A DNA stretch of 37,249 nt from a virus. The notes under the pieces are model-generated. The model saw only the letters and a list, made by a program, of their open reading frames with translations. It was not told where the DNA came from and made no database searches. The stretch covers positions 1 to 37,249 of the IMG/VR virus record IMGVR_UViG_3300037504_000592. One strand, 5' to 3'. Positions 1-37,249 of this stretch are shown here, one piece after another; position 1 is the stretch's first letter; each line of letters opens with the position of its first letter. Both the position numbers and the translations under genes were made by a program.

Positions 1-137
1 GTCACCCAAAAGAAAATCTTTAATTTCTTTGACATCTTTTTCTAGCCGCTTGAAATGATTGTCGTCAATTTGCATAGTTAATAATATTTCGTTAATCTCC
101 ATGTTAGTGATGTATTATCTGATATAATCAAAGCCCC
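1..137. repeat. Direct terminal repeat / circular-map overlap, left copy
   Basis: Positions 1-137 match 37113-37249 base for base apart from one difference, A at 127 against T at 37239. The fibre gene ending at 78 and the gene starting at 37187 join seamlessly across the repeat: stop codon, two bases, then ATG. The simplest reading is an assembly overlap of a circular or circularly permuted genome of about 37,112 bp; a true short terminal repeat cannot be excluded. The mismatch changes fibre residue Ile to Asn. Confidence 0.95.
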
Positions 138-1733
138 TCCATCATCTATAGTTTGTTTAACTTCAGACTGTGTATTACTCACACCATATATAGTCATTTC
201 AGTTATTCCGGTTCTTTTTATATAAGATAATATCCAGGTATTTCCTGACAACGGCGTGCTTATTGCGCCGTTTAACTCTAGTCTGTCCCCTACATCAGGT
301 ATTATACCTTTGAATTTTTCAAACCAGGTCTCTTCATCCTGATTTGTTGTTGTATGCCACACATAAAAAGAAGTATCTTCAACAACTGACTTAACTGTAT
401 CCGCTTTCACATTCCCACTAACATCCAAAGTTTCGTCTGGTGCAGTAGCCCCAATGCCGACGTTGCCAGAAAAATAACTATCACCTGTACCATCTACCTG
501 GAGAACCCCACTCGTGATGTTGACGGTACCTTGTCGTAATTCAATTAAAGAACCTTGTAATCTTAAAGGCTCAAAATTATCTCCATCTCTATTATAAGAT
601 TGTAATAATGACCTTGTCCCTGTCCAAGCAAGTTCTAAACCACCATTATTACTTGCAGGAAAATTATTGCTTCCTATAATACTTAATATCTGATCCGTAC
701 TATTCCCCTGACTTGTCACATTTTGCAGGGTTGACCAATTGCGGGTGGCTACCCGGCTGCCATTCTCAAATAGCTGACTGCTCGCATTGACATCTTCCGA
801 AAACTCGAACTCCGTATCCGAATCATCCCAATACAATCGCCTATCGACTCCATTGTCGAATATCAAAGCAATATCGGTGGCCGTTTTATTGCCTATTGCG
901 AAGGTATCTCTTATTGTTCCAGATTCGACGTGTTGCTCTCCTGTTATATCAATCTCGATAATTCCGCTTGATGAATTGCTTTTGATGACTGTTCCCATGT
1001 GCTGTACGATGTCAGGATGAGGAGGCTCTATGTCTGTCAGCGCTCCTCTGCCTACGTATAGTTCAGCTCCGCTCGCTAAGGTATCTGTAACCTGCGAATC
1101 CATGTCACCCTCCTGATACACTCTCCCAAATCCATTGTCGGATATTGTAGCATATGTAACCCCGTAAGCAGGCATTTTGGTTTCATCATTGTTATAAGCC
1201 GGCGCAACCTCGGGATATTGACCGTTTGATCCAGTGATATAAACAGGCGTAGCGGCAGGAATGTCAGATCCTGATGTGTTTCTGACTATATGTAGTGCAT
1301 CCCTAAACAAGTCCAATTCTAACCCGGCAGGCATTTTTACCCCAAATTCAGTAAATCCACCACTGTCATAACTATACAAACGAAGGTTATCTATAGCAGG
1401 GGCAGCCGGCACAGATATTTCATCCATATCTATAAATCCTCCAAACCGACTATTACCTTGTAAGTCTAATAGCGATCTTGCCATAGTTCCTCCAATAACC
1501 AAGCTGTCTGTAGTATCAGATGGATATATATAGTTCCCTGTTTTTAACCAATATGTTGAATCTTTAATGGCTGATTTTGCCCACTCTACAGTTGCTATTG
1601 TGTCGCCTGTCGAAACTGATACAAGGTTCTGGCCATTCAGATAAAATGTTTCCCGAACACGAAGCTCATTAAAACTCTGACTAAATGCAGAACTAGCAAA
1701 TAAAAGTGATGTTAAAAATATTAATCGTTTCAT
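78..1733 (-). CDS. Tail fibre-like protein with N-terminal signal peptide
   Basis: 551 aa. The N-terminus (MKRLIFLTSLLFASSAFSQ) is a textbook signal peptide: basic Lys-Arg, hydrophobic core, and an A-F-S cleavage site before Gln19, a common Bacteroidota pattern. The rest is Ser/Thr/Asn/Gly-rich beta sequence. Around residues 420-445 it has SGNVGIGATAPDETLDVSG, a motif typical of the C-terminal parts of phage and Bacteroidota fibre proteins. It is the last tail gene, after the tail-tip genes and before the lysis genes, which fits a receptor-binding or side-fibre role. An export signal on a virion protein is odd, because particles assemble in the cytoplasm. It could instead be exported to the envelope. 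Fibre-like nature is fairly sure; virion location is not. Confidence 0.7.
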   Translation of the reverse strand: MKRLIFLTSLLFASSAFSQSFNELRVRETFYLNGQNLVSVSTGDTIATVEWAKSAIKDSTYWLKTGNYIYPSDTTDSLVIGGTMARSLLDLQGNSRFGGFIDMDEISVPAAPAIDNLRLYSYDSGGFTEFGVKMPAGLELDLFRDALHIVRNTSGSDIPAATPVYITGSNGQYPEVAPAYNNDETKMPAYGVTYATISDNGFGRVYQEGDMDSQVTDTLASGAELYVGRGALTDIEPPHPDIVQHMGTVIKSNSSSGIIEIDITGEQHVESGTIRDTFAIGNKTATDIALIFDNGVDRRLYWDDSDTEFEFSEDVNASSQLFENGSRVATRNWSTLQNVTSQGNSTDQILSIIGSNNFPASNNGGLELAWTGTRSLLQSYNRDGDNFEPLRLQGSLIELRQGTVNITSGVLQVDGTGDSYFSGNVGIGATAPDETLDVSGNVKADTVKSVVEDTSFYVWHTTTNQDEETWFEKFKGIIPDVGDRLELNGAISTPLSGNTWILSYIKRTGITEMTIYGVSNTQSEVKQTIDDGGALIISDNTSLTWRLTKYY

Positions 1734-1734
1734 A

Positions 1735-2334
1735 TTAAAAAGAGTTTGCGATATAACTGAATATCATTGCGTTTGCATCTTTATTTTGCCGCCATACATA
1801 CACAGTTCCATCGGTTTTGATCCTTACTTTATTTAGAGTATCACTTGATACTGAGTATACTTGGTTAAAATCGAAATCATATTCTGGTCGCATTGCAGAA
1901 GGTAATACCAGTGGTGTCGATCCACCAGTATCTTCATATAACTGTTGGTAACTGGACCATGTATTAGTTCCTTCATTTTTAAAAATACCGGTAATAATAT
2001 TTCCAATTCTCTGCAATATAAGACGTCCTATATCATTTCCATTATCACCCCGATAATACCTTACCTTGCTTTCGTTGAATTTCTCAGTAAATAGAGAGAA
2101 AAAATCATCCAAAGTTTTTTGGTATTCATCACCAGATCCATTATTAAGCCGCATTATAAACGTAGCAGTGTTAACAGATCCATTGGCTATTGTGCTTTCT
2201 GCATCAACTTTCGGAGCTAAAGTTCCGACGGCTATATATTTTGCAGCAGTAAAGCCGCTATCATCTATAAGCATCTTTAGTGTAGAACTATAGCTTGCTT
2301 GTTCACTTAAGTTGTATAGTCTGTCATTTGCCAT
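1735..2334 (-). CDS. Tail-tip or fibre-associated protein, hypothetical
   Basis: 199 aa, starting MANDRLYNLSEQASYSS. There is no signal peptide or membrane segment. The sequence is mixed alpha/beta and ends in a beta-rich stretch (IKTDGTVYVWRQNKDANAM) that resembles the end domain of a tail appendage. It sits one base before the fibre gene and five bases after a tail-tip gene, so it belongs to the same late operon and probably to the distal tail. I do not recognise a named family. Confidence 0.55.
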   Translation of the reverse strand: MANDRLYNLSEQASYSSTLKMLIDDSGFTAAKYIAVGTLAPKVDAESTIANGSVNTATFIMRLNNGSGDEYQKTLDDFFSLFTEKFNESKVRYYRGDNGNDIGRLILQRIGNIITGIFKNEGTNTWSSYQQLYEDTGGSTPLVLPSAMRPEYDFDFNQVYSVSSDTLNKVRIKTDGTVYVWRQNKDANAMIFSYIANSF

Positions 2335-2339
2335 TTTTA

Positions 2340-3230
2340 TTAAGATTTATAAATTATTAAATCTCCGCTGTCGTTGTATTCCAAAAGATTATCATCTTCA
2401 TTGATTTCTATAAAGAATGTATCCTCTGGTTGATCTTCTGTTGCTTCTGTATATTTTTCATAATCAACCTGCTGAAGCGTTACAGATCCATTATACATAT
2501 TACTTATAACATTAGCATCTGATATTATATTGCTCTCTCCAAATTCCTCGGCCTGATATTCAACATCGTTTATTTTAAAAACTTCATGGGACAAAGCAAG
2601 ATTAAGTTTTTCAACCATAAAACGAGGGATAGGGCCAAATTCAAGAACAACTTTTCGTATCGGATAGCTTTTAAGGTTGACAAGCGTTTCATCAAAAGAT
2701 GTATAACTCTCTTTGTTTTGCTCGGGTTGATATTCTGCCAAACGGGATTCTAATCTGACCACAAATGTTTCGCTGTTTGTGTAGTTGATTCCGTCTGTCT
2801 CGCTTGTGTTATATTCTATTTTTACAAGCCTGTCCTCATCAAAACCGTCAATTTGAAAGTAATTTGATTTATATATTACAGTTCCCCAGGTTAATTGAAG
2901 GTAATATATACCCTCAACTGCTACCGTGAAAGATAGATTATATATAGTGAAGGTAGTTGAAGTTAAAACAGTAGATATATTCCCAGATTTATCACTTATT
3001 AAATTATCTTCATGATCATAAACCTCTGCGGTTGGCACACCCTGATCAGTTGAAAATTGAATCAATATGGAATCAGCGGAACTTACTTTCTGTAAATATG
3101 GCCTATCAAAGTAATATGGATAATCTTCCTGATGCAAAAGCCTATTATCAAAATTCTGCAAATTAGACCCTTGATTGTCTGTTCGCACCATTCGGAGCGT
3201 ATTAGAAAGCGGTATTTGATAGAATGCCAT
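2340..3230 (-). CDS. Distal tail protein, hypothetical
   Basis: 296 aa (MAFYQIPLSNTLRMVRTDNQ...). It looks built of beta-rich domains: an Ig-like part at about residues 50-130 (FTIYNLSFTVAVEGIYYLQL) and a second half with the aromatic-rich YPIRKVVLEFGPIPRFM segment, ending in an acidic tail. Position after the tape measure and the 561-aa tail protein suggests a tail-tip or baseplate structural component. It has no catalytic motif that I can see. Confidence 0.6.
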   Translation of the reverse strand: MAFYQIPLSNTLRMVRTDNQGSNLQNFDNRLLHQEDYPYYFDRPYLQKVSSADSILIQFSTDQGVPTAEVYDHEDNLISDKSGNISTVLTSTTFTIYNLSFTVAVEGIYYLQLTWGTVIYKSNYFQIDGFDEDRLVKIEYNTSETDGINYTNSETFVVRLESRLAEYQPEQNKESYTSFDETLVNLKSYPIRKVVLEFGPIPRFMVEKLNLALSHEVFKINDVEYQAEEFGESNIISDANVISNMYNGSVTLQQVDYEKYTEATEDQPEDTFFIEINEDDNLLEYNDSGDLIIYKS

Positions 3231-3231
3231 A

Positions 3232-3525
3232 TTACGCCTCCTTTACAGTCAATGAATCTATACTTTTAGATCCTTTACAATGCCAGTCAATTCTTGCCAG
3301 TGTATTGGCATTGAACCCGTATTCATTAAGATTTAACGAGCGGGAACAATAATTATTCCCTGGTTCAGTTCCCGGTTGAACTGATTCTCCCTTTTGCCCC
3401 CAATTCACACGTTTACCGTCACTTAACCTAACAGCAGATTTCTTCTTACCTTTTACTGTGGCATCTTCTATTCTTACCTTTCCAACGTTCGGGATATTGT
3501 ATGTCTTTCCTACCTTTAATGGCAT
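3232..3525 (-). CDS. Small tail-region protein with VxWGQKG...YCSRS motif
   Basis: 97 aa, basic N-terminal half. The central part reads VNWGQKGESVQPGTEPGNNY followed by CSRSLN. This resembles a small family in many phages and bacteria with the pattern VxFGxxG...D...R...YCxRS...W.C, of unknown function; I am recalling that pattern, not matching it to a database. Two Cys (in YCSRS and WHCKG) could form a metal site or disulphide. The start overlaps the previous stop as TAATG, so it is translationally coupled. Confidence 0.6.
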   Translation of the reverse strand: MPLKVGKTYNIPNVGKVRIEDATVKGKKKSAVRLSDGKRVNWGQKGESVQPGTEPGNNYCSRSLNLNEYGFNANTLARIDWHCKGSKSIDSLTVKEA

Positions 3526-4007
3526 TAGCTTACGGTTATGGGTTTTTTACTTATTATTTTCCAGTTGAAAACTATATCTGTTGTGTCTGATCCATCAACC
3601 ACAAACTTCATCTGTAAATTACTGCCATTTAATCTGGCTGTTATGGTCATTCCAAGGTCATCATTGTCACTGCTTGTAACGTCCCAATAATCATTGGACA
3701 CAACCTGAGATGAATCATACATTATTGTAATCTGACCTGACCGATAGGTTCTTGATCCCCTCTTTGCAAGATATTCAACCTTCGCAACAGCATGGACAGT
3801 GCTATCAACGAGAGTATCTATATAAGAAGTTGAATTATAAGAAAGTGTATCTGTTTGCCAATCTTCTAAATCATCAAGTCCCAGGAGCGTTTTTATAGTA
3901 GACCATTGCACGTTATAATCCTGGTCGCCGGCAACAGTGTACAGATAATCAGTCAACAATGCTGAAGTTCTCGTTGTAAGTTGTTTTATTTTTTTCCCTG
4001 TTGCCAT
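3525..4007 (-). CDS. Tail fibre/baseplate-like protein, hypothetical
   Basis: 160 aa from ATG at 4007, which lies one base after the stop of the 561-aa tail gene (TGA-T-ATG); an upstream in-frame TTG at 4022 would overlap that gene and is less likely. The N-terminus (IKQLTTRTSALLTDYLYTVA) resembles the short adaptor segment at the start of many tail-fibre modules, followed by beta-rich sequence. It is a probable distal tail structural protein with no enzymatic motif. Confidence 0.6.
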   Translation of the reverse strand: MATGKKIKQLTTRTSALLTDYLYTVAGDQDYNVQWSTIKTLLGLDDLEDWQTDTLSYNSTSYIDTLVDSTVHAVAKVEYLAKRGSRTYRSGQITIMYDSSQVVSNDYWDVTSSDNDDLGMTITARLNGSNLQMKFVVDGSDTTDIVFNWKIISKKPITVS

Positions 4008-4008
4008 A

Positions 4009-5694
4009 TCACGAATTTTCAAGAATTATTGGACTTCCGCTATTTGTTAGAATATTCTCTTCACTTGCCTGATATATAATGTTATTTGCAGTTATTTCAA
4101 TATTTTGTGCCTCGTATAACTCCCATGTTGTATCTTTGTCAACTCTATCAGTGCTTACCTCCTTAATCCATCCAAAACGATATTCTTTCGCAATATAATC
4201 ATAAAATTTCACCAATCCAAGTGCGCTATCTGTTATTGTGTTAATCTCTGTTCGTGTCAATGGAGCTTCAAATTTGGCGACACGACCTGTTAAACGAGGA
4301 TTTTTTAGATCAGATATAGCTATATCGCGATTTTCGTATATTGTTGTTGTTTCTTCTGCGGTTTGACTGCGTAAATCGGAGAGTTTCTCGGCCTTGTTAA
4401 ATCGTATATTTTTGTCATTTATTTTTTCCAGGCTTGACCGGATCCAATCTCCCCATCGGGTCATATTCCTGGCAGGAGAGAGATATATATTTGCCTGAAT
4501 TGTATTGGATCCATACAAACCGCCTATAAGATCGAAATTTTCATCCTGAACTGTCTTCAGAGTTCCATTGTCATCGAAAATATGGAGGAAAAAAACATCC
4601 TCATCAATGGAAGTATCTTCCTGCTCATCGCTCGCGGTTAATCTATTATCAATAGCAACCTGCATCCCAGTCCCATCTGCTCTATATGTTGATTTAAGAT
4701 CAAGCAATCTATCAGATATAGTTACCGGAGTTTGAAACTCGCTGGCATTGTTGTATTCTGTTAGACCATAATTATTATCTTCTTCAAATTTCTGATAGCC
4801 AGTCTCAATACGTTGAATTATAAGTTCAGGATCGTATTCATATTTAAGGTTCGAAAGATTGTCAACTGTTAATATAATGGTCGTTTGGAAAAAATAATTT
4901 TTATCTTCAATCCTGAAATAATATTTCTGATTATCTTCATCATATTCAACTCCAAGACCCATATTGAAAGCTTTATTGAAGTTTTCAAAAAGGTCTTTAA
5001 GACTAAGATTCAGATTAGCCTCTCCTTCGCTAATATTATCACCGGCTGGATCGGCGCCCCTCATAAGTAGCCCGTTTGATAGGGCTACCATAGAAGCTTT
5101 ACCCTCTAAAGTTCTATCTAAAAATGAAGATTTAACCGGGTTATAGTCAAGATCACATATTGTTTGAAGAATACGATTAAATGCTTCTTTTGGATATACC
5201 GCGGTTCCCGTTGCCGTATCAGTCCCCTTTCCTCTCATTGTAACATCAACAAACTCATTCGTAAAGCCGGGGAGAATGGTGCCATCTATACTTTCTTTCC
5301 GGTTATAAGCTATCTTATTGTCTTCCCGATTCTTCATTTTTTTAAGAACCAGGGAGTCCTCAAAGTTAAGTTCCGTAAAATTCTCTTCCCTTACATAAGT
5401 TTCAGGATCGAAATTTAGAACCCCATTAACTTTTGTTTCATAAGCAAATGTAGTCTGATTAAGTTCTTTTATTGTAATCTCTATCGTATCTTCAAAACCA
5501 TAAGTATCAATTACATCGTCAATGTATTCCTTTCCATCTTTCGTAAATCGCAGCGTACCTGAAAATGATCTAAAAAGCCCATGATAAGTCTGATTTCTTG
5601 ATATAGTATATTTCAGATCATTCCATCCCTCTGGAGCATAATTAAGGATCTTTTCTCCTTTAACGCTATGATTAAGAATATATCTCTGTTTCAT
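4009..5694 (-). CDS. Large tail-tip/baseplate protein downstream of tape measure
   Basis: 561 aa. The N-terminal segment (residues about 1-80: APEGWNDLKYTISRNQTYHG, FRSFSGTLRFTKDGKEYI) is beta-rich and resembles proteins that follow the tape measure in Bacteroidota phages and prophages. By position it takes the place of the distal-tail/tail-associated protein (Dit/Tal) pair, and it may be the baseplate hub. No peptidase motif is visible. Its ATGA overlap with the tape-measure stop shows translational coupling. Confidence 0.65.
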   Translation of the reverse strand: MKQRYILNHSVKGEKILNYAPEGWNDLKYTISRNQTYHGLFRSFSGTLRFTKDGKEYIDDVIDTYGFEDTIEITIKELNQTTFAYETKVNGVLNFDPETYVREENFTELNFEDSLVLKKMKNREDNKIAYNRKESIDGTILPGFTNEFVDVTMRGKGTDTATGTAVYPKEAFNRILQTICDLDYNPVKSSFLDRTLEGKASMVALSNGLLMRGADPAGDNISEGEANLNLSLKDLFENFNKAFNMGLGVEYDEDNQKYYFRIEDKNYFFQTTIILTVDNLSNLKYEYDPELIIQRIETGYQKFEEDNNYGLTEYNNASEFQTPVTISDRLLDLKSTYRADGTGMQVAIDNRLTASDEQEDTSIDEDVFFLHIFDDNGTLKTVQDENFDLIGGLYGSNTIQANIYLSPARNMTRWGDWIRSSLEKINDKNIRFNKAEKLSDLRSQTAEETTTIYENRDIAISDLKNPRLTGRVAKFEAPLTRTEINTITDSALGLVKFYDYIAKEYRFGWIKEVSTDRVDKDTTWELYEAQNIEITANNIIYQASEENILTNSGSPIILENS

Positions 5695-8396
5695 GTCCTA
5701 TATTTCCTATCAATGTAGTTATACCAAGTATGGCCTTTCTTAGCCTGAACTTTTACACCATTTTCAGTTATATTTACGAAAGATTCCTTCCGGTCTTTCA
5801 ATGCATGCATCATTTCTTTATGTCTGCGCTCATTTTCATTGTTATCACTTCCCGGCTTTCTGTTCATTTCAAAATCAGCTAAATCCCGTTGCAACTGATG
5901 ATGGGGTATAACTTTTGAATGAGCTTTTAATGGCATAAGCGTTGGTTCATCGGGAGTATACCAAGTTTTACCAGACTTCTCTTCAACGCGCTCTGTTCCT
6001 TTTTCACCCACCCACGCAAGCTGATCGGATGATCCGGAATCTTTTGTGCCTTTGGCAAATTTCTGCGCTCTAATTGTAGCAATTTCCACGGCGGTTTTAG
6101 CTGCTATTATTGCTGACGCTATAAGATTCAGAGGCCATGCTGTTGTAGCGAGGGTTTTTGTAATTGCAAGGCTGCTGTTTATTATAGCTTCTGTAACAGC
6201 CAAATTCTTTCTTTTCTTTGCAAATTTTTCTTGTATCTGTGCTATTTCCTCTTCACTTGCTCCCCTTGCTTTGGCCTTTTCAACAGCCATCCGTTGTTCG
6301 TGTTCCAATTCCTGACGCTGAAATCCTATAATAGATTGTGAAAGTTCTCTTGCCCCCTGAAATGCTCTTTGTCTTATCTTTTTCTGCATTTCCTCCTTTT
6401 CTTTTTGCCTCTGCATTTCCTGTTCATGTTCCAACTCGGCTTTCATTTCTTCATCACGCCTTATAGTTGCAGTCACATCGGCTAACTCTTGCGCATTGGC
6501 TTTTTGGGTTTCAAATGCATCAACAGCTTTTTGTTCTAACTTTTCATAATTTTTAATCTGTTTTCTTATTATTTCTTCTCCCTCTTCTTGTTCCTCATTC
6601 GTTTCTTTCTGTTCTGTTTTTACCCCAGTCCAAGCATCTTTATTCTCCTTCAATCTTCCTGTTAACTGCTTTATAAAATGATTATAAAGTTCTTGTTTCA
6701 TTCTTGCTTTTTCAGTTTCATCACCTACAGCATTTATCCTGCCTTGCCATTCAGATATTTGCCTTATAATTTCACCACTTGATGCTCCTTGCATTTCTAC
6801 ACGAACACGATCAAGACGCGCTGCCAGTTCACCCAAGTCTTTGTAAATATTTGGTCTTAATAATCCGTCTTTCCAATAATCTAATCCAAGTACATCTTTC
6901 AATATAGAAGATGCTTTATTTGTATCTGTAAGCGTTTGAACAATATTCGTCATTCCTTGAATTATTGTTCTGATAGATTTTGATATTGTCCCAGTACCAT
7001 TTTCAATACTCAATACAAATCCTTCCCATGCTGATGTAAGCCTAAGCACATCACCTTCAAGGTTGTCAGTTATTTGCTCACTCATATCTTGTGCAGCACC
7101 CTCAGCATTATACAATTCATTAGCAAATTGTTTCGTTTCTTCTGTATTTTTAGCAAGTATCTGAGCAATAGGCGCAGCACGTTTGCCGAATAAATCAAGA
7201 GAAGCTACGTTCGCATCTGCAGCATTATTAATTTGATCAAATGCCTGTTCTAATGTTATACCCTCCTTAGCAACTGTTAAAAATATATTTCTTAATTGAG
7301 TTCCAGCTGTTTCAGCACGAACACCAGCATCAGTTAACTTTCCTATCATAGCCGTTGTTTTCTCAATAGAGAATCCCATATTTGCAGCAACAGGAGCTAC
7401 TTTATTCATAGCATTCTCAAATTTCTGCAAATCAAGAGCAGATGAAGTAAATGATTTTGCCATGACATCAACTATCCTCTGTGTTTCTGTGGCTTCAAGT
7501 CCAAAACCATTAAGTGTGGCTGCTGCTATTTTGGCTGATTTAGCCAAATCAGAATCAGCAACTTCGGACAACCTAATTGTTGCCTCAGTTGCTGCAATAA
7601 TTTGATCTGTTGTTAATCCTAATTTAGCAAATTCTTCTTGTAATTGACCAACTTGGGTAGCTGTTTTCGTTGTAGTTGATCCAAGTGTTATAGCAGTTTC
7701 TCTCAATGCTTTTATTTCATCATTCGTTGCACCAGAAATAGCCGCAACTTTGTCGATCTGCTTCTCAAATTTAGAGAAAGTTCTTATGCCTTTTGCTATA
7801 CCTCTAACCATAGCAACAACGCCGGCAGCTACGGCCACAACCTTGCCCCTTAGATTGCCAAGAGCTTTTGTATAATTGCCAACTGATCTTTGATGTCTTC
7901 CGGTAGCTTCTTCTGCCTTACTTATATCTTTAGTAAGTTTTTTTATTTGAGGCCTTAATTTTCTTCTTACTTTTGAAGAAGCTGAATCATATTCATCATT
8001 CAATCTACTAAGCTGCAATCTTTTTCGTTCTAAGCTATCCTCAGCAGTATCTTCAACCCGTATCTCTCGCTTAAGTTCTTTTCTTTTCTCTCTTATTTCT
8101 TCTTTATAGCGCTCTTCTTCAATATTAACAGATTTAAGTTTCTGTCGATACTTCTCAGCATTGGAGGTAAGTTTTTTCTGTTCTTTACTGCTTTTGTCTT
8201 GAACTTGCGACAATCTTTTTTGAGAATCAGTAACTTGCTTTATATTCTTGGGATTGAATGATTTATTCATTTGGCCAGCTTCCTTAGCCAATTGATTCAT
8301 ATTGGAGATACTCTGCTGCATTTCCTTATTAATGGCATCCAATTCTTTCCGTATTCGTGGATCTAAAAAGTCTTCAAGATTTATTCTGTCGGCCAT
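5691..8396 (-). CDS. Phage tail tape measure protein (TP901 type)
   Basis: 901 aa, the longest gene. Order: Lys/Glu-rich coiled coil (about 1-170), hydrophobic Ala/Val helix (about 184-200), then the conserved tape-measure core (about 210-390) with KVAAISGATNDEIKALRE, QLQEEFAKLGLTTDQI, AAATLNGFG and LTDAGVRAETAGTQLRNIF. A second Glu/Lys/Gln coiled coil (about 600-740) follows, with a hydrophobic stretch near 755-790 and a C-terminal LAWVGEKGTERVE tail. The core is diagnostic of tape-measure proteins, which set tail length and may help DNA cross the envelope. About 900 residues predicts a tail of roughly 130 nm at 1.5 angstrom per residue. It overlaps both neighbours by a few bases. Confidence 0.95.
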   Translation of the reverse strand: MADRINLEDFLDPRIRKELDAINKEMQQSISNMNQLAKEAGQMNKSFNPKNIKQVTDSQKRLSQVQDKSSKEQKKLTSNAEKYRQKLKSVNIEEERYKEEIREKRKELKREIRVEDTAEDSLERKRLQLSRLNDEYDSASSKVRRKLRPQIKKLTKDISKAEEATGRHQRSVGNYTKALGNLRGKVVAVAAGVVAMVRGIAKGIRTFSKFEKQIDKVAAISGATNDEIKALRETAITLGSTTTKTATQVGQLQEEFAKLGLTTDQIIAATEATIRLSEVADSDLAKSAKIAAATLNGFGLEATETQRIVDVMAKSFTSSALDLQKFENAMNKVAPVAANMGFSIEKTTAMIGKLTDAGVRAETAGTQLRNIFLTVAKEGITLEQAFDQINNAADANVASLDLFGKRAAPIAQILAKNTEETKQFANELYNAEGAAQDMSEQITDNLEGDVLRLTSAWEGFVLSIENGTGTISKSIRTIIQGMTNIVQTLTDTNKASSILKDVLGLDYWKDGLLRPNIYKDLGELAARLDRVRVEMQGASSGEIIRQISEWQGRINAVGDETEKARMKQELYNHFIKQLTGRLKENKDAWTGVKTEQKETNEEQEEGEEIIRKQIKNYEKLEQKAVDAFETQKANAQELADVTATIRRDEEMKAELEHEQEMQRQKEKEEMQKKIRQRAFQGARELSQSIIGFQRQELEHEQRMAVEKAKARGASEEEIAQIQEKFAKKRKNLAVTEAIINSSLAITKTLATTAWPLNLIASAIIAAKTAVEIATIRAQKFAKGTKDSGSSDQLAWVGEKGTERVEEKSGKTWYTPDEPTLMPLKAHSKVIPHHQLQRDLADFEMNRKPGSDNNENERRHKEMMHALKDRKESFVNITENGVKVQAKKGHTWYNYIDRKYRT

Positions 8397-9016
8397 TGTC
8401 CTGCTGCTTTTTTTGCTTGTTTAGCTTTTTCCTTCAAATTGCTCTTTATAGCAATCCACTTTTTCACAGTTATTTTTGAAAGATCAAGTGGTCTGCCCTT
8501 CATATCTTCAACAATATCAATTATCTCATCGAAATTATGTTTCTCTTCATTCTGGTCGATGTTTTCAATGTCTTTTTGTTTTAATTGTTTCTTAGTTTTT
8601 AAGTTTTTACAAAGTTTCCAAAGCACTTTTATTCTATCCTTTTTTTCTATTCCATTTTCATCCGCAATCTCGTTGGCTTTTCTGTTCTCAGAATCCACAG
8701 ATAATATTGTATGTAAGTTCCAAAACAATTGATGCTGTATCTCCAATCTGTGTAAAGCTTTTATATTATTGAAATACAAATTAATTGCATTATCTCCCTC
8801 AGCGTCATAATATTGATTAAGTATATCTTCCCATATTTCTTCAAGACTGTATTGTATCTCAGGAAGTTTCTCATAATCTTTTAGCTTTAAGAGGTACCTC
8901 AAATCTTGCTTTTCAATGATCCAAAAAAAGTTCTGAACCGGAAGGAATTCAATGGATTTATAATAATCATAACTGCCTTTTAACCGCTGCCATAAATTTT
9001 TGATAAAATATATCAT
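8381..9016 (-). CDS. Probable tail assembly chaperone
   Basis: 211 aa, largely helical. The N-terminus (YKSIEFLPVQNFFWIIEKQD) is followed by a long charged helical part and a basic Lys/Ala-rich C-terminus. It lies directly upstream of the tape measure, overlapping it by 16 bases, which is the usual place of the chaperone that binds the tape measure before tube polymerisation. The role rests on synteny and helical character. It overlaps the preceding gene by 50 bases. Confidence 0.55.
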   Translation of the reverse strand: MIYFIKNLWQRLKGSYDYYKSIEFLPVQNFFWIIEKQDLRYLLKLKDYEKLPEIQYSLEEIWEDILNQYYDAEGDNAINLYFNNIKALHRLEIQHQLFWNLHTILSVDSENRKANEIADENGIEKKDRIKVLWKLCKNLKTKKQLKQKDIENIDQNEEKHNFDEIIDIVEDMKGRPLDLSKITVKKWIAIKSNLKEKAKQAKKAAGQWPTE

Positions 9017-9398
9017 TTATGTACTGGTTCTTACTTTTATCAGATAATCCAAAGATATTACGTCCATATCTATCTACAAGGAATCTGGTTTTCGGATCAT
9101 TACTCCCAAATTGAAAAAAATCAGTTTGCTGAGGCAATGTGAATTCCGAATAGAATTCCCCCGTAAGCCTTAGATCCGGCGTTCCGAATCCAGGCTTAGG
9201 GTTCATTCTGTTCTTTTTCCTGGCATATCTATCATTCTGATAGTTCGGAGTTATCTTCTGTCCCTCGCTTGTCAGCCCTCTCTGAAGTTGACTTTTGTTT
9301 AGATCCAAGAGTCTTTGCTCGTCCTGGCTGACTATTTCCAGAAACAGACTTTCCAGATTCAAATTTGCCAGATTCTTTTGTTTTTGGGATATTCGCAT
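8967..9398 (-). CDS. Tail/neck-region protein, hypothetical
   Basis: 143 aa. The reading frame looks genuine: LFLEIVSQDEQRLLDLNKSQ, then GLTSEGQKITPNYQ, then GTPDLRLTGEFYSEF. Together these resemble a small head-tail or tail completion family in Bacteroidota phages with the pattern DLN...QL..G..S.G..I..Y...D.G.F. Its first 167 bases overlap, in another frame, the end of the upstream small gene, and its end overlaps the next gene by 50 bases. Such dense overlap is unusual here; see findings. Confidence 0.6.
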   Translation of the reverse strand: MRISQKQKNLANLNLESLFLEIVSQDEQRLLDLNKSQLQRGLTSEGQKITPNYQNDRYARKKNRMNPKPGFGTPDLRLTGEFYSEFTLPQQTDFFQFGSNDPKTRFLVDRYGRNIFGLSDKSKNQYINDIFYQKFMAAVKRQL

Positions 9399-9549
9399 AT
9401 ACGTCTCTAACCTTCGCCTCCCTTTCTTTCGGAAGCATATCCTTGAAAACAGATGACTTTAAGCACATATCCCTTAACTCTCCCTTAGATATTCCTTTCA
9501 ATTTAGAAAGATTGAAAGTCATTGTTTTCTGTCCTTTTTTCACTTCCAT
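9232..9549 (-). CDS. Small basic protein after tail tube, possible chaperone G
   Basis: 105 aa from ATG 9549, two bases after the tail-tube stop. Residues about 10-55 look like a folded helical domain (SKLKGISKGELRDMCLKSSV...). The last 50 residues are Ser/Lys/Gly-rich and low complexity (SGKFESGKSVSGNSQPGRAK), and this part overlaps the next gene in another frame. By position it could be the first of a tail-chaperone pair. The low-complexity end may just reflect constraint from the overlapping frame. Confidence 0.5.
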   Translation of the reverse strand: MEVKKGQKTMTFNLSKLKGISKGELRDMCLKSSVFKDMLPKEREAKVRDVYANIPKTKESGKFESGKSVSGNSQPGRAKTLGSKQKSTSERADKRGTEDNSELSE

Positions 9550-9550
9550 A

Positions 9551-10453
9551 TTATGAAGTTGTGAATTCTTTACTACCTGTTGATTCAAAACCATCCTGAC
9601 TTAACGTGGCAGGATCAGCAAGATCAATTGTATATGTTCCTGCAGACAAACTTGCGGTGATGACATAAGTGCCGTCTCCATTATCTGTAACTCCGCTCAC
9701 AGACACAGTACTGTCGGTGTCATCTTTGATAACCCAGTCTGAAGTTTGATCAAATCCGGAAAGCAAAACACCTTTCTTATAAGCTTTAAGAGTTACATCA
9801 ACATCAGAAGTAGTCTGGTCATCAACAGTTATCTCAACGTCAGTAAGGCCATCAAGTTCGCGGGGATCCCAAGGACTTGTATTAAGTTCAAGAGGCCTCA
9901 GGGCAACACCGTCTTCATTCCATTCACTTGGATTTTTATACTTAATATAAATAGGTTTGGTTCGGTTAGCATCCCCGGTTGTTCGCATAGTCTTTTCAAC
10001 TTCAAAAGTGGCAACATCAAAGCCTTTGAACACAGTTCCATCGGGTGAGGTTCCCAATATATTACCATATTCATCAACTTCGAAAGCCCTCCATTCTTTG
10101 CCGTCAAACTTGGCAAGTTTGTTCGCATCGAAAACTGAGATCAACAAGTGCATCCTCTCTGCATATTTCCCCGGCCGGACCAGAACTGAAACACCAGATG
10201 CGAAATCTTGATAAACAGGATCTTCGCTTTGATCTTCGTTCTCATAAACATAGGGCAGGGGGAAAATGCGATTTGCTATCTGTTCAATAGCATCCTGCCA
10301 ATTGCTCTGTGTCTCTGCCGTTGATTGATCAGCAAAAGAGAAGTTTTTTGGGGTCAAAATAACTTTCTGTATTCGCCCCAACGATTCGCGTATGCCATAC
10401 TTCTGTCCTACGTTTGGCACTTCGCTATCATAATCCAATACATTGTACGCCAT
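9551..10453 (-). CDS. Major tail tube protein with C-terminal Ig-like domain
   Basis: 300 aa. Residues 1-200 form the putative tube domain (GQKYGIRESLGRIQKVILTP, RPGKYAERMHLLISVFDANK, FKGFDVATFEVEKTMRTTGD). Residues about 203-300 read as an Ig/carboxypeptidase-regulatory-like beta sandwich (VEITVDDQTTSDVDVTLKAY, GVTDNGDGTYVITASLSAGT), as found decorating tails of many siphoviruses. Its position two genes after the neck region and before the chaperone/tape-measure block supports the call. Family assignment is by synteny and architecture, not a specific motif. Confidence 0.65.
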   Translation of the reverse strand: MAYNVLDYDSEVPNVGQKYGIRESLGRIQKVILTPKNFSFADQSTAETQSNWQDAIEQIANRIFPLPYVYENEDQSEDPVYQDFASGVSVLVRPGKYAERMHLLISVFDANKLAKFDGKEWRAFEVDEYGNILGTSPDGTVFKGFDVATFEVEKTMRTTGDANRTKPIYIKYKNPSEWNEDGVALRPLELNTSPWDPRELDGLTDVEITVDDQTTSDVDVTLKAYKKGVLLSGFDQTSDWVIKDDTDSTVSVSGVTDNGDGTYVITASLSAGTYTIDLADPATLSQDGFESTGSKEFTTS

Positions 10454-10457
10454 CTTA

Positions 10458-10928
10458 TTATTGTTTTGGTTTCAAAATTCCGTCTAAATTAGTTGTAAAT
10501 CGAAATACGAAGAACTTTCGCATTGTATCTGTTAATCTGCTTTGATAATTGAAATCATCCAACGCTGCAACATCCTTAGCAATAGAATCAATCCGAAAGC
10601 CTGTTTTCTTAACCACTTCAAAGGCCTCATAGATCAACTCCTCTTCTGATTGTGAAAATTGCTCCATATTAATCATGAAAACCAGATTGATTGTAGTATC
10701 AAAAGAATCCATATTCATATCTCTTTCTGTAGGCTCATAGAAAAAAGAAGAAACATCGTAACGATCATCTGTTAATACATCGTCATAATCAGATCCATTC
10801 CTGATATAAGGCACATTTTCATCAATATCTATCCGAGCCAATCCCTTGAATTTCGTATTATTCGAAGTCCAAAGGAAATTCTCCATTTTAGTTATACCCT
10901 GATCTATATAATAATCAATGCCTGCCAT
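10458..10928 (-). CDS. Head-tail completion / tail terminator candidate
   Basis: 156 aa, acidic N-half, no membrane or signal segment. It sits between the 350-aa head/neck protein and the tail tube gene, where siphoviruses place the tail terminator. Features such as YDVSSFFYEPTERDMNMDSF and TTINLVFMINMEQFSQSEEE suggest a compact alpha/beta fold like those small neck proteins. Its ATGA overlap with the upstream stop shows coupling. The role is inferred from order only. Confidence 0.5.
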   Translation of the reverse strand: MAGIDYYIDQGITKMENFLWTSNNTKFKGLARIDIDENVPYIRNGSDYDDVLTDDRYDVSSFFYEPTERDMNMDSFDTTINLVFMINMEQFSQSEEELIYEAFEVVKKTGFRIDSIAKDVAALDDFNYQSRLTDTMRKFFVFRFTTNLDGILKPKQ

Positions 10929-11980
10929 CAGTTTGCTACTCTTACGTTGAGACCTTTTGGTTTATATCCTTCATTTAATTTCCCTATTTCTGCCTGAATA
11001 TGATTAATTTCCCCTTTCAACTTATCTTTCAATCCTACTTTGGTTATTCCCTCAGCATTCCTCCCCTCCAATTCTACTGTAGCTTGATTTATGAGGTCAC
11101 GGGTTATTCGGGTAGATCTATTTGTTCGGGATGTTGCCAGGTAATTCGAAAGAATGTTTATCTGGCCCTGCAATTGGACTGCTTTTGCAAACAACCTTTT
11201 ATTTTGAATTGATAGATCCGTATAATCTTTATATGTAGTAATATCAGGATTCAATCCAAAACTCAATTCGCTGCTTTCCTCATTATCCAGATCAGGAATA
11301 GTCGTGCCGGTACCAGAATAGGTGACAGCTTCAATGTATACTCCGTTGTACTGAGCTTTGATGTCAGAGAAATCATACTCCCTTTTATATGGCTTCAAGT
11401 CTGCAAAATATCCCAATAAATATTCGCCCTTGAAGTATGAATCAGTATCATCTAAAACCCATCCCAAATCTTCCGCATGAAATCCCGATGAAGCTGTGAT
11501 CTCTTTACTTTCGACTGCCTCATTCTTGGCTGAATTGAACAGATACAAAGTGAAAGTAGCTTGCTCGCTTAATTCAATGATAATACGCGAAATTTCAAAG
11601 GCAACATTTTTCTGACTTGGAATGATTCTATATCCTTTAAATCCGACCGGTAAACTTTCAATTTCTGTTTTATTGTTCGCATATCTGTATAAAGGAGAAC
11701 GGTCGATATAATCTGGTTCATTATGCACTTTATTAAGTACATTACCTACAGAACGATTATGGATGCTCTGCAAATAGGTGTTGAAATCCTGATTTGAAAT
11801 TTCAGCATAATCCTGGATATCTTTGAGAAATTGAATTTTAACGAGCGGATTGTCAGTGTAATACAATCCTGATATAGATTTTTTGTTGTCAGAACTAACA
11901 ATAGCATAAGCGGGGTCAGTTGGATCCTCAAACCCAACTAACCCTGCAAATCCTGTTTGTGCCTTTGAAACATTTATCAT
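10928..11980 (-). CDS. Structural head/neck protein, hypothetical
   Basis: 350 aa. The N-terminus reads SKAQTGFAGLVGFEDPTDPA. The middle is beta-rich (EISRIIIELSEQATFTLYLF). The C-terminal 120 residues are helical with coiled-coil character (AKAVQLQGQINILSNYLATS and a final Lys/Glu helix). It lies between the capsid-linked secreted-type protein and the tail-terminator candidate, so it is probably a connector, adaptor or stopper component. I do not recognise the family. Confidence 0.5.
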   Translation of the reverse strand: MINVSKAQTGFAGLVGFEDPTDPAYAIVSSDNKKSISGLYYTDNPLVKIQFLKDIQDYAEISNQDFNTYLQSIHNRSVGNVLNKVHNEPDYIDRSPLYRYANNKTEIESLPVGFKGYRIIPSQKNVAFEISRIIIELSEQATFTLYLFNSAKNEAVESKEITASSGFHAEDLGWVLDDTDSYFKGEYLLGYFADLKPYKREYDFSDIKAQYNGVYIEAVTYSGTGTTIPDLDNEESSELSFGLNPDITTYKDYTDLSIQNKRLFAKAVQLQGQINILSNYLATSRTNRSTRITRDLINQATVELEGRNAEGITKVGLKDKLKGEINHIQAEIGKLNEGYKPKGLNVRVAN

Positions 11981-11983
11981 CAG

Positions 11984-12481
11984 CTACCGCCTGTATAATT
12001 TCACATAAATAGAATTAAGAGTAATCTTGCCAGCCGATAAAGTCGTTGCCTGTGACCCATCTAACTCAACCATAAAATAGCGGTAAAATGGGGCATTAGT
12101 GGTGGCAATAGTGTCGATTACTTCCGATTCATCTGAATTAAAAGTATAACTACCCCCGCTTGTCTCTCCTGCTGTGGTCGTTATCTTAGTCCAACTATCA
12201 TCGGAATACACTTTGCCATATAGCACGAGATCATAATCGCCGGTGATAGAACTAGTCTCGGCGGTTTGAACCTTGATATTATACAAAACAGGCCTGTGGC
12301 TCTTATGTCTCCAACTAAACCTGATCGTATCCTGGTTGGCAGTCAGAGTATCAGCTACCAAGCCGGTATAATCCAATAGGGTCTGGTTTAAATCCATTGT
12401 ACCCATATTGGTTGTTCTATCCTGCGCCTTCATTCCGAAGGCCAATCCTGTTAGAAATAATATTAATATTAACTTTCTCAT
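11984..12481 (-). CDS. Signal-peptide-bearing protein next to major capsid gene
   Basis: 165 aa from ATG 12481, preceded by a clear AAGGAGG Shine-Dalgarno 5 bases upstream, one of the few in this genome. The N-terminus MRKLILILFLTGLAFGMKAQ is a classical signal peptide with a Bacteroidota-type end (KAQ before Asp21). The mature part is beta-rich and Thr/Asp-rich (LVADTLTANQDTIRFSWRHK, SITGDYDLVLYGKVYSDDSW) and could be a jelly-roll or Ig-like decoration domain. It lies 10 bases after the capsid gene, the usual place for a capsid decoration protein, yet the export signal contradicts simple cytoplasmic assembly. Confidence 0.65.
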   Translation of the reverse strand: MRKLILILFLTGLAFGMKAQDRTTNMGTMDLNQTLLDYTGLVADTLTANQDTIRFSWRHKSHRPVLYNIKVQTAETSSITGDYDLVLYGKVYSDDSWTKITTTAGETSGGSYTFNSDESEVIDTIATTNAPFYRYFMVELDGSQATTLSAGKITLNSIYVKLYRR

Positions 12482-12491
12482 ATTAACCTCC

Positions 12492-13523
12492 TTATGCTGT
12501 TGATTCTTCTTTAAATGCCATGGCCAAAAGCGGAGTACCGCTGGAAAGAGGAGCATGTTCCAGAGCAAGCTGGATATGTGCTTCAACTTCAGTTTTTACA
12601 TCCTGATTATATCCTCCTTCAGAAGACCCATCGTAACGTTCGTCATACTCATGTACGCCGTAAGTCAGCCCGTCGATCGGGTTAACCAGAGTAGAGTAAC
12701 GATTCTGCTGGGTACTTTCAGCATTCCGGTACTGCGGTTCAATCCACGGCAAGGCAGCCAACATACCTTCAGGAACTACAATAAATGCCCCGTCGGTATA
12801 AGGTGTGCCAAGCCCTGAAAACTTGGAATACAAACCGTTCGACCTTACAAATTGCATGTTGTCAAACTGAAATTGTAAGTTTTCACTGTTCTGCGATCCT
12901 TGCTGGCTGTAATACATAAACTTGTTAAATGCAATTGGATCACATAAAACAATGTATGGCCCGGCAAAGTCATTTTCATCCATTACGGATTGAGCGATCT
13001 GAGCGCCTCTCTTTTCTTTTGAAGTGAAAATCTCAAATACATCCTGAGTATCATTGAAAGATCCTTCTGCGCTTGCATCATTCACCCCACTCCGATTATT
13101 GAAGGCATGAGTAACTGCTTGACTTTCCAACCCTTCAGCAAAGTTCTTAACAAGATTCTCAACCTCGTTGTTAGCCATTTCCTGTAATTGATACAGGTTA
13201 TTATTGGCCTGTTTGAGCGCTTGCTTGAACTTATCAGAATAGACAGTCCATGAAGGTGTAAGAGTTCCTACACTACCTTTCGTTCCGGTATGATTATAAG
13301 TAATACCAGTCGTCAGGGATCGGGATTGACGTTCAAAATAGAACGCATTCACAGTGCGCTGACTGGATTTCTTAATAGCCTCCAAGTCAGGCATCATAAT
13401 ATTTGTACTCCGGATATACTGCTTAAACGTGACAGGATCACGGTACCGCAGTTCTCCTGCTTGAAACTTGCCCATTAGCTTAGCTTGTGCTGTCGCAAGG
13501 GCTGCTGTTGTGTAATTTGCCAT
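12492..13523 (-). CDS. Major capsid protein
   Basis: 343 aa. It follows the scaffold gene and precedes neck genes, the canonical place for the coat protein, and its size fits an HK97-fold capsid protein. Recognisable features are a long N-terminal helix region (KFQAGELRYRDPVTFKQYIR), a spine-helix-like segment (LKQANNNLYQLQEMANNEVE), an A-domain-like AGPYIVLCDPIAFNKFMYYS stretch and a C-terminal VEAHIQLALEHAPLSSGTPL. No protease gene is seen, and a separate scaffold is present, so assembly may proceed by scaffold release. Confidence 0.8.
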   Translation of the reverse strand: MANYTTAALATAQAKLMGKFQAGELRYRDPVTFKQYIRSTNIMMPDLEAIKKSSQRTVNAFYFERQSRSLTTGITYNHTGTKGSVGTLTPSWTVYSDKFKQALKQANNNLYQLQEMANNEVENLVKNFAEGLESQAVTHAFNNRSGVNDASAEGSFNDTQDVFEIFTSKEKRGAQIAQSVMDENDFAGPYIVLCDPIAFNKFMYYSQQGSQNSENLQFQFDNMQFVRSNGLYSKFSGLGTPYTDGAFIVVPEGMLAALPWIEPQYRNAESTQQNRYSTLVNPIDGLTYGVHEYDERYDGSSEGGYNQDVKTEVEAHIQLALEHAPLSSGTPLLAMAFKEESTA

Positions 13524-13592
13524 TTTGCTTTAAGTTTTACTCTGCTCACCCTTGTTCAAGTGCCTATGAACAGTAACAGATAGGTTATACAA
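13524..13592 (-). promoter_or_regulatory. Scaffold-capsid spacer, short inverted repeat
   Basis: This 69-base gap is the largest in the head region. It holds the inverted pair GTTCA/TGAAC (around 13554-13571) within the presumed 5' leader of the capsid gene. It may be an mRNA processing or stability element that lifts capsid expression. I see no consensus promoter in it. Confidence 0.25.
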
Positions 13593-14420
13593 TTATAATT
13601 TAAGTGTGCCTTCCTGTATTCGCTTGCTCATTTCCTGGTTAAATGTTTCTGATCCTGGATTATGACCAGCTTCTGTCATTTCCTTCTCAAATGCTTCATA
13701 GGTTCCGGTTCCACCACTACCTGGATCATCGCCATTGCCGGTTCCACCTGTTGGTTTTTGAATGTAATTTTGTGCGAATTCTTTCATAACATCTTCAGGC
13801 TTCCGAGGATTCAGGTTTTCATCTTTCAATACTTCCCCGTTTTGCTTAACAATGGGGTTGTTCTTTTCGTCGAAATCAATGTCATAACGCTTCTCAAACA
13901 GATCCTTGACGTCATTTGCCGGGATGGAAAACTTATCATTCGGCATATAGTTCTGGATGATCTGCTGTTTCTGCATATTCTTTCGTTCGCCTTCCCATTT
14001 CTGCTTCGTTTCCTCAAATGACTTTTGCCACTCCTGTATTTTTTCTTGAAGTTGGCCTTTCTCTTTCTCTAGTTCTTCGATTTTCTGGTTTGGTTCTTTC
14101 TTGTACTCCTCGGCCAATTTGCTGCTCAGTTTTTCAGCAAAATTTGCAACTGTTTTCTTCTGATCGTTCAGGTCTACTCCATATTTTTCAGATATAGTGT
14201 TAACAGCATCCTTTTCACCTTTCTCGCGGCCTGCCTCATAACGTTCTTTTGTTAGGTTTTCTACATATTGGTCAAAATCTTCTTTAGGTTTTATAACCAT
14301 TCCCTCGGTCTTGGCGGCCAGATTGTCGGCTGATAACTCAACCTCGGTCCCTTTCTCCATTGCCTCGGAGAGTTTGTTATTGTCGACTTCTATGTCGACG
14401 CCGTTAATCTTTAATTTCAT
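13593..14420 (-). CDS. Capsid scaffolding protein
   Basis: 275 aa, highly charged, Glu/Lys-rich, with a long coiled coil at about residues 95-155 (EEYKKEPNQKIEELEKEKGQ, EKIQEWQKSFEETKQKWEGE). A flexible Gly-rich linker near 232-245 (GGTGNGDDPGSGGTG) leads to a short C-terminal helical tail. This is the usual architecture of phage scaffolds (GpO/phage T7 gp9-like in character), and the gene lies directly before the major capsid gene. Its ATGA overlap with the upstream gene indicates coupled translation. Confidence 0.8.
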   Translation of the reverse strand: MKLKINGVDIEVDNNKLSEAMEKGTEVELSADNLAAKTEGMVIKPKEDFDQYVENLTKERYEAGREKGEKDAVNTISEKYGVDLNDQKKTVANFAEKLSSKLAEEYKKEPNQKIEELEKEKGQLQEKIQEWQKSFEETKQKWEGERKNMQKQQIIQNYMPNDKFSIPANDVKDLFEKRYDIDFDEKNNPIVKQNGEVLKDENLNPRKPEDVMKEFAQNYIQKPTGGTGNGDDPGSGGTGTYEAFEKEMTEAGHNPGSETFNQEMSKRIQEGTLKL

Positions 14421-14785
14421 TTATCAGTTTTCTTTTTAGTTTGACTTTTAGTTTGTGTTTGTTTCGAATCCTCTTTACTGGAGGTCTTGGGTGCTTTCAT
14501 TCTCCTCTCAACCTCTTTATTGATCTTATCTGCACCTGGTACCGGCTTCCTGTCTTTCCGGTATTCTTCCTCAATCTGATTAAAAATTTCTGACCGTTTC
14601 TTATAATCAGCGCTCGCTTTGTTGTCTTTTTCGTACAACTTCATAGTATCCTTGTAGTTGTCGTTGACCTGCTTAGCGTAGGATTCCTCGACCTTGGCAC
14701 CACTACGGATAAGCTTTTTGTTTTCAGTATCTACCTGGCCGTTCATAATTCCCAGCTGATAGACGTTACATACAATTATTGCCAT
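14417..14785 (-). CDS. Hypothetical protein between portal and scaffold
   Basis: 122 aa. After a short hydrophobic start (MAIIVCNVYQLGIMNGQVD) it becomes very hydrophilic, Lys/Glu/Gln/Thr-rich and probably helical or disordered, ending in SKEDSKQTQTKSQTKKKTDK. It may be a minor head protein, internal protein or scaffold helper. No family recognised. Confidence 0.55.
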   Translation of the reverse strand: MAIIVCNVYQLGIMNGQVDTENKKLIRSGAKVEESYAKQVNDNYKDTMKLYEKDNKASADYKKRSEIFNQIEEEYRKDRKPVPGADKINKEVERRMKAPKTSSKEDSKQTQTKSQTKKKTDK

Positions 14786-14796
14786 AATATTTAATT

Positions 14797-16482
14797 TTAG
14801 TTAAGTTCCTGTTGTTCTATAGGTTGACGTTTCAATCTTTCTTCAATGTATTCATCGCGTTTCCTTTCAAGCGTAAGGATCTTGAATTTTTCGACATCCT
14901 TCTGCTGAATAGTTTCCCACCAATCGGTAAATAATATTTTTTTCTGGGCCTCCAATTTTCCGAATGTCTCCCGAACTTCCTGGACTGTATAATGAATATA
15001 AGGCTCCAAGCGTTTTTTCAGCAGCTCGAACCGTAATGCTCCGGGGTTACTCTTATACTTAGAAGTGATATATTCTCGTAGCATTCGGTCAAGTATTACA
15101 ACCGGAGCCCCTTTCTCTCGGTTACTATTATAGCGTTCCAGAATAGCATCCGGGGGGTCAATGATGAAATTGGTCCCATAACTTATATGTGCTACCTTTT
15201 CATCTTTATCCCTTCCGGGAAATTCCCATCTCGCTACCCATTCACTGAGAGTTTCTTCCATAAAGGATGCTATCTTAGAATGACCCTCCAGTGTGTTCAT
15301 GACCGGCTGGCTATCCATCCAAACCTCAAAAGCCGTTTTGTTATTAGTATTACCTTCAATCTTAGTTTTATGGGAACCCCAAAGGGTTTCATACATTCTT
15401 ATCTCACTGTTATTAAGTTCACCCCTGTAATACTCTGCTGTCTCAAGATCGGGGGATATAAACCCAGCAATATCAGGAGCCAATTGCGGCTCGTTCGCGC
15501 TCTCTGGGATAGGAAGCGAAACCTCATCAGTCACATCTCTTTTCCCCAGGTATCCTTCTCCATCACAAGTAGTACATATATTCCCATCAATCTTGCCCGA
15601 TCCTTCACAATCCGGGCAAAGCATTTTATATCGCCAAAAAATCGGGAATAGCTTAGTATATTTATACAGGCTCAGAACACTCTGGTCCCTTGCGTATTCT
15701 TCCATTTCCTCAACAACATCATCTAAAGGTGACAATCTCAGCTCTTTACCTAGTTTAACCCGAGGCGAATTAATAAGCCCGGGAACCTCTTGGAATGGAT
15801 GCTGAAAAGTGCTGTTTTCAAGTAAAGTATATTCATCGCCTCGTTTGATGTATTTTCGATCATTCAAATCATCCACGATACGAACCATCTCAAACTCTAC
15901 ATTCTGGCCCCCTGCTTCAGTTTTCACTCGTTCCGGTTCAAAGATGATCCATTCAAGTTTTTGCCCTTTTGCCTCGTATGCCCTGATTGAAAGTATTGAT
16001 TTATAGGTAGGATATATTTTTTCTTCCCCCAAATACTCCAAAAAAATTACACCATTAGGATCAGTCACGTACAGATCCTTTATCCAATGTTCTGAAAGCC
16101 ATTGTTCAATCGGTTTGCCGTCCCTTATTTTCCGGAGCCTAGAAACATAATTATTGAAAGATTCTTCATTTTTTATCTGATAAGATTTAGTACCACCGGT
16201 TGCTGTATACACATTTTCAAAAGGTTTTAACATCCGGTGTACTGTATCTTTTATCGAGCGGCTGAAATTATCCCTGGCTTTCTTCCGATCGTCAGATTCA
16301 ATTTTTTCAATCTTTCTGATCAGATGCTCCTTAAAATTTTCCCCATTAACGATAGCTTTGAGCCGCTTATGCTCTTTGCGGGCTTCCTCAACCCACTTGG
16401 GCGGCTTTTGGTAGGCTCTTAAATACTCTACTGCTTCAGCGTCTTTTAATATCATGCTATCGCTTTCGTTTTTTATGCTCAT
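14797..16482 (-). CDS. Portal protein with inserted DnaJ-type zinc knuckle
   Basis: 561 aa, the size of a large portal, placed downstream of the terminase and upstream of the scaffold and capsid genes. Helical N-terminus, central beta/wing region and a helical C-terminus with the usual charged end. Residues 289-310 hold CPDCEGSGKIDG followed by CTTCDGEGYLGK: two CxxCxGxG repeats (Cys289, 292, 303, 306), as in DnaJ zinc fingers, so a structural Zn site is likely. It lies in a helical region next to FWRYKML. Portal assignment is by synteny, size and helical C-terminus; the zinc motif is plainly visible. Confidence 0.75.
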   Translation of the reverse strand: MSIKNESDSMILKDAEAVEYLRAYQKPPKWVEEARKEHKRLKAIVNGENFKEHLIRKIEKIESDDRKKARDNFSRSIKDTVHRMLKPFENVYTATGGTKSYQIKNEESFNNYVSRLRKIRDGKPIEQWLSEHWIKDLYVTDPNGVIFLEYLGEEKIYPTYKSILSIRAYEAKGQKLEWIIFEPERVKTEAGGQNVEFEMVRIVDDLNDRKYIKRGDEYTLLENSTFQHPFQEVPGLINSPRVKLGKELRLSPLDDVVEEMEEYARDQSVLSLYKYTKLFPIFWRYKMLCPDCEGSGKIDGNICTTCDGEGYLGKRDVTDEVSLPIPESANEPQLAPDIAGFISPDLETAEYYRGELNNSEIRMYETLWGSHKTKIEGNTNNKTAFEVWMDSQPVMNTLEGHSKIASFMEETLSEWVARWEFPGRDKDEKVAHISYGTNFIIDPPDAILERYNSNREKGAPVVILDRMLREYITSKYKSNPGALRFELLKKRLEPYIHYTVQEVRETFGKLEAQKKILFTDWWETIQQKDVEKFKILTLERKRDEYIEERLKRQPIEQQELN

Positions 16483-16603
16483 CCCAATAAATTGAACAAA
16501 GCTTTACGGCCTGATCCCGCGAACGTCCTTCTTTTTCAATTAGCTCTGACACACACCGGGCCATAAACTTTTTTTCACTTTCGTTTGGCCGTGGCTTTGG
16601 CAT
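16457..16603 (-). CDS. 48-aa conserved pre-portal phage protein
   Basis: The frame ATG 16603 to TAG 16457 encodes a 48-residue peptide: MPKPRPNESEKKFMARCVSE followed by LIEKEGRSRDQAVKLCSIYW and a basic end. The pattern MPxPxxxExxxxFxxRC...EG...QAxxxCxxxW recurs in short proteins, or in the N-termini of head proteins, next to portal or protease genes of many phages, so this is very probably real. It overlaps the portal start by 26 bases. It may act in head assembly; its function is unknown. Confidence 0.7.
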   Translation of the reverse strand: MPKPRPNESEKKFMARCVSELIEKEGRSRDQAVKLCSIYWDEHKKRKR

Positions 16604-16736
16604 AAAGATAAGTTTGTTGGTAAATATACGATACGGACTGGATTTTTATTAGTAAATTTTTGAAAAATATTTCTGTTATATTCATGTTGTTCAAATATTT
16701 ATTTATATATTGCAACAAATATTTTAATTATTAGCC
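16604..16736. promoter_or_regulatory. Divergent control region between portal block and antisense RHH gene
   Basis: This 133-base AT-rich spacer separates the leftward portal-scaffold block from the rightward RHH gene. On the minus strand TATATTTA (16621-16628) is one base off the Bacteroidota -7 element TAnnTTTG, 18 bases before the pre-portal ATG. I find no good -33 element. On the plus strand only a weak TATATTGC-like box precedes the RHH gene. A leftward internal promoter and an RHH operator here are plausible but unproven. Confidence 0.35.
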
Positions 16737-16931
16737 ATGCCAAAAAAACCAATTCACGTACAAATTTCGGAAGAACTTTACAGTCAATTCAGGATTAAGC
16801 TGTTTAAAGAAGGAAAGACACAACGGGAAAAAATACAAGAGTGGATTGAGGAATACATCACCAGTCCACAAGCGGCTTCTGTCTCTTACCGGTATACCGA
16901 CGGTAACGATCAGCAAACGCCTGACAGATAA
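16737..16931 (+). CDS. Ribbon-helix-helix protein, antisense within late operon
   Basis: 64 aa. Residues 1-42 fit a MetJ/Arc-type ribbon-helix-helix: basic start MPKKP, beta strand IHVQISEELY, helix QFRIKLFKEG, turn, helix TQREKIQEWIEEYI. The last 20 residues are polar. Family members are dimeric DNA-binding repressors. It is the only rightward gene in the leftward half; its final 74 bases overlap the end of terL in antisense. It may repress itself and the adjoining portal promoter. Confidence 0.75.
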   Translation: MPKKPIHVQISEELYSQFRIKLFKEGKTQREKIQEWIEEYITSPQAASVSYRYTDGNDQQTPDR

Positions 16932-18246
16932 AATCTTTCATTGTATCAACGATATGGCCGTTCTGCTCATAGCTTATTTTAGTTTCGGGGTCAGTGATTC
17001 GTTTTTTTAGTACAGACCCGTCGACATCCTGCTTTGTCTCAACGTAATCGCTTATAGATGTAGTGCATTTCTCGTTAACTTCGAAAGATATATCCTTGTG
17101 TTCCCCTGCCATGATGCTATTCACAAAATCAATCATCCTACTGACCGACCGATTAGATTTCCACATCCGTTTTTCAATTCTCCAATTCTTTAATTGCTCG
17201 GTGTACTTATCATAGAATGAACGCTTATTTTCATCTATCGTGTTACGGGCCTGAGTAGTTGGGTCGCCATACACAAATATTTTATCCTCGTATTCTATAT
17301 TCCGCAGATATTGCGCTGTTTTTTTTCCTGCTTTTGGAGCTGAATTGTCCGGATCCTTGGCAAGTAACTCGTTTATTTGCCTAATGGTATACCTGTCATC
17401 TTGCTTTATGATCTGCCATACTGTTGTGGTAATATATGGGTACGTATTATTGTCAATTGATATATGGATAATAGTTTCAAGTTCTCGACTATCAGCGACT
17501 ACATGTCGATCAAGTTCAAAACTCTTCAGTGCCTCTCCACCAGTCTTTAGTTTTATATCCCAATTTCCTTCAACGAACACTTGATATTGATATACAGGTA
17601 AGTTTTTTAAATTTTCAACATACTCCTGGTTTAAATGAGGGTTGTCTGTGATCTTAGCCGGGATATAAAGCATGTGTGGCGGTAATGTGCCGTCTTTGTA
17701 CTTATCGTATATTTCAGTCTTGACCCATCCCTGTGAGGGGTTGCAGGTCCCAACAATTAAAGGGTGGGGTTGATCTCCCTTTGGAAGCATAAATCTTCCG
17801 GCCCTTTCAAACATTTTTAAATACGTCTTATATTGAAGTTCATTTATTTCGTCTGCGAAAAACCAGTTAGGGATAAGGCCTTTCCATCTATTCAATTCTT
17901 TATCTTTATCATAGTTTTCACCAAAAAATATAAGCCTGGAACCATTCTTAAATTCCAAATAAGGATTTGATGAATTGAAACGCCGATCTCTTTTCAATGA
18001 TCTGGGTATACCATAACGACCAGTAAGCTCATCCCAGGTTGCATAAGCATTATTGGTTATATCAGGTAAATTCTTTCTAATAAAATAAACCCTAAGCCCA
18101 GGCCATAACCTTTGAGCAATAAGAAAAAGCAGGTAAAGCCCGGCTGTCTTAGCTCCACCTATGGCCCCTCCAAATAAAATAAGACGGTATCTTCCGGAGA
18201 TAGCCGCCTCAATAAGATCCTGTTGTTTAGCTGTTGGTTCTATCAA
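16858..18246 (-). CDS. terL: Terminase large subunit
   Basis: 462 aa; ATP-driven packaging motor plus nuclease. ATPase: Walker A GGAIGGAKT (26-34), Walker B WFFADE (128-133, catalytic Glu133), coupling motif GTCNPS (166-171). Nuclease (RNase H-like): Asp265 in HISIDNN, Asp328 in VYGDPT and Asp434 in GHIVDTMKDF, giving three acidic metal ligands. The start is TTG at 18246, interlocked with the TGA of the small subunit (TTGA), since the next in-frame Met is residue 153 and lies beyond the ATPase core. The C-terminal codons overlap an antisense RHH gene. Confidence 0.95.
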   Translation of the reverse strand: MIEPTAKQQDLIEAAISGRYRLILFGGAIGGAKTAGLYLLFLIAQRLWPGLRVYFIRKNLPDITNNAYATWDELTGRYGIPRSLKRDRRFNSSNPYLEFKNGSRLIFFGENYDKDKELNRWKGLIPNWFFADEINELQYKTYLKMFERAGRFMLPKGDQPHPLIVGTCNPSQGWVKTEIYDKYKDGTLPPHMLYIPAKITDNPHLNQEYVENLKNLPVYQYQVFVEGNWDIKLKTGGEALKSFELDRHVVADSRELETIIHISIDNNTYPYITTTVWQIIKQDDRYTIRQINELLAKDPDNSAPKAGKKTAQYLRNIEYEDKIFVYGDPTTQARNTIDENKRSFYDKYTEQLKNWRIEKRMWKSNRSVSRMIDFVNSIMAGEHKDISFEVNEKCTTSISDYVETKQDVDGSVLKKRITDPETKISYEQNGHIVDTMKDFICQAFADRYRRYTGKRQKPLVDW

Positions 18247-18629
18247 GCTTTGAATGATTTTTTGCCTATCTTGATCTCCATCTCTCCATCTTCGCCGGGA
18301 TCAAACCCATGGTCCTGTTTATCTTTCCAATTATGGTTATTTTTAAGATGAAATATCTTGTAAGTTGGATTTCCATTACTGATTAAGGCAGAATCAACAA
18401 CCCTGGATTCCAGTATTGCATCAATCCTTTTTTTAATTGTGTCAAGATCATTAAATCTATCTATTAAATAATCATACAGTTGTCTATATATCCCCATCTT
18501 TACAGCTAATGAGCCAATATACATAATAGTTTTATTTTCTTCAACCAATTGTAATGATTCCTCAAAGATCTCCTTTGCTTTTTCATAGCTATATTTCTCA
18601 GCGTATTTATTACCTGATTCTGCTGCCAT
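18243..18629 (-). CDS. terS: Terminase small subunit
   Basis: 128 aa from ATG 18629 (TGATG overlap with the upstream stop). Helical N-terminal region, central VKMGIYRQLYDYLIDRFNDL and then FHLKNNHNWKDKQDHGFDPG: the phrase LKNNxxWKDKxE/D is characteristic of phage DNA-packaging small subunits. It should recognise the packaging site and recruit TerL. Its stop overlaps the TTG start of terL. Confidence 0.85.
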   Translation of the reverse strand: MAAESGNKYAEKYSYEKAKEIFEESLQLVEENKTIMYIGSLAVKMGIYRQLYDYLIDRFNDLDTIKKRIDAILESRVVDSALISNGNPTYKIFHLKNNHNWKDKQDHGFDPGEDGEMEIKIGKKSFKA

Positions 18630-18871
18630 CACAATAATTTTTTTGCGGTTTTATAATATATTTTTATGGCCCTAACATCAATATATTCAACTTTCTCAGA
18701 CGCATATAACCTGTTAACGTGCTTTTGAAATCCCTGTATATATATGTTAGGTCCTATCACATCAAGAAAATTCTTTATAATGATATTAAAATCACCTTTA
18801 TAAACCAGCCTATTAACTGCATTTGCTTTAATCTGTTTCCATATATGCCTGAGGATCTTTTTGTTGTTCAT
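18629..18871 (-). CDS. Small basic protein before terS, hypothetical
   Basis: 80 aa, basic and rich in Lys, Ile, Tyr and Asn, without a membrane segment or a signal peptide. Towards the end FQKHVNRLYASEKVEYIDVR suggests a small helical fold. It is transcribed immediately before terS and shares TGATG with it. The true start is uncertain: ATG 18871 is the only Met, and upstream lies an overlapping second frame with protein-like content (see findings). Confidence 0.5.
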   Translation of the reverse strand: MNNKKILRHIWKQIKANAVNRLVYKGDFNIIIKNFLDVIGPNIYIQGFQKHVNRLYASEKVEYIDVRAIKIYYKTAKKLL

Positions 18872-18949
18872 ACTGAATTTTCTTTACAACCTCGGCTGGT
18901 GCGCCATGTCAGTAAATTTCATCCCTCCTGGTGCATAGCGCCCGGGGTC

Positions 18950-19120
18950 TTATTTTAATTCAATATTTTTACAAGCCTTATCTTTTAATCTCCGATAATA
19001 TCCAAAATGCCAACTATTCTTATTTTTACATTTATGTAATTTTCTTTTCCCCAAATAATCTTCTTTCAGATACTTACAATGTTTGCATTTAGCTTCGTAT
19101 GTTATCTCTATTGTTGCCAT
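18950..19120 (-). CDS. Small Cys-rich zinc-ribbon-like protein, first late gene
   Basis: 56 aa from ATG 19120. It contains CKHCKYL (CxxC) followed by HKCKNKNSWHFGYYR and a final CKN, a plausible short zinc ribbon. It is the promoter-proximal gene of the leftward unit, about 20 bases after a Bacteroidota-type promoter. A DNA- or RNA-binding regulatory role is possible but unproven. Confidence 0.6.
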   Translation of the reverse strand: MATIEITYEAKCKHCKYLKEDYLGKRKLHKCKNKNSWHFGYYRRLKDKACKNIELK

Positions 19121-19141
19121 TTTATTTACTTTCAAACGCTT

Positions 19142-19173
19142 CAAGTTTACGAAATATTTTCAAGAAATGCAAA
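19142..19173 (-). promoter_or_regulatory. Leftward Bacteroidota-type promoter
   Basis: On the minus strand TTTG (19173-19170), 20 bases, then TAAACTTG (19149-19142) matches the sigma-ABfr pattern TTTG-N19/20-TAnnTTTG with one mismatch. It stands about 20 bases before the first leftward ORF and faces into the terminase-structural unit. Confidence 0.7.
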
Positions 19174-19411
19174 TTTAATTTTTGGGTGGTGGGGATTAAG
19201 AAGTTCTATTTTGTAATTGTTATAATTTTGAAACAATTTTGTAACGCTCTTAACTCTCTCTCTACTAATATTATATATTATATTATTACAAAATAACAAA
19301 ATATAGTAATAATCTATATGTATAAAAATAAAAATAATATATGAAAATATATAGATATGTTTTATAAAAATATTTTTTTTAGTATAGGTTTAGAAAAATT
19401 TTTGTTATAAT

Positions 19412-19515
19412 GTTACAAACTGCTATAACTCCCGCCACATTTATAAAACCGACGTTACAAAAAATGTTACAAAAAATTTTATTTGTTACAACCCGCTTGT
19501 CACGAGTGTTACAAA
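19412..19515 (+). repeat. Five direct GTTACAA repeats (iteron/operator cluster)
   Basis: GTTACAAA occurs at 19412, 19454, 19466 and 19508, with GTTACAAC at 19485, all in the same orientation. An exact inverted copy TTTGTAAC lies at 19238 and near copies ATTACAAA at 19285 and (inverted) 19210. Spacings are 42, 12, 19 and 23 bases. Such clustering in a 104-base window next to the rightward promoter points to binding sites for a phage protein. Confidence 0.65.
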
Positions 19516-19542
19516 AAAAATATAAAAAAATCTTTCAAAAAA

Positions 19543-19574
19543 TTTGCAAAAGTCTAAAATTATTTATTACTTTG
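19543..19574 (+). promoter_or_regulatory. Rightward Bacteroidota-type promoter
   Basis: TTTG (19543-19546), 20 bases, then TTACTTTG (19567-19574), one mismatch from TAnnTTTG. It is followed within 25 bases by AAGGAGG (19596-19602), a strong Shine-Dalgarno, and ATG 19608. It probably starts the early/replication unit. Confidence 0.7.
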
Positions 19575-19607
19575 CGATATAGAATTTATAAAACTAAGGA
19601 GGTTATT

Positions 19608-19772
19608 ATGGAATTGATAGGTGAATTATTCGTGATTAATTTATTTTACAGTTTTATCATAGGAATTTTTTCAATATTAAAAGGAACATCATTTTGGCAG
19701 GGGTTTATTTTAAGTCTTTTATTTACCCCTTTTGTAGCAATCATTTGCATTTATATTAACCAAAAAAAGTAA
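19608..19772 (+). CDS. Small two-TM membrane protein, first early gene
   Basis: 54 aa from ATG 19608, fixed by the AAGGAGG five bases upstream. Two hydrophobic segments (about 5-24 and 31-50: VINLFYSFIIGIFSILKG and FWQGFILSLLFTPFVAIIC) separated by a short polar turn, ending INQKK. As the first product of the early unit with a strong ribosome site, it could act at the inner membrane soon after infection, for example in superinfection exclusion or host takeover; this is inference. Confidence 0.7.
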   Translation: MELIGELFVINLFYSFIIGIFSILKGTSFWQGFILSLLFTPFVAIICIYINQKK

Positions 19773-19797
19773 ACATTAATTTTAAAATCAAACTATC

Positions 19798-19848
19798 ATG
19801 AAAAAACAGACAGTAGAAATTAAAGAATTAACTCAGAAAAATCAATAA
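19798..19848 (+). CDS. Possible 16-aa peptide
   Basis: ATG 19798 to TAA 19848 encodes MKKQTVEIKELTQKNQ, preceded by AAAATCAAACTATC, the same A-rich leader style seen before many early genes here. It may be a leader peptide or a chance ORF. Confidence 0.25.
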   Translation: MKKQTVEIKELTQKNQ

Positions 19849-19851
19849 ACT

Positions 19852-20049
19852 ATGATAACACACAAAAATAGAGTATATCTGACAATCGAAGAACTCTCCC
19901 AGCATCTCCCCGAAAAACCAACGCTTTCGGCCATATATAGCTGGACCCACAAAAATAAAATCCCTTATGTTCGCTTTGGCCGAAAAATATATTTTGACCG
20001 GGAGCAAATAGACCGCTGGAACGATAGTGGTAGACCGTCTAACGATTAA
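19852..20049 (+). CDS. Excisionase/MerR-like helix-turn-helix protein
   Basis: 65 aa. The segment YLTIEELSQHL...TLSAIYSWTHKNKIPYVRFGRKIYFDREQIDRW fits the HTH_17/excisionase winged-helix family: ELSQHL helix, recognition helix SAIYSWTHK, and the wing IPYVRFGRKIYF. These proteins bind DNA as small regulators, excisionases or loading factors. No integrase is present, so a role in transcription control or in loading at the nearby repeat region is more likely. It lies just before the primase-helicase gene. Confidence 0.8.
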   Translation: MITHKNRVYLTIEELSQHLPEKPTLSAIYSWTHKNKIPYVRFGRKIYFDREQIDRWNDSGRPSND

Positions 20050-20060
20050 AAGATTTTATT

Positions 20061-22196
20061 ATGTCAGATATAACAGATGCAGCCCAGGAGCTGCTCATGG
20101 AAAATATCGCAGCAATACCGGTAAAAAAATCAAAAGCCCCGGATCTTCTTAAAGGATCAGTGTATTTCAAGCAACGAATAGAAGAGGATAAAGTAACCCA
20201 AGTTTTCAACGGTGCTTACGGAGTTGGAATAAAAGCCGGGAGTTTATCAGAAGGAATAGAATGTATTGATTTCGACGACCACGACGGTAAACACGGCATC
20301 AATGAGATACTGAGAAAATTTGGCCGCAATGAATATATCGAACATCTCAAACACGAGGGGAAAATATACGCACAAAGAACCCCATCAGGAGGGTGGCATA
20401 TAGTATACAGGTATATAGCGGACAAATACGAGGGCAACCGGGTACTGGCAAGATGGAAAGACGGTGAAGTAATGATTGAAACAAGGGGTGAAGGTGGTTA
20501 CTTTGTTGCATACCCATCACCCGGATATGAAAAAAGGTATAATGAGCTTGTCAAACTCAAAAAAATAGACAAAGAAGAAAGAGATGATATTATAGAGATT
20601 GCCAAATCTTTAGATCAATCAAAACAAAAAAACGATCCCGATGAAAACGATGACCTCAATACGGAACCGACCGATCCGATTTCAGTATTCAATATCGAAA
20701 AAACGGCATACGCAAAGAAGCTATTAGAAGATAAAGGATGGGTCAAAGTAGACAAGCAAGAAGGCATAGAAAAATGGCGAAGGCCTGGAAAACAAGAAGG
20801 TATTTCAGCAACCTGGGGGTGGCGTTATAATGCACTTTACGTATTTTCTTCAAATGCGTCTCCATTTAAGCAGGGATGTTATTATACACCTTTTCAGATT
20901 ATGGTAAAATTAAGATTTAGAAATAAGTATGTAGATGCTTTGGATTGGGCTAAAAACAAGACAGGTTTTAAACAAGGAGAAAACGAAGCAAAATATATAA
21001 GAGTGGGAGTTGATTATTACAAGGTTATAAAGAAGATTGATCGGTATGGAGTGAGCAGAAAAGAACTTAAACCTTGGAAAAAGGATGAAATAAAGATGGA
21101 TGAAGGTAGCAAATATCCCGAACAAATACCCAAATACGATGATTTCACGATTGAACCAAATAACTTTGATCATCAAACAGTTATAAATAATTATTATAAT
21201 CTTTATAGGGAGTTTCCATTTAAGCCACAGAAAGGATCATGGTACTGGACCGATGTACTTTTACAACATATTTTTGGTGAACAATACGATATAGGGTTAA
21301 AATATTTACAGGCACTTTATCTATACCCCAAAAGAATATTGCCGATTTTGGCGCTTGTTTCACAAGTTCGGGAAACAGGTAAAACAACATTCCTCAATTG
21401 GCTTTCAATGATATGGGGAGACAATATGATAATAATTGGGACTGAAGAATTAAATAGTCAGTTCAATGCTTCATATGCTGCTAAAAATATCATTGCCATA
21501 GAAGAAACTACAGTAGATAAAAAAGTAACAACTGAAAAACTGAAATTTTTAAGTACTGGTAAACAAATTAGTGTTAATCAAAAATTTGTAAATAGTTATA
21601 AGATTCCTTTATACAGCAAAATTATTCTTACGTCAAACGACGAGGACCGATTCGCACAAATAGACCAGGAAGAAGTAAGATATTTTGTACGAAAACTGGG
21701 AAAACCACAGATTCAAAACGCAAATATAGAAGAGGATCTAGTTAAAGAAATACCTGCTTTCTTATACTACCTTACACAAATGCCTGATTTAGACTTTTCA
21801 AAAAGCAGAATGCTATTTACAGCCGAAGAGCTTAATAATGAAAATTTAAAGATTGTAAAAGATGAAAGCAAATCCACATTATATAAAGATTTAAGAGAAT
21901 ATTTAACAGATTTATTTCATAAAAAGGGCGTTCATGAACTTTACGCTGTCCCGGTTGATATTAAAGCAAAGTTTTTCTATAACAACAGCAAAATAGATGT
22001 TAATTATATACGAAGAGTCTTAAAAAAGGAATTTAATAAAAAACCTGAAGATGTGCAAAGATATACTCCGCTTGGAGATAGCCCAGAGGATAAAACAGGA
22101 AGGCCCTTCCGCTTCGACCGCAAAGATTTTATCCAGGATGACAGCGAGCCGGAACAAAATCAGGACAATTGGGAAGATGAAAATGAACCGTTTTAA
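20061..22196 (+). CDS. Primase-polymerase fused to SF3-like helicase
   Basis: 711 aa replication protein. N-terminal bifunctional primase/polymerase (AEP type), residues about 10-160: catalytic acidic pair in CIDFDDH (Asp70, Asp72), TPSGGWHIVYR (107-117), ETRGEGGYFVAYPSPGY (140-156). A linker domain (about 215-310) has KLLEDKGWVKV, RRPGKQEGISA and LYVFSSNASPF, typical of this primase group. Helicase: Walker A SQVRETGKT (about 434-442), Walker B IIAIEET (about 476-482), sensor-1 IILTSND (about 521-527), as in phage SF3/D5-like helicases. It probably synthesises primers and unwinds the phage genome. No DNA polymerase gene is seen, so host polymerase is presumably recruited. The acidic C-terminus (EPEQNQDNWEDENEPF) ends like an SSB tip. 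Confidence 0.9.
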   Translation: MSDITDAAQELLMENIAAIPVKKSKAPDLLKGSVYFKQRIEEDKVTQVFNGAYGVGIKAGSLSEGIECIDFDDHDGKHGINEILRKFGRNEYIEHLKHEGKIYAQRTPSGGWHIVYRYIADKYEGNRVLARWKDGEVMIETRGEGGYFVAYPSPGYEKRYNELVKLKKIDKEERDDIIEIAKSLDQSKQKNDPDENDDLNTEPTDPISVFNIEKTAYAKKLLEDKGWVKVDKQEGIEKWRRPGKQEGISATWGWRYNALYVFSSNASPFKQGCYYTPFQIMVKLRFRNKYVDALDWAKNKTGFKQGENEAKYIRVGVDYYKVIKKIDRYGVSRKELKPWKKDEIKMDEGSKYPEQIPKYDDFTIEPNNFDHQTVINNYYNLYREFPFKPQKGSWYWTDVLLQHIFGEQYDIGLKYLQALYLYPKRILPILALVSQVRETGKTTFLNWLSMIWGDNMIIIGTEELNSQFNASYAAKNIIAIEETTVDKKVTTEKLKFLSTGKQISVNQKFVNSYKIPLYSKIILTSNDEDRFAQIDQEEVRYFVRKLGKPQIQNANIEEDLVKEIPAFLYYLTQMPDLDFSKSRMLFTAEELNNENLKIVKDESKSTLYKDLREYLTDLFHKKGVHELYAVPVDIKAKFFYNNSKIDVNYIRRVLKKEFNKKPEDVQRYTPLGDSPEDKTGRPFRFDRKDFIQDDSEPEQNQDNWEDENEPF

Positions 22197-22524
22197 ATAT
22201 AAAGAAAGCTACAAACATCTGTATGCAAAGCAAGTTTTGTCCTTTTGGCTAAAGCCTTATTTTGACATAAAGCAAGAATACATATTTTATGACAATGGTA
22301 TGATGCTTTTCGTAACTGATATCGCCTGTTTTCGCTACGAAAAGTTGAGACAAATATATGAGATCAGTCATAGAAACTCAATGAGTGCGAAAAAATTAGC
22401 AATGATTCATTATTGGCAATACACGAATGGACAAAGATTTTGTATTTATGAAGTAGAAGCCGAAACAATTTTACAACAGATTCAAAAGCCTAAATATTTA
22501 AAGAAAATTGATTATACACTTTGA
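22177..22524 (+). CDS. Hypothetical protein overlapping primase-helicase gene
   Basis: 115 aa from ATG 22177 (or 113 aa from ATG 22183); both starts lie within the end of the primase-helicase gene. Segments FWLKPYFDIKQEYIFYDNGM, VTDIACFRY and RFCIYEVEAETIL recall CoiA-like or PD-(D/E)XK-type nuclease proteins, which pair a D in a beta strand with a later E, but the lysine of the motif is not evident. I treat nuclease as a weak suggestion. Confidence 0.6.
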   Translation: MKMNRFKYKESYKHLYAKQVLSFWLKPYFDIKQEYIFYDNGMMLFVTDIACFRYEKLRQIYEISHRNSMSAKKLAMIHYWQYTNGQRFCIYEVEAETILQQIQKPKYLKKIDYTL

Positions 22525-22558
22525 AACAGAAGATGAAGCACCGTTTTAAAAATAAAAT

Positions 22559-22771
22559 ATGAAAAATATGAACAACTGGAGAAAATGGGAAGAAGAAACA
22601 CCACTTCCCAACAGAAAGATAGAAATGATCATATTTGGTCAAAAATGTAAAAGGACAACTTTTAAAAGGCCAAATGGTGGGGTTGCTGTAAATGTTTGGT
22701 CAGATAATCCAGGTTGGCAGACAACTACACTAATAGATAAAAAAGTATTATGGAGATATATTAACCTTTAA
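22559..22771 (+). CDS. Small DUF551-like protein
   Basis: 70 aa (or 67 from ATG 22568). The pattern W.KWEEETPLPNRK...EMIIFG...W....VLWRYI resembles the phage and prophage DUF551 group (W.P..E.LP......V........W.P), whose role is unknown. It is Trp-rich and soluble. Confidence 0.55.
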   Translation: MKNMNNWRKWEEETPLPNRKIEMIIFGQKCKRTTFKRPNGGVAVNVWSDNPGWQTTTLIDKKVLWRYINL

Positions 22772-22782
22772 AAATATGAAAT

Positions 22783-22929
22783 ATGAAACTCTTCAACGAT
22801 CACCCCTACACCAAAGCCGCCAGCACCTGCTCCCGCATCCGGGCAATGTGTAAAAAGTCAATTGAAAAAGACAGGCAGAACACGGGTAGAATAGCAAGTA
22901 TAAGTATAAAAAAATTTGTAAAGAATTGA
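22783..22929 (+). CDS. 48-aa basic hypothetical protein
   Basis: ATG 22783 to TGA 22929 encodes MKLFNDHPYTKAASTCSRIR followed by a Lys/Arg-rich tail. The first half uses noticeably more C/G in third positions than its neighbours (CAC CCC TAC ACC), like a real coding stretch. It starts 11 bases after the previous stop and ends 4 bases before the next start, consistent with an operon of small genes. Confidence 0.5.
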   Translation: MKLFNDHPYTKAASTCSRIRAMCKKSIEKDRQNTGRIASISIKKFVKN

Positions 22930-22933
22930 GATT

Positions 22934-23083
22934 ATGAAAATCAAATTTGTAGACCAGGCTTATTGGGATATACTCCTATCCATACGCTATATGCCAGAAC
23001 CGCCAGTGTGGTACCCTAATAATCCGATAAGGCACATAATATATATAAGTTGGCTTAAATGGAATATGCAGATACAATGGTGA
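22934..23083 (+). CDS. 49-aa Trp/Tyr/Pro-rich hypothetical protein
   Basis: ATG 22934 to TGA 23083. The peptide has YWDILLSIRYMPEPPVWYPN then IRHIIYISWLKWNMQIQW; it is rich in aromatics and may bind a membrane or partner protein. No family recognised. The 67 bases that follow hold only an A-rich leader of the next gene. Confidence 0.45.
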   Translation: MKIKFVDQAYWDILLSIRYMPEPPVWYPNNPIRHIIYISWLKWNMQIQW

Positions 23084-23150
23084 AAAAAATATCGACAAAA
23101 AAACCGTGAAAAAACAAGTTAAATGTTAATATAAGCTAAAATCAAAAATC

Positions 23151-25391
23151 ATGAACTACACGAAATTTTTAGAGAAAAAGAAAAAAGTAAAAACAGATTC
23201 AGGATTTACGCCTAATTTATTAAATGAAAATTTATATGAATTTCAAAAATATATTGTAAATCGAGCTTGCCAGGCAGGAAAATTCGCAATATTCGCAGAC
23301 ACTGGATTAGGAAAAACTTTAATGCAGCTTGAATGGGCAAAGCAAGTCAGAGATCGGGTTCAAAAATCCATTCTTATCGTTGCTCCGTTAGCGGTTAGGC
23401 AGCAAACAGTAGAAGAAGGCGAGCGATTTGGATATAAAGTACATAAATTTGAAGAAAATTATTTGCTTTATAATGATTCATTTGAAGATGAGTTCAAAAA
23501 CCGCATATATATTACTAATTACGAGAACCTTCATAATGTAAATGCAGAACTGTTTGATGGGGTTATATTAGATGAAAGTTCTATCTTAAAAAATTCAGAA
23601 GGATTTAACCGAAATGAACTTATTAAAAAATTTAAAAATACTCCTTATAAATTATGTTGTACGGCTACACCCTCCCCGAATGACCCCATGGAACTTGGCA
23701 ATCACAGCGAGTTTTTGGATGTTATGGGATACAATGAAATGTTATCAATGTACTTCATCCACGATGGCGGCAACACCTCCAAATGGCGGCTAAAAAAACA
23801 TGCCAAAGACGATTTTTATGAGTTCGTTAGCTCCTGGGCCGTAATGTTAAAACTCCCATCCGATTTGGGATATGATGATAATGGGTTTATCTTACCTGGC
23901 CTTAATATGGAAGAGATTATCATACAAACCACGGTTCAGGATGGGATGCTTTTTAATCATTCTGCAGTAAATTCAACAGATTTTGGGAAATCATTAAGAG
24001 AAACCGAATATGATAGGCTCAATAAAGTAATTAAGATAGTTCAACGTTTAAACGGGGAACAAATAATTATATGGGCAAAGCAAAATATAGAAAGCGACAG
24101 ACTCCAAAAAATGCTTAATGATAAAGGATATGATTGCAGGAATGTAAAAGGGTCAGACAGCCAGGAGAAGAAAGAAAACGATCTTATCGGTTTTGCAAAC
24201 AATGATTATCAAATACTTATTACAAAGTCAAAAATTGCTCAATACGGACTTAATTACCAAAATTGTCACAATCAAATTTTCACGGCTGTTGACTTTTCAT
24301 TTGAAGCTACTTATCAAAGTATAAGGCGTTCATACAGGTTTGGCCAGCATCATGTTGTCAATGCCTGGCTCATCACTACTGATCGGATGACTAATGTTTT
24401 ACAACTTTTCAAGAAAAAACAAAAACAATTCGAAGAAATGCGATCCAGAATGACCAAGGCAATTAACAAACATACAAAAGTAGAAATAACAGACAATTCA
24501 ACAGATGAAGAAACAATCAAAGCTAAAAACTATACACTTATGAAAGGCGATAATGTAAAAAGAATCAAAGAAATAGAAGATAACTCAGTAGATTTGTTTA
24601 TCACTTCAACCCCATTTGCAGAGTTATATACGTATAGCTCATACATTCAAGATATGGGTAATGCAAAAGATTATGATGAATTCTTTAGTCATTTAGATTT
24701 CCTTTTGCCTGATCTTAAAAGGGTAATGACGCCCGGTCGAATAGTCGCATTTCATTGTATGGATCTTCCTGTCCAAAAAGGGAAAGAAGGTTATATCGGA
24801 TTAAGAGATTTTTCAGGAAGTCTCATTCAAAGAATGACTGATAACGGATTTATTTATCATTCCAGAATAACGATATGGAAAAATCCCGTAACTGAAATGA
24901 CCAGAACAAAAGCGCTTGGATTGCTACACAAGCAAATTAAAAAAGATTCCGCTATGTGTCGGGTGGGTATCCCGGATTATATACTGGTTTTCCGGGTGCC
25001 TGGCGAAAACCCAAAACCTATAATAAATCAGGATAAGGATTCGCAAAAAGAAAATTATATACCTGTAGACATGTGGCAGAAAATTGCATCACCTGTATGG
25101 TATGACATTGATTATTCAAAAACTCTCAACTATCGAGAAGCAAAAACAAATGAAGATGAGAAGCATATTTGCCCGCTTCAACTTGACACGATTGAAAGAT
25201 TGTTGCTTCTTTATAGCAATGAAGGTGACACTGTCGGGGATTTTTTCGGAGGTATCATGTCAGTAGGGTTTGAAAGCATTAAGAAGAAACGTAAATTTAT
25301 AGGTATGGAATTGAAAGATAGTTATTTTAATCTTGGCAAAATAAAAATGAAAATGAGCGAAATTGAAAAACGCCAACAAAAACTCTTCTAA
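23151..25391 (+). CDS. SNF2-like helicase fused to N4/N6 DNA methyltransferase
   Basis: 746 aa. N-terminal helicase: Q-like FQKYIVNRACQAG, Walker A ADTGLGKT (49-56), DESS box (142-145), motif III CTATPSPND (171-179), motif VI QSIRRSYRFGQ (about 388-398). C-terminal methyltransferase: target/catalytic motif IV TSTPFAELYTYSS (from 485) and SAM-binding DFFGGIMSVGFES (from 697), a beta-class order (IV before I). Helicase-methyltransferase fusions of this kind are recurrent in phages and are thought to modify phage DNA against restriction. Catalytic motif IV is normally SPP(F/Y); here it is S486-T487-P488-F489, so activity is uncertain. Preceded by the A-rich leader AAAATCAAAAATC. Confidence 0.9.
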   Translation: MNYTKFLEKKKKVKTDSGFTPNLLNENLYEFQKYIVNRACQAGKFAIFADTGLGKTLMQLEWAKQVRDRVQKSILIVAPLAVRQQTVEEGERFGYKVHKFEENYLLYNDSFEDEFKNRIYITNYENLHNVNAELFDGVILDESSILKNSEGFNRNELIKKFKNTPYKLCCTATPSPNDPMELGNHSEFLDVMGYNEMLSMYFIHDGGNTSKWRLKKHAKDDFYEFVSSWAVMLKLPSDLGYDDNGFILPGLNMEEIIIQTTVQDGMLFNHSAVNSTDFGKSLRETEYDRLNKVIKIVQRLNGEQIIIWAKQNIESDRLQKMLNDKGYDCRNVKGSDSQEKKENDLIGFANNDYQILITKSKIAQYGLNYQNCHNQIFTAVDFSFEATYQSIRRSYRFGQHHVVNAWLITTDRMTNVLQLFKKKQKQFEEMRSRMTKAINKHTKVEITDNSTDEETIKAKNYTLMKGDNVKRIKEIEDNSVDLFITSTPFAELYTYSSYIQDMGNAKDYDEFFSHLDFLLPDLKRVMTPGRIVAFHCMDLPVQKGKEGYIGLRDFSGSLIQRMTDNGFIYHSRITIWKNPVTEMTRTKALGLLHKQIKKDSAMCRVGIPDYILVFRVPGENPKPIINQDKDSQKENYIPVDMWQKIASPVWYDIDYSKTLNYREAKTNEDEKHICPLQLDTIERLLLLYSNEGDTVGDFFGGIMSVGFESIKKKRKFIGMELKDSYFNLGKIKMKMSEIEKRQQKLF

Positions 25392-25392
25392 T

Positions 25393-25680
25393 ATGAAACG
25401 CATAACACAAAACACGAAAGAACTGCAAGATGCCATTTTTCAGATTCTCAAAAGATGGGATAAGGTAGACCGGGGCTGGTGGCACGGTTACGGCCAGTTA
25501 GATGAAGAATTGAAGGAAAATTATGGCCTAAAAGTCATTGGCCTGGACCTTTATAGAGATGCCTTGCGAACATTGAAAGCAGAAGGAAAGGTTATAGCGA
25601 TCCTTATATTCGAAAAAGATGGGATGCTGAATGGAACCGAATGGTTTTTTAATTATAAAAAATTAGAGAATGACCTGTGA
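25393..25680 (+). CDS. Hypothetical protein after methyltransferase
   Basis: 95 aa from ATG 25393, one base after the methyltransferase stop. Helical, with DAIFQILKRWDKVDRGWWHG, LYRDALRTLKAEGKVI and a final beta wing (TEWFFNYKKL), consistent with a winged-helix-like domain. It could be a DNA-binding partner of the methyltransferase; not recognised. Confidence 0.6.
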   Translation: MKRITQNTKELQDAIFQILKRWDKVDRGWWHGYGQLDEELKENYGLKVIGLDLYRDALRTLKAEGKVIAILIFEKDGMLNGTEWFFNYKKLENDL

Positions 25681-25701
25681 AAAGTATTATCATCCTGGCT
25701 T

Positions 25702-26088
25702 ATGAAACCAAAAGATCGTAAAAAAATCAAACAAAAATATGGAGGTCGCTGTGCTTACAGCGGTACTTTTTTAGAAGATGACTGGCAAATTGATCACTGT
25801 ATCCCCCGGTTTTGGGTTAATATTGGTCTTGTGGAGCCTGAAGATGTTCACAATGACGAAAATACGATGCCTGTTCAGTCTATTATTAATCACTACAAAA
25901 GAGGCATGACTTTAGAACAATTCAGGGAAAGACTTCTTACATTACACAAACGCCTTGCTGCTTTGCCGAAAAATCCTAAAGTTGAGAGATCCATAAAGCG
26001 CAAGAAATATCTCCTTAAAGTAGCTTCATATTTTGATATAACTGAAGATAAACCCTTTGATGGGAGGTTTTATTTTGAATTATTCTAA
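25702..26088 (+). CDS. HNH endonuclease-like protein, zinc Cys mostly lost
   Basis: 128 aa. The core has GGRCAYSGTFLEDDWQIDHCIPR, then HNDENTMPVQSIINHYKRGMTLEQFR, matching the HNH pattern: Asp31-His32 of the first strand, Asn54, and Asn63-His64 in the second helix, with the typical NHYK-G-MTLEQFR end. In the usual form the ligands are CxxC and CxxC; here only Cys17 remains (CAYS for CAYC, QSIIN for CxxCN). It may have lost zinc while keeping the fold, or be an inactivated or repurposed nuclease. Confidence 0.7.
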   Translation: MKPKDRKKIKQKYGGRCAYSGTFLEDDWQIDHCIPRFWVNIGLVEPEDVHNDENTMPVQSIINHYKRGMTLEQFRERLLTLHKRLAALPKNPKVERSIKRKKYLLKVASYFDITEDKPFDGRFYFELF

Positions 26089-26136
26089 ATAACATAAAAA
26101 TTACACAAATATTACAACATTCTAAATATTTTTGCG

Positions 26137-26144
26137 TATATTTG
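26137..26144 (+). promoter_or_regulatory. Candidate internal early promoter (-7 element)
   Basis: TATATTTG matches TAnnTTTG exactly, 31 bases before the ATG at 26175, in an 86-base AT-rich gap. The -33 position is poor (TTAC in place of TTTG). It would separate transcription of the small-gene block from the methyltransferase block. A GTTACAAC-like ATTACAAC lies at 26111-26118. Confidence 0.45.
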
Positions 26145-26174
26145 TATAGAGTTAAACATTAAAAATCAAAAATC

Positions 26175-26435
26175 ATGAAGGCACAAATTAACATCACCGA
26201 GGGAAGCGAAAAACAGATTAAATGGGCTGAATCAATTGCAAAAGAAGCCATTAATCTATTTGATAAGAAAATTGAAAAGTACCAAGATCGCAAACCTGGC
26301 ACCGCTCAGAAATATCAAGAGAGAAAAAATGCTGTACTAAATCACAGTGCAGCAAACAAAGCATCTTTTTGGATCAATAACAGGGATTGGATTGCTGGCA
26401 GAAATATCGATGTTAAAGACTTTATTGTTAAATAA
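26175..26435 (+). CDS. Small hypothetical protein (GSEKQIKWAE family)
   Basis: 86 aa. ITEGSEKQIKWAESIAKEAI near the start and ANKASFWINNRDWIAG near the end resemble a recurrent small protein of Bacteroidota phages and mobile elements, with unknown role. The middle is a charged helix. It is preceded by the leader AAAAATCAAAAATC and a promoter-like box. Confidence 0.6.
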   Translation: MKAQINITEGSEKQIKWAESIAKEAINLFDKKIEKYQDRKPGTAQKYQERKNAVLNHSAANKASFWINNRDWIAGRNIDVKDFIVK

Positions 26436-26450
26436 TTAAATTTTACAATT

Positions 26451-26654
26451 ATGGAAGAATTAATTTCAAAACAACAACGCGACCTCATCGTAACTGCCCT
26501 GAAAAATTGCAGTACGCACAGTGAAGTAGACAATATTATCCGAGATAACCCGGTAGAATTCGAGTTTGATAAGGATCTTAACAATATAGATTACAACGTC
26601 CGCTATGAGATCGAAAGGAAACGAATTGAAAACATTAAAACCACAAAGCAATGA
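26451..26654 (+). CDS. Small hypothetical protein
   Basis: 67 aa, mixed charge, helical (KQQRDLIVTALKNCSTHSEV) and ending in a Lys/Glu helix. It couples to the next gene by an ATGA overlap (26651-26654). No family recognised. Confidence 0.55.
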   Translation: MEELISKQQRDLIVTALKNCSTHSEVDNIIRDNPVEFEFDKDLNNIDYNVRYEIERKRIENIKTTKQ

Positions 26655-26893
26655 TTAATTTACCACCAGGTGCGGAACATGATCCCCGCGCCCCATTCAA
26701 CGAGCCAAATAAATCAAGCGAACAGCAGATAGATTTATGTTACGGCTGCGGATCTGATAAAATAGAGTATTATGAATCCATACAACCAGGGTTAAATTAT
26801 TTCTACTGTAAAGACTGCATTGTAGAAGCTTGGGCAGATAGTTCATGCAATTTAGAAGATTATTTCAAAGAAAACAACATAAAACCTTTATAA
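26651..26893 (+). CDS. Small zinc-ribbon protein
   Basis: 80 aa. After a disordered Pro-rich N-terminus it shows LCYGCGSDKIEYY...YFYCKDCIVEAW: two CxxC pairs (Cys30/33 and Cys53/56) about 20 residues apart, a classic zinc ribbon. Such small ribbons often bind DNA or RNA polymerase. It overlaps the preceding gene by 4 bases. Confidence 0.65.
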   Translation: MINLPPGAEHDPRAPFNEPNKSSEQQIDLCYGCGSDKIEYYESIQPGLNYFYCKDCIVEAWADSSCNLEDYFKENNIKPL

Positions 26894-26895
26894 TT

Positions 26896-27123
26896 ATGAA
26901 GTGGAAGGGATGTACGGAAAGGCCTGTCAATGACAGCAGGATACTGTTTGAAATCAAAGGAAGTCTAATGATAGGCCAACATATAAATGGAGACATATAT
27001 GATATTTCAGGATCATTCTATTGTAGGCACTACTGGACAGACAAATGGATGTATGAATCGGAGGCCAAGCGCATACTATATGAACATAGCTGGCCTACTT
27101 TAAAATATGAGGAGGACCGATGA
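26896..27123 (+). CDS. Small hypothetical protein
   Basis: 75 aa from ATG 26896, two bases after the previous stop; an upstream in-frame start at 26845 would overlap the ribbon gene by 49 bases and is less likely. Pattern GSLMIGQHINGDIYDISGSF is a small beta hairpin fold; rich in Trp and Tyr. Couples to the next gene by a 4-base overlap. Confidence 0.55.
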   Translation: MKWKGCTERPVNDSRILFEIKGSLMIGQHINGDIYDISGSFYCRHYWTDKWMYESEAKRILYEHSWPTLKYEEDR

Positions 27124-27413
27124 AACTCTACGAACTTCTCCGAACAGATCCCCGGGTCCAACAAACGGTCCGGGATCTCTCTCAAAATTTGGGACCAGGC
27201 GAATGTATTTTTGCCCTGAAAATTCCGTTTGGCTACAACTTCAAGATTATACCTGAATCACGAAAGCGATGGTTTAGACTTGTAAACAAACCATTTGGTC
27301 CTACATATATCACCAACAATGCGCTTGATAACAATATGCAAGTTGGGTTGATCGGGCAAGTTATAGAAATTATGGAGAGAGAGTTTGAAACCGTTAACAA
27401 TCGAAACCTATGA
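27120..27413 (+). CDS. Hypothetical protein
   Basis: 97 aa, soluble. LLRTDPRVQQTVRDLSQNLG, an IFALKIPFGYNFKIIPES strand pair and a terminal helix QVGLIGQVIEIMEREFE. I recognise no family. It is locked between neighbours by 4-base ATGA overlaps on both sides. Confidence 0.55.
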   Translation: MKLYELLRTDPRVQQTVRDLSQNLGPGECIFALKIPFGYNFKIIPESRKRWFRLVNKPFGPTYITNNALDNNMQVGLIGQVIEIMEREFETVNNRNL

Positions 27414-27703
27414 AAATATTCGCAGTCATATTCCTGACTCTGGCCGGGGCCGCTTTCATTGGCGGTCTTACCGGTGCAGAACATCAGTTCGGTATAGCTA
27501 TAACCTGCCTTATAGTTGGGATAGGCATATTATATACGCATGATGTAGAGAAGAATAGACGGCCGGCTGAAAGCCGGAGCGTTAGCGACAATAAGGACAA
27601 AAAGGAATTTACTCTGAATATGTACTGCACAAAATGTGGTAAAAATATTGCTGAAACTAATATGCCTTATGATAAATGTAAGCATGTTTTTAAAGGTAAA
27701 TGA
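27410..27703 (+). CDS. Two-TM protein with C-terminal zinc ribbon-like tail
   Basis: 97 aa. Two hydrophobic segments (about 4-20 and 29-44: VIFLTLAGAAFIGGL and GIAITCLIVGIGILY), then a charged linker and MYCTKCGKNIAE...DKCKHVF with one CxxC plus a later Cys/His. Probable small inner-membrane protein with a cytoplasmic metal-binding tail. Around 27563-27577 the gene holds a perfect 6-bp GC stem (CCGGCT-GAA-AGCCGG). Confidence 0.6.
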   Translation: MKIFAVIFLTLAGAAFIGGLTGAEHQFGIAITCLIVGIGILYTHDVEKNRRPAESRSVSDNKDKKEFTLNMYCTKCGKNIAETNMPYDKCKHVFKGK

Positions 27704-27740
27704 ATTGTCCGGGCACTTGCGGCATTGTCGCCAACGGATA

Positions 27741-27773
27741 GCTATAAATTGCCGTTTTAATGCAATTTATAGC
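27741..27773. repeat. Perfect 12-bp inverted repeat with 9-base loop
   Basis: GCTATAAATTGC (27741-27752), loop CGTTTTAAT, then GCAATTTATAGC (27762-27773) pair perfectly. It lies in a 102-base gap before the papain-like gene. CAAC (27732-27735) upstream and GTTAGAT downstream (27776-27782, matching GTTRRRY) give AAC...GTT outer ends, reminiscent of a recombination site such as attC. It lacks a T-tract, so it is not a standard terminator. Confidence 0.7.
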
Positions 27774-27805
27774 ATGTTAGATGTATGTAACTAAAAACGG
27801 GTTTT

Positions 27806-28309
27806 ATGGGACAGACTAAATACATAAACAATAATAGTAAAATCAAAAAATATAGTGCAGATTGTCAACTTGTTACTGCTGTTAACGCCTATTATTATTT
27901 AACAGGAAGGGTTATTAAACAAAATTCTAAAAAATATAAAGAAATGGCTGAATTATGTGGATGTTGTCGTGGAAGTTGTATTGATATAAAAAAGGCATGG
28001 AGGCAACTTGGAATTATAGAAGATGAAAGATTTAAGTGGTACAGTTTTGATAAATACTTAAAAGAAAAATGTTTTATAGAATTATCTATCTGGCATAAGA
28101 GATATGGTTTTCATTCTTGTGCTATTGTAGATTACGAATCAAAAACTAAGGCGGTTAAAATTGCTAATTTTAAATGGGAAACCAGTCTTGACGGATGGGC
28201 GTTTTTGGAAAACATAAAACCTTTTTTAGTTAATAATCCAGATAAAAGTAGCCCATTTTATCATGGAAGAACATTTAAATTAGTGGATAGTTTTAGTTAT
28301 TACATCTAA
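27806..28309 (+). CDS. Papain/C39-like cysteine peptidase-fold protein
   Basis: 167 aa, Cys-rich. DCQLVTAVNAYYYLTGR (Cys20) looks like the catalytic Cys helix of papain-like C39 peptidases (DCxxxAxxxxxxYxG); GFHSCAIVDYESK (His103) followed by VKIANFKW (Asn121) fits the His strand and the third residue of the triad. Additional Cys cluster CGCCRGSC at 51-58. No signal peptide, so it acts in the host cytoplasm: possibly a peptidase, isopeptidase or toxin/anti-defence factor. Its codons are visibly more AT-rich than neighbours, and it is boxed by an inverted repeat and a terminator, suggesting a recently gained cassette. Confidence 0.65.
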   Translation: MGQTKYINNNSKIKKYSADCQLVTAVNAYYYLTGRVIKQNSKKYKEMAELCGCCRGSCIDIKKAWRQLGIIEDERFKWYSFDKYLKEKCFIELSIWHKRYGFHSCAIVDYESKTKAVKIANFKWETSLDGWAFLENIKPFLVNNPDKSSPFYHGRTFKLVDSFSYYI

Positions 28310-28321
28310 CTTGTCTGTAGA

Positions 28322-28347
28322 TTCACAAAATGTGAACAATATTTTTT
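28322..28347 (+). terminator. Candidate terminator after papain-like gene
   Basis: TTCACA-AAA-TGTGAA (28322-28336) is a 6-bp perfect stem with a 3-base loop, followed a few bases later by six T (28342-28347). The stem is AT-rich, so strength is modest. Confidence 0.45.
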
Positions 28348-28365
28348 AACTAAAACCAAACAATC

Positions 28366-28797
28366 ATGACAATATACGAAATCGTGCAAACAGCATTGTT
28401 AATATTGATTGCCTTGTCAATCATAGCGCAACTTCCTTTCACGCACTACATTTTTATAAGTGCGTCAAAGTTAACAAATGACACGGCAAAGAAGATCCAG
28501 GCGGGGGCATTCTGTCTTATTGCGAGCCTGGCGATATTTCTGTTCATTTGGATAGGTGAAATGTGGCTGGCCTTTTTTGCTGCCATAATTGAAGCTACTT
28601 TTAATATCTATTATTATACAGAAGATTATTGGAAAAGCCCTTATGGCATGAAAACAACCAAGAATGACGATGCTAATAAAAAATCTGTCAAAAGATTATG
28701 GAGGCGCAGGTGGATATTGTTCTTCATATCCGTCATTGTGCCTGCCTTTATGTTCATATTCGGATTTTTATTAAAAAATCTTGACCAATATTTGTGA
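28366..28797 (+). CDS. Polytopic membrane protein, hypothetical
   Basis: 143 aa with about four hydrophobic segments (near 7-25, 47-60, 62-80 and 116-135), including ALLILIALSIIAQL and ILFFISVIVPAFMFIFGFLL. A basic loop (KKSVKRLWRRRW) precedes the last, consistent with a cytoplasmic loop. An inner-membrane protein of unknown role; preceded by the leader AACCAAACAATC. Confidence 0.6.
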   Translation: MTIYEIVQTALLILIALSIIAQLPFTHYIFISASKLTNDTAKKIQAGAFCLIASLAIFLFIWIGEMWLAFFAAIIEATFNIYYYTEDYWKSPYGMKTTKNDDANKKSVKRLWRRRWILFFISVIVPAFMFIFGFLLKNLDQYL

Positions 28798-28822
28798 AAT
28801 AATCAAAAATTATATACATTTG
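28791..28822 (+). promoter_or_regulatory. Promoter with full Bacteroidota consensus
   Basis: TTTG (28791-28794), 20 bases, TACATTTG (28815-28822), an exact match to TTTG-N20-TAnnTTTG. The RHH gene starts 18 bases on. It probably drives the recombination/replication block. Confidence 0.8.
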
Positions 28823-28840
28823 CATTAAAAAGCAATTATT

Positions 28841-28996
28841 ATGGATACAAAGACATTTACATTAAGGATCGATGCCGGGACATATAATGAGTTAGACCAG
28901 CAAGCTAAAAAATCGTTTCGGTCAAAAGCAAAACAGATAAGATACCTTGTCTGGAAGGAACACAATGAAAATTCGAATAAACCCAAAAATCAGTAA
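28841..28996 (+). CDS. Short ribbon-helix-helix-like regulator
   Basis: 51 aa (ATG 28841, TAA 28996). MDTKTFTLRIDAGTYNELDQ starts with a beta strand then helix, followed by QAKKSFRSKAKQIRYLVWKE, fitting the Arc/MetJ ribbon-helix-helix outline. It directly follows the best promoter in the genome and precedes the annealing protein by two bases, so it may autoregulate the recombination operon. Confidence 0.65.
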   Translation: MDTKTFTLRIDAGTYNELDQQAKKSFRSKAKQIRYLVWKEHNENSNKPKNQ

Positions 28997-28998
28997 TC

Positions 28999-29694
28999 AT
29001 GACACAATCAAATTTACCAAAAATTCAGGAGTTATATGATGACGTAAAACTCCGGGAAAAAGAAAACGATCTTAACGTATTATTAAACCAGCCACCTAAG
29101 CAAAGCTGGATTAAACAGCATCCGGTTCAGAAAACCGTAAAATATCTTTCAATTGACCGGATTGAGTACCTTCTTACCCGTATCTTTCAACGCTGGTATG
29201 TGGAAGTAAGACAAACACAATTACTCGGTAACAGCATTGTTGTGACTGTTCGTGTATGGTACAAAGACCCTATAAGCGGCGAATGGCTATGCACTGACGG
29301 AGTCGGAGCGCAACCACTTCAAACAGCAAAAGGAGCCGGAGCCATTGACTTCAATAATCTTAACAGCAATGCCGTTCAACTCGCAGCACCAGCAGCCAAA
29401 TCGTATGCAATAAAGGATGCTGCTGAACACCTTGGCAAGTTGTTTGGTAGAGATATTAACCGGCCGGACCAGATCGGATACGATAATTTGGCATCCCGGT
29501 TCAAATCAAACGAAGATCAATTAAAACAGCAAGTTATTGACAAACTTGACCAGCTGGAGCAATCCGGATACCATGTAGATAATTACCGCGAGGAATTGCA
29601 GAAAACCCAAAAAGAAGGCAATCTCACAGAGAATTATCTTAATGAAATACTTGCCCGCCTGAGCGATGTTGAACCGAAAAATCAAGGATCATGA
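28999..29694 (+). CDS. Rad52-family single-strand annealing protein
   Basis: 231 aa. Residues about 40-155 show the Rad52/Sak outline: VKYLSIDRIEYLLTRIFQRW, then EVRQTQLLGNSIVVTVRVWY, DGVGAQPLQ, AVQLAAPAAKSYAIKDAAEH and LGKLFGRDINR. The conserved phrase AAxxYAIKDAAxxLGxxFGRDxNR is typical of phage annealing proteins in this superfamily. The C-terminal 75 residues are helical and polar. Next to a YqaJ-type exonuclease gene, it forms a two-component recombinase (annealing plus 5' resection), as in Red/RecET-like systems. Confidence 0.85.
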   Translation: MTQSNLPKIQELYDDVKLREKENDLNVLLNQPPKQSWIKQHPVQKTVKYLSIDRIEYLLTRIFQRWYVEVRQTQLLGNSIVVTVRVWYKDPISGEWLCTDGVGAQPLQTAKGAGAIDFNNLNSNAVQLAAPAAKSYAIKDAAEHLGKLFGRDINRPDQIGYDNLASRFKSNEDQLKQQVIDKLDQLEQSGYHVDNYREELQKTQKEGNLTENYLNEILARLSDVEPKNQGS

Positions 29695-30308
29695 AACATC
29701 ATAACATCCAACAACGAACCCTTGAATGGGGGGACATTAGACTCGGCAAAATAACCGCATCCAATGCTCATGTATTATATATGGACGGTAATACTAAAGG
29801 CCGTCAACAATACCGGTTCAAACTGGCATACGAAAGACTATTTCAGGAGTCTATGCCTGAAAAATTTAATGGTAACCGAGAAACCGGAAAAGGCATAGAG
29901 GCCGAGCAATATGGCAAGGAACAATATGAAATGCAGATGTTTGAAAAGGTCCATGAACCCGGTTTCTTTGAGATAGACGGATGGGTAGGATGTAGTCCGG
30001 ATGGACTAGTTGGTAAGCAAGGCCTCATCGAAATTAAGGCCCTTACAGTTGGCAACACTTTCAGAGAGAAGATATTAAATGACTTTACCATAGAACAGGC
30101 TCAATACGAACAATGCCAGTTTCAACTTATGATCACATACAGGCGGTGGGTGGATCTTATATATGTGCCTCCAACTTTTAAGGCAAAAATTCAGATAAGG
30201 AGAGTTGAAAGATCCCCTGAATACATAGATAATATGTGGCAGAGAGCAAAAGACCTGAATGCTGAAGTTGAAGAAGAAATGAGTTTAATTCAAAATTACA
30301 TGGCATGA
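29691..30308 (+). CDS. YqaJ-type phage exonuclease
   Basis: 205 aa. N-terminal QQRTLEWGDIRLGKITAS, then GKGIEAEQYGKEQYE (Glu70), GWVGCSPDGLV (Asp104) and GLIEIKAL (Glu114-x-Lys116): the PD-(D/E)XK motif of the lambda exonuclease/YqaJ family, followed by QCQFQLMITYRRWVDLIYVPP. It resects dsDNA ends to leave 3' tails for the Rad52-type partner. It overlaps that gene by 4 bases (ATGA) and is followed by the DnaA-like gene. Confidence 0.9.
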   Translation: MKHHNIQQRTLEWGDIRLGKITASNAHVLYMDGNTKGRQQYRFKLAYERLFQESMPEKFNGNRETGKGIEAEQYGKEQYEMQMFEKVHEPGFFEIDGWVGCSPDGLVGKQGLIEIKALTVGNTFREKILNDFTIEQAQYEQCQFQLMITYRRWVDLIYVPPTFKAKIQIRRVERSPEYIDNMWQRAKDLNAEVEEEMSLIQNYMA

Positions 30309-30640
30309 TAAACTATATGGCAATACCAGGCATTAAGCGTACTCCTCCATCAGTGGAAACTATATACAAAATTGTAGCCAAGCATTATGGATACAATATT
30401 GATAATATAAAAAATTCAGAGTTGAGGAGAGATATAGCACTTATGAGACACACGGCAATGTATTTTGCCCGAAAATTAACGAGTGACTCATATCAGGCAA
30501 TCGGAAAACAGATTGGTAAGAAAGACCACACAACGTGTGTATATGCAGTCCGAAAAGTTGAAAATCTTATGAGTGTCGATCGTAAATTCAACCAGGATAT
30601 AAGATTGATAGAGCAAAAAATAAGGAGGGAGTTCTTATAA
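30305..30640 (+). CDS. Stand-alone DnaA domain IV DNA-binding protein
   Basis: 111 aa. Residues about 15-111 match DnaA domain IV: IYKIVAKHYGYNIDNIKNSE, LRRDIALMRHTAMYFARKLT, then YQAIGKQIGKKDHTTCVYAV (the DnaA signature IGxxxGxxDHTTVxxA) and a final helix. The AAA+ part is missing. It should bind DnaA-box-like sequence, either as an origin recogniser that recruits the phage primase-helicase or as a competitor of host DnaA. Overlaps both neighbours by a few bases (ATGA, TAATG). Confidence 0.9.
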   Translation: MINYMAIPGIKRTPPSVETIYKIVAKHYGYNIDNIKNSELRRDIALMRHTAMYFARKLTSDSYQAIGKQIGKKDHTTCVYAVRKVENLMSVDRKFNQDIRLIEQKIRREFL

Positions 30641-31140
30641 TGCAAAGCTCCAAGTCAATCAAAAAACTCAAACAACTCTATCTTGAAAAGCACCGGGAGC
30701 GATACCCGCAATTTCCCGAAGGCGCCAGAGTTGCTCCGAGCTATACCGATAAGGACGCCAACTGCTTGACAAAATGTATTATTGATTATATTAATTTGAC
30801 CGGAGGCCAGGCGGAACGAATCAGTGTGACCGGCAGGCGAATTGACAAGCGCAAACAATTCACGGATGCAGTTGGGTTTCGAAGACAGATAGGATCTGTG
30901 CAGTGGGTAAAATCAAATATGCGCAAAGGTTCTGCAGACATTTCAGCAACTATAAGGGGGCGATCCGTAAAAATTGAGGTTAAGATCGGTTCAGATCGAC
31001 AGAGTCAGGCGCAAAAAGACTATCAAGCAGAAGTCGAGAGAGCGGGGGGTATCTATATGATAGCTGTATCATTTGATGATTTTTTGGAGAACCTAGAACA
31101 CTACGGACTTAATGATATGGAGAATGCTATTAAATTATAA
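30640..31140 (+). CDS. VRR-NUC-like PD-(D/E)XK nuclease
   Basis: 166 aa. RKGSADISATIRGRSVKIEVKIGSDRQSQAQKDY contains the nuclease core: Asp100 (GSADI), Glu113-x-Lys115 (IEVK) and Gln125 (QSQAQ), followed by AGGIYMIAVSFDDF, as in VRR-NUC and phage Holliday-junction-type nucleases. It may resolve branched DNA made by the recombination pair or trim ends before packaging. Start codon overlaps previous stop as TAATG. Confidence 0.8.
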   Translation: MQSSKSIKKLKQLYLEKHRERYPQFPEGARVAPSYTDKDANCLTKCIIDYINLTGGQAERISVTGRRIDKRKQFTDAVGFRRQIGSVQWVKSNMRKGSADISATIRGRSVKIEVKIGSDRQSQAQKDYQAEVERAGGIYMIAVSFDDFLENLEHYGLNDMENAIKL

Positions 31141-31158
31141 ACATAAAATCAAATAACT

Positions 31159-31491
31159 ATGAAAATCAATACAAAATTTGATATTGGAGATATCGTGCAA
31201 TTAAAGTACGAGTTTTCTGACGCCGATCACAAGAAAATGGCTTATGAAATCATGGCCATAACATCAGAAAGCAGTTACGGTGGCGCAGAAATTCATTATT
31301 ATTGTCGGTCTCTCCATCTCATTGGAATTCAAAATGAAGATAAAAGCAGGATTATAGGATGGGAGTTACGTAGAGGATATCGTGCAAACGTGCAGAATGA
31401 TAATCAGCTAGGAACTAATAAGTTTATTGAAACCGAACTCGTAGAGGCAGGCAGACAGGTAAAAGAAATTATTAACAGGAAAATAAGGTAA
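31159..31491 (+). CDS. Hypothetical protein
   Basis: 110 aa. The start (KINTKFDIGDIVQLKYEFSD) resembles an SH3-like or KOW-style small beta barrel found in many phage early proteins; the end is helical. It lies between nuclease and SSB-like genes. Possible nucleic-acid or protein adaptor. No firm family. Confidence 0.55.
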   Translation: MKINTKFDIGDIVQLKYEFSDADHKKMAYEIMAITSESSYGGAEIHYYCRSLHLIGIQNEDKSRIIGWELRRGYRANVQNDNQLGTNKFIETELVEAGRQVKEIINRKIR

Positions 31492-31526
31492 CATTGAGAG
31501 ATTTATAAACACAAAATTAAACAATT

Positions 31527-31934
31527 ATGATCGCAGGAAAATTAAACTTAACAAAGCTCACTCATGTACGTATGAGTAAGAAAGGAAAAGACGGGAATCC
31601 CGTTGAAGGTATATTCATACCGATCGATAAAAACGAGTTAAAACGGTCGACTAAAGAGGGTTACGACAATGTATATCTTGATATTGTTGCCTGGCCTTTA
31701 AAGGAGCCGCAGCGAAATGATAACGGCAATCTGTCACAAACCCACCTTGTCAAGCAAAGTCTGGACAAGGAAAGACGTGAACAGATGACGGAAGAAGAAA
31801 AGAATAACCAGCCTATCATCGGCAATCTCATTGATTTTGAAAAATACGGCAGTCCGCAGGAAGAAAAGCCGAACGATGTTGGCGGCGGTCAGGTGTATGA
31901 TGCTGACGAGGAAGACGATGGACTTCCGTTTTGA
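31527..31934 (+). CDS. SSB-like protein with acidic DDGLPF tip
   Basis: 135 aa. Beta-rich N-terminal region (AGKLNLTKLTHVRMSKKGKD, GIFIPIDK, NVYLDIVAWPL), a middle with QTHLVKQSLDKE, then a Gly/Asp/Glu-rich tail ending EEDDGLPF. That acidic tip with a final LPF is the protein-docking tail of bacterial single-strand-binding proteins. I infer a phage ssDNA-binding protein that recruits host repair and replication factors. The core is not an obvious standard OB-fold, so the call rests on tail plus context. Confidence 0.7.
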   Translation: MIAGKLNLTKLTHVRMSKKGKDGNPVEGIFIPIDKNELKRSTKEGYDNVYLDIVAWPLKEPQRNDNGNLSQTHLVKQSLDKERREQMTEEEKNNQPIIGNLIDFEKYGSPQEEKPNDVGGGQVYDADEEDDGLPF

Positions 31935-31951
31935 TATTCAATTATTTAACT

Positions 31952-32018
31952 AAAATAAGACCGGGATATTGTTAAACCAATGTGGTTTTTTTTTAGTGTA
32001 TGGCCCCGGTCTTATTTT
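31952..32018 (+). terminator. Nested double terminator after SSB-like gene
   Basis: Outer arms AAAATAAGACCGGG (31952-31965) and CCCGGTCTTATTTT (32005-32018) form a perfect 14-bp stem with A- and T-rich bases, usable on both strands. Inside its 39-base loop lies a smaller terminator AAACCA-ATG-TGGTTT (31974-31988) running into nine T (31986-31994). Only one of the two can fold first as RNA is made. Confidence 0.75.
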
Positions 32019-32032
32019 CAAAAACTAATATT

Positions 32033-32308
32033 ATGATAAATAGAGAATTAAATGTAAAAAAAGGCGACTGGCTTGTAAATAGCCGACATGATGTTATCGA
32101 CTTCGAAAAAATTAAAATCGTAGAACGAATTAATTATTCAAAAAATCCATCAAAAAATATAATGAAACTATCAGATGGAATTAAGGCACATCCATATAAG
32201 GTTGATTATAAACACGCAACTTATATAGATCGTGTCTTAAATGCTTTAAAAATGTTCAAATTATTACGATTTTTACGGATAAAACTCAAATTATTAAATT
32301 ATTACTAA
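32033..32308 (+). CDS. Hypothetical protein
   Basis: 91 aa from ATG 32033, after the double terminator; the earlier in-frame start at 32000 lies inside the terminator arm and is unlikely. Sequence: INRELNVKKGDWLVNSRHDV, basic and Lys-rich, ending RFLRIKLKLLNYY. Probably a small basic nucleic-acid-binding protein. Not recognised. Confidence 0.55.
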   Translation: MINRELNVKKGDWLVNSRHDVIDFEKIKIVERINYSKNPSKNIMKLSDGIKAHPYKVDYKHATYIDRVLNALKMFKLLRFLRIKLKLLNYY

Positions 32309-32310
32309 TT

Positions 32311-32520
32311 ATGGACTTCGCAGAATACGATGCACTAATTCAGAGATCAAATGAGATCAATGCTGAAAAGGTCGAACTCAATAGATTGATCGACAAGGGC
32401 AAAAAGGCCATACGGAAAAATGGCAGGAGGATCAATATAGCCGACAGGATAAAACAGTTAAACTTGGAACATACGGAAGTAATACGGAAAATCAATGGAA
32501 GTCATGGAACATCTACATAA
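32311..32520 (+). CDS. Small coiled-coil hypothetical protein
   Basis: 69 aa, highly charged with heptad-like hydrophobics (IQRSNEINAEKVELNRLIDK, ADRIKQLNLEHTEVIRKING). A short coiled coil; role unknown. Its end overlaps the next gene's start by 26 bases. Confidence 0.5.
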   Translation: MDFAEYDALIQRSNEINAEKVELNRLIDKGKKAIRKNGRRINIADRIKQLNLEHTEVIRKINGSHGTST

Positions 32521-32809
32521 TTTATTACACCAAAAGCTCGGCCGATCCATTACTGAACAGGAAATGGAAGAGTTTCGAGAGGCAGTGCGAAAGGATTATG
32601 AATTGATAAGAGAAGAATTGGAAAATGTATTACATAAAATAGATAATAAACCCCAATTCGATCCCGATTATATCGGAGAAAATGAAAATCCTATCAAAAA
32701 GAAAAAACAGGAAATATTGAATCGAATAGACACAAAAATACAATCCTGTGAAGATGGGAAAATAAAAGGTTTAAAAAAAGCTAAACAAATCATAAACAAA
32801 CATCTATGA
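32495..32809 (+). CDS. Helical hypothetical protein
   Basis: 104 aa (or 101 from ATG 32504). Rich in Glu, Lys and Ile, almost entirely helical: SITEQEMEEFREAVRKDYEL and a final Lys helix. No family recognised. ATGA overlap links it to the last early gene. Confidence 0.5.
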   Translation: MEVMEHLHNLLHQKLGRSITEQEMEEFREAVRKDYELIREELENVLHKIDNKPQFDPDYIGENENPIKKKKQEILNRIDTKIQSCEDGKIKGLKKAKQIINKHL

Positions 32810-33048
32810 CGCGAGAAGATCATTTCTATAATCCGAATAAAGGTAAATATTATTATATAGGATATTCTAAGGAAACCGAAGGGTATCAATATGTTACCGA
32901 TATTCACACTGGCATATTCATGCATGAAATAAAGGCATGGAGGAGAATTGGAAAAAAATTGTATCCTCTTATTTGGAATGGGGAAAAATTAATATTTGCT
33001 GAACAGCATGAGCTGTACAAGAAAGGATATAAGATAATCAAAGTATAG
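32806..33048 (+). CDS. Last early gene, hypothetical
   Basis: 80 aa, Tyr/Lys-rich (NPNKGKYYYIGYSKETEGYQ, IKAWRRIGKKLYPLIWNGEK). Its 3' end overlaps by 11 bases the convergent end of the leftward membrane-protein gene, where the two transcription units meet. I see no terminator at the junction. Confidence 0.5.
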   Translation: MTREDHFYNPNKGKYYYIGYSKETEGYQYVTDIHTGIFMHEIKAWRRIGKKLYPLIWNGEKLIFAEQHELYKKGYKIIKV

Positions 33049-33511
33049 ACGGACTACCGGCAATAAGTATCCCGATCAAAAGGATATAATAAAACATGCA
33101 TTCGATCCAAAATGTATGGTTTTTAACCGGTTTTTCTTTCATATATAGAGTAGCTCCGATAAGCATAGCGAGGACAACCCAGTACATATAACTTCCCTGC
33201 AATCCCATCATAAAGAAATACAAAGATCCTATTATTATAGCCCCGATAGCTCCTATAACATGAAGTATACCTTCGATCCCTGCTTTCTTGCCCGCAGGAG
33301 CAACGGCGACTATATACAAAGGTATTGATATTATCCGAACTTCCAGACTTTCGGCGAATGTTAGGGGAATAGTATAAGCCAGTGTTCCTATAACAAACCG
33401 GGCATCTTTTCCGGAGAGATAAAAGTACTTTGATACAGACCTCGGTACATGACCCACGTCAATGAGGATATACATGACGAAAACCGTAAAACAAATAAGC
33501 GATACAATCAT
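33038..33511 (-). CDS. Polytopic membrane protein, last late gene
   Basis: 157 aa with about five hydrophobic segments: residues 1-18 (LICFTVFVMYILIDV), 40-75 (GTLAYTIPL, then IISIPLYIVAV), 80-103 (ILHVIGAIGAIIIGSLYFFM), 108-123 and 133-155. The N-terminus ISxVxRSVSxxYYxL-like pattern (GHVPRSVSKYFYLSG) recalls a family of unknown membrane proteins common in Bacteroidota phages. With the spanin gene it closes the lysis/late unit; a lysis or exclusion role is possible. Confidence 0.6.
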   Translation of the reverse strand: MIVSLICFTVFVMYILIDVGHVPRSVSKYFYLSGKDARFVIGTLAYTIPLTFAESLEVRIISIPLYIVAVAPAGKKAGIEGILHVIGAIGAIIIGSLYFFMMGLQGSYMYWVVLAMLIGATLYMKEKPVKNHTFWIECMFYYILLIGILIAGSPSIL

Positions 33512-34068
33512 CTCAACAAATTTATAAGTTTAATAATTAACCAGAATCCAAATGTTATCCCTATTATCCAAGCTATTATTTCAGCCCAGCGAAGTATACC
33601 CTCCTTCCAGTTTTCTTTCTTCGTTATTGTGGCCTCCTGCTTTTTCGTTATCTCTATAAGTGAATCCTTCTGACGGGTAGTTATATTAAGTTTTTTCCTT
33701 AAAGTTAGAACTGTATCCATAACAGACCAAACTCTGAGATCTATACGTGAATTTTCTATTTCCAATTCAGCATGGGCAATTCCATCTGGGCTACTATAAC
33801 GTTTTTTTGGCAAATTTATGGGTTTTTCTGTTTGTATAGTATCATTGATTGTAATTGTGTCAGAAACGATTTTAACGGGTTTATTTTGGCTTATATGGAC
33901 AATAGTGTCTGTATAGGACAGATTGACTGTTATAGTTGTATCCGCTCTTATGTCTAATATAGTAGGGTCCTTTTCCACCGCCCTGTCCAAATGGTATTGG
34001 GCTGAGCAGGAGGTTAACAGAAAAAGAAATATATATAAGAAAAATTTCAAGATTGCGTATAGTTTCAT
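33508..34068 (-). CDS. Candidate unimolecular spanin (lipoprotein with C-terminal TM)
   Basis: 186 aa. The N-terminus MKLYAILKFFLYIFLFLLTSC is a lipoprotein signal with lipobox LTSC (Cys21), placing the N-terminal end in the outer membrane; residues about 154-183 (ILRWAEIIAWIIGITFGFWL, IIKLINLL) form a C-terminal inner-membrane anchor. Between them lies a beta/Thr-rich periplasmic domain and a charged coiled stretch (LTLRKKLNITTRQKDSLIEI). One protein that spans both membranes matches the u-spanin architecture of phage T1 gp11. ATGA overlap with the membrane protein gene. Confidence 0.7.
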   Translation of the reverse strand: MKLYAILKFFLYIFLFLLTSCSAQYHLDRAVEKDPTILDIRADTTITVNLSYTDTIVHISQNKPVKIVSDTITINDTIQTEKPINLPKKRYSSPDGIAHAELEIENSRIDLRVWSVMDTVLTLRKKLNITTRQKDSLIEITKKQEATITKKENWKEGILRWAEIIAWIIGITFGFWLIIKLINLLR

Positions 34069-34069
34069 A

Positions 34070-34393
34070 TTAAGATGTTGTTTTATAATAACTATCTTTT
34101 ATATTAACTTGCCCAGATTCAAGCACATATTCTTCTCCAGAAGATAATACCCACCATATTTCATAATAATACAATCGTGGAGTTACCGCAGTATCTGTAG
34201 TTGTCAATGTGACTTCATATTGCCCGCTACCCAGCGATACATCCGCCTGCTTAGTCAAAGTAGGCGTCTCATTAGGCTTTGTCATCAAATAAAAAGTGAC
34301 TGTATCTGATGTTATATCCTGAGCCGTGCCGTCTACCTTAATTGTGCCGGTAAACTTCTTAGTTTCTTTTTCATAAAAATTACTTACACCCAT
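34070..34393 (-). CDS. Ig-like/BppU-like adaptor protein
   Basis: 107 aa, beta-rich: FTGTIKVDGTAQDITSDTVT, FYLMTKPNETPTLTKQADVS, GSGQYEVTLTTTDTAVTP, YYYEIWWVLSSGEEYVLESG. The outline of two sheets with a repeated KVDG/VTFY pattern is like the N-terminal domain of baseplate-upper and tail-spike adaptor proteins. It follows the beta-helix gene without a gap (shared base), so it may link it to the virion. Confidence 0.55.
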   Translation of the reverse strand: MGVSNFYEKETKKFTGTIKVDGTAQDITSDTVTFYLMTKPNETPTLTKQADVSLGSGQYEVTLTTTDTAVTPRLYYYEIWWVLSSGEEYVLESGQVNIKDSYYKTTS

Positions 34394-35574
34394 TATTCTG
34401 ATATATTATGTTCAAGTGTATCTTCTGTTATATTATGCTCGATAGTTTCCTCCACGAGTTCATGAGTTAAGTTTTCGCCCTGCACTTCGGTCCTTACCAT
34501 CTCCCCATACACATTAGTCTCCTCCCCTGCTGTTACTGTGATATTTGGTATTTCAAGAGTATCATATCCGTCTTTTTTTACAACCAGTTTAAAAGGCTCA
34601 TATACCGTTTTGGTGTTTTCCACGACCGATGATCCGTCTGTCTCCACATACCGCTTTGCATATAATACAGGATCGGCCAAAGCCCACTGACCTGACAAAG
34701 TCTGAGTAGCTACCTGACTGCCGAATTGATCGTAGAGTGTTGCTGTGCCTCCATCACCATCAGCAATGTTGATTTTGAAAGTGGATTTAAAATTTAATGC
34801 AAAATTACCAGTGTAAGATGCTATAATAAGTACGCTATCAATATTAATATTTGAATCTATAAACCCTACATTATTTCCAGAATTTTTAGGCCTAAGCCAA
34901 ATATCATTTTTCTCTGAATTAACAATATTAACATTATTCATTTGAATTTGATCAATCAAACCATAGTTCGCATCTAAGCGGATGCCATAATTAGAATTAA
35001 TAATTTTTATATTTCCATAAATAGAACCAGAGGAATCACCTCTAATATAAAGTCCATATGTTGCCTGAGTTATTACATGATTAAATGTATTTGCCCCATC
35101 ATCACCAATATATTTATTTGATCTAAGTTTCACATTTTCGTAAGAACCTCCCTCTAAAAACACAGGTTTTTTGAAAAAAAAGAAACCATCTTTAATAGAG
35201 ATATTATTGCTTACAATTCTACCTCCACCATATAAAACTGATGGGTCCATAAACATATAGAAAGATTCCAATTGGATATTAGCAGTAAGAATCGTCAGGG
35301 TATAATAATCATCTATTGACCCCTGGAATATTAATACTTCCTTCTCTGTGTTACCAAAATAAGTGTCCGACCCCTCTATATACAGAGAAGCATCCGAAAT
35401 ATACACATTGCCATATTTCTGAAATACACCCCACCCATTATCCTGGTCAGTATCGTAGATGTCCTGTAAGGTGTAAGGGTCATTAAATGAATTTCCTTTT
35501 ACATCACCCGACACAAACTGTATGGTTATGCGATCATCAGTTGCGTTGTATGTTATTCCTGTACAGACGGCCAT
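34393..35574 (-). CDS. Beta-helix tail-spike/receptor-binding candidate
   Basis: 393 aa. The middle (about 105-260) is a run of short repeated strands with N/G turns (GRIVSNNISIKDGFFFF, SYENVKLRSNKY, GNIKIINSNYGIRLD, IQMNNVNIVNSEKNDIW), typical of a right-handed beta helix. Residues about 270-360 look like an Ig/carboxypeptidase-regulatory-like domain (GGTATLYDQFGSQVATQT, VVKKDGYDTLEIPNITVTAG). The C-terminus repeats EETIEHNITEDTLEHNISE. It sits in a small module between holin and spanin, away from the tail genes. Probably a host-range determinant. Confidence 0.65.
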   Translation of the reverse strand: MAVCTGITYNATDDRITIQFVSGDVKGNSFNDPYTLQDIYDTDQDNGWGVFQKYGNVYISDASLYIEGSDTYFGNTEKEVLIFQGSIDDYYTLTILTANIQLESFYMFMDPSVLYGGGRIVSNNISIKDGFFFFKKPVFLEGGSYENVKLRSNKYIGDDGANTFNHVITQATYGLYIRGDSSGSIYGNIKIINSNYGIRLDANYGLIDQIQMNNVNIVNSEKNDIWLRPKNSGNNVGFIDSNINIDSVLIIASYTGNFALNFKSTFKINIADGDGGTATLYDQFGSQVATQTLSGQWALADPVLYAKRYVETDGSSVVENTKTVYEPFKLVVKKDGYDTLEIPNITVTAGEETNVYGEMVRTEVQGENLTHELVEETIEHNITEDTLEHNISE

Positions 35575-35891
35575 TACAAGCTATTATAAAAATCATTCAA
35601 CCATTTACGATATTCTAACTGTTCCTGCGTCAGGTACTCATCAGGTATCCTGTTTGCATGCCTTACAAAGTATTCAAGCCTGTCTTTCAGTGCTTCGTAT
35701 TCATCAGGATTGGCATTCATTTCATTCCAAAAATCAAGTGTCTCCTGATCCGGCTCAGTTTTTTGCTGAGGTATATTCTGAATCTGCTGAACAAGGCTAT
35801 CAACCTGTTGCTTAGACTGATTAATATCTATCTTACGTTTGATTTGATAGACATCGTAGAGTTCGCCATCTATGTTTTGTATTTCTGCCAT
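35574..35891 (-). CDS. Small helical protein, hypothetical
   Basis: 105 aa. Gln/Glu/Asp-rich helix (KIDINQSKQQVDSLVQQIQN) then a compact helical part (DYW-like LDFWNEMNANPDEYEALKDR, EYRKWLNDFYNSL). It lies directly after a terminator and before the beta-helix gene (TAATG overlap), so may start the receptor-binding module. Not recognised. Confidence 0.5.
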   Translation of the reverse strand: MAEIQNIDGELYDVYQIKRKIDINQSKQQVDSLVQQIQNIPQQKTEPDQETLDFWNEMNANPDEYEALKDRLEYFVRHANRIPDEYLTQEQLEYRKWLNDFYNSL

Positions 35892-35901
35892 AAGCTAAAT
35901 T

Positions 35902-35926
35902 TAAAAACCCCCGGCCGAAGCCGGGG
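35902..35926 (-). terminator. Strong leftward intrinsic terminator
   Basis: On the minus strand CCCCGGC-TTCG-GCCGGGG (35926-35909), a 7-bp GC stem with a UUCG tetraloop, runs into GTTTTT. It lies 23 bases after the holin-like gene and so should end or attenuate the lysis-gene transcript before the receptor-binding module. Confidence 0.85.
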
Positions 35927-35949
35927 TAAAAATCAAGAATCATGAATCA

Positions 35950-36192
35950 CTACTTAGGTTTGTGTTTCTCATTCCACCATGAGAACTCATCCCAAGCCTC
36001 TTTAATTTCCTGCCACTCCTTTTTGGTAATCTTGTTATCCTCAGCTGCCTTTGATATGCGATCACCGAGAACAAGAGCCTGCTTTAGTTTCTTTTTGAAC
36101 TGAATCATCTTAGGTCCAAATATCGCTGACAATACGAAGAACAGCCCTGTCAGCACATTTTCCCATCCAATACTACTTATAAATTCCAACAT
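35950..36192 (-). CDS. Holin-like protein (one N-terminal TM)
   Basis: 80 aa. One hydrophobic segment at about residues 12-27 (VLTGLFFVLSAIFGPKM), then a charged Lys/Glu helix (FKKKLKQALVLGDRISKAAE, DNKITKKEWQEIKEAWDEF). This fits a common phage holin group of about 80 aa with an N-terminal TM and the motif ITKxExxxIxxxxxE. Adjacent to the endolysin gene, 45 bases downstream of it. Confidence 0.7.
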   Translation of the reverse strand: MLEFISSIGWENVLTGLFFVLSAIFGPKMIQFKKKLKQALVLGDRISKAAEDNKITKKEWQEIKEAWDEFSWWNEKHKPK

Positions 36193-36237
36193 AGCGCTAT
36201 AATTTTATTGTTAAACGTTCACAATATACGAAAAATT

Positions 36238-36657
36238 TTACATCAATTCAAAATGCGGTATATCATTCAATTTCTGATCTTTTGACCACACTTCATCCTG
36301 GTCCCAATTCGCCCCGGACCTTATATCAACTTCCATCCGTTTTGCAGTCGACATAATGGTTCCAATAATTATATAATACAGATTCGGATCTTTTTCCGGG
36401 AGTACGGGATCTCCGTTTTGATAGGCCAATACATCTATGGCCCTGCCAGTCTGGTGCTTGCTTTTTTTGTTGTAGCCGTCTTTATAAGAATGGCCATTTA
36501 AATACAATTCATGTTGCTCCTGTGCTGTTCGAACTCCCCCTCTCCATGCGATACCGAAATCTACCGGACTGCTTTTTAGAGCCTCATACATTACAGATAT
36601 AAGGAGCTTATCAACTCCATCCATTCGTCGTTTGCTAAGGTCGCTAAATTTATACAA
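36238..36657 (-). CDS. M15-family endolysin (L-alanyl-D-Glu/D-Ala-D-Ala type peptidase)
   Basis: 139 aa. KSKHQTGRAIDVLAY holds the zinc ligands His68 and Asp75 (SxHxxGxAxD), and DIPHFEL near the end supplies His135, the M15/VanY pattern. Residues 1-35 (MYKFSDLSKRRMDGVDKL, ALKSSPVDFGI) and RGGVRTAQEQHELYLNG align with phage M15 endolysins, supporting the TTG start at 36657 rather than the internal ATG at 36624. It cleaves peptidoglycan cross-bridge peptides; no signal peptide, so a holin is needed. Confidence 0.9.
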   Translation of the reverse strand: MYKFSDLSKRRMDGVDKLLISVMYEALKSSPVDFGIAWRGGVRTAQEQHELYLNGHSYKDGYNKKSKHQTGRAIDVLAYQNGDPVLPEKDPNLYYIIIGTIMSTAKRMEVDIRSGANWDQDEVWSKDQKLNDIPHFELM

Positions 36658-36985
36658 CTCCCACTATTTGAAGGATTAATCCTATCATTGTTACAATTAC
36701 AAGCACAATTGCCGGTTTCATCACAATGGCCCACGCCCTGATCTGCCTTGTCTCTTTTTTCATTTGCTCTTGATCTTCAATGAGATTGCTAATTGGACAT
36801 GACTGTTGTTTTTTTTCGACAATTCTGAGTCGGGCTTCCTGATCAGCAACTTTGCCGTTAATACGCTCCGTATTTTCCTTGATCTGTTTTAATTCAAGCC
36901 GGGTGTATTGCTGATGATTGTCCAGTTTGTCATCTAAACTTTTGAATTTTTGATCAAGATATTTCTGATAATTATCTTCTAGCAT
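36650..36985 (-). CDS. XhlA-like coiled-coil protein with C-terminal TM
   Basis: 111 aa from ATG 36985, 10 bases after the previous stop; upstream in-frame starts at 37048 and 37033 would overlap that gene. A long coiled coil (FKSLDDKLDNHQQYTRLELK, INGKVADQEARLRIVEKKQQ) is followed by a C-terminal membrane segment (about residues 88-111: MKPAIVLVIVTMIGLILQIV). This is the layout of haemolysin XhlA-type holin accessories. It precedes the endolysin, overlapping it by 8 bases. Confidence 0.65.
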   Translation of the reverse strand: MLEDNYQKYLDQKFKSLDDKLDNHQQYTRLELKQIKENTERINGKVADQEARLRIVEKKQQSCPISNLIEDQEQMKKETRQIRAWAIVMKPAIVLVIVTMIGLILQIVGVV

Positions 36986-36995
36986 AAGCTGTAAT

Positions 36996-37187
36996 TTATT
37001 CTCTCCATGATATACTGAAATAATTTCCAACATTACCTGTACTGCCATTAATTATATATTCATCAATTTCATCATAGATTTTTTGTATTAATGCGCCATT
37101 TTCGTAAAATTCGTCACCCAAAAGAAAATCTTTAATTTCTTTGACATCTTTTTCTAGCCGCTTGAAATGATTGTCGTCAATTTGCAT
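36996..37187 (-). CDS. Small hypothetical protein spanning map junction
   Basis: 63 aa from ATG 37187, which lies two bases after the fibre stop when the circle is closed; ATG 37214 would add nine residues and overlap the fibre gene. Helical, acidic (FKRLEKDVKEIKDFLLGDEF, ALIQKIYDEIDEYIING). It links tail and lysis genes. No family recognised. Confidence 0.55.
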   Translation of the reverse strand: MQIDDNHFKRLEKDVKEIKDFLLGDEFYENGALIQKIYDEIDEYIINGSTGNVGNYFSISWRE

Positions 37188-37249
37188 AGTTAATAATATT
37201 TCGTTAATCTCCATGTTAGTGATGTATTATCTGATATATTCAAAGCCCC
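37113..37249. repeat. Direct terminal repeat / circular-map overlap, right copy
   Basis: This is the second copy of the 137-bp repeat, starting at GTCACCC. It carries the start of the 63-aa leftward gene and, in the overlapping frame, the last codons of the fibre gene. One base (37239) differs from the left copy. Confidence 0.95.

Follow-up and report, generated by a model that had tools for sequence, protein, structure and literature searches.

The virus record analysed here (the window) comprises 37,249 bases, of which the first and last 137 (1-137 and 37113-37249) are a direct repeat of each other apart from a single mismatch. The record is not classed as closed; from this terminal repeat it appears to be circularly closed at about 37.1 kb, and it probably represents a complete circular assembly. 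The main genes on the + strand, for replication and recombination, occupy 19.6 to 33.0 kb, while those on the − strand, for packaging, virion and lysis, extend leftward from 19.1 kb to position 1 and continue beyond the join between 37.2 and 33.0 kb. According to the ORF list, the late operon (leftward) and the early operon (rightward) are separated by a divergent gap of 465 bp (19145-19609, 79% AT), which harbors the putative origin discussed below. An earlier note on this DNA, made from its letters alone, had called the gap the only long gene-free stretch; it is indeed the longest, but a second ORF-poor gap of 379 bp lies at 22772-23150, with a possible ORF of ~49 codons and no significant repeat cluster just upstream. 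This second gap is followed by a gene (23151-25391) for a 746-aa protein with SNF2/ResIII-type helicase domains and an N6/N4 DNA methylase domain, 29% identical to a protein of Pseudanabaena phage Pan5 annotated as an EcoP15I modification subunit.

The divergent gap contains six exact copies of the heptamer GTTACAA (five + and one −), arranged around an AT-rich stretch. The right group consists of five copies on the + strand within 19412-19514 (starts 19412, 19454, 19466, 19485 and 19508), which a direct count of sites confirmed as previously described, and on the opposite strand these iterons read TTTTGTAAC. The left group (19211-19245, − strand) is inverted relative to the right one and is composed of GTTACAA at 19239-19245 and TTACAA at 19211-19216, whereas an extra TTACAA site on the + strand (19286-19291) sits at the left edge of the AT-rich stretch. 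The inverted exact copy and the near matches of the earlier note are therefore present, the latter as TTGTAA/TTACAA, although each starts one base further on than it had given (19239, 19211 and 19286 instead of 19238, 19210 and 19285). The AT-rich stretch itself (19262-19405), a candidate unwinding element, includes a 60-mer of 95% AT (19321-19380). When the gap was shuffled 2000 times with dinucleotide composition retained, GTTACAA reached at most 2 copies, and heptamers with at least two G/C at most 3 per strand. The genome-wide tally that the note had proposed is close to background in total (9 observed vs 5.6 expected; 12 of 100 shuffles reach 9), yet six of the nine copies are concentrated in the gap, which with one mismatch allowed is also the densest 400 bp of the genome for GTTACAA. 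The gap thus combines two features of iteron origins, namely short repeats above chance and an AT-rich region adjoining or between them. Single-strand folding of the iteron array gave no gain over shuffles (z 0.20), a search of viral_contigs with the exact repeat pattern returned three matches only, all apparently lysine-rich coding sequence, and a DNA-level search of phages returned zero matches.

Promoter-like boxes point outward at both ends of the gap, TTTG-N20-TTACTTTG rightward (19543-19574, + strand) and TTTG-N20-TAAACTTG leftward (19142-19173, − strand). The flanking promoters of the earlier note are to this extent recovered, but as tentative assignments, given that the number of such boxes in the genome shows no clear enrichment (23 vs 9-23 in shuffles). 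The boxes fit what we take to be a Bacteroidota-type consensus and, together with distant relatives among Bacteroides and Flavobacterium phages, suggest that the host likely belongs to the Bacteroidota. A switch in GC skew is indeed seen near 19.6 kb, but since gene orientation flips at the same place the two are confounded and the skew is not independent evidence. As for the proteins that had been nominated to bind the repeats, a 65-aa HTH_17 protein is encoded between the origin and the primase-helicase gene (19852-20049, + strand; Pfam HTH_17 9e-9), and a stand-alone DnaA domain IV protein at 30305-30640, in a genome that has no DnaA box TTATNCACA anywhere, in contrast to a DnaA-box origin. 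In our tallies of 15 iteron-bearing relative records, which are perhaps incomplete, HTH_17 occurred in 2 and DnaA domain IV in 1, so neither regulator is conserved together with the sites. This rarity makes both unlikely as general binders; they may instead be accessory factors, the HTH_17 protein possibly an accessory regulator. A 64-aa RHH-like ORF (16737-16931, + strand) overlaps the 3′ end of the opposite-strand terminase gene, with Pfam support below the cut-off.

A better candidate for the binder, which the earlier note did not name, appears to be the primase-helicase itself. Its gene (20061-22196, + strand) starts 547 bp past the last iteron and encodes Prim-Pol (Pfam 2e-9) and SF3-type DUF5906 (5e-15) domains, with a PHROG match to DNA polymerase/primase; a helicase gene beside the repeats, as in origins of the SaPI/SCC type, is accordingly found here. 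We propose the C-terminal domain (aa 582-711, 21804-22193, + strand) as the reader of the iterons, from its predicted winged-helix fold and the covariation described below. In its AlphaFold2 model (core pLDDT 85-92) the topology is H-E-H-H-E-E-E, an order that predicts a winged helix, and VIA-align placed winged-helix proteins at Z scores of about 5 to 6, which are middling and tied (best 5.7). Tied with others among these was PriRep1 in complex with dsDNA (7pds_B; Z 5.5, rmsd 3.5 over 84 residues), presumably the SaPI5 protein. Foldseek found nothing significant for the domain in the PDB (no E below 0.4), and a PDB sequence search with the primase-helicase gave chance matches only, with no credible similarity to any chain. 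A model of the helicase part joined to the C-terminal domain was set aside because of its pLDDT of 51. In the present phage the cluster precedes the operon and is about 2.4 kb away from the coding sequence of the C-terminal domain, an arrangement from which nearly all relatives differ, so that the pairing of iterons and domain in this genome rests on rules derived from the family. Directly downstream of the helicase gene, where origins of the SaPI/SCC type are located and where clusters occur in 71 relative loci, the window has no iteron cluster (323 of 400 shuffles reach the observed count).

Relatives were collected by alignment-based searches; single-protein searches with the primase or the capsid returned none. 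A terminase alignment yielded 80 relatives, and helicase alignments yielded L101-L114 and then L119-L198; these are metagenome contigs, of which some are truncated, some nearly identical to one another, and some in the helicase sets overlapping stretches of the same contigs. Among the terminase relatives, several have clusters that surround an AT-rich stretch, each with its own short repeat: TGTAAA in L033, AGTTAC in L027, GTTCAC in L045 and L048, TTACTA in L054, AGTAAGG in L074, GTAACC in L066, and others. Where the neighboring genes are recognizable, they encode DUF5906/VapE (L033), DUF3987 (L027, L074), VapE (L048) or PrimPol (L054), and in two VapE records found by protein family the repeats likewise adjoin the helicase gene (GTAAC in L098, TTACC/GGTAA in L023). 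The flanking genes are on the same strand in L023, L048, L054, L074 and L098, which implies that the structure is independent of divergent promoters.

The regions beside the helicase gene had repeat counts above all 400 shuffles in 12 of 17 cases tested, with weaker values in L101, L023, L027 (7/400 shuffles) and L048 (39/400 shuffles); in L101 the gene-adjacent region is not significant, the cluster being located some 1.2 kb beyond the 3′ end of the gene. None of 102 control 500-bp flanks of other genes exceeded all of their shuffles. We then scanned 86 whole helicase-relative loci (4-9 kb) with an untruncated 3′ side, defining a strong cluster as 7 or more copies of a single 6-mer within 400 bp; the statistic is a maximum over 6-mers, meant to be calibrated by the shuffles and the 102 control flanks. 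Strong clusters were found in 76 of these loci, 71 of them 3′-adjacent to the helicase gene, 4 3′-near and 1 on the 5′ side (L114, which is the same as L033), with none elsewhere in the 4-9 kb; the other 10 loci had no strong cluster. The layout is stable, with two groups, an AT-rich gap between them and a total span of mostly 180-360 bp; the commonest spacing of same-strand neighbors is 11 bp, about one helical turn, and the most AT-rich 60-mer lies inside the cluster in 47 of 53. In L119, a close relative of full length, GTAACAAAA iterons are laid out as in the present phage (GTAACAAAA and GTTACAAAA are one central base apart), and L033 shares with the present phage both an origin upstream of the operon and a cluster in a divergent region. 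This comparison strongly supports the suggestion of the earlier note that the gap is an origin with iterons. Three further observations were made on individual relatives. In L027 the AGTTACA cluster is flanked by a DUF3987 helicase (995-3274) and a 187-aa protein (3336-3899) whose C-terminal ends are similar by eye, so that initiator and regulator perhaps share one DNA-reading domain. L031, a record with no recognized VapE, DUF3987 or PrimPol protein, has GGTAC repeats in inverted pairs at 4013-4224, and L113 has an apparent frameshift near 4900, in the region for the helicase C-terminus (4600-5036), which comes either from faulty sequencing or from a broken gene.

The repeat sequence differs between relatives, and it does so together with the winged helix. 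Among 53 distinct helicase proteins, of which almost all come from uncultivated phages, repeat similarity was correlated with winged-helix identity when core identity was held fixed (partial r 0.453, 0/2000 permutations), whereas the value for core identity with the winged helix fixed was −0.142; the permutations assume that the proteins are exchangeable and account for phylogeny only incompletely. Simple linkage could explain such a correlation, because the end of the helicase gene and the repeats are neighbors. In a linkage control restricted to 1203 pairs whose repeat-masked origin DNA had no detectable similarity, the partial r was 0.276 (0/2000 permutations), and all 11 of these pairs in which winged-helix identity was 0.6 or higher had their repeat in common. 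The persistence of the effect in pairs that cannot be aligned argues that domain and repeat are linked beyond the shared ancestry of the surrounding DNA. A natural experiment is provided by L107 and L110, whose DNA is about 90% identical over several kb apart from two segments. One of these, at 4.7-5.3 kb, covers the C-terminal domain and the iterons, and the other, around 2.0-2.6 kb in L107, is an unrelated insertion with an ORF that is nuclease-like by eye. The two helicases are 96-100% identical over their first 400 residues (99% in the core), but identity drops to 38% in the C-terminal domain (about 45% for the winged helix) and the repeats are TTGTAAAAAA vs AGTAAT. On sequence comparison this is a natural swap, in which the C-terminal domain and the repeats have been exchanged together. 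From the covariation and this swap we propose that the helicase C-terminal domain sets repeat specificity, presumably by binding the iterons. A possible second natural switch separates L152 and L172 from L164 and L176 (cores ~91% alike, winged helix 73-80%, repeats TGTTATT vs TGTTAA), which could point to specificity residues.

We therefore consider it highly probable, on comparative grounds, that the GTTACAA cluster is a replication origin whose iterons are bound by the C-terminal winged helix of the PrimPol/DUF5906 primase-helicase. In the mechanism that we propose, this domain would bind the iterons, helicase subunits would assemble on the inverted groups flanking the AT-rich 19262-19405 and melt that stretch, and the helicase would then load onto the single strands, unwind further and prime synthesis. 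Iteron binding in the present phage, melting, helicase loading and use of the origin in vivo are all inferred. Chance grouping within an AT-rich spacer, or alternatively a selfish repeat, would agree with the AT-rich heptamer and its near-expected genome-wide count, but not one of the 2000 shuffles of this very spacer gave more than two copies and the architecture is kept in relatives although the repeat differs, so we give this almost no credence.

A transcriptional operator only, at which an HTH_17, RHH or DnaA domain IV regulator switches the late and early promoters, would suit a cluster placed between divergent operons with outward promoter-like boxes, and a small HTH gene between it and the primase-helicase gene (L033 likewise has a small ORF there). 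We judge this improbable, as most relatives have their cluster between same-strand genes, 3′ of the helicase, HTH_17 and DnaA domain IV are rare in the iteron-bearing records (again, perhaps incomplete), no DnaA box is present, and the repeat tracks the helicase C-terminal domain; the multi-site operator coupling early and late transcription of the earlier note is accordingly not needed. A refinement of the origin reading, in which the iteron-bound initiator would additionally act as repressor or activator of one or both flanking promoters and so tie replication to the early-to-late switch, is possible though we lean against it. The divergent setting here and in L033 speaks for it, and autoregulation is common among the initiators of iteron plasmids; however, 28 bp separate the end of the last iteron from the predicted rightward −33 box downstream of it, which does not readily suggest simple occlusion of the promoter, both promoters are predicted from boxes that are not clearly enriched, and most relatives lack the divergent arrangement.

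Among the closest known systems, direct repeats beside an AT-rich unwinding region are the initiator sites of lambda O and of iteron plasmids of the RepA type, but those initiators recruit the host helicase, whereas the initiator proposed here is itself a helicase. In the satellite phage P4, the alpha protein is primase, helicase and origin binder in one and acts on short iterons at ori/crr; it may resemble the present primase-helicase in outline but belongs to a different sequence family, and a literature search on P4 alpha iterons found nothing relevant. In the SaPI origins, the C-terminal domain of Rep reads multiple short iterons 3′ of its own gene (PMC7581432, citing Ubeda 2007). Like the initiator proposed here, the SaPI initiators, including PriRep1 of SaPI5, are self-loading helicases or primase-helicases with the C-terminal domain as iteron reader, the structure of PriRep1 with DNA (7pds_B) belongs, tied with others, to the top structural matches of our domain, and the SaPI position directly 3′ of the helicase gene is common to most relatives. 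The present origin differs in belonging to a tailed phage rather than a satellite, in its PrimPol + DUF5906 helicase family, in iterons of the GTAA/TTAC type and in its location, which is upstream of the operon and within a region of divergent promoters. In SCCmec, the C-terminal domain of the Cch2 helicase binds short AAGTG direct repeats beside its own gene (PMC7581432), with three repeats vs six to fifteen here and with a separate polymerase protein as primase; its replication in vivo was not demonstrated there. Our search of the open-licence full-text literature on iterons of Bacteroidetes phages and VapE-type origins found no description of such an origin.

A repeat cluster that had lacked an explanation becomes a predicted replication origin for which an initiator can be named, and the rule that the tail domain of the helicase predicts the iteron holds over 53 distinct helicase proteins. 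Compared with other iteron origins of self-loading helicases, the present phage is unusual in having its origin 5′ of the replication operon, within a divergent promoter region. A speculative and rather doubtful joint reading is that tail and iterons form a replication-identity code, swapped as a cassette, and that the origin has moved to where binding of the initiator times the late switch. If true, cassette exchange among near-identical phages would let each copy only its own genome in a mixed infection, and the origin, now in the early/late promoter region, would allow initiator binding to time the switch to late transcription. The natural domain-swap pairs offer material for working out how winged helices recognize GTAA-type sites, and the rule places origins on genomes that previously had no annotated origin.
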